This document shows, piece after piece, positions 1 through 64,000 of a stretch of DNA of 64,000 nucleotides. The position numbers and the translations under genes were made by a program. Every line of letters begins with the position of its first letter. The stretch's first letter is position 1. The stretch is from Xanthostigma xanthostigma. Taxonomy: Eukaryota; Arthropoda; Insecta; Raphidioptera; Raphidiidae. Where the stretch lies: assembly GCA_963575645.1 (NCBI GenBank), contig OY754464.1, positions 75,056,948 to 75,120,947 on the forward strand. Reading direction: 5' to 3'. Below the pieces are notes generated by a model, which was not told the DNA's origin, did not search any database, and saw only the letters and a list, made by a program, of their open reading frames with translations.

Positions 1-236
1 CCTGATATTTAGTTAGTGCATTTCACATGAATAGAAGCTTATTTTTGAGATACATTTTGCAACATTTTTCATTAATGCTCCGCTCCTAATGGTCGTAGCG
101 TAATATTATATAGCCTATAGCCTTCCTCGATAAATGGGCTATCCAACAATTTTTTTTTTTAATTTGAACCTGTAGCTCCTGAGATTAGCGCGTTCAAACA
201 AACAAACTCTTCAGCTTTATATATTAGTATAGATTA
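1..236 (+). mobile_element. A-family interspersed repeat, 3' part
   Basis: The stretch matches the 3' half of the copy at 8129-9186: the same run through GCAACATTTTTCATTAATG, CGTAGCGTAATATTATATAG and the terminal TTCAGCTTTATATATTAGTA. The window starts inside it, so the head is missing. This tail type is known from many moth and butterfly sequences and resembles Helitron-like repeats described there; that class assignment is from memory and not proven here. No coding capacity. Confidence 0.7.
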
Positions 237-433
237 GTATAGATATAAGAAAAAAATACTCTAATTTACATAAATAGCTTATGTGCCAAGCGGCCGAAAG
301 TTGGGACGACATGGTTTTTTTACGCGCCAGCTTATTGAACTCATGTTTTAACTATGACTTTTTCACCAGGGAAAGGACAGAAAACATTTTTTCAATTATA
401 TATAAATTACGGCTTTTATGTTTTTCTTATACA

Positions 434-1818
434 GGTGACCGGTAATTGCTCGTATTCCTCTCGGGAGAAGACACTATGACTAATTTGGAATGATTTAACC
501 TCTATCACTTGGGGGTCGGAAATGCGTCATTTTCAAGAAAATCAACTTCGATTTTATTTTTACAATAATCCGAATTTTGGGAGTTAAAAATTAAAAAAAA
601 AATATTCTCACATTTTGGCCTGATTTTTTCCATGATATGATAGCTTACTAATTGACCAACCTTCCTAAAGCTAAAATCCACGAAATTTATTGTTGGATTT
701 TATGTTGTGTGTTAAAACTTACAATAAATTAAAAAAATTGGTTGTCTGTAAAGTCGGTTTACGGACGATAGTTTTACGTGATAACGTATTCCGTAATACA
801 TAACCTAAATTTATATAATAATTATAATAATTCGAATCTATGATATTGCATCTTTCGCTTCAAATTTAGGTAAATTTTATTTAGTAGAATAATAAAACAC
901 TATAAAAAGTACACTATTATTATATAAAAAACAACTATGGCATGTATCTCTTTTGCGCATGCGCCGATTTTCCCCAAAAAATTTACAAAAATTTCTAGTA
1001 AAAATAGATAGAGTAAAAACCGTTTTAAAAACTATATTATTATTATATAAAACATCATTATAAGAGATATATTCTTTTACGCATGCGCCGATGTTCCCCA
1101 CAAACAATAGGCCACTTCATATTTGCATATCAAACATCTTCCCAAAATTTGGTTTCAAACCGCTTATCCTTGGTGTCGGAATGATAAGAAATGTCAAAAG
1201 TGACGTTTGCAACTGTCAAAGTATTATGTTCTAATAATAATTAGTTATTCCAATACTTAACTTAGAAGGCGTTGCATTTCACAAAATACTAATGTCAAAA
1301 AATGGAATTAAACATTAGAAATGCAGCCGTTTTCATGTTAAGACAAGACATACGTTATCTTCTAATTTCCATGTACGGCAAACAAAGACGACCGACCGCG
1401 TCGCGCCATGCATTAGACAACATTGCATTTATACAGCTATTTTTCTATATAAATTTGTATAAAAAAACTGTTTAGGCAAATTCTGTTATACGAAATCTAT
1501 GTAAAATGTTCTCCTCTTTCGTTTAAGACTGGTTTCAAACCGATCTGATTTACATTGAGCGAGAAATTAGCAAAAAGCACGCACAGGGTCAGGCGGAACG
1601 TTACGCGTTACGAACGTTAGGAACGTTACACTTTTTCGTGCATGCAGCCGGTGTTTCATCATTTATAAGATTGGTGATTCATCAATTTATAAGACGTTAT
1701 CACGTCAAAAAAAATAAAATAAAAATTCTTCACAGAAATGTCATCATAAAAAAATAACACATTTCCGACCCCATATTTTCTTCTCCCGAGAGAAATACGA
1801 GCAATTGCCGGTATTGTG
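434..1818. mobile_element. TIR element interrupted by a G-family element
   Basis: Sequence at 434-536 (ACCGGTAATTGCTCGTATTC, CTCTCGGGAGAAGA, GGGTCGGAAATG) reappears inverted at about 1763-1818 (CATTTCCGACCCC, TCTTCTCCCGAGAG, ATACGAGCAATTGCCGGTAT). The two arms flank the G-family copy at 738-1710, so this appears to be a terminal-inverted-repeat host into which the G element jumped. The left arm carries about 45 extra bases between its two matching blocks. No transposase or clear target duplication was seen. Confidence 0.55.
738..1710 (+). mobile_element. G-family non-autonomous element, long form
   Basis: It begins TTGGTTGTCTGTAAAGTCGG and ends CGTTATCACGTCAAAA; both ends carry ACGTGATAACGT in inverted orientation. 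The first 50 bases hold a 9-bp hairpin (GTCTGTAAA pairing with TTTACGGAC). Compared with copies at 17875 and 51576 it has about 330 extra bases near 810-1140, containing a degenerate internal duplication around GCGCATGCGCCGATTTTCCC and ACGCATGCGCCGATGTTCCC. Non-coding. A short reading frame on the minus strand at 877-1107 is incidental. Confidence 0.75.
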
Positions 1819-2339
1819 TATTACGAAAATATTAGGGAAAAAAATATTTTCTAATTTATCATAGTAAAGATAATACCTATGAAATGTGACCCAACTGTAC
1901 CATACGCCCTTTTGATAATAATATCAACTCTCATATCAAGACTATATCAGCTCCCCTACTCTTATAAATAACTCAATGATTATAATGACTGTTGCATTTG
2001 CTATGATTACATTTCCTCCGGACATTTCACCTCTCCTAACTACGAACAAAGGGAGCACAAATTTTCTAAGTACAGTAATCCCTCGATAGGTGATGTTCAT
2101 TATTAAGTGAAACAGCGCTAGCCTGAAGGTGTATTTTTGATGTGAAACTTTTAAACTTAACTTGCAGCAGAGATAAATAATATTTCATAAAGATTTACGC
2201 TTAAAATCCAACGATAGCTAATTAATTGCAATAAAATATCTATTCAAAAATATTAATTTATCAATGAAAACCGATAATAAATTTAAATATTTGTAGTTGT
2301 AGGTATATATTATACATAGAGACATATAAAACATATATA
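1819..2339. other. Unassigned AT-rich DNA
   Basis: I see no gene, repeat copy or structured RNA here; only AT-rich sequence with short stop-riddled frames. Confidence 0.5.
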
Positions 2340-3140
2340 CAGTAAGTAAACACGTAAAGTGCACATAGGGAAATTAACATTGGGAAAAAATGACTAGATC
2401 AGAGTCTTGAAATCTTGTTTTTCAATTTGACAGATAATATTCTTTTGCAAAATGAATGTATATACCTACTGTATACTACCGAAGAAAATATTCAAATGAT
2501 TACAACATAATCGGACTTTTTTTGTTAATGGGACATTAAATTCCCAAAAATACTTAAATATGGTGAGATCAAATATCGTGTTGAACCTAAAGACATTGGG
2601 TCACTGATTTGCCAACGCGCATACATCATATCAGTCAGACAATGAATGAAATGTTTCCAAACAGATGGAGTTGTTTATTTGTTTTATTTTTGTACAAAAC
2701 AATTAAAATAATGATTTATAAGGGCTTTTTATTATTAAAAAAACTGGTTGTCTGTAAAGTCGGTTTACGGACGATAGTTTTACGTGATAACGTATTCCGC
2801 TCGAATATCATATTTAATAATACATAACCTAAATCTTAGTAGCTGTCAAACTATATTTTTACCGACTCTCTATCACTTATAGTGCGCTCTCGCTTGCACG
2901 CACAGGGTCAGGCGGAACGTTACACTTTTTCGTGCGTGCAGCTGGTGTTTCATCAATTTTTAAGACGTTATCACGTCAAAAGCCAAGTAAAATAAAAATA
3001 AATCAAAATAAAATACAAATCCTCAAGATTACTACGATAATTCAATAGAAATAACAATTAATGCAGTCATGGCTAACTCTGATCCAAGTATTTTTCCCAA
3101 TGCTAATTTCCCTATGTGCACCTTACGCGTTTACATACTG
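2340..3140. mobile_element. Tc1/mariner-like miniature element, interrupted by a G-family copy
   Basis: Terminal inverted repeats of about 70 bp begin CAGTAAGTAAACACGTAAAG on the left and end CTTACGCGTTTACATACTG on the right. TA dinucleotides flank both ends (2338-2339 and 3141-3142), the target duplication expected of Tc1/mariner elements. Subtracting the nested copy at 2744-2980 leaves about 564 bp, matching the 575-bp uninterrupted copy at 3611-4185. There is no transposase frame, so mobility would have depended on an enzyme elsewhere. Confidence 0.85.
2744..2980 (+). mobile_element. G-family element, short form, nested
   Basis: Both family ends are present but the interior is reduced to about 140 bp. 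It splits the host sequence ATTATTAAAA/AAGCCAAGTAAAAT; the same junction is intact at 6361-6390 and, reversed, near 3760-3790. The insertion site is an A-run, so the exact element edge and target duplication cannot be read. Confidence 0.8.
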
Positions 3141-3610
3141 TATATATACATATAGATGGAGATAAAGAAGTTTTACTTCAGTCGTGTGGTCACACTCGTT
3201 TTTTTATATTACTTATATATTTTTGATTTCAAATGTTAATAGACATCAACTAGTTTATAAGCCATAAGCATTCAGAGGGCAAGCACAAACGACTTTCAAC
3301 AATCTAGTGTGTATAATATTATCTATCTATATGTCTTCAAGTTCGTATCTTCTCATATTTACTGTACGTTTTCGTAATGTCATATCTGTGCACATAGTTT
3401 GGGAAGAACACAATTTCACTGTAATATGAATCCACGAAGTTGTTTTCATGCAGATAATATCAACAAGTTTGTTCAACAGACATTTTAATTTCATAATACG
3501 ACATATAGAAACAGAGTTCCTAGACAGAAAACTACAATCAGTTTTGTGTGGCCACTGACAGCAACATGAGAAAATATTTCTTATTTTAATTTTTTGTACC
3601 ATTTCAAATA
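3141..3610. other. Unassigned DNA with a shared palindromic repeat edge
   Basis: A short piece at about 3167-3215 (GAAGTTTTACTTCAGTCGTG through CACTCGTTTTTT) recurs inverted at 38591-38631, so it is a repeat fragment. An open frame on the minus strand at 3327-3635 encodes 102 residues with no motif I recognise and runs into the next element's terminal repeat, so I do not call it a gene. Confidence 0.4.
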
Positions 3611-4185
3611 CAGTATGTAAACGCGTAAGGTGCACATAGGGAAATTAGCATTGGGAAAAAATACTTGGATCAGAGTTAGCCATGATTGCATTAATTGTTA
3701 TTTCTACTGAATTATCGTGGTACTCTTGAGGATTTCTATTTTATTTTTATTTATTTTTATTTTACTTGGCTTTTTTAATAATAAAAAGCTCTTATAAATC
3801 ATTATTTTAAAGTTTTTGTACAAAAATAAAACAAAAAAACAACTCCATCTGTTTGGAAACATTTCATTCAAAAATTGTCTGACTGGTATGACGTATGCGC
3901 GTTGGTAAATCAGTGACCCAATGTATTTTGGTTCAACACGAATAGGCGGAAATATTTGATCTCGCACCATATTTAAGTATTTTTGGGAATTTAATGTCCC
4001 ATTAATAAAAAAAGTCCGATTATGTTGTAATCATTTGAATATTTTCTTCGGTAGTATATGCACATTCATTTTGCAAAAGAATATTATCTGTCAAATTGAA
4101 AAACAAGATTTCAAGGCTCACTCCGATCCAGTCATTTTTTCCCAACGTTAATTTCCCTATGTGCACCTTACGTGTTTACATACTG
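3611..4185. mobile_element. Tc1/mariner-like miniature element, uninterrupted copy
   Basis: This 575-bp copy lies in the opposite orientation to the one at 2340. It starts CAGTATGTAAACGCGTAAGG and ends with the inverse TTACGTGTTTACATACTG. TA flanks both sides (3609-3610 and 4186-4187). The interior matches the other copies, including the ATTGTCTGACTGGTATGACG segment. The minus-strand frame at 3704-3970 is a chance frame inside it. Confidence 0.88.
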
Positions 4186-4705
4186 TATAGGGTGTTTCAT
4201 TAAGGATTTTTTTTAATTTAAAAAAACAATGTTTACATTGAAAGTATCTTAATTTTTGCATTATATGAAAGTCAAAGGTTTGCCATTTACGTTTTAAAAA
4301 GAATATCATGTAAGTAACTACCTCTTGATGCTCTAGTTGAACAAAAAACTATTTTGACTTTTTTAGTAGGATGCACGAATTATTAACTGTTACGACTTTT
4401 AGTGAAAACACTATATACAGTGTCCGATGACCCAATCACGGACAAATAGTCAAAAGTCACATTTAGTATTTTTTTATGTAATCTAGAAGTAAAACTATTA
4501 TAGAAATATAATTTATGTTAGTTTTAAAATAGACTTGAATGAACAGTATACTTTAATGTTTGTGTTAATATTAAATCAATAAACTTACTAAATTGAAATA
4601 GGTAAGTAAAATAAGTTATAAAACATGTAATTTGTTGGTTTGGTCGTCTTTATATCAAAAAGCAAAAAACTTTGTTTGCTCTCCTTTTGGGAGCTTTGTT
4701 TTTTT
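4186..4705. other. Unassigned AT-rich DNA
   Basis: Nothing recognisable: no coding signal, tRNA, or clear repeat end. Confidence 0.5.
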
Positions 4706-4958
4706 TTGACGTGATAACGTCTTATAAATGATGAAACACCGGCTGCACGCACGAAAAAGTGTCACGTTCCGCCTGAGCCTGAGCGTGCAAGCGAGAGCGT
4801 GGTTTAAGCGATAGAGAGGCACGATCGGCCCAAGCGTCGGCTTGTACGCATTTCTCTCTCTTCTCGCGTGACGTCAGAGAGTTCATCAATGTTTCTTTAT
4901 GACGTTATCACTTATCACGTAAAACTATCGTCCGTAAACCGACTTTACAGACAACCAA
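4706..4958 (-). mobile_element. G-family element, short form
   Basis: Reading on the minus strand it starts TTGGTTGTCTGTAAAGTCGG and ends ACGTTATCACGTCAAAAA. It includes the GCACGCACGAAAAAGTG block and the CGAGAGCG stretch seen in the 2744 and 22091 copies. It is flanked by T-runs on both sides, as are most copies, suggesting a preference for or generation of homopolymer flanks. Confidence 0.8.
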
Positions 4959-4978
4959 TTTTTTTTTTAATTATTTGT

Positions 4979-5139
4979 TGTTCTAGCGGCAATAGAAATA
5001 CATACTCTGTGAAAATTTCAACTCTCTACCTATTACGGTTCATGAGATACAGCCCGCTGACAGACAGACGGACGGACAACGGAGGCTTAGTAATAGGGTC
5101 CCGTTGGGCACCCTTGGGGTACGGAGCCCTAAAAAGTGA
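4979..5139 (+). repeat. Interspersed repeat ending in GGAGCCCTAAAAAG
   Basis: The stretch GTTCATGAGATACAGCCCGC, a GACAGACAGACGGACGGACA purine-rich run, AGTAATAGGGTCCCGTT and the end GGTACGGAGCCCTAAAAAG match a very common lepidopteran repeat tail that I recognise but cannot assign to a class with confidence (a LINE 3' end is possible). An open frame spanning it at 4868-5155 is not a gene. Confidence 0.65.
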
Positions 5140-5678
5140 AATTAGCAATTCGTAAGTTATCATGTAAAAAATTAACAACTTTTTAATTGATTCTTTTTGC
5201 CGAGCGTAAGATAATTAAATCATAATGTTCGTAAGGTAGGTGCACAGAAAATTATTTTATAAATTATTCACAAACCTACATTATACACACATTGAAAGTA
5301 AACGTATAGTTTATATTAAAAGTAGTTTCTTCAAATTGCGTCTAGTATATAGCGTAAGAGCTTTTATGTATACTAATGAATAAATTAAAAATTCCTTACA
5401 AACGACCACCATAATGTTTATAGTACGGAAGATAAAAGTTCAAAGAATCGCATATAGCGTTCACACCGCAATGAAACATAAATGTAGGTACATTTAATAC
5501 CCTCTTTGTTGTGTTGTGAAAAGAATAGGTATAGGTCGCGGTTGTTCAATGTTCAGTACAGTATATCAAGTGCATCAATGGAACTAAATGCAACATCAGT
5601 GCAAGCTATTTTTGCGGTTTAATTTTGATACTATTTCACAAAACTAAAATTAACATCCCAGTTAAATTTATGTTTTAC
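5140..5678. other. Unassigned AT-rich DNA
   Basis: No recognisable feature. Confidence 0.5.
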
Positions 5679-6025
5679 TAGCGGTCCCGCCCGGTTTCAC
5701 CCGAGTGCAAAGGAGCGAATGGAGGGACGGGAGGGACATGAGTACGCACGTTCATCTTAGTTTACTGAGATGATTGTTGTGTCCAAATTTCATGATGATC
5801 GGAATTACCGTTCTGACGGACAAATTTTGAGTTTTATTTTGCAGCACTTTTCATTGATGCTCGCTCCTATTGGTCGTAGCGTGATATTATATAGCCTATA
5901 GCGTTACTCAATTAATGGACTATCCAACAAATAAAGTTTTCAATTCGAACCAGCTTAGTTCCTGAGATTAGCGCATTCAAACAACCAAACAAACAAACTC
6001 TTCAGCTTTATATATGGTAGTACTA
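5679..6025 (+). mobile_element. A-family repeat, internally deleted full-span copy
   Basis: It starts ACTAGCGGTCCCGCCCGGTT at the head, then CATGAGTACGCACGTTCATC, and jumps to the family tail GTAGCGTGATATTATATAGC and CTCTTCAGCTTTATATATGG. It therefore spans head to tail in under 350 bp. A second head-only copy follows directly. Confidence 0.7.
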
Positions 6026-6190
6026 ACGGTCCCGTCCGGTTTCACCTGGGTGTAAAAGAACGAATGGGGAAGGGAGGAACATGAGTACACACATTCATCT
6101 TAGTTTACCGAGATGAATGTTGTGTCCAAATTTCATGATGATCGGAGTTACCGTTCAAATGCTTTTGTCGATTTTGTTTAAAAAGTATAA
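6026..6190 (+). mobile_element. A-family repeat, head fragment
   Basis: Starts ACTAACGGTCCCGTCCGGTT directly after the preceding copy's tail and runs through GATGATCGGAGTTACCGTTC. It stops shortly before the truncated Tc1-like copy at 6218. Confidence 0.65.
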
Positions 6191-6217
6191 ATACTGCTTT
6201 ATTTATACTTTTTAAAC

Positions 6218-6530
6218 TAAAGACATTGGGTCACTGATTTACCAACGCGCATACGTCATACCAGTCAGACAATTTTTGAATGAAATGTTTCCAAACAGTT
6301 GGAGTTGTTTTTTTGTTTTATTTTTGTACAAAAAAATTAAAATAATGATTTATAAGAGCTTTTTATTATTAAAAAAGCCAAGTAAAATAAAATTGAATCA
6401 AAATAAAATAGAAATCCTCAAGATTACTACGCTATAGAAATAACAATTAATGCAGTCATGGCTAACTCTGATCCAAGTATTTTTTCCCAATGCTAATTTC
6501 CCTATGTGCACCTTACGCGTTTACATACTG
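6218..6530. mobile_element. Tc1/mariner-like miniature element, 3' half
   Basis: It matches 2587-3140 from CTAAAGACATTGGGTCACTG to the terminal CGCGTTTACATACTG, with TA at 6531-6532. The left half is missing. It keeps an uninterrupted TTATTAAAAAAGCCAAG, the site split by the G element in the 2340 copy. Confidence 0.82.
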
Positions 6531-7388
6531 TATATATCAAACGTCCACCTGCTTAACGGCTTTAGATGACGTAAAAATGAAAAGGTTTAAATGAAACGGC
6601 ATCCATAAACGAAGACCAAGGGAACTGGATAAAAAAAAAACCGGCATAGTGCAAGCTTGTGAATTTCAACATTGGAATATTAAAGTTAAACGGGATGCAT
6701 ACAAATGAACAGTCTTTTGTTTTGTACGCGTTCCGGTGTTAAGTGTTTCCTCTCTCGCTGCCGACCCGACTGCTCTGCTTGCCTTCCTGCACTGCAACGG
6801 GGGTTATGGCGAGTAATAGTATTTCATTATTTCACGGCAATAAAAAGACAATTGCCATTGCACAACTGCGCAATATGCAATTTTCAAAATAGGACTGCCG
6901 TTTCCACACAGGTTACCTACATCCCACTTTTATTTAATGTATTTCATATAACGAATTTAAACAGCGATTGTTAAACTATTCAGATAGGCGTTAGAATAGC
7001 TGCGGCGAAAGATGAAGCCAATAGTGACGTGAACGCATTGCGCTCACTAAAGGCTGTTTCGGAGATCCATGTGCGTCGAGTGTTTATTTTTATTCTACCG
7101 CTATAAATAGATATGTCGAATTTATTCCCCACGCCACTGTCTGCGGGCAAGTAGGCGTTCACTACCATATTATTGATGACTTGCCTAGCTTCAACTCCCA
7201 CCGCGGGCACTATACTTTAATTATTTATCAATAATAGGCCTGATGACAGTAAGAATCAAAGAATAAATGGTTTTAGAGAAAAATATATGTTGAAAGGATT
7301 CTAAAAAGTGATCCAGTGTTGATATAAACATTGAGATTAATAAGATCTTTAATAAAAGTATAAAATACCGTAATCGGCCATGTTGACT
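6531..7388. other. Unassigned DNA
   Basis: Slightly more GC-rich than its surroundings. Frames at 6705-6974 (+) and 6980-7210 (-) give 89 and 76 residues without any motif I recognise; I do not support them as genes. Confidence 0.45.
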
Positions 7389-7762
7389 GAAACACCGAAT
7401 GACGTCACGCCTTCTTAAATCAAAGAGAATATAAACACTCGAAGTAAATAATCACCGTGTCGCTTAAATTTTTGTTCGTTCACTGCTGCATCATTTAATT
7501 AGTTGATTTGTTGTTTATTCGTTGTTTGTGATATTTTATAACACTTATGTCATCGGTTACTTTTGAGGTTAGTTAACGCGGAACTAAAGAATGTCATACT
7601 ATTTTTACTAGTAAGTACCTACTTTTTAGAAAATACGTAATATAAATCATATCATTAAGTAAATTTACATACCTTTCTACGAAATACCTCTGCATGACAA
7701 CTCTACACCCATAAACACATCTGTCAGCTGTCACTAAGGCGTGACGTCACAAGCGTTTCCGC
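7389..7762. mobile_element. Candidate TIR element with TGACGTCACGCCTT arms
   Basis: A perfect 14-bp inverted repeat, TGACGTCACGCCTT at 7400-7413 and AAGGCGTGACGTCA at 7736-7749, extends outward with partial matches (GAAACACCGAA against GGAAACGCTTG inverted). The core TGACGTCA is also a CREB/ATF-type site. The interior holds a TATAAA-like run at 7428-7434 and ACTAGTAAGTA near 7608, which resembles a splice donor. I favour a small transposon over a host promoter, but cannot exclude the latter. Confidence 0.45.
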
Positions 7763-8128
7763 GATTACTTCAAAATAGAAAGATAAAAATGCAATAATTT
7801 GCGTTAAAATTTATTAATGTTTTTTTCTGAAATAGTAGACGTACAACTACATTATAGAACCGGATTTAAAAATCTGTCATCATGGCTATTTTCTATAGTA
7901 ATAGAAGTGTGGATATAAAAATTGTATTTCGTGGATATATTAAACTCGCTGGATACCCGACTGCCTATGTTCAACAGTTCATAAAAATGAAGACGGTATA
8001 TTGGTCATTTTTGTCTTTCTCAACAGTGGTGACATGTTCTCAACGAGTTTATAAGGGTTAACACAAATCACTATTTTTAGTACATGTTTGTGTCTTAATT
8101 CTCAAATATTTTTACATATTATATCAAA
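7763..8128. other. Unassigned AT-rich DNA
   Basis: No recognisable feature. Confidence 0.5.
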
Positions 8129-8504
8129 CTAGCGGTCCCACCCGGTTTCACCCGGGTGCAAAAGAACGAATGGGGAAGGAAGAGACATGAATACGCACAT
8201 TCATCTTAGATTACCGAGATGAATGTTGTATCCAAACTTCATAATGATCGGCGTTACCGTTCAAAAGTTTTTGTCGTTAAAAAGCAGTATTTATGCTTTT
8301 TTTAAGTAATACATTTCTTTTAATATAATAAATATTTAATTAAAAACACTGTAGGAAAATTATTTTTATATAGGTGCCTATAGTTGTAACAGTTTTCAAA
8401 TGAGCTATTAATTAGATTTATTTAATTTTAATCGTAATAAAATTTCAAAAAATTGAAATGTAAACCTTAGAAGAAAGCAATGTAGAAAATAAAAAAAATA
8501 TATT

Positions 8505-8576
8505 CGCCGACGTGGGGCTTGAACCCTAGACCCTGGCATTAAGAGTCTTACACTCTACCGACTGAGCTATTCGGAC
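8505..8576 (-). tRNA. tRNA-Lys(CTT)-like sequence, probably a pseudo-tRNA or SINE head
   Basis: On the minus strand this 72-nt stretch has a near-perfect A box (TAGCTCAGTCGG), an anticodon arm reading GACTCTTAATG with anticodon CTT (Lys), and a B box GGTTCAAGCCC with one mismatch. The T-stem outer pairs and several acceptor-stem pairs do not form, so it is unlikely to be a working tRNA. A run of eight T follows on the transcribed strand, which would terminate RNA polymerase III. It lies within the A-family repeat. Confidence 0.65.
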
Positions 8577-8751
8577 TTGTACTCTAGACGCGATTGCAGT
8601 ATTTAGTTAAGGCATTTCACCTGATAATATTTGTCGAACGGATCTTGCAACATTTTTCATTTATGTTCCGCTCCAATTAGTCGTAGCGTAATATTATATA
8701 GCCTATAGCCTTCCTCGATAAATGGGCTATTCAACAAAAAAAAAACGCAAA

Positions 8752-9103
8752 TGCACTCCGGGAGTGCCGGCAGAAGTGAAAACTTGACTATTAACGTCTA
8801 TGTTAAACGACCAAAGCGCAGAAAAGTTTGAACTAATAACTTCGAAGAAATTCCGTCTGATGTCGCCAAAACACAACTTATAGTGTAGTTGAAAACCATT
8901 CGAATGCATAGACAAGTTCCAAAAAAAATATATACCTTGCACATTAATACGATGGATTTCATTTAGGGCATGTCACAAAAGTTTTCGTCTTACGAATTTG
9001 GGTTTACGAATTTTCGATCAGGTCACGTGTCCCTGACGCGAGTTTAACATTTTTTACCTATTACAAAAGTGTACAACGCCGCTAAAGAAGTTTTCACTTC
9101 AAA
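8752..9103. mobile_element. Repeat with AAGTGAAAACTT / GAAGTTTTCACTTC ends
   Basis: It starts GGAGTGCCGGCAGAAGTGAA and ends CGCCGCTAAAGAAGTTTTCA/CTTC. The same two ends bracket 51206-51406, which shares CGAGTTTAACATTTTTTACC and GTGTACAACGCCGCTAAAG. It interrupts the A-family tail between TCAACA and TTTTTCAATTCG. Confidence 0.55.
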
Positions 9104-9423
9104 AATTTTTCAATTCGAACCAGTAGTTTCTGAGATTAGCGCGTTCAAACAAACAAACAAACTCTTCAGCTTTATATATTAGTATAGGTAGATACATTTA
9201 ATACCGTAATTTATTCTTTTGAAAAAAATAGACGCAAAGTATATAATATGTACATATTATGTTAATAATAATACTCCAGTTCGTTAAAACGGAACCAAAA
9301 CAAGTTTGGAATCGTACTCGTTATCGTAAACAGCGAGCAACAAGCCACATCACCACAGTGCATATAAAATTTTTCACTGCAATTTGAACATAAATGCAGT
9401 TAGAGATATACACTGTGTCCACG

Positions 9424-10035
9424 AATTTTCGCCATTAAGTTATCATTAGAGACAGTTTAAAAAAAGAAAAAAATAGGAGCCGTCGTGAGGCGTAAGTAGT
9501 TATTTATTCGTTTCATTTTTTCTTCAGCTAACTATTCCTCCGAATAAATAGCGATAACTCAATTCATCAAACATAATTATCTTTACTGCAATCTATTCTG
9601 TCTTACTTCGAGGGTATAAATATCTATTCGCCTGATAAAATAATAATGGCCGCCACATAGATCATGATACCTAACCTATAAGCGTGGAGTATTATATCTA
9701 CAGTTGCTTTTGTGAATTTATTTATGTGTTGTTTATTAACCTTTTGTGAGGTGTATAGTTGCAAAACATTAAAGTTAGTAGCGGTTTTGTGTGCAATTGG
9801 GTTAGGATAAAACATTATTTTGTGACGTTTACACTAACGCCATCGGTCGGATTTTTGGCTGAACGTCAAAATATTCAACAATTAGAGCAAGGAGTATAGT
9901 GCAGTGTATATTTATTCTTTTACTAACTTTTCTACTAGATATTTTGCTTGGTGAATTGAAAGTAAATTTTATCCTAACGAATGAATTTGTTCCAAGATTA
10001 GTAACTTCAATCTTTAATAGTGTTCGATGAATTTG
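9424..10035 (+). repeat. B-family repeat, copy 1
   Basis: It shares CCGAATAAATAGCGATAACT, GGCCGCCACATAGATCATGA, ACCTAACCTATAAGCGTGGA and CACTAACGCCATCGGTCGGA with 15500-16071, and inversely with 31730-32274. The ends resemble TTCACCGAAC / GTTCGATGAA, hinting at short terminal inverted repeats. The frame at 9624-9815 has no recognisable protein. Confidence 0.7.
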
Positions 10036-10576
10036 GGCATAAGTCAGGTATTCGTTGGCACATTGTAGACAAAATAAGTAAAGCTATGCAGTATACCTAG
10101 GTATACATCGTCCAGTCTAAATAAAAATGGTTACCTAGATTTTTAAATAATCAGGCTATCTCCTAAATTCTGCTTTATATTAATATAATGGAGCTTTTTT
10201 TGTTTTTTTGTCAAAGGTAAATAGCTTAGCGAATATAGCTATTCAGATACAAATGCATAGGTACCTACACGAAAAAATATTTAAATATTATTCAGACTTT
10301 TAAACAATAGATCGAATTTTGCAATTTGGGAGTATGTTTTTTTTTATTGTAAGAGATCTGTAAAAAAACTTTGTTAGGACGTGGTTCTATGTTCAGACTC
10401 GTTTTCAACCCTTATTTAAGAATTTTTTTTTAATAACAAAATAATGTACAATCATTTCAATTTTGTTACCTACTTGTTTTTACTGACATCGTAAACTAAG
10501 AAAAAATTTTTTTTGCTTAATTGTACGCAATTTTATTATTGTTTTTTTTAACCTAATGTAGACAACTTGAAAATGG
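10036..10576. other. Unassigned AT-rich DNA
   Basis: No recognisable feature. Confidence 0.5.
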
Positions 10577-10900
10577 AGGTAGGTGGGTAGCGCGGGTGAT
10601 AACGTCACTTGGAGTCATCTTAATTATAAAAATTAAATTGGTTATGGTTTCGTAGGCTTGTGGCTCTATCCTGTACTAGAAATGAACATTTTTATTGATA
10701 AATAACAAAATAGCGGGCTTTAAAAAAAAGCAACAAGAAAATCGTGATTTTGTCGTTGAAAATCGGTTAAAAAAATAGAAATAATTTTTATAATTAAGTA
10801 ATTCTAGTACCGGACGGAGCTATTGTTGTGTAGAATACCCTGTGCAAAATTGAAAGCAATCGGTTGTATACAATTGTTTCAATCACCCGCGCCGCTTACA
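10577..10900. repeat. Segment bounded by GCGCGGGTGAT inverted repeats
   Basis: GTAGCGCGGGTGAT near 10588-10601 is inverted at about 10882-10899 (ATCACCCGCGCCGCTTAC). The GC-rich arms stand out against AT-rich surroundings and could be the ends of a degenerate TIR element. Only one copy lies in the window, so this is weak. Confidence 0.3.
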
Positions 10901-11671
10901 AAAACGTAGTTTTGAGAAAAACGCGTTAAAAGTTTTGATTTCAGATTTCTTACAAAAAAATAAAAATGAATATTTACACTAATCAGCTATGCCTGGTGTG
11001 TAGTAAACCTTCCGTTTCTTCAAAGGCATCGGTTTCTGCTAATTGTTTTGCTCTACTCTGCGACAGTATAAGGGTAACGTGATAACAATTGATAGGTAAA
11101 AACAGGTAAGAGTCTTATACCGTAAGACCGTTGCTGCTCTCAACTATATGCTGTAACTTTGTAAATATTTAATATTTCGGTCTAAAATTTTTACTGTATT
11201 TTCTCAATATATTATACTTACTAAAAATGTAAAAAAATAAATTCGATTTTCCGAAACCCGAACACCACACTACATCCTTAATACTGCCTTTCCGTTTTAA
11301 AATAATAATTGTGACATATATTTTTTCCATTAAATGCGTGAGCATGCTTTTTGAAAGGGAGCTCTTCCCCTTCGTGCTATATGTTAATACAAACCGTTGT
11401 TTTATTTAAGTTAATTGCCTATTGGCAATTTTACACAATACAGCAAACGGATTAACGACAAATGTAATTAATAACTACACCGTTTTCACTTTATATAATG
11501 GTGGTAATTTTCGAAATAGTAGGCATATAAAACAGGGAAAAATACTCAATTGAAAGATCATTATATGCTGAATATTTTATTCTTTTCCGACATAGCGGTT
11601 GGACATTTCTGGACAACGTCACACTATAAGGTTTACTTTAAACAACTTATTTTATTTACATTTATTTGAAA
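10901..11671. other. Unassigned AT-rich DNA
   Basis: No recognisable feature. Confidence 0.5.
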
Positions 11672-12010
11672 CTAGCTGTACCCGGCCACGCGTTGCAGTG
11701 ACTCAGTCTGGTTTGCGTGTGTTGCTGTTACGTTCAACAGATGGCGCTCTCATTGCTCAAAAATACTTAGTATAGCGTGTGTTGCTTTAACGTTCAACAG
11801 ATTGCGCTGTATTCAACAGATGACGCTCACGTTGCCGTCAAATATTTAGTATAGCGTGTGTTGCTTTAACGTCGAAAAGATGGCGCTTTTTAAAACATAT
11901 TTTCACCTGTCACAGGTGTTACATCTCTATAAAAACATGCGCATATTCGAACGCAACGTTGTGTCAAAACTTCAAAGCAATCGGTGAAGAACTTTCGGAG
12001 ATTTGCGATT
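11672..12010 (+). repeat. Interspersed repeat head with three short tandem units
   Basis: It opens ACTAGCTGTACCCGGCCACG, a common insect repeat head. Three copies of GCGTGTGTTGCTTTAACGTT follow at 11715, 11775 and 11853, each followed by CAACAGATGGCGCT or a variant. Later AACTTCAAAGCAATCGGTGA resembles LINE 3' regions. Class uncertain. Confidence 0.5.
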
Positions 12011-12237
12011 TTGAACAAATGAACATTTAGTTTTTGTCATGTGAATTGGAATAAACGCTTGCAGAAATCATTCAAATCGATTAATTTTCGTAAAAGTAAT
12101 CGTGAATGATACGCAGACATGCACAGCCGCTATATTAAGGAAAACCACTTTCTTTAAGTTTTTGAGTACAAACAGAAATCTACCTTTTTATCTTGGGTAA
12201 TTTTTTCGTCTCTTTCGCCATATGTATTTCAATTTTT

Positions 12238-12480
12238 GAAGTAAAACTTCTTTACGCCCGCTTGACTTGGGGGGTAAGCTGGTGAATGCCTGACGAGAGA
12301 TTTACGGAAGTGTGATCGGGCTAGACGAACGGAAGTTGAGAGGGATATATAAAGATAGAAAGAGGATGACAAATACTTCACTGGCTAGTGGCGCCAACAG
12401 GTGGCCGAAAATATAAGCAGTACCAACAATAGAATGACACATACTTCACTTGCCAGTGGCGCTATCGGATGACAGAAAAA
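12238..12480 (-). repeat. Repeat shared with 38724-39067 in inverse orientation
   Basis: It begins with the palindromic GAAGTAAAACTTC at 12238-12250, then CGCTTGACTTGGGGGGTAAG and GACGAACGGAAGTTGAGAGG. A repeated ACTTCACTGGCTAGTGGCGC / ACTTCACTTGCCAGTGGCGC pair closes it. All of these recur, reversed, in 38724-39067. Confidence 0.6.
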
Positions 12481-13746
12481 AGTTTTGTAAACCGTGGCAT
12501 GTACGGCTGAGCGCTCCACACTCTTCGCGCTCTATCTCGAAAATTGTTTGAGACGAAATTTGTAGATAATTTTATACTCTACAACTTTTATAATAAATGC
12601 AAATACGATTTGAGACAAAGGAAGCGAGATATTTCCAAAAAACTGATTTTCGCGACCTTTGACCTTGAATGTCTAAGGACGCTCACACGTGACCTTATGA
12701 GACTTTTGGGATAACGTTTGGAATGCCAAAATAAAGGTTTATACCAACATTCAGCTTATTCCGTTTCATTCCGAGGGTTTTTAGCTTATTTGACTGCACT
12801 ATACATAAATAGTAAGTTAATTTAGCATTTCCAATATTCTGATCAATTAACTTTTAAACTTTTTATGTAAACAAACCAACTCTTATGAAACGTTCGAATG
12901 ATTTATAAACTTATTATAATATTAATGTGTTAAATTAAAGAAAGTAATACGGTTAAATGAGTTTGATTTGTTGATTGGAGCAAGAAATAATATGCTTTAA
13001 CTATTTGAAAACTCATTAAACTGTATGGATAAAGAATCTCATAACTTTCCTTATCGATTCGGGCGAAACTTTGTATTAAAGGCATCATTGCTGTTGGAAT
13101 GTATCACATAAAATATGAAGAATGTTGAGAATTGAATTCAGTATTGCAATAAATATCTTCATAAATATTAAAGATGTTTCGCAGGCTGCTACATAAATAA
13201 ATACGTAAAATTTTTATAAAGCCTTAAGGGTATGTGGTGTATCTCAAATCGCCGAGTAATGAATGAAATTTTGTTGATTTATTTCTTAATCTAGCTGCAA
13301 TAAGTACCCGAAATTTCAGAATGGTCTACTAACTCGTTTAAAAAATTTATAATTACGAAATTAACATGAGCGCTTATGGATAAACCGCGTATTCGTAGTT
13401 AAATACCGTTAAAACGCATAAAAATTCGTAATTTTTGGAATGTTTGTCATTTCCATTCAATAGATCAATAGTCTGAAACCATATTATAATATGTAACTCT
13501 GCAATGGAAAAGCAATACGATAACTCGATGTGCCCAAATTTAGATTTTTTTTGTTTCAGTCGTAGAAAACGCTAAATTTTAAGACTCTAAAAAACTTTGC
13601 GGATTATTCACAAATATCCTCAAAAAACGTGAAATAAATGGAACTACTTTTCGTCTTTCACTGTCATTTTTTTTATCTAACCAGTCAGAAATCACATATT
13701 ACACGTCAGAGCGACTGGTGTAGAATTACTGCATTACTATCTCACA
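12481..13746. other. Unassigned AT-rich DNA
   Basis: About 1.3 kb with no repeat match inside the window and no coding signal. Confidence 0.5.
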
Positions 13747-13985
13747 TTGTATACACGACCCTGTAATTGTTTTTTAAAGAACTCTCCCCAAACGCCCTCC
13801 CCTTCTCACTGCGTTAAAAAACGCCATTGCATCGACACGACCCCGTAATTGTTTTTTAAAGAAGTCCCTCCAAACGCCCTCCCCTTTTTACTGCGCAAAA
13901 AACGCCATCGCATCGACAGGACCCCGTAATTGTTTTTTAAAGAATTCCCCCCAAACGCCTTCCCTTTTTCACTGCGCAAAAAAAA
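13747..13985 (-). repeat. Minisatellite, about 3 units of 81 bp
   Basis: Units run ATCGACACGACCCCGTAATT, GTTTTTTAAAGAA, a C-rich CCAAACGCCCTCCCC, then TGCGCAAAAAACGCCATCGC. Marker ATCGAC occurs at 13831 and 13912 (81 bp apart). It is the same family as the array at 48155-48665, in the opposite orientation. Confidence 0.85.
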
Positions 13986-15499
13986 TTAATTTATAAAAAT
14001 CATTTTTTATTACTCATGCGGGAAAAGTGGTATCTTTACGCATGCTGTTACGGTTGAAAAGTAGCTATTTTCATTTGCGCGTATTTGTCGCACTGAAATT
14101 ATTGTTTGCCGCACGCAAATTTAGAGAAAAAAAAACAAAATAATAACGGTGTTAATGTCAATGAAACAAACTGTCATTTGAAGCAGATTTGAGGTTAAAA
14201 TTTTCGATTATGGACTTTTATTCTTGACAATTTTAACAATTAACTGAATTTTCAATTTTTTAATGAATTAATTTTAATTTTTATTACTTCTAATTTCTTT
14301 TTTTAATTCGTAATAAAATTTTAATTCTAATTTAATTTAATTCGTAATAAAAAATAGTAGGTGCAGCTCGTGTGGCATTGTCGCACTAGTTGCACAATAT
14401 ACTATTTCCGAACTTAAAACGGCTAATAACTAATAACTGTGTATTTCCGGTGGATGGTTAGCACATCGAGTTATCGTAACCAACATCATGATATTTATTA
14501 GTAGCCGTTACCCGCGTCACTGCACGCGTAACAGAATTTTTATTTATTGTATGTCAAATGTCAGTAATGTTTGAAGTTGAATGACTGGATTATTTCTTTA
14601 TTCATATCGTGGTGAATACACGCATCTCTACTTATTTTTGTAATAGAAATTATTAAAGAAATGAAATTCCATGTTCAGTTAGATAATTTAGCAGGAGTTT
14701 TAAAAAGGAAAAACCATGATAAAAAAAGGTTTACAATACTTAGTGAAATTTTCATAAAGCTAATCTTGAATTTTTGTGATATATTTAAAATATGCAAACA
14801 GCTTTAAAAGAAAAAGAACAGGAGCTTGTACTTGCTGCACATCAAAAGTCTCGAATATCTTTTGACAGCTTTACTTAACTAGGAAGTAGAACAAAAGATG
14901 CTTGATATCGAACTACCTTTTGTTTTTAACCGACTTCAAAACACGTTCAAAATATTATCCTTGTATTTTTTTTGCGTGTAGGTCTCTGATTATTTCAGTA
15001 CCCCTGAACTGATTTAAACGAAACTTTGTCATGTGTTTTAGAATTGTACTAAAATTTTGTAATTTTATGTCAATTAATGGGCGTGTTTGGCCGAAGTAAG
15101 TACTTACTAAATCTAGTAAGTCACTCACTATACTTCCAAATTTTCGGCCGGGACACAAAATAAGTGCTAACGCAGTAAGCATGGCTTAATATAAGACGCC
15201 ATTTTGCTTATTGTTGATGTAAACAAAACAGACCTGTCATTGTTCAGATACACAAGCACTCAAATATAAATTAATAATTGAAAAATTTAGTACTGTCAAT
15301 TATATTCAGTCTATGAGATTATGTACGGGATATAACGTAAACCGATGTTTTGTGTTATGTTAAGCCAATAAGTCTGTCCTAACCGAAAAGCGCTATAGTC
15401 AGCTTGTAAGATTTTAATTTTTTTATTCTAACTGCGGCTTACTAAGTTTAGTACCGCCCATTGTTAACGGAATAAAATTTAATTCCATTTATGGCCATA
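13986..15499. other. Mostly unassigned DNA with small repeat fragments
   Basis: GTTACCCGCGTCACTGCACG at about 14505-14525 and the following CAAATGTCAG...GTTTGAAGTTGAATG match 43632-43715. TTTTTAACCGACTTCAAAAC at 14930-14949 is a common insect repeat edge also seen at 48737. No gene is supported; the minus-strand frame at 14955-15182 has no recognisable domain. Confidence 0.45.
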
Positions 15500-16071
15500 T
15501 TCACCGAACTTAAGCAGTTATTTATTCGGTTATTTTGTTCTTCAGATAGCTATTCCTCCGAATAAATAGCGATAATTCAATTCACCAAACAAAATTATAT
15601 TTACTGCAGGTATAAATCTATTCTGTCCAAATTCTCGGGTATTAATGTTTATTCGGCTGATAAAATTATAACGGCCGCCACGTATAGTTCATAATACCTA
15701 ACCTATAAACGTGGAGTATTATATCCACAGTTGCTCTCGTGAATTTATTTATGTGTTGTTTATTAACCTTTTGTGACGTTTATAGTTGTAAAACATTAAA
15801 GTTAAGGAAGTTTTGTGTACAAGGGCTAAGATAAAACATTATTATTTTGTGAAACTTTTTTTGACGTTTACACTAACGCCATCGATCGGATTTTTGGGTG
15901 AATGTCAAAATATTCAACAAATAGAGCAAGGCGTATAGTGCAGTATATATTTATTTTACAAGTACATATTTTAACAGATATATTGCTTGGTGAATTGACA
16001 GTAAATTTTATTTGAAGGAATAAATTTGTTCCAAGGCTAATAACTTCTATCTCTAAAAGTGTTCAGTGAAT
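15500..16071 (+). repeat. B-family repeat, copy 2
   Basis: The best-bounded copy, about 572 bp. The left edge TTCACCGAACTTAAGCAGTT and right edge AGTGTTCAGTGAA form a short imperfect inverted repeat. Internal blocks match 9424-10035 almost throughout. No coding capacity. Confidence 0.72.
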
Positions 16072-16424
16072 TAGTTTCACAGATATATTTTTATTGACTG
16101 CTCCGTGTTCAATTGATATAGCTAATTGTTTTCATTAGGTCGAATATATCATTGTAAAAATCTCTCGGGAGTCTTTTTATCATTTTAAAAATTTAGTTAT
16201 GTTTAGATTAGTTTTGAACCAAGCCTCAAGAGCTCTGATGCACGCATACAATTTTTCAGCTGATATTCACTTATGATGAAATGAAACATTCTTGTCTTTA
16301 AGGGGTATCCTTATAAATGGACTTCATTCTTGATAATATGTGTACCATTTTACTATACAGAATGTTTAATAAAAATATTAACTACTCATTTTAAATCTTT
16401 GATTAACGTCTGAATAGAACTCTT
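16072..16424. other. Unassigned AT-rich DNA
   Basis: No recognisable feature. Confidence 0.5.
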
Positions 16425-16545
16425 CAAATAAATAAAATTGTCGACCAATTTTTTTTTCAGACTATATGATGACACAAAAAATGAAATTATAAATCAATAT
16501 TATAAAAGATAACGTTCCGATCCGGATTTGGATCTTCTTTAGAAA
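16425..16545 (-). mobile_element. Penelope-type terminal segment with decayed hammerhead-like motif
   Basis: The plus strand reads AAATAAAATTGTCGACCAAT, TTTCAGACTATA, then AACGTTCCGATCCGGATTTG and GATCTTCTTTAGA. The same end recurs near 36232, 41083, 51517 and 59448. On the minus strand it lies downstream of the endonuclease relic at 16730-17233. The core reads CTAAAGAA, stem GATCC/GGATC, then GGAACG, so two core bases differ from the intact copies. Confidence 0.6.
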
Positions 16546-16729
16546 TAATCTAAAAAATATAAAAATTGATTAATATATATCTACTTATTTTATACCTAAT
16601 AGAATGAAGTTAATTAATTATCGAAAATTAATGAAAAATTAATAACAAACAATTTTCTTTAATAAGTAGTCATGGATATCTGAGTACCTAAAAAGAAAGA
16701 AAAAATTCATTAAAAAACAAAATATTATT

Positions 16730-17233
16730 TCAAAATGATATCATAAATATTATACTTAAATTTTCCGTATCTAATTGAGCACTAAGAGAAGTTTTATTAG
16801 ATTTTATATATAACATTTCCGAAATACCTCTTTTAAAGTAATTTGTTTCATTATCTAAAATTTTAATACTATCCCAATTAATTTTATGGTCGTATTAGAA
16901 TTTATCTTTAGTTATGACATTATGCTTATCAGGGAGTAATTTATGATTGCTTTAGTGTTCTTTTATTCGTGTTTTAAGCGCTCTTTTTGTTTGCCGAATA
17001 TAATTCATATCACAATTTTCACAACAAATTTTGTAAACAACATTATGTTTTTGTAATTTATTTAGTTTATCCTTTTCCTTTTTAATAATTTTGTCTAGTT
17101 TATTATTAACGTTATAAACTGTTTTTATATTTAAATTTTTAAGAAATGAATTATATTTTTGAAAAAAGGAATCACCCACAGTCAGAATGGCTTCCAATTG
17201 GTACCATTCCGCACAATCCTCAAGTATAGGCAT
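16730..17233 (-). pseudogene. Penelope-like retroelement, GIY-YIG endonuclease region
   Basis: The first 93 codons from the start at 17233 contain VVYKI (residues 65-69), a CxxC pair (C71, C74) and YIRQT (78-82). They are followed by the basic stretch KRALKTRIKEH, the layout of a Penelope-like element (PLE) GIY-YIG endonuclease. After an in-frame stop the homology continues downstream (WDSIKILDNE, then NYFKRGISEMLYIKSNK), with a second stop after DKF, so it is a pseudogene. The glycine normally in YIG is replaced by arginine. The reverse transcriptase part is missing; PLE ends lie downstream. Confidence 0.8.
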
Positions 17234-17874
17234 CCGTTAAAGGTTTTAAAATAATTTATTTAAAAAGAAAAATAAAAAGCTTTTAAACTATCGCTATGGT
17301 TTTTATACGAGGGACAGAGAACTGTACTTAAGTTTTCTCTGAATATTATATTATTTTTAGTAAAATGCAAAATCGCTTGTTCGCTCCGTTTACAAAACAA
17401 ACGGTGCAGAGCTCGCTGTATGCTGAATATATGATGTAATGAAATTTCAAGTGAAGTTATACAGTTTCGGGCCGCATTCTTCAGTCATTCGCATGCAGAT
17501 CTCGTAATTTAAATTTAATAATACAATACGTTATGGGATAGTCGGCTTATCTGGCATGCTCTTGTTATTTCAGTATCACAGAATATTATTTAATACTCAG
17601 TCGGTCACGAATATATTTACGTTCATATCCGGTTTGAAACTAACGCGGACATAACAAAACGTGATAGACCAAGAACCAAACCGGGCAGGCTAACAGACAA
17701 TGAATGTCCAATAACAAGCCTGCTCTCAATATTACAAAAATTATTATACATTTTCAGCACAGTTATATAAAAAAAGAAAAAAAAAACAATAAAACAAGAA
17801 ACATAATTGAATAATGTAAAACTTAAATAACCGAAGATATATAATATTCACTATTTATTAATATTTCAAAAAAT
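17234..17874. other. Unassigned AT-rich DNA
   Basis: No reverse transcriptase motifs could be read upstream of the PLE endonuclease relic on either strand; otherwise unremarkable. Confidence 0.45.
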
Positions 17875-18450
17875 TGGTTGTCTGTAAAGTCGGTTTACGG
17901 ACGATAGTTTTACGTGATAACGTATTCCGTAATACATAACCTAAACCTCCCAAAATTTGGTTTCAATCCGCTTATCCTTGGTGTCGGAATGATAAGAAAT
18001 GTCAAAAGTGACGTTTGCAACTGTCAAAGTATTATGTTCTAATAATAATTAGTTATTCCAATACTTAACTTAGAAGGCGTTGCATTTCACAGAATACTAA
18101 TGTCAAAAAATTGAATTAAACATTAGAAATGCAGCCGTTTTCATGTTGCATTTATACAGCTATTTTTCTATATAAATTTGTATAAAAAAACTGTTTAGGC
18201 AAATTCTGTTATACGAAATCTATGTAAAATGTTCTCCTCTTTCGTTTAAGACTGGTTTCAAACCGATCTGATTTAAATTGAGCGAGAAATTAGCAAAAAG
18301 CACGCACAGGGTCAGGCGGAACGTTACGCGTTACGAACGTTAGGAACGTTACGATTTAGGAACGTTACACTTTTTCGTGCATGCAGCCGGTGTTTTATCA
18401 ATTTATAAGATTGGTGATTCATCAATTTATAAGACGTTATCACGTCAAAA
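17875..18450 (+). mobile_element. G-family element, mid-length form
   Basis: The complete family ends are present and the sequence is close to 51576-52276. It lacks the internal block ACGCGTT.. to ..CCATGCATTA present in the 738 and 51576 copies. Its right end abuts the LINE relic: the last codon (TGA) of that frame comes from the element's TTTTTTGACG end. Confidence 0.8.
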
Positions 18451-18940
18451 AACAGAAATTTGTCTCTTAAAATTTTTAAGAGTGTCCCCAAAAATATCAA
18501 TATCCGTTCTATTGTTGATATCGTTGAAAATGTACACCATTCTGAAAAGCGGAGAGTTAAAGGCATAATTGGTCGTGACTGAGGACAAATAAAATAGATC
18601 TCTATTCCTAGTGTGGTAGATTGAAGCAGATAAATAAAATTTCGCTAGTAAGTTGGGTGAATTAATTGTACCGTTTATAATTTTATGTAGACAACACAGA
18701 TCAGAAATTTTCCTTCTAACTTCAAGAGTTTGTAGTTTCATTAAAGATAGTCTACTTTCGTATGTTAATTGTAAATTGAATTTCCAATTGACAGTTCTTA
18801 GAAATCTTTTTTGGATAGATTCAATGCGACTTATTTTGTTAAAATAATATAGGCTCCATACAACAGACGCATATTCAAGCTGTGATCTTACCAGCGAGCA
18901 ATATAATGTTTTCATTACGGGTATACTGTGGAACGGTTTA
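18451..18940 (-). pseudogene. Non-LTR retrotransposon (LINE), reverse transcriptase C-terminal relic
   Basis: The minus-strand frame from about 18940 to 18445 has LYCSLVRSQLEYASVVWS followed by ISRIESIQKRFLR. This is the thumb/C-terminal motif of Jockey/CR1/RTE-type LINE polymerases. About 110 further residues follow without an endonuclease or catalytic YADD box. It is 5'-truncated by the foldback at 18941 and its 3' end is cut by the G-family element. A dead fragment; the exact clade is not determinable. Confidence 0.8.
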
Positions 18941-18970
18941 GCTTGTATGCCGTGGTCCATTGGTATTTCT

Positions 18971-19013
18971 ACTTGACGTTTCGTCTACAACTGCGGTAGA
19001 CATTATCAAAGGC
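18971..19013 (-). ncRNA. Hammerhead-ribozyme-like motif, left arm of foldback
   Basis: This is the mirror of the 19084-19126 motif, lying in the inverted left arm. Core TTGATAAT, stem GTCTAC/GTAGAC, then GAAACGTC. The core departs from CUGANGA at two positions (C to T, G to A), so activity is doubtful. Confidence 0.35.
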
Positions 19014-19083
19014 GATGTGGTAGCGAGCGAAGTGTCCTTCACCTGTGAGCAGCCTAGAAGGACACTTCGCCCGCTACCACATC

Positions 19084-19126
19084 GCCTTTGATAATGTCTA
19101 CCGCAGTTGTAGACGAAACGTCAGGT
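19084..19126 (+). ncRNA. Hammerhead-ribozyme-like motif, right arm of foldback
   Basis: GCCT, core TTGATAAT, stem GTCTAC (19096-19101), loop CGCAGTT, stem GTAGAC (19109-19114), GAAACGTC, then AGGT. GCCT/AGGT can pair as the outer stem, with one G-U. It keeps the architecture of the other copies with a longer, unrelated inner stem. Confidence 0.4.
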
Positions 19127-19234
19127 AGAAATACCAATGGATCACGGCATACAAGCCCGGAAACCAAGAAGATTTGCTAAGATTTTATCAATAAATGTGC
19201 AATATTTAGTTAAAATAACGTATGCCAATTTGCT

Positions 19235-19500
19235 ATCTTGAAAGCGGGGCCCTTTTACAGAAATATTAAACGTTTACACGACACTTTGAACAATACGCTG
19301 GGCCCTGGGCAAGATTTTATCACTGGGCCCCTCTAAAGTAAACTTTCTTAATTAAATAAAGCTACTTTGTTGTTAGGCGTACTGTTTTTTTTTAATATAA
19401 TGATAATTTTGTCGATTCTTTCGGGGCCTTTCTGTCCCCCCCTTTTCGTCTGGGCCCTGAGCACGTGCTACAGTTGCTCTTGCCTAATTACAACCCTGCA
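19235..19500. mobile_element. Degenerate hAT-type miniature element with GGGCCC blocks
   Basis: It contains GCGGGGCCCTTTTACAG, GCTGGGCCCTGGGC, CACTGGGCCCCTCTAAAG and GTCTGGGCCCTGAGCACG, ending TTACAACCCTG. Read in reverse it starts CAGGGTTGTAAT, like other CAGGG-ended hAT elements in this window. The left boundary and target duplication are not clear. Confidence 0.4.
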
Positions 19501-19605
19501 TATACGCTAGCTTAGGTGTTTTACACATTACCTTGTGTGTGGGTTTTCTTTTTATGAATTGGCACTTAAAACGAGTTAGGTAACGCAAAATCAACTAATT
19601 TTCTT

Positions 19606-19945
19606 ATTCAAAATCTCTGAAACTACTGAACCTATTTGAATTAAATGTGTCTTGCTCGACCCAACTTAGACTATAGGATAGCTTTAATAATATTTTGTAC
19701 AAAATTACGGTGCTTTGTGAAAAAAACCTGTTAAAGTAACGTGTAGCGACATCTGATAGAATTTACCCAAAGTTGTTAGTTCGGAAACGAACAAAAAACT
19801 GTTTTAGTACCAAGTAGTGACATCTGATACAATTCGCTTAAAGCTATTAGTTCAGAAGCAAATCTGGTAGAATTAGTTCAGACGCCGTGCCGCAAACGAA
19901 ATATATTTTGCAGAATTATATCTATCCCGGTACGAGCCGCTTGTG
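19606..19945 (-). mobile_element. A-family-related repeat
   Basis: CTCTGAAACTACTGAACC, TGTCTTGCTCGACCCAACTT, AGACTATAGGATAGCTTTAA and CGAAATATATTTTGCAGAAT match the tandem pair at 57355-58220. There the sequence ends in the inverted A-family head. Here the final CGGTACGAGCCGC is decayed. Confidence 0.6.
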
Positions 19946-20301
19946 TTTTTATAATGGTATGCCATAATGAAATTGTTCACTTGCAGCGTATAATTATATT
20001 TTCGGTAGTTCCTGTAGAAAGATGCCAATCATTTTTTTTACAGTTCGTCGTGATTCGGCTCTAATAAAGTTCCGTATCAGAATAATGAATTTGTTTTGAT
20101 GATGCACGATTTACATACAAACAACGTATGTAGCGTAAATAGTGCAAATATGTCCGTCTTCTTTCGTTCCTTAGACATTCGCTCTGAAATATAGCAGAAT
20201 ATACAATATAAATGGGATATCGTATCTTAAAATTTCACGATGTGTTCAATGAGTGGTTATGATGTACTGCAGATTTTCCATGATGTCTACTTATTATATA
20301 T
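19946..20301. other. Unassigned AT-rich DNA
   Basis: No recognisable feature. Confidence 0.5.
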
Positions 20302-20700
20302 TGTAACAAAACTGTTCTTTGTGTGGTGGTAAATATTTATTTACAATAATAAAAACGTTAACAAAACAAACAAACTAAAAGTACTTCTCTTAAAAATATT
20401 ACAAAAATAATAACAGAAAAGTAATAAAGTAAGTAATAAAAGAATACAATACACAAAAACACTATACGATTATATAAAATAAATTATTTATGTTGATCCA
20501 GATTTATATAATTGGAATCAATGGTCTATTAACCACAACGCACTAGTAGCTGTTTTTATTTCCTACACGCATTTGACTGTGAACTGCATCCCACACACTG
20601 TCCAACTGTGTCTACCGTAGCGTTTTCTCGAATCTTCGAAACCCTTCTCTACACCTGCATTGCAATTCTAGTAACTTTGGCATTTGACTACCTGCTTTTA
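20302..20700 (-). mobile_element. Decayed solo LTR, same family as 44321 and 54432
   Basis: It begins TGTAACAAAACTGTTCTTTG after TATATAT, and shares CCAGATTTATATAATTGGAA with 54432-55001. The far half is strongly diverged and no clean CA-3' end or duplication can be read, so the right boundary is approximate. Confidence 0.45.
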
Positions 20701-21258
20701 AAAAAACTTATATCTGCTTGCGTTATTGGTAGACCGAGAACATTCGACTGGAGTCAGTGTCGTCACGGCTGGGGGGTTGGGAGCATGTTACAATATTTTT
20801 TATTCACTAACGTACAGAGCACCAAACCTAAGTGCTTAAAGCGTCGAGTGTCAAGCGCTTTCATAAATGCTCGATTAGCACTTTTATTTTCAAACATGCT
20901 TGAAAGCAAATGCTTTAAAAACAAGAGTGCCATATCATATTTATGCGCGGTTGAAATAAAACTTCTTTTTTTGTTTGTCTTTTTTTAATATTCACTCACA
21001 AATTAAATCACCTCTAAAGTTATTTACGTTGACTGTGGTTTGCGTCCATAGCTATGTTTCCTGTAGATGCGTTTTGATGCCGCCATCTGTCAGTCGATAC
21101 CTTTAAATAGCAGAAACTGCGTAAATGCGTTACTTCCGTCCGAAAAAAGATTCTCAAAGAAGTTTTACTTCAAAAATATTTGTGATATAAATAGAAATTG
21201 AAGGAGATTTATTTGGTTAAGGAACAATTGAAATAAACTTTACCAAAGAATCGCTTGT
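20701..21258. other. Unassigned DNA with AAGCGCTTT-type short repeats
   Basis: Between 20820 and 20935, short inverted words (AAGTGCTTAAAGCG, AAGCGCTTTCATAAATGCTC, TGCTTGAAAGCAAATGCTTT) recur, perhaps ends of a decayed element. A plus-strand frame at 20608-20988 gives 126 residues with no known motif and ends in a low-complexity hydrophobic tail; not supported as a gene. GAAGTTTTACTTC lies at 21159-21171. Confidence 0.4.
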
Positions 21259-21297
21259 GGCCAACGTTTCGAAAATTATATTTTCATCCTCAGGGCC
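21259..21297 (-). ncRNA. Hammerhead-ribozyme-like motif
   Basis: On the minus strand: GGCC, CTGAGGAT, stem GAAAA, loop TATAA, stem TTTTC, GAAACGTT, GGCC. The core CUGANGA is exact, the inner stem is a perfect 5 bp, and the flanking GGCC/GGCC can pair as outer stem I. ACGU is self-complementary and would give stem III only between two molecules or copies. It lies on the 3' side of the PLE endonuclease relic at 22370-22960 (same strand), with two later insertions between. Confidence 0.6.
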
Positions 21298-21398
21298 TAT
21301 GAACATGACGTATAGTATTCAATTACATTAATATTATTATGATTTCTAAATTACACATAAATGCATTACAATATGTCAGATAAACCACACATTATAAC

Positions 21399-21954
21399 TA
21401 GTGATGTGCCGGATCGTTAAAAATGTATATCCGCGGATACGGATCTGAATACGGATATTTGGTTTCAAGATCCGCGGATACGGATACGGATCTTAACTTT
21501 CTTAGAGTACGCGGCGGTAAATATTGCACATCGACCTTTGGAAAGAGACTATCTGTTATGGGAAAAAGTTATTGACCTCTTTACGTGTTAACTCTCATAA
21601 CAGATTGTCTCTTTCCAAAGATCGATGTGTAATATCTCGTTATAAAGAAAGTTTTTTAGTACCTTTGAGTTATTTACTATTGGTATGGTACTCACTACGA
21701 TAGATGTTTGCAATATAAAGGTGCCAAATACGATTTAAAAAAATAAAAAATAATCTGAATGGAATTTAACAGTTTTTCATTATTACCTAATCACCTATAT
21801 ATATAAAATTTCATCTATGAATTGAAAACTAATAAGGTAAAAGATCCGTAAAAGATCCGCCCGAAAACAAACGGATACGGATACGGATCTTTCTTCTCCC
21901 TCGGATATCCTCGGATATCCGCGGATACGGATACGGATATCCGGCACATCACTA
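21399..21954. mobile_element. hAT miniature element, perfect 8-bp duplication
   Basis: Ends TAGTGATGTGCCGGATCG and TATCCGGCACATCACTA are inverted. The flanking ATTATAAC at 21391-21398 and 21955-21962 is a perfect 8-bp target duplication, typical of hAT elements. The interior is rich in GGATACGGAT-type words and has an inner inverted repeat around CACATCGACCTTTGGAAAGA and its reverse. No transposase. Confidence 0.93.
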
Positions 21955-22090
21955 ATTATAACATACTTCAATGCAAGTTGATATGGTATTGTATGTATTG
22001 TAGGTACAGATTATTGTAGTATAGGTACATGATAATTAAAAATTATGAATTTATACAAAAAAATTTTTTTAAAAATATCGTAAAACAGTT

Positions 22091-22295
22091 TTTGACGTGA
22101 TAACGTCTTATAAAATGATGAAACACCAGCTGCACGCACGAAAAAGTGTAACGTTCCGCCTGACCCTGTACGTGCAAGCGAGAGCGCAGTAAGCTTCGGC
22201 CCAAGTTTGACAGCTACTAAAATTTAGGTTATATATTACGGAATACGTTATCACGTAAAACTATCGTCCGTAAACCGACTTTACAGATAACCAAT
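22091..22295 (-). mobile_element. G-family element, short form
   Basis: About 205 bp with both family ends and the block CGCACGAAAAAGTGTAACG. It sits between the PLE endonuclease relic and its presumed 3' terminal motif. Confidence 0.82.
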
Positions 22296-22369
22296 TTTTA
22301 CGATAAAATTGTTCTGTCCAATGTGAACATAAATATATTATACTATCTTATGTATAAGAAAGACTTTCT

Positions 22370-22960
22370 GTATACGGATTACATTTTGTTTACAGGTTAC
22401 AAATTGTTTGATTTTGTCAATTATATTGCCATAAATGCTGTTTAACCCTTCTATGTCCGTTCTCTTATTGATAGTTTTTGAATTTTTTTTTTGATGTAAC
22501 ACATTTCTAAGAAAAGTCTTTTTTGCAAATTTGTTTCTTTATGTAATATTTTTGGTTCATTAAAGTTAAAATTGTGATCATTAGAGATGGAGGGATGAAC
22601 CAATGCTGAATGATTATTTATTTATGTCACATGGTTTTCCTGAAGACTTTTATTTTATTTTTATTTATTTATTTATTTTACTTACTTTTACATTATTTTT
22701 AAAAATGTAATTATAATATGTAAGTTTTCCTACCCAACTTGGCAGAGCCAGTTCCAGGGTAGGAAACAAAACATTTTACAATATATAGGGTATTTGTAAC
22801 GTATATTTTCAAAATACGAGTTGAAAAAAAATTGAAAGAAAATAAATAAAATGAATTAATAATAACTTACGAAGTTTTAGTACATAATTTTTGTGCTGAT
22901 AAACATGATTTTTTAAATATTGTGAGGTTTGCTCAACATAAATGGCATTGCATTATAAAT
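22370..22960 (-). pseudogene. Second Penelope-like element, GIY-YIG endonuclease relic
   Basis: On the minus strand, 22955-22840 reads CNAIYVEQTSQYLKN followed by HVYQHKNYV. After about 200 bp of unrelated low-complexity sequence, 22620-22380 reads HNFNFNEPKILHKE, NLQKRLFLEM and, after a one-base slip in an A-run, INKRTDIEGLNSIYG. This is the order of a PLE endonuclease domain and its C-terminus. Stops, the insertion and the slip make it a pseudogene. The YIG glycine is glutamate here. No reverse transcriptase remains visible upstream. Confidence 0.72.
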
Positions 22961-23490
22961 AGAAATCCTAGACAGTTTCAAACATTATTTACGATTAAGA
23001 GTAAACTTCAGATATTTATCCTTAGTTAATTCATGGAGTCTTCGTATATAATGTACAAACTTTTCAGTTGTTAAGTCTAACACAATTATATTTACGTTTC
23101 CGATGAAAAGCGGAGAAGTTGTCGGATATAGGAGGTTTTTGTGTAAAACAATGTTAGATTACACAGTGCCGGCTGACGTCTGCAATATAGATATTTTTTT
23201 ACCAAAAAATATTGTGGGTTTAAAATTTTGAAACAAGAATTCGTAATATGTTACAAAAAAAATTAGATACTGTATAATAAAAATTCTACTTGTTATCATT
23301 TTTGCGGATAAAATTTTAGCTTAATATTAAGCCAAATATTTAAACAAAGTTATGGGCTTAATAATAAGCAAAACTATAAAGTGTGATGGACCGTTAATAT
23401 TTTTACCAACCTATAATAACAATATCAAAATAGTTATTGGCGTAACTAGTAGTCTAAGTCATTCATGACAGCCTACAAGTTGCGCCCATA
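22961..23490. other. Unassigned AT-rich DNA
   Basis: Could hold decayed PLE sequence upstream of the endonuclease (minus strand) but no reverse transcriptase motif is legible. Confidence 0.4.
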
Positions 23491-23890
23491 ATTTTATTCA
23501 ACAATTGCGCGTTATTCATGTTTTAATTATAATGAGATGTTGTAAATATCTATTTATTTCTTTATAAAAAAAACTGTCAATACTATAACAGCACCAAACA
23601 GCACGATTCAATGTTTTGGTTTGAGGTTAGCCGGTTATGAATAAACTCCATGTCGAAAACATTCGGCCTCTCAATTTTAGTCTCAATGGGTAACAACGGA
23701 GTTGTTGTTACCTACTATTTCGTTACGACTCAGAAAATAGTTACGTTTATTTTCATTACTCCACAATGGCCGAGCTAGTAGGAATCTTCATTGAGTTATG
23801 ACAAGTAATTGTCACCAGTCGGTAAATGGCTATTTAGGGTTCGGTTTTTAGGCATGATAAAACATGAATAACGCGCATGAGTTGAATAAA
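23491..23890. mobile_element. TIR element with about 35-bp arms
   Basis: ATTTTATTCAACAATTGCGC and GTTATTCATGTTTTAAT at the left are inverted at the right as ATAAAACATGAATAACGCGC and ATGAGTTGAATAAA. The interior includes a small hairpin GGTAACAACGGAGTTGTTGT. No coding capacity or clear duplication. Confidence 0.6.
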
Positions 23891-24571
23891 TGTTATTTAT
23901 ATATTTAACTAGGACTACGCAAATCTCTTAATTTAAAAATTCAATTTATTTAAATCAATATTCTGTCTTTTGATTTCTTTGAAATTTGTTAAATACTGCC
24001 ATTAATTTTTTTTAATTTTTTAAAGAATAGCTTCTGTTGCTACATTGTTAAAACACCCATTGTATCATATATAACTGCCATTAAAGTTTATAAACAGTCA
24101 TTCCCACGCAATCAATTGATAAGTCCGTCGAATGACGTCATCCTCTCCCACTCTTACCCAACGCAATGAAGCATCATCTGTAATCGATTGACCTGGATTT
24201 ATGATGATTTTCATTTTAGCATCAAACTCAAAAGCGTGTCCAAAATTCAAATCTTTATGTTTTATTAATTCAGTGGCACACAGTTATGTGTTAACTGTTA
24301 AGTGTATTTAGCCATTATAGCGTAAATATGGGTAATAACAATGATATGGCGGGAGTACGGGTCTGAATGGCGGAAGTACGGGTATAATTAGTGACAAGGG
24401 TGGATGTTGAGCTGTATCTGCAAATATATATAATGAAACATTTTGCGTGCTGTTCGTTTTATAATTCTTTTTTATATACTTTAAATTAACGGTGATTTGT
24501 CTACACAGCTGGTTACCATAAAATTGAAAATTATTGTAATTGATGTAAATTTTATTTTATATAGTCTAAAG
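23891..24571. other. Unassigned AT-rich DNA
   Basis: No recognisable feature up to the target duplication of the next element. Confidence 0.5.
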
Positions 24572-24835
24572 CAGGGGCGGGCAAATATTTTGATCGTCGG
24601 GCCACATTGCTGATGAAAATTTGACCGTGGGCCAAAAATTTGGAGAGCAAAAAAAAGGTCCTTTCATTTCCGCAACAAAAAGGTCTGTTTCGTCTGTTGT
24701 GGCCCTGGCTGTTTATCTAAATTTTTTTTATGCGCCAAATTATATTGGCAAACTATTTATAAAATGCTTCGCGGGCTGGACAAAAGTCTGCTGCGGGCCG
24801 GATCTGGCCTGCGGGCCGCCAATTTCCCAGGCCTG
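24572..24835. mobile_element. hAT miniature element, perfect 8-bp duplication
   Basis: Starts CAGGGGCGGGCAAATATTTT and ends GCCGCCAATTTCCCAGGCCTG. GTCTAAAG at 24564-24571 and 24836-24843 is a perfect 8-bp duplication. Rich in GGGCC words. The same family lies reversed at 29880-30119. The frame at 24621-24857 is incidental. Confidence 0.92.
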
Positions 24836-25124
24836 GTCTAAAGCCTTGGTTACCTAAGAGTACACTGTAAAAAATAAGGTTCTGACGTCAAGCTCCCTAG
24901 GCGCTTGACTGAGTTAAATCAATTTCGTTTGAGTCAACATCAAATAACTTACGTCAAAAAATATACTTTTTTTGAGTTAACACGTTTTGGTTAAAAAAAC
25001 TGTTAAAATGATTAAGTCAAAACTTTTAGATTTGAACTTAACTAAAATATTATTCGGTTGAATATAAAAATACGTTTGAATGAAAGTTTGTATGAAAGTC
25101 CCGGCAATACCAAATGGTGTTAAG

Positions 25125-26350
25125 TAGTGATGCCACGAATAGTGATTTTTCCCGAATACCGAATACCGAATATTCGGCCATGTTCTCGGCCGAAGCGCCG
25201 AATATTCGGCGGCCGATTGTTCGGAAAATTATGTGTACATTTCGCGGGTGACAGGTTACGACTTGTCCCATTACGGAGCGTGCGGTAGCGACGCTGCGGG
25301 CGTATTTGTTTCATTTGCGCAACTAGATCGTGTCACGACACGCATTATTTGTTCATTTTTACATCAAATTGTGTTATTAATAGTTATTATTACTAAAAAA
25401 TGTCACTGTTTGTTCACCAAAAGCTTTACAAAATAATACTATTTAAGAAAAAAATCGCATATTTTTCAGTAATATGTGCGTTTTTCCTCATGATTTGATA
25501 TTCGGTATTCGGCCGAATAGTACGCAACATTCGGCCGAATACCGAATATTAAAAAATTTGAAAAGAAGTTTGACCCTGCAGGCCATCCCTATAACTTCCC
25601 GCTATTTTCGAGTTCAAAACGCTCAAAAATATATAAAATATAGCAAGAAGTTTATTTTTTAGCTCTTCGAGCTCAAAAAAAAAACACTTTGTTACGAAGT
25701 TTTCGTTGACGATAGGTATCTCATGAACAAATGAATCGTAATTTTTTACAGAAAAATCGATCTCATAGGAATTTTACGAGCAATTTAAAAAAACACATTT
25801 TTACAAATTTTCGTTCACGATATCTCGTGAACAAATGAGCCGATTTTTATGCGGTTTGCGGAAATCGACGCAGTTTGTTAAGGAGAAGAGCTGATTAGAT
25901 TTTGGAATTAATCGGTTTACTAGTTTCGAAAATATTTTACAAAAACAAATTTAAAAAATTTTTTGAAACGTGTGTTTTTAAGATTTCTCAAAATTTTTTG
26001 GGCCGAATCGTTTCAAATTCTTAGGAAGTCTAAGTTCACCAAGATCACGTCAGATGCCGCAAACCGCCGTTCAGTCGGACACTCCGTTCAAAAGATATAA
26101 AAGGTTTACATACATACATACACACACACACATACAGCCCTACGGACATCATCGCCAAAATAGTTTCAATAGCTTCCTAGGACCTCAAAACGTCGAGATC
26201 TGGCGAAAACTCGATTTTCGAAAATCGGGGTGAAACCAATAACTTCCCGATTTTTGAAAAAAAAAAAAATTTTTTTTTTAAGCGGGAAGTTAAAAAAGTA
26301 GCCGAATAGGCCGAATACCGAATAGTAGCCGAATATTCGTGGCATCTCTA
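25125..26350. mobile_element. hAT element with CCGAATATTCGG repeats, carrying a nested repeat
   Basis: Ends TAGTGATGCCACGAATA and TATTCGTGGCATCTCTA form a 17-bp inverted repeat with one mismatch. The flanks GTGTTAAG (25117-25124) and GTGTTAAT (26351-26358) match in 7 of 8 bases. Interior ends are built of alternating CCGAATA/TATTCGG words. A different repeat occupies about 25590-26291. Confidence 0.88.
25590..26291. mobile_element. Nested repeat bounded by AACTTCCCGC / GCGGGAAGTT
   Basis: TAACTTCCCGCTATTTTCGA at the left and AAGCGGGAAGTTA at the right are inverted. The interior has CTCATGAACAAATGAATCG, GGCCGAATCGTTTCAAATTC, a CATACATACATACACACACA microsatellite, and TTTTTTGAAAAA-type runs. 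I recognise this as a common insect repeat but not its class. It sits inside the hAT element, so it arrived later or was captured. Confidence 0.6.
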
Positions 26351-26358
26351 GTGTTAAT

Positions 26359-27245
26359 CGAAGCACCGAGTTGCTTGACTATTATAGCGTGCTTAAGTAC
26401 AAGTAAACTTAAATAGTGCACGTGTGTTGCCCAACACGTGTTTGGCCGATTTTTTTTTCACCTGGCGATTGAATAAATATCTTTATATTTCGTTAATGAA
26501 ACGTTTGAAACAGGGGTTATTCGGAGTTTAATATGGTTCATTGATTTATCAGAAACATAAGCAAACAACAAGCGTAGCATAAGGCGGCGATCTGCCGTAT
26601 AAAATATATAAAGCAATAAACTGAACAGCACAGCGTGGCAAACACACACAGTGTGTACACAGCACGCCGGGGACTGCAGTTTATAATCCAACCGGTGCGA
26701 AACTGTCGTGTGTCTCATTTGAATTGCGTACATGCTGACTTGGATTTGATGGATGAAATCTTAATCTAAGAGCCGAACCTAAATCGACCTTCACCGAGCT
26801 GATAATAGAATGAAACAGATTTTATCATGAATTTAGTATATTAGAAAATATATATTAAATATTATAGTATTTGCAAAAAAAATCCTGGACAGACTATTTT
26901 TAATTATTTTTTAAAAAATGATTTTTTATTAAATGTTGCAACATCAAGATATGTAATAAGAAAATTTTGTCCTGACTTGAAGTATAAAACGTATGGAATG
27001 TGCAGCCGTTGGGTTGTCTATTATTTACCTGGGCGGACTACTGGGTTGTCAGGTATAAACAAATATGTCGATGCCAGTTACTTTCACTTGATTGGATAAT
27101 AGCGCTGTTTTATTGCGAACACGTTGATATAGGGTTGTCTGCGAAAAATTCGGTCCTATTAGGGGTTTGCGAATTTTAAAGATTTTAATTTTGACGCGCG
27201 TGGAATTGTGTGACAGAGAGATCCGAGGTAAGTAACTGTGTAATA
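26359..27245. other. Unassigned AT-rich DNA
   Basis: Only a short CACGTGTGTTGCCCAACACG-type inverted word near 26418-26439. The minus-strand frame at 26458-26733 has no recognisable motif. Confidence 0.45.
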
Positions 27246-27465
27246 ATAAAATATAGTTTAAAAAAAACTAAAAAACACGCTTTATATCGGACTAAAAAGT
27301 AAAAAATAATTGTTTTAAAATAAGCTTAAAAAGCGTGGGGCGCTTTGTTCCACATTTTCGTACATCGAGCGCCCAACGCTTTTTAAGCTTATTTTAAAAC
27401 AATTATTTTTTACTTTTTAGTCCGATATAAAGCGTGTTTTTTAGTTTTTTTTAAACTATATTTTA
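27246..27465. repeat. Foldback with about 98-bp arms and 23-nt spacer
   Basis: The left arm 27246-27344 runs TAAAATATAGTTTAAAAAAA ... AAAAAGCGTGGGGCGCT; the right arm 27368-27465 is its inverse with very few mismatches. The inner AAAGCGTGGGGCGC resembles the AAACGTGGGGCGC at the centre of the 40826 foldback, suggesting one family. Confidence 0.9.
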
Positions 27466-27483
27466 TTTTTCACTTTTTAGTTT

Positions 27484-28045
27484 GAGGATCTATAAAAGAA
27501 TTTATTAATCCTGGGGGTCCTAATAAGGATAATGGGAAACTGTTATCAAATTATTGCATTGTCATCGGTCCTTGATACGTATGCAAAGTTTCAAATTAAT
27601 CAGACTTCGGGAAATTGGTGAAAATTATGCTCAAAGATTCCGTTACGGACATACATACATAGTTACAACCCAAACTAATATAAAGCGTTTAATAATAAGG
27701 ATAATGGGAAACTGTTATCAAATTATTGCATTGTCATCGGTCCTTGATACGTATGCAAAGTTTCAAATTAATCAGACTTCGGGAAATTGGTGAAAATAAA
27801 GCGTTTACTACAGAGGATCTATAAAAGAATTTATTAATCCTGGGGGTCCTAATAAGGATAATGGGAAACTGTTATCAAATTATTGCATTGTCATCGGTCC
27901 TTGATACGTATGCAAAGTTTCAAATTAATCAGACTTCGGGAAATTGGTGAAAATTATGCTCAAAGATTCCGTTACGGACATACATACATAGTTAGTTACA
28001 TACATACATAGTTACAACCCAAACTAATATAAAGCGTATAATAAA
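27484..28045 (+). repeat. Tandem array of a GATAATGGGAAACTG unit
   Basis: GAGGATCTATAAAAGAATTT starts at 27484 and again at 27813 (329 bp apart). Within that span GGATAATGGGAAACTGTTAT occurs three times (near 27528, 27699, 27856). Each is followed by GCATTGTCATCGGTCCTTGA and most end in CATACATACATAGTTAC and CTAATATAAAGCGT. The middle unit lacks the CATACATA part. Near-identity of units indicates a recent expansion. Confidence 0.88.
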
Positions 28046-28148
28046 GGACCCAACTTTGCAGTCACTTGTGATGACACCCTAAATATTAGAAAGTTTACAT
28101 ACCGAGCACTTTCTAATATTCTATACTATCTGGTGCAAAAAACCGAAT

Positions 28149-29124
28149 AAAGGCCTCTGCACACGGTGCTAGCAACGCTGGTAGATTCCTTGCGAGATTT
28201 GCCAACTAGTTTTCTAGCGCTGGTTTTCTTGATTGCTTGTTAAGTGTTCGCTACACACGAGACTATTTTTCAAGCTTGTTTTGTGGATAGATCTGGTGCG
28301 CGCGCAGTGATAGTTCAAATATAAACACAGAGCAAAACGTGTCTGTTGTCTGACTATGAGCAGAATGACGGCATGTTAGTTTGTGGGCGTTTGTTCAAGT
28401 AATCACGTGACAAGACACTGCTTTCTGATTGGTTCTTGCTCATACTTAGCAGCCAATCTCGCAGGGAAAATAGTCCTTGTTCTAATTTTAAAACCTAATT
28501 TCTGAGCTAGCAGCCCAGCCCACAGTGACGTCATTTCCAGCTTCGTACCCAGCCTACCGGCTAGCAGAACTCCTAGTAGCATTTCTAGCCAGGGTTGCCA
28601 GACGTACGAGAAATCTCGTACCAATACGAGATTTACAGTTTTTGTACGAGATACAAGAATAACAAAATTCTTGTACAATTTTGTACGTGATTTTAACAAT
28701 GATGACTGCCTTTGCTAGGTATCAGCCAAAAAGTGTAAGAATTTACCTACTTCACACACCACAAAACGATCGACTGGGTACATCACTAAATGCACTACCT
28801 CATCACTATATGAAACTAGACAACTTGAGTGGGGAATCCCCGTTTAATGTATTTATTTGTTGTTGTCCTTATTACACTAATGTTAATCACTATCAGTTCT
28901 AACTGTTTCATTTGAATTGACAGCTAAAAGCGCAAAGAATATGACTACTTAAAGTTAAATAGTACAGTAAATAGCATAAATTATAAATTTTATTCGATAT
29001 ACCTACTTTAAAATACTTGTACGAGATTAACTGTTGAAAGTACGAGATATTTAGCAACACTGGTACGAGAAAAAAAATCCGTCATCTGGCAACCCTGTTT
29101 CTAGCCTCGTATGCAGCGACCTTA
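28149..29124 (+). mobile_element. X-family element, copy 1, with nested hAT element
   Basis: Left end AAGGCCTCTGCACACGGTGC and right end CTCGTATGCAGCGACCTTAG are inverted ends of the X family. Interior blocks TTCCTTGCGAGATTTGCC, ACTAGTTTTCTAGCGCTGGT and CACAGTGACGTCATTTCC match 52891-53684 and 62932-63835. The copy is split at TTTCTAGC by a 508-bp hAT element. Confidence 0.82.
28590..29097. mobile_element. hAT miniature element, perfect 8-bp duplication, nested in X family
   Basis: Ends CAGGGTTGCCAGA and TCTGGCAACCCTG are a perfect 13-bp inverted repeat. TTTCTAGC at 28582-28589 and 29098-29105 is a perfect 8-bp duplication. The ends carry repeated GTACGAGAAATCTCGTACCA words. The frame at 28681-28902 shows no transposase motif. 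Confidence 0.95.
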
Positions 29125-29871
29125 GCAGATGGCCGTTCTAGTCTAACCTCAATTCTAATAAGAAAGTGAATCATAGTTCTCTACCAGATTAGTGAGTTTA
29201 TAAGCCGGCTGGTGCAGATAATATAATATTTTCACATTGTTCCCGTGTATAATAACCTACTCCATAATCATTATTGTAATATTATACAATATATTTTAAG
29301 TAGGTAATTATGAGCTCGCGTTTCCTTCCTCGATTTTCTCTCCGACACTTTCTCTTCTTCTCTCTTTTTACTCATCCTTTGACGGGGTGCAGTCCAACAA
29401 CCAACACTGTTGCCATTAGATTTAAGCATTATCCCGCACTTACAGATATTCTCATTTTCCGCTGGGAATCGTTAAAAAATCATTATGATTCGTATTTATA
29501 TAACAATAAAACTTATTTCCTTACTGATTAATGTGAAAAGTATTATATTTATAGAATGTCTTAAAAGTTAGACAGTTAAAGTTGTGCCTTTCTTTTAAAG
29601 AATTGGTGGCATTATACTGCCGGGGAAATAAACGGCATTCTTGAAGGAAATAAGTAATTAAAAAAGATCTCTGAACGTTGTTCTCACTGAACAATGTTTT
29701 TTTAAAGAATGTTTTGTAACGCGTACAGATAGAATTGAACGCGTCATTAAAAATATTTAATTTTAATGATAACAATAACAATCAATATTCATTATTTAGA
29801 GCACTTTCACTCATCTCTTTAATAAATAAAAATATAAGCATATAAAATTAATACTACATAATATTATATCC
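29125..29871. other. Unassigned AT-rich DNA
   Basis: Frames at 29310-29531 (+) and 29521-29781 (-) have no recognisable domains. Nothing else seen. Confidence 0.45.
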
Positions 29872-29879
29872 ACCTAGAT

Positions 29880-30119
29880 CAGGCCTGGGAAAATGGCGGC
29901 CCGCAGCACGATTTAGTCCGGCCCGCGAAGCATTTTATAAATTTTAGAAAAATAGTAAAGAATTATTTTTTTGCTCTCTAAATGTGGAACTAGAATGTGA
30001 GGACTTTTTTTTTTGCTGCAAATTTTTGGTGCGCGGTCAAATTCTCATTAGCTATGCGGCCCGCGGTCGAATTTTCATCAGCTATGTGGCCCGGCGATCA
30101 AAATATTTGCCCGCCCCTG
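29880..30119. mobile_element. hAT miniature element, perfect 8-bp duplication
   Basis: Inverse copy of the 24572 family: starts CAGGCCTGGGAAAATGGCGG, ends AATATTTGCCCGCCCCTG. ACCTAGAT at 29872-29879 and 30120-30127 is a perfect 8-bp duplication. Confidence 0.93.
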
Positions 30120-30134
30120 ACCTAGATATATGAA

Positions 30135-31259
30135 AGGACCCCGTTGGGATTTGGTTCTCGGTTAAATTGATCGAAAATAGTTTTATTTTATAGTTTAAAG
30201 TAGTGATGTGTCCACATGACTTTATTGGGAGTTGGCTCCATGCGCTCTGCTCGCTAAAAAGAGTTGTTCAAAGGAGCGACACTAGACAGTACGCACTACA
30301 CAATAGTGCAGACTGCAGAGGTGTGAACTGTCATCATGCCATGCTCAGGAGTCACGAAGTATTGCACAGCACAATACACACACTCAACTCTGAGATCATT
30401 TTAATATGATTCTGATCTTATATTATTCGCATTTCGGATAAACTATAAAGTATAATAATAGCTTAACAATAATACTGTTTATTGTTACAATATTATATCT
30501 TTGTCAACGACGTCAATGTGAATGGTTTAAGTCACTGTAAGCTTAGTACTACTATGACACTTACAGTGTGTCATTCAACATAAAATAACTCAGCAAAGAT
30601 AACTCCGTACGTGCAAAATTCACTAGTACCTCTGTGGCGTGTGCTGTGTGCGCTCTGTAAAAGTGCTAATGCAACAGTACAGAACAGCTCAGCACAGAGC
30701 AATGGCGCTCGGAGTGAGTCATTCACAAAAAAAAAGAGTGACTCGCTCCGCTCCGAGAAAGGAGTCGTTCATTATGAACGACTCACTCAGGAGCGACAAA
30801 TCACTAGTTTAAAGGTCACTAAGAAAAAGTGTCCATGGGCGCATACCCTAAAAGCCAATAGATTTTTAGCTATAGATATGTTTAACAAGATTTTAGATAT
30901 CCATTGAATTCACAATCTTAAACAATTCTAAGCTCTAGAAATATGTTTTCGAGTGCGCTGAAGCCGAATATGACATAATTATTTTATACAGGGTGACACC
31001 TTCCAACATTATCTAGTTTTCGACTATTTTTCTATTTCTAAAAAAAAGTACAAAAGTTGAACATGGAATATGTTTGTGAATTCAATGGATATCTCTACAT
31101 CTAAAATCTCGGTCAAGATATCTGTAGCTAAAAATCTATTTGTTTTTATGGCTATGCGCCCATGGACACTTTTTCTTAGTGACCTTTAAACTATAAAATA
31201 AAACCATTTTCGTTTAATTTAATCGAGAACCAAATCCCATAAGTTTTCTGCGGGGTCCT
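30135..31259. mobile_element. Long-TIR element, left arm interrupted by a hAT element
   Basis: The left arm starts AGGACCCCGTTGGGATTTGG and continues, past the hAT insertion, as GTCACTAAGAAAAAGTGTCC through CCATTGAATTCACAA (to about 30916). The right arm 31073-31259 is its uninterrupted inverse, ending GAACCAAATCCCATAAG and CGGGGTCCT. The arms are about 190 bp once the hAT copy is removed. No transposase between them. Confidence 0.82.
30201..30806 (+). mobile_element. hAT miniature element (TAGTGATGTGTC family), perfect 8-bp duplication
   Basis: 606 bp from TAGTGATGTGTCCACATGAC to AGGAGCGACAAATCACTA. GTTTAAAG at 30193-30200 and 30807-30814 is a perfect duplication. Both ends carry clusters of GAGCGACT/AGTCGTTC words. 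Related copies at 45935, 60664, 62088 and 63398. Frames at 30203-30409 and 30611-30907 are incidental. Confidence 0.95.
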
Positions 31260-31729
31260 CTGAAATACAGTTTCTATAGATAACGTTAACCCCCCTGAAA
31301 AAAACAGTTCTGTAACATAACTAGCCTCGGAGATAGAGGAGGGGTGGAAGAGGGTTTGAGATGGTTAATGAAAATATAACATAGTGCTTTTAGAGAACTT
31401 GGCCGTAGCACTTCGTGCGCTATGATTAAAGATTAATTTAATAGTACCTATATATTCTATACGTGCATGAATCACTGTCTAGAATTTATGACTTTAACTA
31501 TATGCTGTTTTAACTTTCTCTAACATAAAGCTTAAACTGCATGTGTTTAATATTGTAAAGCTCAATTTATATATTGATAGTCAAGCAGTTTTTTATGTGA
31601 CTATCTCCTCCTACACTACTGGACCGATTTCGACGATCGAGTTTTCGTTTGTAACAACTTGACGTACATATTTGCAATAGGGTGTCAATTGTCGGCAGGG
31701 TTTGGCACTGCGACCGGAGTTTTTCTTAA
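31260..31729. other. Unassigned AT-rich DNA
   Basis: No recognisable feature. Confidence 0.5.
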
Positions 31730-32274
31730 TAATATATTCCCTGAGCACTATTAAAGATAGAATTGGAACTTTATTCGTTAGAATAAAATTCACTTTCAAT
31801 TCACCAAACAAAATATCAGGTAGAAAAGTTAGTTATACACTGCATTATACTCCTTGCTCTTTTTGTTGAATATTTTGACGTTCACCCAAAAATCCGACCG
31901 ATGGCGTTGGTTTAAACGTCAAAAAAGTTTCACAAAATAATAATGTTTACCCAGTTGGGCACAAAACTTTCTCTAACTGTAATGTTTTGCAACAATTCAC
32001 TTCACAAAAGGTTAATAAACAACACATAAATAAATACACAAGAGCAACTGTAGATATAATACTCCACGTTTATAGGTTAGGTTTTATGTGGCGGCCATTA
32101 TTATTTTATCAGGCGAATAAATATTTATACTCTGGAAGTAAGACAGAATAGATTTATACCTGCAGGAAACATAATTATGTTTGGTGAATTGAATTACCGC
32201 TATTTATTCGGGGGAATAGCTACCTGAAGAACAAATGAACCGAATAAATAACTACTTACGTTCGGTGTATATGC
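31730..32274 (-). repeat. B-family repeat, copy 3
   Basis: Inverse of the 15500 copy: CTTTCAATTCACCAAACAAA, AAAATCCGACCGATGGCGTT, GTGGCGGCCATTATTATTTT and CCGCTATTTATTCGG all match. Ends near 31737 and at TACGTTCGGTG. Confidence 0.7.
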
Positions 32275-33084
32275 TCATAAGAAGTAGGCATCGTCTGAGA
32301 GAAAGGAAATGTCTGGCCACCCGAAAGTTGTTTTATGTTAATTCAGCACAGAGATGACGTCATTTCTTTACTGAATAATTCAAGCAATTAATATTGCACA
32401 AGGTCGTGCTTGTCACCTGTAAGTTTGGCAACAGTGTGCCTTTTTGCATAGTTTTCTCTTACGTAGAAAGTGAAATGTGTTTAGATATATACAGAGTCTA
32501 CTAACACCGGTGCCGACTAGTTAGACTGTTAGAGCATGTTCCGCTATCAAAAGTTTCGTCCCAGCAATGGTCCCAGCGCGCAGTCTAATCTTCATTACGT
32601 TATGTTCCCCTACGGTGAGAGTATTTGCTCACCAGCAACTGGGGCCTCCCCATTGAACTCACTTATCTTACTAACTAAACACATTCTCACAAACCAAATT
32701 CAATTGCAGATCATTGTTTCTATTTATTTAGTTTAATGTTTATTTGCTTTTACTTTTATCACATTCATTTGCATAGGCCAGAATGTAATTTGAACTAAAT
32801 TCGCTATAAACAAAGCTGTGCCTTAACTGTAACAAAACTTTGTATTAAAAGAAATTTTAATTACCTAGAGTATATGCGTAATTACGTTTTAACGAGAATT
32901 TTATGTAACTTTAAATTTTATCTGCTTAAACCTATTTTTGCAGTTAGTGTGTTGAATATTGTCTCTTGCTGCCGTTTATGAACGTATGTAGAAATGAATA
33001 AAACATACAAAATCAACCTCGCATGAACTATAACAAGACATTACAATTGTTAAAACTGTCAAATTATTGAGTCTAAGCCGACTA
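32275..33084. other. Unassigned AT-rich DNA
   Basis: No recognisable feature up to the GACTA direct repeat at 33080-33084. Confidence 0.45.
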
Positions 33085-34160
33085 AGCCTCTTGTTAACGG
33101 CAACGTATAACGGCCCGATTTTTATGACGGGCGACGGGCCGACGCGCAGTGTTCAATAGGTTAGTATAGGTGTTTGTTAACGCGACGGGCATGTAACCGT
33201 TGCAACAAAACTCAACGGATACCCGCACGTCGCCCCTCGGCGCGACGGCGGTCGGTCCGATGCAGTGGACCACGTCATTTCATAGATGTATATTCAATCA
33301 ATCAATCAATCAGTACTGTATTTGAGAACCAAATCTATTACAGGAATTCGTCACTTCACAAATTTATATAAACAAAATTTACAAAAATAAAAAGGAAAAA
33401 AGAAACTTTGCAAAATAGCATATTTATGACTTATTCAAATAGCATAAAGCTTCTGATTTTGACCATATTTACAATATAATAATAAATGTCTGAAATTTTT
33501 TGATTTGAGAGGTTTGACAAGAGCTGCTCTAGGGGAATATAATTGCGGTCCTTTACAATATATTTTGCTATCCAGGCACTTCTTATGTGATGATATATCG
33601 GACATGAAAATAAGACATGATGTAGGTTTTCTTCTTCCCGCAAGTTACATACCATGCATAAATTGTTTGAGTCCCAAGAATATCTGTAGCCCTTTATTGT
33701 GATTCCAATTAATTTAGTGCCCATCAGTCTTAACTGGCTAATAACTCTTAATTTGTTTATATTAATTGACAAGGTTAAGTAGTTTTCTATCTTTTCCGAA
33801 CTTTTTAATACTTGGTAGCTACTGTTATATGTTGAATAGAAGTATATGGACGACGACAGATGTGCGCGCACGTTTTTACCTATAGCTAGCATGTTCTGCT
33901 CATTGTGAATATGGAGTTTAAAATTGATATTGATTTATTAATTAGCCTTGTTCATAATAGGCCAGTGTTGGGACAAGACTTTAGAAAATTACAAAAATAA
34001 ACAAGCAAGACATAACGTACTTGCACTTCTTCGCCCTTCAATTATATAACTGATATCGATAACAATGGACGCGCTCACGCATATGCGGATCGTATACAAA
34101 GGTAACCGTTTCGCGTCGGCCCGTTACCCGTTGGCTAAAACGGTAGTTAACAAGAGCCCT
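33085..34160. mobile_element. GC-rich-ended TIR element carrying a LINE fragment
   Basis: Left AGCCTCTTGTTAAC and right GTTAACAAGAGCCCT are inverted. GACTA flanks both sides (33080-33084, 34161-34165), suggesting a 5-bp duplication. The first and last 200 bp are rich in CG (GACGGGCGACGGGCCGACG; GTCGGCCCGTTACCCG), unlike the rest of the window. A minus-strand LINE fragment fills about 33293-33930. Confidence 0.65.
33293..33930 (-). pseudogene. LINE 3' fragment: polymerase C-terminal zinc-knuckle domain and tail
   Basis: The minus-strand frame 33892-33431 (153 residues) contains C79-x2-C82, H91/H92 and C97 (LCMVCNLREEENLHHVLFSC), the Cys/His knuckle that follows the reverse transcriptase in many LINE ORF2 proteins. 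Past the stop, the 3' end is marked by a GATTGATTGATTGATTGA tail at 33293-33311 on the plus strand as ATCA repeats. The 5' part is missing, as expected of truncated LINE insertions. Not functional. Confidence 0.75.
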
Positions 34161-34210
34161 GACTAGTGGAGAACGGTTATATTATATTATACACGTTTGA
34201 TTTTAACGGG

Positions 34211-34356
34211 AAAAGATACAATACAAGCTTGAAAAGACGCCTTGTGTGAAGCGAGCACATAAAAGCAATTAAGAAAACTAGTGCTAGAAATTTAGTAGTG
34301 AAATCTAGCAAAGAATCTAGCGCCAAATCCAGTCTCGTGTGCAGCGAGCTTAACTC
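34211..34356 (-). mobile_element. X-family element, end fragment
   Basis: Inverse of the X-family left end: CAAGCTTGAAAAGACGCCTT, AGAAAACTAGTGCTAGAAAT, and terminal CTCGTGTGCAGCGAGCTTAA. The rest of the element is absent. Confidence 0.65.
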
Positions 34357-34864
34357 CCTCTTTATAAAATATGTGTAGACAAAGTATACTTCGTGAACGG
34401 GGCATTATTGTCTTTAGACAAACATAATCACATTATCCAAACACAAGGAATATATGAAATCAGTGAGTATAAATCGCACACACTTCTCGGGGCAAACCGC
34501 ATAAGTGCATATACACGCACCCTGCCGAGAGCCAAGGGGCATATAATATATACCCACCGTGGATAGAATCCTCCTTCTACCGTCTTCTTCAACGTCACCG
34601 TCGTCTCTTCTTTCTTTCAATCCCAACAATACTCAACTACCTATTCTCACTTTATACTAACGCTTCCTCCCAATGGCTTTGGGTTTTTTTTTGCGCTAGT
34701 AATAATATTGTAAATGCAAATGTAAGTGATTTTCTGGACATATCTTACATAATAATAAGTACTGTAGTTTCAACTTGCTCTGCAAGTAAACCTTAAGCAT
34801 GTCGGTGACGAACCTGAAGTTTTGGGTGCTTGTGGATGCAGAATTCTTTACGGCATTTTTTCCT
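34357..34864. other. Unassigned DNA
   Basis: Minus-strand frame at 34414-34629 has no recognisable motif; nothing else seen. Confidence 0.45.
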
Positions 34865-34912
34865 ATAATAATAATAATAATAGTAATAATAATAATAGTA
34901 ATAATAATAATG

Positions 34913-34947
<35 letters not shown>
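34865..34947. repeat. (AAT)n microsatellite
   Basis: About 83 bp of ATAATAATA units with occasional AGT or ATG variants. It produces a long isoleucine run in a meaningless open frame at 34799-35089. Confidence 0.97.
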
Positions 34948-34948
<1 letters not shown>

Positions 34949-35505
34949 CGTTTAACGTCCGTTTCTCAACTTGATGTCATAACAGACGCCTTTCGCACCA
35001 TTATTATTTTCCATCTGTCACACTTCCCGTTATTTTCTACAATTTTTGAACTTCAACTAAATAGCAATGGGCGAATGAAGGAATTTTAGACATTGTGGTA
35101 AGGTAGGCAAATTTTGAGCATAGGAGTTTGACAGGTAATCGGCCATGGCCTTGAATAAGGAGCCATCTCAATATTTATCTGGATTTTTTTTGTTATATTG
35201 GATGTAGTGAAACAATTCGCTAAAAATGGTTTTATATGGTTTTATTAACAATTTAAATCACATATTACATAACATAGTTTAAAAAAATCTTGTTTAGTTT
35301 TTGGTTAAATCCTGAAAAAAGTTTTCTTGTATAGTGGTTATTGTTCAGGAAAGAAAGAATGCCTTTATTATTAAAATTGAACATGTTCGGGAAACATAGA
35401 TAAGATTTTAGTAACATACCTATCTAAGGGCTGGAAGGGATGGGTCAAAGAGAACCTGTCCGCTTGATTTAGTTTGGGAAACACATACATACCTACCGAA
35501 GATTT
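34948..35505. other. Unassigned AT-rich DNA
   Basis: No recognisable feature. Confidence 0.5.
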
Positions 35506-36231
35506 TTTACCATTCCAACCCACAAGGGGGGGGGGGGGGGGCGTGGTACAAGTTTAGGTCAAAATTCACATTTTAAAATTTTACAATATTTTTTCGTTTT
35601 AACTGTTAAGGTCCTCCGAAAAAAAAAATATATTTTTGGAAAAAGTATGTGCGTCAGTTTGTCTGTGAACACGATACAGGTCAAACGGATGAACGGATCG
35701 AAACCAAATTTGAAATCTCTATCCCATGCGCAGTTGCAGGTAGCGGCTAGTATATAATAATTTCAATGCAAAATAGAATGTTTTATGTTCAAAAATGTTA
35801 TTTCTTAGAGGTTTTTTTTTTCTTTCGAGATATGAATTTTTGAATTTTGAAAATTTTGAGCAGTACCTATGTAATTTAATTTTTTTTTCAAAATTCCAAA
35901 ATTTATTTCATCAAAACAAAAAAAATGCCTGTTTGAAAATTTCAGGGTCTTTTAAGAACAGATAGAGGTAGTCTACAAGAAAATTTAAGCCAAAATAAAA
36001 TATAAGTTTTTGATTTATTCAATTTTGAAAGTTTAAAAATTTTGCGATTTTTTGATTTTTCAAATTATTTTTTTTTTTTAATATATACTTATTTTTTGTA
36101 GCCCCAAATTCTTTAAAATGAACTGTTTGTCTGTGAACACGATATAGATCAAACGGATGAATGGATTGAAACCAAATTTCAAAAATGAATCGCATGCGGA
36201 ATTGCGGGAAAAGGTTAGTAATAAATACAAA
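35506..36231. repeat. Repeat fragments with a 16-G run
   Basis: TACCATTCCAACCCACAAG and TTAGGTCAAAATTCACATTT match 43188-43250. GTCTGTGAACACGATACAGG at about 35669 recurs as GTCTGTGAACACGATATAGA at 36129, each followed by a variant of TCAAACGGATGAACGGATCG. An uninterrupted run of 16 G lies at 35526-35541; the homologous site at 43198 is simply GTGGGG. Confidence 0.55.
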
Positions 36232-36484
36232 TTTTTGATTAACGTCTGAATAGAACTCTTCAAATAAATAAAATTGTCGACCAATTTTTTCCAGACTATA
36301 TATTGACAAAAAATAATATAAAAATATAAGTCAATATAATTCATTCAAACTATCATTCAATCGTATTAGAAAATAAGTAGCTAATACTAATTAATTTTTA
36401 TATTTTTTTAGATATTTTTGAAGAAGATCCAAAGCCGGATCGAAAGGTCATCTTTTGTTATATTGACTTATACTTTATATATTG
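36232..36484. mobile_element. Head-to-head Penelope-type ends
   Basis: The left part has TTGATTAACGTCTGAATAGA and AAAATTGTCGACCAATTTTT followed by CAGACTATATATTGACA. The right part has TTTGAAGAAGATCCAAAGCC and GGATCGAAAGGTC then TATTGACTTATACTTTATAT. The two halves are inverted relative to each other around about 36340. The hammerhead-like core (36418-36449) reads TTGAAGAA, stem GATCC/GGATC, GAAAGGTC: decayed. Confidence 0.55.
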
Positions 36485-36702
36485 ACACTATTGACCATAC
36501 ACATCTTCTTGATAAACTTGAATCATAGGGCATAAGGGGTATAGCAAATGATTTGATTAAGTCATACTTATCAAACAGATAACAGTATGTATCAATAAAA
36601 TTTGTCGTCAGATTTAAATTCCAACAACCTTGGGGTGCCTCAAGGCTCCATTCTGGGTCCAATATTATTCATTATCTTAATAAATTACTCCCATTACATA
36701 TA

Positions 36703-37228
36703 CAGTGTAACCTCTTAATAACGTCCTTCGTTATAACGAAAAACTCCCTATAACGTAGAAAATTTTAGAGTTTGGTTGGTTTACCTTAAAACCCATACAT
36801 TAATACCCTCTTTATATCGTAACAACCATTCTCTATTACGATGAAATATGTTCATATTTAGGCGTATTTAACAGTGTAATTGTTTTTATACAACAAAATG
36901 AAGATGAAGAAGATGATAGAGAGGACGATTTTTAACCATCATCAACTATTCAACAAGCACTTGATGCCGCTAAACTTATCGAAACATTCCTATTGTTTAA
37001 TGAAGGTGATTCCACCACATCCCAAGAGTCAAGACATGCATAATACTTAATAAAATACAAAACAAATATTGGCATAGCAAAAACGCCAAGCAAAGTTAAC
37101 AGACTACATGGAATAAATTAATTAGGTGAAATTTGGTTATTTTTCTTTCTTCCCTCCATATAACGAAAATTCTTTATAACGAAAAAAATGCTCGGTCCCT
37201 TGAGATTTGTTATAAAGAGGTTACACTG
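36703..37228. mobile_element. pogo/Tigger-like miniature element in LINE
   Basis: Ends CAGTGTAACCTCTTAATAAC and TTATAAAGAGGTTACACTG are inverted; TA flanks each side (36701-36702, 37229-37230). Subterminal TTATAACGAAAA words are typical of pogo/Tigger ends. A transposase C-terminal relic lies inside (36898-37042). 526 bp, internally deleted. Confidence 0.88.
36898..37042 (+). pseudogene. pogo/Tigger-type transposase C-terminal relic
   Basis: An acidic stretch NEDEEDDREDDF is followed by a stop and then SSTIQQALDAAKLIETFLLF and NEGDST, ending in a stop. The acidic linker followed by a short helix of the ALxAxxxIxxFL type resembles the C-terminal tail of Tigger/jerky transposases. The DDE catalytic core is missing. 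Assignment rests on the tail and the element ends together. Confidence 0.5.
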
Positions 37229-37463
37229 TATGTCTACGGGTAATACTGTTATGTATGCTGACGACACAACCCAAACTATCACAGGTTTTGCTGACAAAAA
37301 TGATCTTTCAGATTGTGTACAGGAAAATATAACAGCTATGAAACGATGGTGTGAATTAAATAAACTTGTATTAAATACTGACAAGACAGTTGTATTGAAT
37401 TTTCATACAAATTATAAAACTCCCTGTGTTGATCGCTCATTATGTGTCAAACTAGATAATAAA

Positions 37464-37850
37464 ATAGAATAAAATAGAATAGAATAGAATAAAATAGCAT
37501 CTTTATTAAGAACCAGAGTAGGTATAATAGCGTTAAGAACAAATGCAATATAATATCACTTAAAATCACAGTTTAAAATTTAAACACATCATCAAAGACA
37601 GTCATTAAAAATTACAATGCACCATTTAAAAGGTTTAACAAAAATACAACTTTAACATAGTAAGAGGTTAAAAAAAAAAATCTGTCAGAGAATAAAATTC
37701 CACATCAATCAAAAAATTGAAAACAGCCGTTTTAAATAAACTGATACAAAACTCCAACTGTACCAAATAATGATTGTACTTTCCTATTATGTTTTGACGA
37801 ACCTTCCTACTATTGTAGCTCTTTTTAAGGTTAAATATAGATATTATTAT
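37464..37850 (-). pseudogene. LINE 3' end with ATTCT tail
   Basis: On the minus strand, a frame from about 37840 reads IFNLKKSYNSRKVRQNIIGK and ends with a stop near 37620. An AT-rich 3' UTR with CTTAATAAAGATGC and a tail of ATTCT units (37464-37497) follows. Such 3' short-repeat tails mark LINE ends. It inserted into or abuts the plus-strand LINE at 36486-37463. Confidence 0.55.
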
Positions 37851-38590
37851 TATTATTATTATATTATTATTATTTTTTGTCTATATATAGTCTGAAAAAA
37901 ATTGGTTGACAATTTTATTAAAATTTGATTAGTAATTTATAATTTCAATGTAAAGTAGAAAGTTCTATGTTCAAAAATTTTATTTATTTTCGGCGAGTCT
38001 CTGTGTATTGACGAATAATAAACATTGCTGAAGCTTACTCGTTAATTTATTTATCCAGAAAATAAAGAATAATCTAATGAAAAGCTTTCAGCTCGATATT
38101 AACATCGAAGTTCGCTTATAAAAACCTTTCAGAATGGTTTGTAGGCGACTCCGCCGCTTCAGTCTTCGGTATTTTTTAGTTCCGAATTAAAAGGGACATG
38201 TGTACACGCGTTATATCTACGCCCTACTGTTTTAGCATAATCTGAACGTATTTTTGTTGTGTCAGAGGTTGCGTTAATGTATTCATACTCGACGGAAATG
38301 TTTTTAAATGAAAATGAAGCTTTCATATATTATTTAACAAAAATGTTTTCCACATATTTTAACTTGTCATCGCCCGAATGGGCGCTCTATTGTTTGCAAA
38401 TAACAAAGTGTTTAACCCTTTTAACGACAGTCTCGTTACAGCTTTAAACTGTTGATCACAAATATCATTGGCTTGATAGTTTTTTTTTATATTACTATTA
38501 GTTTCAATTTGTTTAAGACTAATTCAATCTACTGGATTAATAAATTCCATTCTATTCTATACTATATTTTAGTGCTAGCATATTAAAAAA
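37851..38590 (+). other. PLE-end scrap and LINE-like 3' tail
   Basis: TAGTCTGAAAAAAATTGGTT and GACAATTTTATTAAA at 37887-37921 match Penelope-type ends. At 38541-38565 TAATAAATTCCATTCTATTC and TATAC look like a plus-strand LINE tail. Between these nothing is legible. Confidence 0.4.
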
Positions 38591-39067
38591 AAACGAGTGT
38601 GCTCTAGACCACACGACTGAAGTAAAACTTCTTCCTGCCATAATTTGTTATTATTCACCCGAAAATTCACAAAATATGAATAAATTTACAATTTTATTCA
38701 CTTTAAACGTAGAATATTACATAAAGATCTCGACTGGCAAGTAAAGAGTACTGCTTATATTTTCGATCACCTGATGGTGCCAAGTATGTGTCATTCTATT
38801 GTTAGTACTGCTTATATTGTCGGCCACCTGATGGCGTCACTAGCCAGTGAAGTCTTTGTTGAGGAAGAGAGAAAGAAAATGTGCGCGCTCACCTCTCTCT
38901 CTTGCCCCTACAGTAATATAATAAACGTAACTCTCTCTCTTTTTGTCTTCACTAACTTATATCTCCCTCTCAACTTCCGTTCGCCTCGTCCGATTTCCGT
39001 AAACGCTTTCGTCAGGCATTTACCAGCTTACTCCCAGAGTCAAGCGTGCCTAAAGAAGTTTTACTTC
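38591..39067 (+). repeat. Repeat shared with 12238-12480, with GAAGTTTTACTTC at both ends
   Basis: GAAGTAAAACTTC at 38619-38631 and GAAGTTTTACTTC at 39055-39067. CACCTGATGGTGCCAAGTAT and CACCTGATGGCGTCACTAGC form an internal duplication, as in the inverse copy at 12.3 kb. TCTCTCTCTTGCCCC and CTCTCTCTTTTT pyrimidine runs fill the middle. The frame at 38774-39118 is incidental. Confidence 0.6.
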
Positions 39068-39500
39068 AAAAACTGGCCTCGCGCACCGAGGATTCCGTAC
39101 GAACTTGTACGCACGTAAGTAGTTTGACCATCACGTGAATCGAGTCTCAAAGATTTTTTCCGCTTAGCCATTGGAAAACTGTTGCCACCATACATCGACA
39201 AACGTCGCGGTCAGTTTGCTAACTAAGCGTGTAGTTGCAAAGACTTCAGATAAACTGTATTGTACCTCGTGGCTATATCTGATATGCTAGTTGTCGTACC
39301 GTGTTGTATGCGAGAGTTATCATATTGTGATGTACAAACGCAACGGTAGCGTACGCTTGTTTTGTATTAAAAGTTAAAACTGTTATTGAGTACGTACGTA
39401 GCATGTTGTTGCGGTTTTTTGTGATGTAACTATTTACTGTTTTCGGATTTTGCTCTTTACTTTTGCTATAAGGCATTGCTTCTTGCCAAATTTAATGATT
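39068..39500. other. Unassigned DNA
   Basis: No recognisable feature. Confidence 0.45.
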
Positions 39501-40060
39501 CTACTAGCGCCGCTAGTGGATAATAGAGAATTATTGAACTCACTTTTTATGGAAATCGCGACATGTTTCTGTGGTGATAAGTCAAAAGCTTTAGTTGGCC
39601 ATGATGTGTCACAAAAAAATGTAATAAGGATAAAATATTTTTAACAAAAAAAATTGAACCGACTTTTTCGAATAAAAAAAATATTTTGAAAATCGGTCCA
39701 TAATTGACGGAGAAATCGGTGAACATACATAAAAAAAAATTTAAAAAAATATACAGACGAACATAGAACCTCCTCCTTTTTGTTGAAGTCGGTTAAAAAT
39801 TGATGTTAATTTTATATAGGTACCATAAAATTCAGATTGTACACCATTATATAAATAGCATAACATAAAAGGTATGTGAGAATTATTTATTTATCAATTA
39901 TGACGTACAATATATAAATAATTAATTTGTTTATACTGACAGCGCCAATGATCTTTATTTTACTTAATTCGCCATCAGCGCAACAGCCCGGAACACAACA
40001 AGCATTCCAGATCGCTTAGTTTTGCACATGTTTTCTTTGTAATAGAAAAAACTTTATAAA
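39501..40060 (+). mobile_element. Y-family repeat, copy 1
   Basis: Starts TACTAGCGCCGCTAGTGGAT (itself palindromic: CTAGCGCCGCTAG). It includes TTATTGAACTCACTTTTTAT, AAGCTTTAGTTGGCCATGAT, ATTATATAAATAGCATAAC and TCAGCGCAACAGCCC, all shared with 58698-59960. A different repeat (39646-39796) is nested within it. Confidence 0.7.
39646..39796 (-). mobile_element. Nested AACCGACTTCAA repeat
   Basis: GAACCGACTTTTTCGAATAA at the left and GTTGAAGTCGGTTAAAAA at the right are inverted edges. The interior CAGACGAACATAGAACCTCC matches the common insect repeat whose edge also appears at 14930 and 48737. It interrupts Y-family DNA between TAAAATATTTTT and TTGATGTTAATTTTATATAG. Confidence 0.5.
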
Positions 40061-40825
40061 ATTATAACTATTTTCACTTTTAATAAACATACGGAAAATT
40101 TGAGGTTGAAGTTTCCCCTAGTGCTCACCACTGCGCCTCCTTGGATATAGCCCATAGGTTTTGATTCCCAAGAGTCTTGAGGTGCGGAACTCAAAAACGC
40201 AAATAAAGAGACATCGAACCCAATGGCTGTTATCGGTTTTCTAGTCTTCTCATCCTTATTCTATATATTTATTATTTTAAGGCGGTCTCAGCAAAGACCT
40301 CAAGAACGCTCAACCGTTCTGAACGGATTTTGTATCTCGGTTGTGATATGCATATTAAGTTATTGAAATAAGCCAGTGACGTACAAAATTTCTATCTTTG
40401 TACCTTTTTAAAATCTCTTGCTTTAAATTTAAATGTCGTATTTTTTACTTTCTAAAAATTAAATTTCCGATAATATTTCTAGTTTATTAAACAAAATGTA
40501 TTTTATCATATTTTTTTTATTTTAAAGAGAGAAAAAAAAAACAAAACAATATGTGCTTCTATCCCTAGGATTATTAGCACTAAACATATATATGTACCTA
40601 TATATAAATAGTAAGACGGAGAGCTGGCTACGGAGGGGTAGGGATGACTCGGTGCAAAGCTGAAAATTTGCAGAATAATAAGTACAAGTAAGTAGGGAAA
40701 AAATTGCCAGAAGACTAGGCAGAAGATAGAGAGCCGCCAGAAGGCGCTAATGTTGCGAAAAAAATTGCAATAATTATGTGACTCGCAGTGCACTTCTGGC
40801 AATTTCTGTATTTATTCTGTAATTC
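40061..40825. other. Unassigned AT-rich DNA
   Basis: Minus-strand frame at 40506-40802 is hydrophobic and unrecognised. Nothing else seen. Confidence 0.45.
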
Positions 40826-41080
40826 AAAATAAATTAAAATTTTAATTTACTACGTTTCTAAAACGAACTAAAAAATATAAAATATTTTTTTTAACTTGTA
40901 TATTTTGAAACGAAAAACGTGGGGCGCATGCGACAGTTACGTAAAAAATTCTCTACATTTTTTATGTAACTGTCGCATGCGCCCCACGTTTTTCGTTTCA
41001 AATCATATAAGTTAAAAAAAATATTTTATATTTTTTAGTTCGTTTTAGAAACGTGGTAAATTAAAATTTTAATTTATTTT
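40826..41080. repeat. Foldback with 124-bp arms and 7-nt spacer
   Basis: Arms 40826-40949 and 40957-41080 are near-perfect inverted copies around TCTCTAC. The inner arm has AAACGTGGGGCGCATGCGAC AGTTACG. It is the largest palindrome in the window and would form a single long hairpin if transcribed. Confidence 0.93.
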
Positions 41081-41082
41081 AT

Positions 41083-41165
41083 TTTCAAATAAATAAAATT
41101 ATCAACCAATTTTTTCAAATAACGTTTCGGTCCGGATTTGGATCTTCTTCAGAAAAAAATTGAGA
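41083..41165 (-). mobile_element. Penelope-type end with hammerhead-like core
   Basis: AAATAAATAAAATTATCAAC CAATTTTTTCAA is followed by AACGTTTCGGTCCGGATTTG and GATCTTCTTCAG. Minus-strand core (41121-41152): CTGAAGAA, GATCC, AAATCC, GGACC, GAAACGTT; one A-C mismatch in the inner stem and no outer stem. It directly follows the foldback. Confidence 0.6.
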
Positions 41166-42087
41166 CGTTAATCAAAGATTTGATTATTTTATTTCCTTTT
41201 TAGATATAGATTGAAAGCTAACGGGTACCTAGCTGTAAAATTATTAAAAGAATTTTATATTCTATAGCCTTTAGATAATATCAGAGATAAGTTAGTCTCG
41301 CTACCACTGAATTAGGTCGGGGTTTCCCAAGCATTATTGGAATGTTTAAGAAACTAGTGTGAAGTTGACGCAAACCGGACATAACTTAATATAGTCCCGT
41401 TCACAGAGGATGTGTGAAGAACGTGCAAAGCAACGATATAACCGCTTTACACGGATTACATATTATACAGACTGTTCATTGAAAAAATATCGAAATCTCA
41501 CCAAAAAAAAAATTGAATAACCGATTGTCTAGTTACCGTATATCCAAATCATTGTAAAATATAAAAATATTGAAAATTTAGAAAAATGTATAATTAGTGA
41601 AAATTAATTTTAAAAATATAAAATTCATTTATTTTCAATTTATTAAATGGCGCGAATAAGGTAGAATAATATTTTTACCCACGACGGAACGACGAAGGTA
41701 TATGCGTTTAGCCTGAAAGATTGTTTGCTTGCTTGTTTGTTTGTTAGTATGTTAGTTTGTTTGTTTGTGCACTCGAATGTTGCCATTTATCTGGAAAACG
41801 GTTTGATCAATAATTCAGATGCGGTTTTCTGTAAAGGGTTTGTTATTCATCTGTGATGGTTCTTAGATAGATCTTACGATGGTAACGCCCCAGGGGACGC
41901 TGCACTACACAAAAATTAATCGCAAAAAAAAATAATAAACGTGCTACGCACGAACAGATCTATCACGCGTCCGTTACTAGTACTTTTTACAGCAATACAC
42001 TTGAAAATTTATTGAAAACACAATATTATGAGCACTCTCGTTCATAACGCGATTCGACAGCTAGGCTATCACTGTGTACGCCAGTTC
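41166..42087. other. Unassigned DNA
   Basis: A TTTGTTTGTTTGT-type low-complexity run lies at about 41735-41766. Otherwise nothing is legible. Confidence 0.45.
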
Positions 42088-42095
42088 GTCTAGAC

Positions 42096-42411
42096 CAGGG
42101 GTCGGCAACCTTTTGAGACGGAAGAGCCAAAAGTTACAATTTACAAAATTGCCCAGTTTTTAAAGAGCCACTAAACATTTTCGTTTCAGTTTTATAGTAT
42201 TTGCTTATATATGTGCAATATATTTATATATCCGAGGACGACACGTCGCGACGGGGGCAGTGCGGGTGAGACGCGAGTGGAAATGGCTGAGAGATAGACA
42301 TGGCACTCAATCATGGATCGATTGAACGATTTTTAAAGGTTTATATAATTAAATAATTATTTTTTGCGTGTGGAACTTTACATCAAAAGAGCCGCAGGTT
42401 GCCGACCCCTG
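42096..42411. mobile_element. hAT miniature element
   Basis: Perfect 15-bp inverted ends CAGGGGTCGGCAACC / GGTTGCCGACCCCTG. Flanks GTCTAGAC (42088-42095) and GTCTAGAT (42412-42419) match in 7 of 8 bases. Interior has AAGAGCCAAAAGTTAC and AAAAGAGCCGC. 316 bp. Confidence 0.93.
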
Positions 42412-42463
42412 GTCTAGATCATCTGGACACACTTTTACAAAATCTCTAAAAAGTTTAAAATAA

Positions 42464-42822
42464 AACAAAATTAAAAATTTTGATTAAACCCACGACGAAT
42501 GTAAATGTTGTAATAGAAAAAGAATTAAATAAAATTCTAAAATTCCCCGACTTAACGCAGGTAAGTAACCAAAGAAAATCCGTCGGGGGTTGCCATTCGC
42601 TGCCCTGAAATGAACTAAAATATTGCAATTTTAGAGTATTTGGCTGATTGAAATCACGTTTCATACGTAAATAACTGTAGTCTAATTCTTCTATTCTTAA
42701 TTCAGGGCAGCGAATGGCAGCCCCCGACGGATTTTTGGAAATTTTTGAATTTTATTTAATTCTTTTTCTATTACAACATTCACATTCGTCGTGGGTTTTT
42801 TCAAAATTTTTAATTTTGTTTC
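42464..42822. repeat. Foldback with about 130-bp arms, left arm interrupted
   Basis: The left arm reads CAAAATTAAAAATTTTGATT, AACCCACGACGAATGTAAAT, then GGGGGTTGCCATTCGCTGCC. The right arm 42704-42822 is the inverse. The left arm holds about 28 extra bases (CCGACTTAACGCAGGTAAGT and following) absent from the right. Spacer about 90 bp. The frame at 42455-42664 is incidental. Confidence 0.85.
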
Positions 42823-43627
42823 CGTATCATTTTGTATTGCGATAAAATTGTCCAAAAACCTGAGCTGTAATAATATTATTATTTATTTGTGCAATGAATA
42901 AAACGAATTTAATACAGTAATAGGCTGTGTCGCACACCGGTGGTCCCTGCAGGGTGGTGTTTTATGTCCCCCGACTGGGGATGTTTACGTTGTTTATAGT
43001 GGCAATAGCTTTTCTACGGGTGGCATAAAAATTATTTTTTAAATAGTGAATAAAGCGAACTTAGCAGCAGATTTCTAAAAATCATCATCAGCTATTGCAC
43101 ACACCGCTAAACTAGCGGATAGTGGATAAGCCATTAGATCAGCACTTAATATTTATAGATTACGTCATATTATATATTACACCATTCCCACCCACAAGTG
43201 GGGAATGGTACTATAGGTTAGGTCAAAAATCACTTTTCAAAAATTTTGCAATATCTTGAACGGATTGAAACCAAATTTTGAGAGAATGTTTGGCATGCAA
43301 ATATGAAGAGCCTTACTGCTTTTGGGGAAAATCGGCGTATGCGCAGAAGAGATATATGCTATAACGGTGTTTTTGATATGATGATGGTATACTTTTCATA
43401 ACGGATTATTATTCTATTTATTTTTTCAAGAAAGTTTCGTTAAACATTTTTTTTTCTAAACTTTATAGTTTCGGAAATATTCTGAAAATAAAAAAAAATT
43501 AGCCGGTCTTTTGTTTTATGGATCTGTCAGAAATAAACTAGTTAGGCATGCTTTGATTAATTTTTACACGACGTGGTACATACTATGTAGGTAACCATGG
43601 CAACGAATAGCAAATATCATATTGAAT
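42823..43627. other. Mostly unassigned DNA with repeat scraps
   Basis: CACACACCGCTAAACTAGCG at about 43093 resembles the hairpin at 50604. ACCATTCCCACCCACAAGTG GGGAATGGTA at 43182-43211 is a short palindrome matching 35506. No gene. Confidence 0.4.
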
Positions 43628-43850
43628 ACTAGCCATTACCCGCGTCACCTCACGCGATATCAAAAATTTTCTTTTCTTTATTATAATCAAATGTCAACAT
43701 TTTTGAAGTTGGAATGGTCCCGTCGCCCAATTGGCTGGGATTTTTATTTGCTGCCGCCCGAACGTACGTACTTCCCGCATCAGTGCGTGTAATCCCACCA
43801 ATGCGTAAATGTTAGACTTTCTATGTTACAATCAATGTCGATTTCGATCG
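43628..43850. repeat. Repeat fragments shared with 14505 and 49660
   Basis: ACTAGCCATTACCCGCGTCA matches 14498-14525. From about 43715, CCGCCCGAACGTACGTACTT, GTGTAATCCCACCAATGCG and TTAGACTTTCTATG match 49690-49775 in inverse orientation. Confidence 0.55.
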
Positions 43851-44260
43851 AGGTATATGAAAATAAGTAGTTTGATTATCAGGAAAATTTTCGACGCGAA
43901 TTGTTTTATTTTTTCGCCACCCATCGACGTATACATACGGTTCCGCCCACTCTAATGTGCCATTGCTTTAATCAATCTTTCTTTACACCTGCCTGTACCA
44001 GTTCCTTTGTTCTTTACTGCACACAGCATTCACGAAACGGTTGTGTTTCTAATTTATTTTGAAAAAAATACTTTAAGGAAACAAATTATGAAATGTTTTG
44101 AAATTCGAAATTAATTTCCCACTTCCCAATCCGGTTCTAGAACACATCACAGCACAGCAACTGTTTAATGTTTAAGCAAATATGATAGCTAAATGAATCG
44201 TATATGGTTCCCGCCTTTATTCAAGAGCTTTTGTTTCTCGAGATCGCGAATTTCTCTTAT
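43851..44260. other. Unassigned DNA
   Basis: No recognisable feature. Confidence 0.45.
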
Positions 44261-45013
44261 GACGTTTTCGGCATCGAGAACTGAACCGGGACAGGGCAGG
44301 CTGAATTGGTTAAATAATATTGTAACAAAACTGCTGTAGTCCGTGGCGGAAATTAAATATTTATCTGCAATAAAAAATGTTTAACAAAACAGTAAAACAC
44401 ACAAACGAAAGCGTATTTCTTTAACTTAACAGAAATAATAACGTTAACAGAAATAAAACTAATAGTTCTAAATTATAAAATAAAATACTAAGTAACAGAG
44501 AATATAGAGTCACTAAATTATGTACACAAAATATTCACAACACACAGGAACACAACACAAAGTTTATCAGCACACTTGTCTATTAATTATAAGTCGTTTA
44601 TTTAAAACCGGATTTATAATTGCACTTACTAGAGTTAATTTATTTCCGCAATATAACTAAATTTATGTCGCAACGTCAGACTTGTATCAATACAACTCAC
44701 GAACAGCTCCAATAACTGACTGCCTGACTTGCCCATTCTGCTCGCCTTTTATAGTTTTCGGTCCATGCTCTAGAATGTTCTCCACGCATCGAGATCCCTT
44801 CCTTTACATGTGTTGGCATCTCTCCAAGCGATTGTCTGCAGGTCGGATTTTTTTCCTGTTTCCATTGTTATTGTTTCTAGTAGTTTCTACCGAATTCCAT
44901 AGTCGTCCCATCAAGGGCACGCAACAATATGTAAAAAATAAACAAATTTCTTTAACCAATAGTTTACTCATTCAGCCTGCCCTGCCCCGGGGCAGGTCTC
45001 GATACCGAAAACG
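44261..45013. repeat. Inverted-arm host element split by a solo LTR
   Basis: GACGTTTTCGGCATCGAGAA, GACAGGGCAGGCTGAAT and TGGTTAAA at the left are inverted at the right as TTTAACCAATAGTTT, CATTCAGCCTGCCCTGCC and TCTCGATACCGAAAACGT. The LTR occupies nearly the centre, so the host was a foldback or short-TIR element. Confidence 0.6.
44321..44926 (-). mobile_element. Solo LTR of an LTR retrotransposon
   Basis: Starts TGTAACAAAACTGCTGTAGT and ends AAGGGCACGCAACA (TG...CA), 606 bp. ATAT flanks both sides (44317-44320, 44927-44930), a 4-bp duplication as in Gypsy-type elements. On the minus strand CTATAAAAGGCGAGCAG is a plausible TATA box, which sets the orientation. Same family as 54432-55001 and the decayed 20302 copy. 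The plus-strand frame at 44682-45029 is incidental. Confidence 0.85.
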
Positions 45014-45934
45014 TAATTGGTTTCAGTAAAAGTGCAGTAACTAAAAATATAGGATAGAAAACAAATTGTGCGTTTTCAAAGAGTTTTTATGAACTAGCTG
45101 TGAAATGGGATATTTAAATTAAAGATTAATTGGTGATTAATTTGACTAATTATCAAAATTATGAAATTAGTTGATTTTAAATTAAGCCATATATTCTGTC
45201 GAATACTAATAATGAAGAATAAAAAAATACCTCTGATCATTTTTAAAATCCGATTTTTCCTCCATTCAATAAATTCAACGATTTTTTACTATCCTAGAGA
45301 TGAATATGTGACGAAAAAATAATAATTAATCATATGTTACTAATTCAATATTAATTAATATTTTAATATTTTTGAAAATGCATAAAATTAAAATAAATAA
45401 TTAAAACTAAAACGTAAAAAAAAAACTGTTCAATACAACGATTTCTTTTTTGCGCTAAAAAATGAAAATAATTTTGATCAGAATAATTTTCAACGTTTGC
45501 AAAAAGAAAACCGCTGGGTGCTCATAAAAACAGCAACAGTAATACAACTCCCTCTTAATAAATTTCTTTCTCAGATGAATAGTTTAGACGACATGAAGGA
45601 ATGTTTGAGGTAAAAGTCTTTTTTTCGAAAACTTTTACTTTTCTGGGGCGTGTAACTCAAAAACGGTTGAGAATTTGAAAAAAGTGTACAGGACAAAAGC
45701 TGTATAAAATTTTATGAGCTTTAATTTTGCATAACAATTTTTTCCCAAGCGACGTACCGTTTTTGAGACCTAAGCTAAAACCTCAAAAGTGATCCCCTCC
45801 TTCCAGGTCACCTCCTAAACGTCAGGATATGTTTACTCCCTAAGCACCCTGAACAAGTTTCTAAAGGAAACAATAATTTAAAAAAAAATAATATTTAAAT
45901 TTTTTTTAAATTTTGTTACTTTTTAGTATTTTTT
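45014..45934. other. Unassigned AT-rich DNA
   Basis: No recognisable feature. Confidence 0.5.
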
Positions 45935-46224
45935 TAATAATACTAACATTATTATTGTTAAGCTTTTATTATACTTTACAGTTTATCCGAAATGCGAATA
46001 ATATAAGATCAGAATCATATGAAAATGAGCTCAGAGCTGAGAGTGTGTATTGTGCTGTGCAATGCTACGTGACTCCTGAGCATGCATGATTACAGTTCAC
46101 ACCTCTGCAGTAGTGCGTACTGTCTAGTGTCGCTCCTTTGAACGACTCGCTCTGAGCGACTCTTTTTAGTGAGCGGAGCGCACGGAGCCAGCTCCCAATA
46201 AAGAGTCATGTGGACACATCACTA
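45935..46224 (-). mobile_element. hAT miniature element (TAGTGATGTGTC family), truncated
   Basis: From TTATTGTTAAGCTTTTATTA to GTCATGTGGACACATCACTA, it matches the second half of the 62088 family with an intact terminal end. The other end is lost near 45935. Confidence 0.85.
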
Positions 46225-46523
46225 CAGTCACTTCAATTTTATTTATCTGTATAGATGTGTAATTTTAGTCGCATCCTAACCAAACATTCTGTATACGCGT
46301 ATTCGCATTTGAAGTAGGCAGTATTGTATGTAGTAAATGTGGGTGGGAGGAGGTAGTACAGTTTATAGTACATAGCTGTATATAGAATTGCTGCAACTCG
46401 CTTTTCGCACGCTATCCATGAAGGCACCAAACGCAGAATACACATCCGCTCCAATTGTTGTTATGCGATATTGAACTATATCCGTTTCGTGATTTGTATG
46501 CGATAAACTTTAAATATGTATAT
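46225..46523. other. Unassigned DNA
   Basis: Minus-strand frame at 46239-46454 is unrecognised. Nothing else seen. Confidence 0.4.
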
Positions 46524-47055
46524 GTTACGGTTAATACGAGAAACTAGTTTATTCGCGAATTAACCAGCTAATACCCGAATTAACCAATACAGCCGGTTAT
46601 TACCAAAGAAAGAAATATGATTTAACAATTTTCGCAAATTATTCGGTTAAAACGCGAATTAGACAATATGATCGGTTATATCCGATAGCTCTTGGCTCTT
46701 TCGCGAATTAGCCGGATAATATGTTAAGTAAGCAATTAACCTCAAATTCATAGACGTGCGTATAAGTAGTGAGCTGTAATTTTTATAAAAATAATACAAA
46801 ATAACAAATGTTCTCCAAATAAAATAAAACAACACTGATAAAAAACAAATAGATTTATCATAAAAATAAGAATACCTACTTAGGAATCAAATACTGAGAC
46901 AATAAACGTTTTATACGGTTGCTTTTGGATAATTCGCGTTTTAACCTGCTTGCACTTGATAATAGGCGAAAAAGCGAGAAACTAAGACATATTCGGCATT
47001 TATCCTTGACGCCGGTTAATTCGCGAATAAACTAGTTTCTCGTATTAGCCGTAAC
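46524..47055. mobile_element. TIR element with AACTAGTTT in its arms, first of a pair
   Basis: Ends GTTACGGTTAATACGAGAAA CTAGTTTATTCGCGAATTAA and the inverse ending TATTAGCCGTAAC give about 45-bp arms. The interior is rich in CGCGAATTAACC and GCCGGTTAT words. Only 8 bp (ATATATAT) separate it from the next element, whose ends also start GTTAC. Confidence 0.82.
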
Positions 47056-47063
47056 ATATATAT

Positions 47064-47805
47064 GTTACCGCGGTCTATACCCGAATTAGGCCAATAACCG
47101 AAATAAATGCGCGAAACTAGTTTTGATCAACGAATATTTACCAAACCCGAAATCTTACATTTAAACGGGTATTGACTGTTATAAAATGAGCAAAACTAGT
47201 TTTGCGCATTTTCAATTGGACTAAACTAGTTCTGTCCATTTCTGAACGGACAGTACTAGTATGGCATCGGAATCTTCTTTGCGTTTTTTAATTAACTTTT
47301 CCACATCAACAATACTTATTATATCAAAGTGATTTATTCTTCTGCATTGTTTAGCAGACAGAGGTTTTAATTCAGCTTTCAACTTTGCTTTCGTAACCTC
47401 AGTGTAGTAAGGTAATTATGTTTCGTCATAAAATTATGTTTCAGAAGCCTCCAATAGCCGAACTAGTTAAGACTCGAATTCACCTTTAATTTTTACTTAA
47501 TTATTACACTGAATATCCCACAATTATATTAATTATAACATTCAGGAGAACAATTCAATAGGTAAACAAGAACATAACCCTACTTTTATTCGGGTTCGAA
47601 CGTTGATTAAACGAAACAAGCAAAACTAGTATTGTCCGTTCAGAAATAGACAGAACTAGTTTTGTCCAACTGAAAATGCGCAAAACTAGTTTTGCTTATT
47701 TTATAACACTCAATACCCGTTTCGGGTTGGGGCAATATTCGTTGGTCAAAACTAGTTTTGCGCATTTATTTCAGTCATTGACCGAATTCGGATATAGACC
47801 GTAAC
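47064..47805. mobile_element. Long-TIR element with repeated ACTAGT palindromes
   Basis: Ends GTTACCGCGGTCTATACCCG and CGGATATAGACCGTAAC are inverted. The arms extend about 195-200 bp (47064-47265 and 47612-47805). The arms carry eight ACTAGT-centred palindromes such as GCAAAACTAGTTTTGCGC and GACAGAACTAGTTTTGTCC. No transposase; AT flanks obscure any duplication. Confidence 0.85.
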
Positions 47806-48154
47806 ACATATACTTTGTTTGGGGTCCGGATCTAGAGAGCTGTGCACCAGCTTCGACTTCTGCCGTTTCGTACTATTCACGTATACCAGACACAAGTGTT
47901 GCAATATGGAGTCAAGTTTAAAGTTTAAAGTGGCGTGAAAATCAACTACAATAACTAAGGACCAGTGGCGTTTCTATAAGTGCTGCAAAGCTGCAGAACA
48001 ACCAAAATCTTATGTACTTCATAATTTTGGAATTAATTGGTAATGCAAATGCGCGTCTTGATCCCCCGTCATAATATCCCCCGACAAAAAATCATCTTGA
48101 TTGAATATCTTACGGGCACAATATCTCCCGACTTAAAAACAATTGCGGGGCCGT
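47806..48154. other. Unassigned DNA
   Basis: Apart from CCCCGTCATAATATCCCCCG and a similar ATATCTCCCGAC near 48120, nothing is legible. Confidence 0.4.
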
Positions 48155-48665
48155 GTCGATGCGATGGCGTTTTTTTTCCGCCGTGAAAAAGGAAAGGCGT
48201 TTAGGGGAGCTCTTTAAAAAAATAATTACGGGGTCGTGTCGATGCGATAGCGTTTTTTTGCGTCGTGAAAAAGGGAAGGTGTTTGACGGAGTTCTGTAAA
48301 AAAACAATTACGTAGTCGAGTCGATGCGATGGCGTTTTTTTGCGTCGTGAAAAAGGGAAGGTGTTTGACGGAGTTCTGTAAAAAACAATTACGTAGTCGA
48401 GTCGATGCGATAGCGTTTTTTTTGCGTCGTAAAAAAGGAAAGGTGTTTGACGGAGTTCTGTAAAAAACAAATATGGAATCGTGTCGATGCGATAGCGTTT
48501 TTTTTGCTCTGTGAAAAGGGAAAGACATTTGGGTGGAGTTCTTTAAAAAACAATTACGGGATCGAGTCGATTTGAAGGCGTTTTTTTTGCGTCGTGAAAA
48601 GGGGAAAGCGTTTAGGGGGAGTTCTTTAAAAAACAATTAAGGGGTCGTGTCGATGCGATGCGTAC
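48155..48665 (+). repeat. Minisatellite, six full units of 81-83 bp plus a partial
   Basis: GTCGATGCGATGGCGTTTTT starts units at 48155, 48238, 48320, 48401, 48483, 48566 and 48649. Each unit runs on through GTGAAAAAGGGAAGGTGTTT and GGAGTTCTGTAAAAAACAAT TACG. Same family as 13747-13985, inverted. It creates overlapping minus-strand open frames (48110-48636) that are artefacts. Confidence 0.95.
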
Positions 48666-49147
48666 AGTAAAAACAAAACAAAATTCAGTCATGCTCACTT
48701 GATCATTAAAAGTACTGTTTTAATGTAATTTTGTTTTTAACCGACTTCAAAAAAGGAGGTTATGTTTACATTCCAATTTTTTTTGTATGTTGCACGATAT
48801 GTCTCCGCCAATTGTGAGCTGATTAAAAAGAATTCGACGCCGTTTTGTTCAAAATAATTGCGGATTGGTCCAATGTAGTTTATCTTAAAAAGATTTTATT
48901 CATTTTCACGCTGCTGTACTAAATAATACATATAACACTCTATAACCCTCGTTTCTCAACTATTGTTCAAGTTTTTGAACTTTCTGATATCTATACGACT
49001 AATGTACCTATACTTAAACTTAGTGTTTAGGCTGTGTGCATTTTGAATCATCATTTGTTTCAGAACTGAAGCTGAAAATATTTTAAAACAGTTTTACCAC
49101 ACCTTATAAAATGTACATTATAATATGCAGTCCAAAACTAATAATAG
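48666..49147. other. Repeat edge and unassigned DNA
   Basis: TTTTTAACCGACTTCAAAAA AGGAGGTTATG at 48735-48765 is a common insect repeat edge; the remainder is unrecognised. Confidence 0.4.
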
Positions 49148-49265
49148 TATATTGTGCGACTAATGAGAGAAGGAGAAGATTCCATGAGCGTGAAATTTGC
49201 CGAACGAGCGTAGCGAATGCGGTAACACGCGAGTGGAATATTCTCCTTCGATCAATGGTCGCACA
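49148..49265. repeat. Imperfect inverted repeat
   Basis: ATTGTGCGACTAATGAGAGA AGGAGAAGATTCCATG pairs with GTGGAATATTCTCCTTCGAT CAATGGTCGCACATAAT. Arms are about 36 bp and the spacer about 45 bp, with GCG-rich words. Confidence 0.75.
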
Positions 49266-49419
49266 TAATACTTTATTCAACTAGTAATAGCAATAAGTAA
49301 TCGGGGCCCTGATAAAAGAGGGAAAAATAATAAATCACTTCATTGATTGACGTACCCACCGCCCTCGATGCACACAAGATGGCCCTTACTTTCACTGAAT
49401 TGCGATGCTGTTTTCATAT

Positions 49420-49548
49420 CGCTACCGCGTGCCTATTGGTTCAGAAACTATGCAGTAATAATTCATTACCGTACAGTTTCGGCTCGCTACCGCGTTCCTA
49501 TTGGTCCAGAAACTATGCAGTAGTACATTATCGTATAGTTTCGGCTCA
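49420..49548 (+). repeat. Direct duplication of about 65 bp
   Basis: CGCTACCGCGTGCCTATTGG to TACAGTTTCGGCT is followed directly by CGCTACCGCGTTCCTATTGG to TATAGTTTCGGCT. The frame at 49343-49555 is incidental. Confidence 0.85.
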
Positions 49549-49659
49549 TTATTAGCACTCTACGCGTCAACATGAAGTAATTTATTGTTTCTCCCGACTT
49601 TGGCAGGGCCCCGAAATTATATATTACTCACGCGTGTTGAAAAAAGATATTTTTCTTCA

Positions 49660-49800
49660 TACCTTGATCGAAAGTGCCTACTTTCAGCACCAATTGTAAG
49701 GCAGAAAGTCTGACATTTACTCCTTGGTGGGATTACACGCCCAAATTCGGAAAGTTCGTACGTTCGGGCGGTCGTAAAGCAAAAATAGTTGGCAAAACCA
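49660..49800 (-). repeat. Repeat shared with 43715-43840
   Basis: AGAAAGTCTGACATTTACTC, TGGTGGGATTACACGC and GTTCGTACGTTCGGGCGGT are inverse matches to the 43.7-kb fragment. Confidence 0.55.
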
Positions 49801-50032
49801 AAAGTGCACATCCCGCAAGTTTTCCACTGTATGATAAAAAAATAACAATTAAAAAATATTTTTAATAAATTTAAAAAGATTTAAAAATTTAAAGAAATAA
49901 ATAATTAAAAATTGAAAAAATATTTTTTTTTAAGTTTGCAAAAATAAGAACTATACATAATATAATATATAATTAATATCAAGTGGAATAAAATAAAACA
50001 AAATAAAAAGAAAAAAAAAGAAAAAAATCAAT

Positions 50033-50105
50033 GATATCGTAAGGAATCGAACCCAGGACCTTGCCCTTGGGGATCCAACGGCATAACCATTACACCACGG
50101 CTGCC
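50033..50105 (-). tRNA. tRNA-like sequence, identity undetermined
   Basis: On the minus strand there is an A box TGGTGTAATGG and a perfect B box GGTTCGATTCC, spaced as in tRNAs, with a T-run downstream (50013-50029) that could terminate RNA polymerase III. Between the boxes TTGGATCCCCAA forms a stem with a 4-base loop rather than a normal 7-base anticodon loop, and the acceptor stem pairs poorly. A pseudo-tRNA or tRNA-derived SINE head is likelier than a working tRNA. Confidence 0.55.
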
Positions 50106-50603
50106 TAATACGTGTAGTGGTGTTATCACGGTATACAAGTGTAGCACTTGTTTTATGGATTACACTATATTTGCACAGCAATTATTATATTGTTTTTAAA
50201 TTATAAGCTGTCAAAAATAATAAAAATAAAACTGTTTATAAAAATTAAACTACTGAACACATTTTAGTGAATTTAAATAGGGTTCTGGTCTGATAGTAAA
50301 CAAAGTGAATAAAATATAACCCAAGGCAATCCGACCAAAATTGCGATCTGTAGAGTCGTGACGTACGTACATACGTACATACGTACATACGTACAGACCA
50401 ACCGACAACTGCTGTTTGTGATTTTCAATTACAATTTTAATAGTATTTATGAACTCGAATTGATTTAAAAATGGTTCTATTTTATAGATTAGAATCTCCT
50501 CTTTTCAAAAAGCTTCAATTTGAATGGATTTCGTGTGAAATTAACTTAGATATAACTTCTTATATGAACGAAAGTCAGCTCTGACGCACAAAGCGATAAT
50601 AAA
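50106..50603. other. Unassigned DNA with a short GTACATAC microsatellite
   Basis: GACGTACGTACATACGTACA and further TACGTACA units lie at 50358-50395. The rest is unrecognised. Confidence 0.5.
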
Positions 50604-50632
50604 GCACATACCGCTAGTTTAGCGGTATGTGC
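50604..50632. repeat. Perfect 13-bp hairpin with 3-nt loop
   Basis: GCACATACCGCTA, loop GTT, TAGCGGTATGTGC. A decayed relative, CACACACCGCTAAACTAGCG, is at about 43093, so it is probably part of a repeat family. Confidence 0.8.
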
Positions 50633-50826
50633 AACAACCAATCAACTGTTGTTTAGATGTCGTTTCCATAGCAACCCTATTACATTTTAGCTAATAATCG
50701 CGAACAGCTGTCATTTGTGTATTTACGTATAAATTCAAAGCTTACTTGGAATTTATCTGTGCTTTTATGTAATTAATACAAAATTAATGTATTTAATAAG
50801 CGTGCTTACGACCGAGTTATGAAGAA

Positions 50827-50962
50827 AAATAGTATACACCACACTGGCCGAAGGTGTGATACCTTGCCCTGCGCTTCATGAAGCCCTCGGCTTCGCTGCA
50901 GGCACCATGGCGCACAGGGCAAGATATCACACTTTCGGCCTTTGTGGTGTAGTATTCTATTT
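50827..50962. repeat. Foldback with about 48-bp arms
   Basis: AAATAGTATACACCACACTG GCCGAAGGTGTGATACCTTG CCCTGCGC is inverted as GCGCACAGGGCAAGATATCA to GTGGTGTAGTATTCTATTT. The spacer contains a further hairpin, GAAGCCCTCGGCTTC. GC-rich for this window. Confidence 0.85.
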
Positions 50963-51205
50963 AACTTACATCGAAGTTTTAACTTAGTTAAAATTTTTGT
51001 TTTATTACCTAATCGTTTTTAAGTTAAGAAACTGAGTAGAATTGAAAATGATTTTTTTAATTTATGTTTTTTATTTTTGTTGCAGGTATGTGGAAATCGT
51101 TTTGATATAACATGGTAAGAGTTTTTTTGCAATTATACTGTACGAGTAATTACTCTAATTTAACTGAAAGAACTTACATGTTTGTAAAAAAAAGACGGGT
51201 TGCAG

Positions 51206-51406
51206 TCAGGGAGTGCCGGCAGAAGTGAAAACTTGAATATTACCTCTACTCTCCATCCGTCTTACGAATTTTTGATCTGTTTACCCATACCTCTACTCTC
51301 CATCCGTCTTACGAATTTTCGATCAGGTCAATGTCCTAACGCGAGTTTAACATTTTTTACCCATTACAAAAAAAGTGTACAACGCCGCTAAAGAAGTTTT
51401 TACTTC
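51206..51406. mobile_element. Repeat with AAGTGAAAACTT / GAAGTTTTTACTTC ends
   Basis: Same ends as 8752-9103. CCTCTACTCTCCATCCGTCT TACGAATTT occurs twice within it (51246 and 51291), a short internal duplication. Confidence 0.6.
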
Positions 51407-51575
51407 AAAAATAACATTATTACTTCCCGGCTCTACCATTTCATAAGCTGAAAATATAATTTCAGGTATCTATAAAAAAAAATATGTAGGTAACCCGAAA
51501 ATAATGTCAACAATTAAATTTTCAATAAATACAATTATCGACCAATTTTTCAGACAAATATATTAACAAAAAAAA

Positions 51576-52276
51576 TTGGTTGTCTGTAAAGTCGGTTTAC
51601 GGACGATAGTTTTACGTGATAACGTATTCCGTAATACATAACCTAAACCTCCCAAAATTTGGTTTCAATCCGCTTATCCTTGGTGTCGTAATGATAAGAA
51701 ATGTCAAAAGTGACGTTTGCAACTTACAAAGTATTATGTTCTAATAATAATTAGTTATTCCAATAGTTAACTTAGAAGGCTTTGCTTTCACAAAATACTA
51801 ATGTCAAAAAATAAACATTAGAAATGCAGCTGTTTTCATGTTAAGACAAGACATACGTTTGCTTCTAATTTCCATGTACGGCAAACAAAGACAACCGACC
51901 GCGTCTAGCCATGCATTACACAACATTGCATTTATACAGCTATTATTCTATATAAATTTGTATAAAATATTTTTCTATATAAATTTGTATAAAAAAACTG
52001 TTTAGGCAAATTCTGTTATACGAAATCTATGTAAAATGTTCTCCTCTTTCGTTTAAGACTGGTTTCAATCCGATCTGATTTAAATTGAGCGAGAAATTAG
52101 CAAAAAGCACGCACAGGGTCAGGCGGAACGTTACGCGTTATGCGTTATGCGTTACGCGTTAGGAACGTTAGGAACGTTAGGAACGTTACGTTACACTTTT
52201 TCGTACATGCAGCCGGTGTTTTATCAATTTATAATATTGGTGATTCATCAATTTATAAGACGTTATCACGTCAAAA
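51576..52276 (+). mobile_element. G-family element, long form
   Basis: Both family ends; close to the inverted copy at 59987-60654, sharing the duplicated TTTTCTATATAAATTTGTAT block. A GTTACGCGTTATGCGTTATG-type short tandem lies near 52130-52160. The frame at 52147-52338 is incidental. Confidence 0.85.
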
Positions 52277-52291
52277 ATATAAAAATTAATA

Positions 52292-52331
52292 CATTAACGT
52301 TTCGGTCCGGGTTTGAATCTTCTTCAGAACT
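52292..52331 (-). ncRNA. Hammerhead-ribozyme-like motif
   Basis: Minus strand: AGTT, CTGAAGAA, GATTC, AAACCC, GGACC, GAAACGTT, AATG. The core is exact; the inner stem has substitutions (weak pairing) and the outer stem is partial. Confidence 0.4.
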
Positions 52332-52432
52332 GATCTAAAAATATTAAAATTAATTAATAATTAGTTTCGAACTTTCTTTTTCAAAAACCAATTAAAAACT
52401 AATTATTTATTAATTTTTTATATTTTTAGATC

Positions 52433-52472
52433 AGTTCTGAAAAAGATCCAAATCCGGACCGAAACGTTAATG
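52433..52472 (+). ncRNA. Hammerhead-ribozyme-like motif
   Basis: Plus strand: AGTT, CTGAAAAA, GATCC, AAATCC, GGACC, GAAACGTT, AATG. The conserved G of CUGANGA is A here, so it is probably inactive. Confidence 0.4.
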
Positions 52473-52541
52473 TATTAATTTTTATATTTTTTGTTAATAT
52501 ATTTTTCTGAAAAATTGGTATAATTGTATTTATTGAAGAAT

Positions 52542-52890
52542 TCTAAGATTTGAACTAAATTTTCAGTTAATATATTAATGTTGGAATTACAATTAACGTA
52601 TGTTAACAATAAATTCCATTAAATAATTCACAAAATATCAAGTATTCCAGTCTTGAAGACTTTATTTTTAACTTCCCTAATGGTAGATAAAAACATTTCC
52701 CCGACGTTTCGAACATTATGTAACGGATATAAAAATCAATGTTTATATTTGCTTATCCTTTACTAATATAAAAGTTTCTATTAGCGTTCATGTTGTATGG
52801 CTTTATTAACTTTTTTCACGCACAACAACCATCTACCTTTATTGGCTTAGTACAGAACATTGTGCGTCCCCATATCTACTTAATAAAACT
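52542..52890. other. Unassigned AT-rich DNA
   Basis: CCCCGACGTTTCGAACATTA at about 52702 carries the inverse of GAAACGTCGGGG, a possible half of another hammerhead-like motif, but the CUGANGA half is not seen. Confidence 0.35.
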
Positions 52891-53684
52891 CAGGCCGCTG
52901 CACACGAGGCTTGATTTGCCGCTAGATTCCTTGCTAGATTTGACTACTAGTTTTCTAGCATTGGTATTCTTGATTGCTTTTATGAGCTTGCTTCACACGA
53001 GACGTCTTTTCAAGCTTGTATTGTGGATGGATCTGGTGTGCTCGCAGTGACAGTTCAAATAATATAAACACAGAGAAAAACGTGTCTGTTGTCTATATAT
53101 TTAATACCCTCTATATTGCTAGCAAAGATCGGGAGAAAGACTTAAACACTACGGTGCAGACATATATAAGTCTGTTTCACTTATTATACTCTGAGTCTCA
53201 TGCGCATGTCCGTGAATGGATGCGCGTCAGTTGCAGCGTCAGTTTGCACATGGAACAAAGCTGTGAAAGGGAGGTGGTTGCTCTATTGCCCCACTACAGA
53301 CACGACACGTGCGCACAACGGGTCAAGTGAAAAGAAAGAGATAGAAAACAGTCATTTGCTGTCCCATTTCATGGACCACGCTTCCACTTACGGCCACTAG
53401 CAATATAGAAGTTATTAAATATTTGGTCTGTTGTATGACTCTGAGCAGAATGACGCCAGTTGGTTTGTGGGCGTTTGTTCATGTCGCCCACATTTCCTGA
53501 TTAGTTCTTGCTCAGAGCAAGCAGAGGACCTAGCAAGAAAAATAAAAATAAATATTCTGATTATAAGATCGATTTTGTGAGCTAGCAGGCGAACCCGCAG
53601 TGACGTCATTTCCAGCCTCGTACCCAGCCTGCCGGCCAGCAGAAGTCCAAGCAGTGTTTCCATCCTCGTGTGCAGTGGCCTTAA
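52891..53684 (+). mobile_element. X-family element, copy 2, uninterrupted by hAT
   Basis: From AGGCCGCTGCACACGAGGCT to CTCGTGTGCAGTGGCCTTAA. It has about 340 bp near 53095-53420 that copies 1 and 3 lack. It otherwise matches them, including CCGCAGTGACGTCATTTCCA. Frames here (52790-53751) have no recognisable domain. Confidence 0.8.
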
Positions 53685-53804
53685 CATGCATTTTGATGTT
53701 TAAATTACAACTTTTCGCATAAAGCCATTTTTGTGAAAAACCTGGTAACAAAATATGTCTAGAAACTATAATTATTCAATACGCACATACATTTGGAAAT
53801 TTAG

Positions 53805-53979
53805 ATGAAAATGAGAAAGAAATCCTTTCCAAAAATGTTTATTTTCAATTAATTAATTAAGCGCTTTCGGACAATGATTAGTCCATCTTTTCTGAAGATG
53901 GACTAATAATTGTCCGAAAGCGCTTAATTAATTAATTGAAAATAAACATTTTTGGAAAGGATTTCTTTCTCATTTTCAT
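53805..53979. repeat. Foldback with 85-bp arms and 5-nt spacer
   Basis: Arms 53805-53889 and 53895-53979 around TTCTG are nearly perfect inverses. The centre reads CTGAAGATGGAC then TAATAATT, GTCCGAAAGCGC: CUGANGA plus a 4-bp stem and GAAA, but then GCGC in place of CGTY. Confidence 0.93.
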
Positions 53980-54431
53980 GTCTAGAAACCATAATTTTAA
54001 TAATCCTCCAGGGAGTTGATTTAAGTAAAAAAATTTCAGATCTCAATTACACAATTTTTACATGAAATGTTTTTGATGAAATCAGATTTTTCGAGGCAGG
54101 TTATAATTTTAAATGTACATATTGTGTACATGATGTGATACTTGGTGTATGAATAAAGAGTGTTCAGTGTTCACAGTCTACTTGTAACTGAAGAGCGAGA
54201 ACTAGCTTGTTTTGAAATGAGTTTCAAGCTCTAATATACAGAACTATGCTAATTACATACGCTCTAATGTATTTCATCTACTATACCTATACTTATGTAC
54301 AGGGTTTTCAAAATATAATTTTTTGCACGTCCTCGTAGAAAACAGCCGATTTTCATGCTTATTAGTTAGAGAGCTGACGCACAAAAAAAAACATGTTGTC
54401 CCAACTCTCTGCCGCCTGGTACATAAGCTAT
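53980..54431. other. Unassigned AT-rich DNA
   Basis: No recognisable feature up to the CTAT duplication of the next LTR. Confidence 0.5.
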
Positions 54432-55001
54432 TGTAACAAAACTGTTCTAATACGTGGAGGAAATTATTTATTTACAATAGTACACTTTTCACAAAACAGT
54501 TAAACAATAAATAATAATAAAATAAACGAGTAAAGATAAACGAGGAATATAAAGTCCTAATTATGTACACAAAATATTTACAACACACAAACACAACAAA
54601 GTTTATCTACACTTGTCTATTAACTATATTCACACGATTATTTACATAAAGTTATTTATGTAAAACCAGATTTATATAATTGCACTCAATGGTTTACACA
54701 CACCAAAGTTTATTTATCTTCACAGTATAACTGAATGATTTATGTCGCACGCCAGAGCACTTGTATCAACACATGAACAACACGGACAACTGACTGACTG
54801 ACTTGCCAACCACTCCGCTCGCATTTTATAGCGTCGTCCCCCGCCTATAAAATGTTCTGGAAGCACGCAATTTTTACATGCATTGCATTCTCCAGAAAAT
54901 TCTAAGAAGGTCGGGTTTTTTACCTGCTTTCCATTGTTGTTGTTGTCGTGGTCTGGAACATTCTATGGAGCCCAAAGTCGTCACAACAAGGGCGCACAAC
55001 A
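54432..55001 (-). mobile_element. Solo LTR of an LTR retrotransposon
   Basis: TGTAACAAAACTGTTCTAAT at the start and AAGGGCGCACAACA at the end; 570 bp. CTAT at 54428-54431 and 55002-55005 is a perfect 4-bp duplication. On the minus strand GCTATAAAATGCGAGCGG is the likely TATA box. Confidence 0.88.
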
Positions 55002-55005
55002 CTAT

Positions 55006-55999
55006 TTAAGTAATTTAGTGCATTTTTTCTTATATGATATACATATAGGTGGAATTTGGACCCATTTTAAGATAAAAGGGATAAAAAATGTCAAAAATGG
55101 TTAAAATTTTAAAAAAATCTGCCGCTTCGTTTAAGGTTATGTTAGAGCCAAATGACCGGGAAATACCAGGGGCAGAAATTTTTGACCAATTTTTGTTGAC
55201 GTTTTATTTTCGATTTTTTGAAAGGATTTTGAAAGTTTCTACAGGGGATAAATTGGCAGAAAATATTCTGCAATAAGAAGGTCCCCCCAGATGCCTTTAG
55301 GTCATTTTCTGCTATTTAGTAGAGGAATTTTAAATTTTGCCTCTTTTTTTTAAAGTGCCCCAGCGCCGTATCGCAACGCGCTAGACCCTTACTCCACTAA
55401 ACGGATTTGTAGAGGGGGGCTCAGACTACACGAAAGAGGGCGTTTCACCAAATGCTCCTCGATCATTTTTGTCACCGTCTCTGTGACTATAATATGAACT
55501 CATAATTAATCTTTTAAATAACTCATGATTTTGCGATGGCGGACCCTGTATGAACTCACAAACAGAAAACAAATCACTCTTCAGAGTCGGTACTCGGAGC
55601 ACAGAAGAGGACTTACAGAAACATTAGTGGCCAAACTGCATTTTCAGCTTAGTTTTTTATATTTGTGCAGTACTTCTCAAGGACGGGGGATGAACCGATT
55701 TGAATAATTTCGACGCCATTCTATTCAGAAAGATGTTCTCTTACACATTTTACTATACAATCGGTTTTCTTTCTTGTTTAGTTATTAAATCAGTCAAAGG
55801 AGTCACCCCATGTAACGGCCAGTTTTTAGACATTTTTTAGGAATTTTTTTGACGACCAATAAAAAAAATAGAGCTTTGAACTTTTTATGATATATTTATT
55901 AATTCGGAACCCAAAGGAATGGTGAGACGTCTGGTGAGAAATGCACCGAACTGCCCCTAGGGGGGTTTTTGACAAGTGAACTATAGAGGCATAAGGTAA
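55006..55999. other. Unassigned DNA
   Basis: Frames at 55088-55276 and 55525-55707 are unrecognised. Nothing else seen. Confidence 0.45.
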
Positions 56000-56064
56000 A
56001 CATTGATTTAGAAAAGCATGATGGAAGCTAGGTTAGCCTCCATCATGCTTTTCTAAATCAATGT
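56000..56064. repeat. Perfect 26-bp hairpin with 13-nt loop
   Basis: ACATTGATTTAGAAAAGCAT GATGGA (56000-56025) pairs perfectly with 56039-56064; loop AGCTAGGTTAGCC. The size is like a microRNA precursor, but the perfect symmetry and lack of bulges fit a foldback repeat better. Confidence 0.8.
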
Positions 56065-56602
56065 AAAACTCCCCTGGAATAAAAGTATAGGTAATCAAAA
56101 AGTTGTGCCCAGAATAGATTTCAATATTGTTTTCACATCCTAGCAACATTGCACGGAATTTATTGTAAGCTCCTAGCTTAGAATTCAACCGCTGTCACTT
56201 TATTTTGGAACTGACCATTTTAACCTGGGAAGTCGCGGGAACATGAAAAGGCCAGACATAAAATCCAGTGTTACATAATGCATATAGCACGGTCAACGTT
56301 ATATGAATATCGTTTCTGTAATCCACTTCTGCGACTTTGTGTACAGCCAGTATTAACGTGGTGTTAAGTTCGTACTTTCTATGTACGTAGATTACATTCA
56401 TACAGTGTTGATCACATAAGTATGCTAGATAGTAATTATCTAGTGTCTACAAAAAAGTTTAGAAATTAAGCGAACAACTCCCGTTAGTAAATACTTTGTC
56501 TGCGAGGAGCTCGAACGAAAACTTTCGTAAACTGTTTGTGATTGGCGTTAACATAAATTATTCTCATTGGTCCATTTTTTAAACAATTAGCTGCAGACAT
56601 TG
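56065..56602. other. Unassigned DNA
   Basis: Minus-strand frames at 56195-56401 and 56484-56789 are unrecognised. Confidence 0.45.
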
Positions 56603-57183
56603 GGGGACATTCAAGTATTACGTAAGCACCAAAGGGGGGGTCGTTGATTAGCTTATTTTTGATGACATGGGGACGGGGGGTCTCATTGTTGATTACGTCA
56701 GCAATATTTACGTTTTCTAATTTTTCTGCAAAATTGAATGGATTATGATATGGCAACCCCACTTGTCGATGCTCGAAAGCGAAAAGCATGTTCAGGGATT
56801 CCCTAAGAAAATCTTTAAAAAACTGTTACCTCCTTTAAGAGTCCCTAAAAAGGGTAAAATAACGAAATTTTGAGATCGGCGTCAATTTAAATACTATCAC
56901 GTTTAAGGTATCTCAAATTTGTGCCGATCTCAAAATTTCGTTAATTGTGAAAAAGTGACCTTTTTTCGAAAGAATTTACATTTTTTTTAAGATTTTTATT
57001 TTTAATTTATTTTTTATTTTAAATGAACAACAATAAAAAAAACTGGAACTGATTTTAAAAAATATATATCAATGTGTACGTAAGCATAATGAGGGGGGGG
57101 GAAGACCTTTACTTACTTTTTCTGACAAGGGGGAGGGGGGTAAAAATTACTAAAATTCTGTTTACTTAATACTTAAATGGCCC
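56603..57183. mobile_element. TIR element with G-rich subterminal blocks and ATTG flanks
   Basis: Left GGGGACATTCAAGTATTACG TAAGCACC and right TTTACTTAATACTTAAATGG CCC are imperfect inverses. ATTG flanks both sides (56599-56602, 57184-57187). G-rich runs (AAAGGGGGGG, GAGGGGGGGGG, GGGGGAGGGGGG) sit near each end. An inner 20-bp inverted pair, AACGAAATTTTGAGATCGGC, lies at 56861 and 56923. I recognise this end type from other animals but not its superfamily. Confidence 0.7.
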
Positions 57184-57224
57184 ATTGATACTGATAATGA
57201 TTGTGATAGTATTTGTGTAAAAAA

Positions 57225-57340
57225 ATATGAACGCAACATTTCTGTCCCGGGATTCGGTGAAGAAATTAAAAATATTATTATGGAATTTAAAGCTGACAAA
57301 GCACTCGGATTAGATCAAATAAAAGTTATGCTGATGTCTA
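57225..57340 (+). pseudogene. LINE reverse transcriptase N-terminal scrap
   Basis: The frame reads ISVPGFGEEIKNIIMEFKAD then KALGLDQIKVMLM. The KAxGxDxI pattern is the first conserved block of LINE reverse transcriptases. Nothing further downstream is coding. Confidence 0.55.
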
Positions 57341-57354
57341 TAGGTACTCGTATA

Positions 57355-58220
57355 TATAAAAATCTCGTGTCACAATTTAGGAAACGCGAATCTCCGAAAC
57401 CACTGAACCAATTTTTGTGAATGTGTCTTGCTTGGCCCAACTTATAGACTGTAGGATAGATTTTATTAAATATTTTGTACTAAATTACGATTTTTTGTAA
57501 AAATAAACTGTTTTAGTACCAAGTAGCGACATATATTAGAATTCGCTCAAAGCTATTAGTTCAGAAGCAAATCTGATAGAATTTGCTCGAAGTTATATTA
57601 GTTCAAATGCCGGGCCGCAAACGAAATACATTTTGCAGAATTATATCTATCGCACCCGGGTGAAACCGGGACGGACCGCTAGTATAGGTATAAAAATCTC
57701 ATGTCACAATTTTGGCCGCGCTAATCTCCGAAACCACTGAACAGATTTTAATGAAATTTTATAAATGTCTTGCTTGGTTCAATTTAGACTATAGGATAGT
57801 TTTTATAATATTTTGTACAAAAATAATAGTGTTTTATGAAAAAAAAACTGGTTTAGTAACATGAAGCGACATCTGATAGAATTTACTCACAGCTATAGTT
57901 CAGAGGCGAACAAAAAGATCTGTTTTAGTACCAAGTAGCGGCATCTGTTAGAATTGGCTTAAAGCTATTAGTTCAGAAGCAAATCTGGTAAAATTTTCTC
58001 AAAACTATTTTGGTATAATGTCTTCTTTAGAACCTTAAAGATCACTAAAGATTTTTAAGGTCCTGAAGAAGGCAAGAAATGTTGCCGAAACGTCGACCAA
58101 TAAAATAATGTTCTAGTGAATAAGAATTGTTTTAATATTTTAGCCTTGTATCCTGTATAATTTTATCATGGAATACATTTTGCAGAATTATATCTATCGC
58201 ACCCGGGTGAAACCGGGACT
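57355..58220 (-). mobile_element. Tandem pair of A-family-related repeats with a nested hammerhead-bearing insert
   Basis: The first unit (57355-57686) and second (57692-58220) both run AATCTCCGAAACCACTGAAC to ATTATATCTATCGCACCCGG GTGAAACCGGGAC, ending in the inverted A-family head GGACCGCTAGT or ACTAGCGGCC. The second unit is broken at about 58012-58168 by a different segment that carries the motif at 58059. Confidence 0.72.
58059..58098 (+). ncRNA. Hammerhead-ribozyme-like motif, best-formed copy
   Basis: GGTC, CTGAAGAA, stem GGCAA, loop GAAATG, stem TTGCC, GAAACGTC, GACC. CUGANGA and GAAA are exact; the inner stem is a perfect 5 bp closed by G-C next to the core. GGTC/GACC gives a perfect 4-bp outer stem, and GUC is a standard cleavage triplet. 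The extra A after CUGANGA and the absence of a looped stem III are departures from the textbook fold. It is followed by GACCAATAAAATAATG, like Penelope-type ends. Confidence 0.65.
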
Positions 58221-58697
58221 ACTAGCGGCCTGCTGGTAATAAATGGACACCTGTATAACGGTGTCCTTACAGTAATGTACTCAAACCGCAACCGGAAACA
58301 GACGTGTATTCGTTCAACCAGCATCTCTCCAACCGGAAATACAGATATCATCACTTGCTTACATTTTACAGCCACAGCTTTTCACAAAGCTTACCTCTCT
58401 ATTAATACGTCTGAGTAGCTATCCTGCTGTGACATAGTCCGTCATTACGTGTATAATTATGTAGTACTTACTCACAAAGGCATTTGACCTTTTCAAGATC
58501 AAACGGAAAAAAATATAATATGCATGTGCCTATTACGCCATTTTCTTTTAGGAGGGACATAAAGTGAAAACTAAACCCTTTTGAAATACTTATTAATCTC
58601 ATTAGATGATTATATGCCATCTATTTGCCAGTGAAACAGTTGTTATAGTAATTAAAAATAATTATTAGATACAAATATATAGACTGTGTGCACGAAG
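58221..58697. other. Unassigned DNA
   Basis: No recognisable feature. Confidence 0.45.
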
Positions 58698-58999
58698 CCT
58701 ACTAGCGCCGCTAGTGGGTAATAGAGAATTATTGAACTCATTTTTATGGAAATCGAAAGTGATAAGTCAAAAACTTTAGTTGGCCATGATGTGTAAAAAA
58801 ACGTAATAAGGAAAACTGATTTATTTTATATAGGTATCATAAAATTCACATTGTAAACCATTATATAAATAGCATAACTAAAAAGGTATTTGAAAATTAT
58901 TAATCAATTATGGCGTACAATATATTAATAATTAATTTGAATCTTTGATTAACGTGTGATTAGAACTTTTCAATAAATAAAATTCTTGTAACTTTTTGG

Positions 59000-59290
59000 T
59001 TAGATAAGATTCTTGAGTAAAGCGTATAATTTAGGTGTAAGTGATGAAATTAACGTTGAAACTTTCTTACTTTCTGGAACGTTTTGTAGATCGAAATATG
59101 CTGATAACCTCTCTAAGTAGTCTTCAAAATTTTCTTGTTCGTCGTATTTTTCCAAATGAATTCCAGGAACACCCTTTGTATTAGCGTCATCACGTTTCCC
59201 GACACTTTTAATTAGTTCAATTACTTGTTTTTGTAACTCAGAATTTTGTTTTAAGACAGCTTCTAAATTTTTTTCCGTCGCCATTTTCAA
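59000..59290 (-). pseudogene. LTR-retrotransposon gag, N-terminal fragment
   Basis: 96 codons from a start at 59290. A charged, possibly coiled N-terminus (residues 5-35) is followed by the pattern FEDYLERLSAYFDLQNV, then KKVSTLISSLTPKLYALLKN. This order is typical of the gag of insect Gypsy-type retrotransposons. The frame stops exactly where Penelope-type end sequence begins (about 58990). No zinc knuckle, protease or polymerase follows. Confidence 0.65.
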
Positions 59291-59447
59291 AAATTACCGA
59301 CTGCGCCAGTGTAGTATTTTATGTGCGTATTCGTTCACTGTACTTTTCAATATAAATTTTATTCCGGTATAAAAATACAAAATTAAACAGATTCTTAGTG
59401 TTACATAATATTAAGTTAAATAATAAATAATTTTAACAGAAATACTA

Positions 59448-59742
59448 CAATCGACCAATTTTTCAGACAATATATTAACAAAAATTATAATTAATACATT
59501 AACGTTTCGATCCGGATTTGGATCTTCTTCAGAACGGATCTAAAAAATATAAAAAATAATTAATATTTAATTTCTAATTCGCTTTATATAAATTCTTTCA
59601 AAATAATTAATTGGTATCAAAATATTGAAAAAATTAGAGATTTTTTATATTTTTTAGATCCGGATGGAAACGTTAATGTATTAATTATATTTTTTGTTAA
59701 TATATTGTCTGAAAAATTGGTCGATAATTTTATTTATTGAAT
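59448..59742. mobile_element. Head-to-head Penelope-type ends
   Basis: CAATCGACCAATTTTTCAGA CAATATATTAAC at the left is inverted at the right as GTTAATATATTGTCTGAAAA ATTGGTCGAT. The left half has a complete hammerhead-like core (59497-59536, minus); in the right half the core is deleted to TTAGATCCGGATGGAAACGT. Confidence 0.68.
59497..59536 (-). ncRNA. Hammerhead-ribozyme-like motif
   Basis: Minus strand: CGTT, CTGAAGAA, stem GATCC, loop AAATCC, stem GGATC, GAAACGTT, AATG. The core is exact, the inner stem is a perfect 5 bp, and CGTT/AATG can pair as the outer stem with one G-U. GUU is an acceptable NUH cleavage triplet. Confidence 0.55.
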
Positions 59743-59986
59743 AATTAATTTGTTTACATTGACAGCGGAACATTAAATTATGGCGACAATGGTCTTTATT
59801 TTACTTAAATCGTCAGCAGCGCAACAGCCCATGTTTTCTTTGTAATTAAAAAACTTCATTAAATTATAACTATTTTCTTTTTTAATAAACATTGCTCACT
59901 AACATACGGAAAAATGCATTCAAAAAATTTGTAACTCCGCCTCCTTCACATAGCCCATAGCAGTAAATCGCTTCGTTGCTCTTTTT

Positions 59987-60654
59987 TGACGTGATAACGT
60001 CTTATAAATTGATGAATCACCAATCTTATAAATTGATAAAACACCGGCTGCATGTTCGAAAAAGTGTAACGTAACGTTCCTAACGTTCCTAACGTTCCGC
60101 CTGACCCTGTGCGTGCTTTTTGCTAATTTTTCGCTCAATTTAAATCAGATCGGTTTGAAACCAGTCTTAAACGAAAGAGGAGAACATTTTACATAGATTT
60201 CGTATAACAGAATTTGCCTAAACAGTTTTTTTATACAAATTTATATAGAAAAATATTTTATACAAATTTATATAGAAAAATAGCTGTATAAATGCAATGT
60301 TGTGTAATGCATGGCGCGACGCGGTCGGTTGTCTTTGTTTGCCGTACATGGAAATTAGAAGCAAACGTATGTCTTGTCTTAACATGAAAACAGCTGCATT
60401 TCTAATGTTTAATTCAATTTTTTGACATTAGTATATTGTGAAATGCAAAGCCTTCTAAGTTAAGTATTGGAATAACTAATTATTATTAGAACATAATACT
60501 TTGTAAGTTGCAAACGTCACTTTTGACATTTCTTATCATTCCGACACCAAGGATAAGCGGATTGAAACCAAATTTTGGGAGGTTTAGGTTATGTATTACG
60601 GAATACGTTATCACGTAAAACTATCGTCCGTAAACCGACTTTACAGACAACCAA
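59987..60654 (-). mobile_element. G-family element, long form
   Basis: Inverse copy with both ends (GACGTGATAACGTCTTATAA at the left, TTTACAGACAACCAA at the right). It lies in a T-run beside a truncated hAT element and may have inserted into it, since the same T-run follows GTCGCTC in the 63398 copy. Confidence 0.85.
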
Positions 60655-60663
60655 TTTTTTTTT

Positions 60664-61195
60664 TTGTGAATGACTCAGTTCGAGCGCCATTGCTCTGTTC
60701 TGTACTGTTGCATTCACACATTTACAGAGCGCACACAGCACAGGCCACAGAGGCACTAGTGAATTTTGCACGTACGGAGTTATCTTTGCTGAGTCATTTA
60801 ATGTTTAATGACACACTGTAAGTGTAATAGTACTAAGCTTAACAGTGACTTAAACCATTCACATTTACGTCGTTGACAAAGATATAGTATTGTAACAATA
60901 AACATTATTCTTGTTAAACTTTTACTATACTTTATAGTTTATCTGAAATCCGTATAATATAAGATCAGAATCATATTAAAATGAACTCAGAGTTGAGTGT
61001 GTGTACTGTGCTGTGCAATGCTTAAAATGACTCCTGAGCATGCATGATGACAGTTCACACCTCTGCAGTCTGCACTCTTGTGCAGTGCGTACTGTCTAGT
61101 GTCGCTCCTTTGAACGACTCGCTCTGAGCGACTCTTTTTAGTCAGCGGAGCGCACAGGGCCTGCTCCCAATAAAGAGTCATGTTGACACATCACT
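60664..61195 (-). mobile_element. hAT miniature element (TAGTGATGTGTC family), one end lost
   Basis: From TTGTGAATGACTCAGTTCGA to GTCATGTTGACACATCACTA. The outer 75 bp of the other end are absent, replaced by the G-family copy. Interior matches 62088-62570. Frames at 60589-60821 and 60987-61181 are incidental. Confidence 0.88.
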
Positions 61196-62087
61196 AATAA
61201 ATAAGTTACTTAAAATATTTGTTCGTCTATTTGATATCTACACGCTGTTAAAAAAGAAGAATCTACTTAAAAATCACCCAATATATAATTACATAATGTT
61301 ATGGTATATAACTAATAAAATGAAGGTTTTTTTACCACAATGTTCAGAACAAATTATGTTTTTTGATGTCAGGACACAAAATCACTGCTGCTGTAAATAA
61401 TCATAAAAAAACGAAACTACATTAATTACAAATACCATTAAAACAACAACAATTTATCTCTAACGAAAAAAGTTGTCAGATGTGTATCTCAGGCGAGAAC
61501 ATTTATAAATATTTTATTTCGACGAATTAACCGACATACAAACACATAAGTCAAACGTGGAATTGTCAACGGGACACAAAAATTACAGTAATTATATATT
61601 TGCATGATAATAGGTGGTATGTACAAATGTCATTAGCTAACCCGCATGTGTTAAAGGTACAAACAGCACAAAAAAGCCGCTACCATTTAAACGTAATTAA
61701 TTTGTAATAGCGTGCCATTGGTTTATTTAGGTTCGTCGATGTATATCTGTAATTGGGGCTCACCACCCGACTGTATGTCATTTTGTGTACATTGCATTTA
61801 CCTGCTCCGTCAGCCGCAGGCTACATTTACAGCTCTTTGTCTATTACTGTTTGGGTATATGATTAAATACTGCATATTTGCATCGGATGGGGTATTCTCT
61901 GATTGATTGAATAAATGCCATTGCAGATTATTTGCTTTGCCAACCGCCGCGCTCGGCTCTATTAGTGATCTTTGTTTATTATTATTAGGTATTTAATTAT
62001 ATGCACGCTAATCACAATATCAGAATAGGTATGACCTATAATCGAAACGTATCATACAAGTGCCGTATACGGAATGCTATTACAATC
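61196..62087. other. Unassigned AT-rich DNA
   Basis: No recognisable feature; frame at 61712-61906 unrecognised. Confidence 0.5.
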
Positions 62088-62570
62088 TAGTGATGTGTCG
62101 CTCCTGAACGAGTCGTTCATAATAAACGTCTCCCTTCTCGGAGCGGAGCGAGTAGCTCTTTTTTTGTTTGTGAATGACTCACTCCGAGCGCCATTGCTCT
62201 GTGCTGAGCTGTTCTGTACTGTTGCATTCGTACATTTACAGAACGCACACAGCACAGACCACAGAGGCACTAGTGAATTTTGCGGAGTTATCTTGGCTGA
62301 GTCATTTAATGTCGAATAACACACTGTACTAAGCTTACAGTGACTTAAACCATTCACATTGACGTCGTTGATAAAGATATAATAATATTGTAACAATAAA
62401 CATTGTTATTGTTAAGCTTTTGTTATACTTTATAGTTTATCCGAAATGCGAATAATATAAGATCAGAATCATATTAAAATAAGCTCAGAGTTGAGTGTGT
62501 GTATTGTGCTGTGCAATGCTACGTGACTCCTGAGCATGTATGATGACAGTTCACACCTCTGCAGTCTGCA
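62088..62570 (-). mobile_element. hAT miniature element (TAGTGATGTGTC family), truncated
   Basis: Intact end TAGTGATGTGTCGCTCCTGA at 62088; it continues to CACACCTCTGCAGTCTGCAC, where it breaks into CCCCTCTTTTTTTAC. The distal end with ATGTGGACACATCACTA is missing. Frames at 62052-62396 are incidental. Confidence 0.88.
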
Positions 62571-62931
62571 CACCCCTCTTTTTTTACTGAAATGTTTATA
62601 ACTTTTGCAATTTTTTCGTCCCGGCCGCTTCATTTTTTTTCAAAAAGTTTCTAGATGTCATTCCGACTCGAATAACACCATGATCATAGTTTTCGGTGTA
62701 GGAGAAACCGGAATTCATCAGACAGGGACATATTATGTGAACTATATTATAATAACGAACAATTTTGGTCTCATCGAAAGGTTATTCGCATTTCGTGTAA
62801 CAAAAAGATTTCTATACGCAGTATGTACAATGTAAAATATATAATAATATTTTATAAAGAATATCCTTTCAGCACGATATTATAAAGTTGTCTTCTGTCA
62901 CCCATCATTAAGTTTTATAGCTCAGACTGTC
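62571..62931. other. Unassigned AT-rich DNA
   Basis: Frame at 62605-62835 unrecognised; nothing else seen. Confidence 0.45.
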
Positions 62932-63835
62932 TAAAGGCCGCTGCATACGACGCTAGATTCCTTGCTAGATTTGCCTACTAGTTTTCTAGCGCTGGTTTTC
63001 TTGATTGCTGTTAAGTGCTAGCTTCACCCGAGCTACTCTTTTTCAAGCTTGTTTTGTGGATAATTCTGATGCGCGCGCAGTGACAGTTCGAATATAAAAA
63101 ACGTGTCTGTTGTTTGACTATGAGCAGAATGACGCCATGTTGGTTTCTGGGCGTTTGTTTAAGTGCCCACGTGACAAGATACGGCTTCCTGATTGGTTCT
63201 TGCTCATACCTAGCAGCAGATCTAGCAGGGAAAATAGCCCCTGTTCTAATTTTAAAACCCATCTTGTGAGCTAAAAGGCAGCCCGCAGTGACGTCATTTC
63301 TAGCTTCGTACCCAGCCTACCAGTTAAGTAGAACTCCTAGCAGTGTCTCTAGCAGTGTCTCTAGCAGTGTCTCTAGCAGCGTTTTTAGCCTCGTGTGTAG
63401 TGATGTGTCGCTCCTGAGCGAGTCGTTCATAATGAACGACTCCTTTCACGGAGCGGAGCGAGTCGCTCTTTTTTTTTGTGAATGACTCACTCCGAGCGCC
63501 ATTGCTCTGTACTGAGCTAATCTGTACTGTTGCATTCGCACATTTACAGAGCGCACACAGCACAGGCCTTTAGTGAATGTTGCACGTACGGAGTTATCTT
63601 TGCTGAGTCATTTAATGTAATGTAAATGAGCTCAGAGCTGAGTGTGTGTATTGTGCTGTGCAATGCTACGTAACTCCTGAGCATGTATGATCACAGTTCA
63701 CACATCTGCAGTCTGCACTCTTGTGTAGTACGTTATAGTGTCGCTCCTTTGAACGACTCGCTCTGAGCGACTCTTTTTAGTGAGCGGAGCGCACGGAGCC
63801 AGCTCCCAATAAAGAGTCGTGTGCAGCGGCCTTAA
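62932..63835 (+). mobile_element. X-family element, copy 3, with nested hAT element
   Basis: AAAGGCCGCTGCATACGACG at the left, CGTGTGCAGCGGCCTTAATA at the right. Matches copies 1 and 2 through CCCGCAGTGACGTCATTTCT. Near the right end TCTAGCAGTGTC is tandemly repeated three times. Split at CTCGTGTG by a hAT copy. Confidence 0.82.
63398..63816 (-). mobile_element. hAT miniature element nested in X family, one terminal repeat missing
   Basis: Starts TAGTGATGTGTCGCTCCTGA directly after CTCGTGTG and ends AGCTCCCAATAAAGAG just before TCGTGTG. The last 17-18 bp (ATGTGGACACATCACTA in relatives) are absent, yet a 7-bp match of the flank follows. Interior shortened relative to 62088. Confidence 0.85.
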
Positions 63836-64000
63836 TACAAACTTGATTGTTTGTAATTGATGAAGCATTTCACTATAATTTTTAATGTGAATATATAGTA
63901 ACTTTGTTGAAGTTAAGTTTTCATTATATAAGTAATGTATGGTAAATATGTAGAGTATTCCTACCTATTTTTGAAAGGCTTTATTACAGGTTCTATAATA

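Follow-up and report, generated by a model that had tools for sequence, protein, structure and literature searches.

Hammerhead-like motifs in the window

The window, by which we mean the whole stretch of 64,000 nucleotides that was analysed, holds copies of a hammerhead-like RNA motif that an earlier note had placed at five sites, and the motif is indeed present at all five. Three of the sites match a strict descriptor, in which CTGANGA is followed by one base, a stem II of at least 4 bp and then GAAACGTY, and each of the three also supplied one row of a 12-family covariance model. The first occupies 58057–58100 on the plus strand (58063 in the earlier note), with GGCAA/UUGCC as stem II, GGUC/GACC as stem I and ACGUC as the predicted stem III and cleavage site, and the model scores it at 50.5 bits. 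An inverted, truncated copy of the same arm was read by eye at 58019–58045 on the minus strand, within a self-palindrome (58019–58074, 79%), so the site would be a head-to-head pair truncated within the ribozyme. An exact 48-nt direct repeat also lies in this region (57625–57672 and 58172–58219, 547 bp apart); its second copy begins at about the end of the 58063 pseudo-LTR (pLTR) arm.

The second strict site, of the GAUCC/GGAUC family, is found on the minus strand at 59495–59538 (59532–59501, given earlier as 59501). It is part of an inverted-pair element at 59425–59750 with arms at 59425–59517 and 59658–59750 (87%), and in the second of them (from 59658) neither CTGA nor the 5' side of stem II is present. 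The third, of the GAAAA/UUUUC family with stem I GGCC/GGCC, lies on the minus strand at 21257–21299 (21293–21263).

The remaining two sites belong to variant classes. At 19088–19122 on the plus strand, the right arm of a palindrome carries the core UUGAUAA, in which C3 has become U3 and G8 has become A8; the left arm holds a twin of this U3-A8 motif at 18975–19009 on the minus strand. Both were found by a looser descriptor, and the covariance model, which has no U3-A8 row, gives the right arm E=0.21. At 53892–53925 on the plus strand (model E=0.07), stem III is AGCGCU followed by U. This motif sits in a palindromic head-to-head insertion at 53755–53989, bounded by a 12-nt duplication, ATGTCTAGAAAC, at 53755–53766 and 53978–53989, with outer arms of 92 and 52 nt, or of 85 and 52 nt if the duplication is taken as 19 nt with one mismatch. 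The observed 12 compares with a mean of 6.4 and a maximum of 24 for 500 random window pairs, a maximum to be read in the light of random pairs that could fall in repeats or overlap.

Five further sites had been missed. At E≤0.005 the covariance model finds, in addition to the three sites that are its own rows, a head-to-head pair with its left arm at 52290–52333 (minus strand, E=1.2e-6) and its right arm at 52431–52474 (plus strand, E=3.5e-6, with G8 changed to A), a copy with one broken pair in stem II at 41115–41158 (minus strand, E=2.6e-6), and two decayed copies at 16505–16548 (minus strand, E=5.7e-4) and 36412–36455 (plus strand, E=0.0047; UUGAAGA ... GAAAGGUC). None of the five is a model row, and all belong to the GATCC family of one row. 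Weaker matches were obtained at 53886 (E=0.07), 19082 (E=0.21) and 17437 (E=0.48).

A shuffled-sequence check had been proposed in the earlier note, and we found that the strict motif, with its three sites (58063 on the plus strand, 59532 and 21293 on the minus strand), does not occur in 100 dinucleotide shuffles of the window. An exact-core descriptor ending in GAAA gave five matches (58063, 59532, 21293, 7240 and 53892), compared to an average of 0.17 and at most 2 after shuffling, and the looser descriptor gave ten, including 19088 and its twin, against a mean of 0.84 and maximum of 3.

Other repeats were observed in the window. Units like TTATAAATTGATGAATCACC make up a short repeat that is seen at 1650, at 18389, in the 52290 region and at 60000; in the 52290/52431 pair, the left arm is interrupted by one such copy. 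Tandem arrays of 81–82 bp units at 13753–13983 and 48135–48663 look related and lie on opposite strands.

Covariation of stems I and II

The central claim of the earlier note was that the stems differ between families and still pair. We examined this with 12 family representatives chosen for differing stems; all except one, L069, had been found via the core, so that core conservation in this set is partly by construction. Paired bases were found in 92.5% of stem cells, compared to 53.5% after shuffling, 45 cells carried two-sided changes (13.9 after shuffling), and covariation scored 1.056 (0.229 after shuffling); none of these values was reached in 500 shuffles. Sliding the partner by 1–3 columns reduced pairing to only 31.8–47.7%. 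Stem II is paired in 100% of cells and stem I in 83.3%, and the outer stems that had been singled out (GGUC/GACC, GGCC/GGCC and CGUU/AAUG) do pair, with stem I covarying over the 12 families. Eight of nine pairs had changed on both sides, which by itself is unexceptional, as 131 of 500 shuffles reach it.

The identification as a hammerhead thus holds for the core, which is CUGANGA ... GAAA at the right spacing or its compensated U3-A8 form, and for the compensating stems. It does not hold for the canonical form: stem III cannot be closed within one molecule, stem II is separated from CUGANGA by one extra unpaired base (among 100 matches listed, A 68, T 30, C 1 and G 1), and the Rfam hammerhead models gave no match at the gathering threshold or at E≤10, either in the whole window or in 58040–58110. 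The Rfam microRNA matches in the window that we inspected are palindromic repeats.

Abundance in the genome and the 3-8 core pair

The assembly around the window comprises 623 Mb in 28 contigs. A genome-wide search with a custom descriptor, again a proposal of the earlier note, was run with the pattern CTGANGANN{4,20}GAAACGTY, which does not require stem pairing; it gave 9,912 matches on the plus and 10,086 on the minus strand, in total 19,998, compared to 42 and 36, or 78, for the reversed pattern. Among the 100 C3-G8 matches listed (the first of contig C1), 75 have a stem II of at least 4 bp, in variants that include GATCC/GGATC, GAAAA/TTTTC, GATAC/GTATC, GTTTT/AAAAC, GGTCT/AGACC, GTTGT/ACAAC, GGCAA/TTGCC, GGTTT/AAGCC and GCTA/TAGC. 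These 100 matches contain 50 distinct middles, 26 of them paired; 48 were testable by length, and their 26 paired middles exceed what is obtained when they are re-dealt (mean 8.7, maximum 16).

With the rest of the pattern fixed, genome matches and reversed controls were 19,998 and 78 for C3-G8, 6,412 and 495 for U3-A8, 1,212 and 147 for U3-G8, and 1,267 and 185 for C3-A8, the last being inflated because an unrelated repeat is included. The double form U3-A8 is thus several times commoner genome-wide than either single change, and by our own arithmetic the 3-8 odds ratio is about 100 after subtraction of the controls, to be read with the fact that copies inherit the state of their family and are not independent events. 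Many listed U3-G8 copies resemble, by eye, decayed C3-G8 families. U3-A8 cores are found in several stem families among the matches listed, and at two GIY-YIG loci, L073 and L076; stem II is paired in 64 of 100 U3-A8 matches listed. Because stem II pairs in 75 (C3-G8) and 64 (U3-A8) of 100 listed, a pattern match is not always a ribozyme. Among the matches listed, read by eye with letters for 77 of 100 rows, one large class, GAGAGCATAGCTCTC-GAAATGTA, stands alone in being well paired while lacking C at 15.2.

Could the motif be a product of chance or base composition? Two of the five sites first reported stand at E=0.07 or above in the covariance model, as such an artefact would allow. The empty shuffles and the genome counts (19,998 against 78, 6,412 against 495, and 677 against 2 for the AGCGCU class described below) refute this reading, to which we assign practically no probability.

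As a separate observation, CTGAGAACATGTATAAGAAACGTC occurs in minus/plus pairs at a near-constant spacing of about 240 bp (e.g., C1 7302602–7302864 and 15828542–15828804). These look like the ends of hammerhead pairs with no evident stem II, and their fixed spacing suggests a repeat that was amplified as a unit.

A self-complementary stem III

All intact copies that we read have a palindromic stem III with no loop. Since its forms (ACGU, AUGU, ACAUGU, ACUAGU and AGCGCU) are self-complementary, closure would be possible only between two molecules. CTGANGA...GAAAGCGCTH, the class of the 53892 site, has 677 genome matches compared to 2 for the reversed pattern, ACAUGU has 93 compared to 15, and ACUAGU has 68 compared to 16; palindromic six-mers only were counted. 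At GIY-YIG loci we read ACGU in L071, L073, L077 and L078, ACAUGU then C in L080, and ACUAGU then U in L081 and L082. In L069 and L070 stem III is AUGU then A, a palindrome via G-U pairs, while L076 has a decayed ACGC in which the palindrome is broken. Pairing with a second copy is thus possible for all stem III forms read except that of L076. PLE hammerheads without helix III, possibly cleaving as dimers, are described in the accessible part of PMC7761336, and judging from the letters, cleavage of the motif, if any, would require two RNAs paired via their stem III.

Outward-facing motifs of the ACUAGU class were also observed 3–5 kb apart (C1:75241159–75244821, C8:30615284–30620182 and C13:16975912–16979315). 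This span fits a whole PLE frame, and the pair on C13 contains the GIY-YIG locus L082.

Linkage to Penelope-like elements

The earlier note had regarded the repeats that host the motif as unrelated. This was wrong: several are pLTRs of Penelope-like elements (PLEs), and the remainder share the same architecture. At L069 two motifs enclose 804 codons from stop to stop, in which RVT_1 (3.1e-11) and GIY-YIG (1.2e-5) both score over the Pfam cut-offs, and L070 has 657 codons from stop to stop, again with RVT_1 and GIY-YIG over the cut-offs. RT and GIY-YIG in one frame, as expected of a PLE, were thus found at L069 and L070; the mini-elements carry fragments or none. GIY-YIG frames upstream of the motif were found at L006/L049 and L007/L050, where Pfam E values of 6.6e-4 and 4.3e-4 narrowly miss the curated cut-off, and the inverted motifs of L022 enclose a GIY-YIG fragment. 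In the pLTR of L069, we noted that GTAAGAAGTAACTATTCTCTATTTTTTATTAG, which lies between the motif and the ATG, resembles a small spliceosomal intron; introns occur near PLE starts. Between two PLE motifs, locus L066 (3283–7278, minus strand) contains a 1,332-codon open frame that, by eye, is apparently the polyprotein of a Gypsy-type LTR retrotransposon.

A genome search for the GIY-YIG family gave at least 37 places (150 of 521 candidates were scored), of which 14 were fetched. Among 12 GIY-YIG loci fetched irrespective of the motif and scanned without a shuffle control, eight have a sense-strand paired motif (L071, L073, L076, L077, L078, L080, L081 and L082). No acceptable sense-strand motif was found in the other four (L072, L074, L075 and L079); L079 has one weak antisense match, and L074 may not be a PLE. 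By eye, L071 and the mini-element L017 match over a stretch that starts about 17 nt ahead of the motif and reaches about 66 nt beyond it.

Traces of PLE coding sequence are also found in the window. A decayed end of a PLE GIY-YIG endonuclease lies at 16733–17236 on the minus strand, upstream of the decayed motif at 16505–16548; tblastn with the L007 PLE fragment matched 17062–16739 (80.6%, 1.7e-54), and the two pieces of this remnant did not reach a GIY-YIG domain in Pfam on their own. A possible second endonuclease remnant, upstream of the 21293 motif at 22454–22952 on the minus strand, gave a weak tblastn match (3.6e-4 over 22612–22490) and no Pfam domain. RT and GIY-YIG frames thus identify the motif-bearing repeats as PLE pLTRs for several families, and for the rest we infer the same. 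The 19088 and 53892 families are linked to PLEs by their architecture, and the former also by two PLE loci that share its U3-A8 core class.

Head-to-head pairs with uneven arms

Many copies of the motif occur as inverted neighbours. Strict minus/plus pairs less than 1.5 kb apart hold 42 of the 100 places listed (the first of C1). Among the C3-G8 matches listed, neighbours within 1.5 kb are minus/plus in 21 of 25 cases (the others are three plus/plus and one plus/minus), and the same holds for U3-A8 in 12 of 14 (two are minus/minus) and, counted by eye, for AGCGCU in 6 of 6, ACAUGU in 8 of 8 and ACUAGU in 10 of 10. For the 43 motif places outside strict pairs, an inverted-repeat match was found nearby in 33 and none in 10, a gross count that takes in several matches of small size, located away from the motif or with the motif at their centre. 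Each paired locus forms a palindrome, the junction of which varies, as does the distance between its motifs (22 to 1110 nt), and as judged from sequence many copies are short insertions in which two outward-facing pLTR copies are fused head to head.

To delimit these insertions we looked for target-site duplications (TSDs) in 20 fetched pairs, one of which (L026) was omitted because its palindrome is much longer. Exact duplications of 11–17 bp flank 13 of the 19 paired loci (L009, L010, L012, L015, L016, L017, L018, L020, L021, L022, L025, L027 and L028), each exceeding the control matches of its locus (control maxima 7 to 12). Stricter rules accepted 28 of 63 rows, equal to 18 distinct loci, and added seven (L034, L042, L044, L045, L048, L060 and L064); L021 and L027, with A/T-only duplications, were not accepted under these rules. 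In 18 of the 20 TSD-bearing loci the arms end 61–78 nt past the motif on one side and 84–108 nt past it on the other. The two remaining loci are L028 (99/90), in which the shorter arm has an internal duplication, and L042 (92/106), in which the longer arm has an internal deletion; by homologous endpoint, judged by eye, both are again short/long. The 53892 element is the twenty-first TSD-bounded locus, with a short arm of 52 nt that is shorter than the others. One short and one long endpoint are thus found in all 21 insertions with a recognised TSD, a subset of the loci. PLEs are marked by TSDs, by tandem or inverted pLTRs and by a pLTR tail of about 30 nt that may be absent, and these features were found here.

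The arms of one element are not consistently closer to each other than to those of other elements; within-element likeness beats the best between-element likeness in 6 of 12 loci. Both motifs are complete in the 21 strict pairs, as the search pattern demands, so sequence on both sides of the predicted cleavage site has been copied and the copied RNA would not have been left cleaved there. In full-length folds of five mini-elements the right-arm motif is base-paired to the left arm (a single base is left unpaired in L027), and read-through transcripts should therefore hide the ribozyme, if the folds are right.

Inverted arms in bounded insertions would also be expected of MITEs that belong to a cut-and-paste DNA transposon and owe the hammerhead-like look of their terminal inverted repeats to descent from one ancestor. 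We rejected this candidate, since its terminal inverted repeats should be equal and its TSD constant in length: all 21 TSD-bounded loci have unequal ends, and the TSDs vary from 11 to 17 bp. The variable inter-motif distance, the stem covariation between families, and the same kinds of pLTR that border RT/GIY-YIG frames likewise argue against it, which leaves it extremely improbable.

A second candidate, scarcely more credible and in our view very unlikely, is that of metazoan retrozymes, i.e., short tandem type I hammerhead units moving as circular RNA. The elements are indeed short, hammerhead-bearing and flanked by TSDs, and the accessible part of PMC7229834 places retrozyme-like repeats in insects among other invertebrates. 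Of the neighbour pairs listed, however, 21 of 25 (C3-G8) and 12 of 14 (U3-A8) are inverted and not tandem; the copies also have a tail like that of PLEs, and a PLE pLTR is matched by one family of mini-elements. A direct-repeat retrozyme was rejected since the tandem arrangement of hammerhead units was not found.

Discussion

Minimal type I hammerheads of Penelope-like elements and Terminons have reportedly been described by Cervera and de la Pena in 2014 and by Lunse, Weinberg and Breaker in 2017. The motifs in the window resemble these in their core, short stems, missing helix III, PLE association and proposed action as dimers, and differ in that they often form inverted pairs too short for a PLE frame, in the thousands of U3-A8 copies, and in four self-complementary stem III sequences beyond ACGU. 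We consider it highly probable that the motifs are minimal type I hammerheads in PLE pLTRs, many of them in short head-to-head insertions. The core, the covarying stems I and II and the linkage of several families to RT/GIY-YIG frames are direct observations. The motif of the earlier note is thus confirmed at all five sites, and its interpretation is supported with the two corrections made above.

Among the closest systems is Penelope of Adineta vaga, for which the accessible part of PMC3846280 describes inverted pLTRs, an optional 31-bp tail on one of them, TSDs of 9–10 bp, palindromic head-to-head junctions and sequences captured between pLTRs. Inverted pLTRs, tail, TSDs, palindromic junctions and captured sequences are shared; the word hammerhead does not occur in that part of the paper, and copy number there is low compared to the thousands here. 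For the Poseidon PLE of Anolis carolinensis (PAc), the accessible part of PMC11167929 reports a pLTR hammerhead near the ORF start, a tandem arrangement, two RT start sites that define a tail of 30–40 bp, cutting and extension of both target strands, insertion of unprocessed RNA, and a ribozyme that cuts only with the protein present. The two RT start sites match the two arm endpoints found here; the arrangement differs, and neither head-to-head mini-insertions nor one start site per arm is described in that part of the paper.

The uneven ends of the back-to-back pairs hint at how PLEs insert, and we infer a reaction that is two-sided, in which each target strand has a start site of its own. 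The PLE protein would act upon pLTR RNA and its endonuclease would open AT-rich target DNA, after which each broken target strand would prime a cDNA. One cDNA would begin at the proximal RT start site and give the short arm, the other would begin about 30 nt further on and give the arm with a tail, and the two would join head to head at a variable junction.

The PLE origin might be right and the two-sided priming wrong, if the inverted dimers arose by self-priming (fold-back) on one template before insertion, as proposed for Adineta vaga. For palindromic junctions, the accessible part of PMC3846280 prefers self-priming on an antisense template, and we regard this route as a tangible possibility that falls short of being probable. 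One short and one long endpoint each time are not obviously expected from it, and the PLE protein of Anolis extends both target strands (PMC11167929, accessible part). In its accessible part, a 2020 review (PMC7761336) describes what PLE hammerheads do as "still a mystery". It is conceivable, if unlikely, that the main role of the hammerhead is to pair two template RNAs, like a retroviral dimer-linkage site, rather than to cut, and that a dimeric PLE enzyme then copies one RNA per broken strand, one from each start site. Stem III, the letters of which differ and are yet always palindromic in intact copies read, would hold the two pLTR RNAs together. If so, the product would be a head-to-head pair whose arms are of two lengths, one short and one long, coding-less pairs would be frequent abortive or parasitic outcomes, and read-through transcripts would mask the ribozyme in a long hairpin.

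Minimal dimeric PLE hammerheads, PLE tails, inverted pLTRs and U3-A8 cores are already in print. With regard to the last, the accessible part of PMC3088659 states that the compensatory change from C3-G8 to U3-A8 occurs in nature, with "several" examples and cited in vitro activity, compared to 6,412 pattern matches here, in several stem families, two of which were seen at GIY-YIG loci. The additions made here would be the abundance, the uneven arms and the variant families; to judge from the listings of papers, the open-licence literature yielded no description of hammerhead-bearing inverted mini-PLEs or of a constant short/long pair.

The approximately 20,000 strict and 6,412 core-compensated pattern matches, many of them cleanly bounded and with uneven arms, are a natural record of PLE integration. 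If there is one start site per strand, then the PLE "tail" would be a readable mark of a two-sided reaction, and the ribozyme dimer would gain a testable role.
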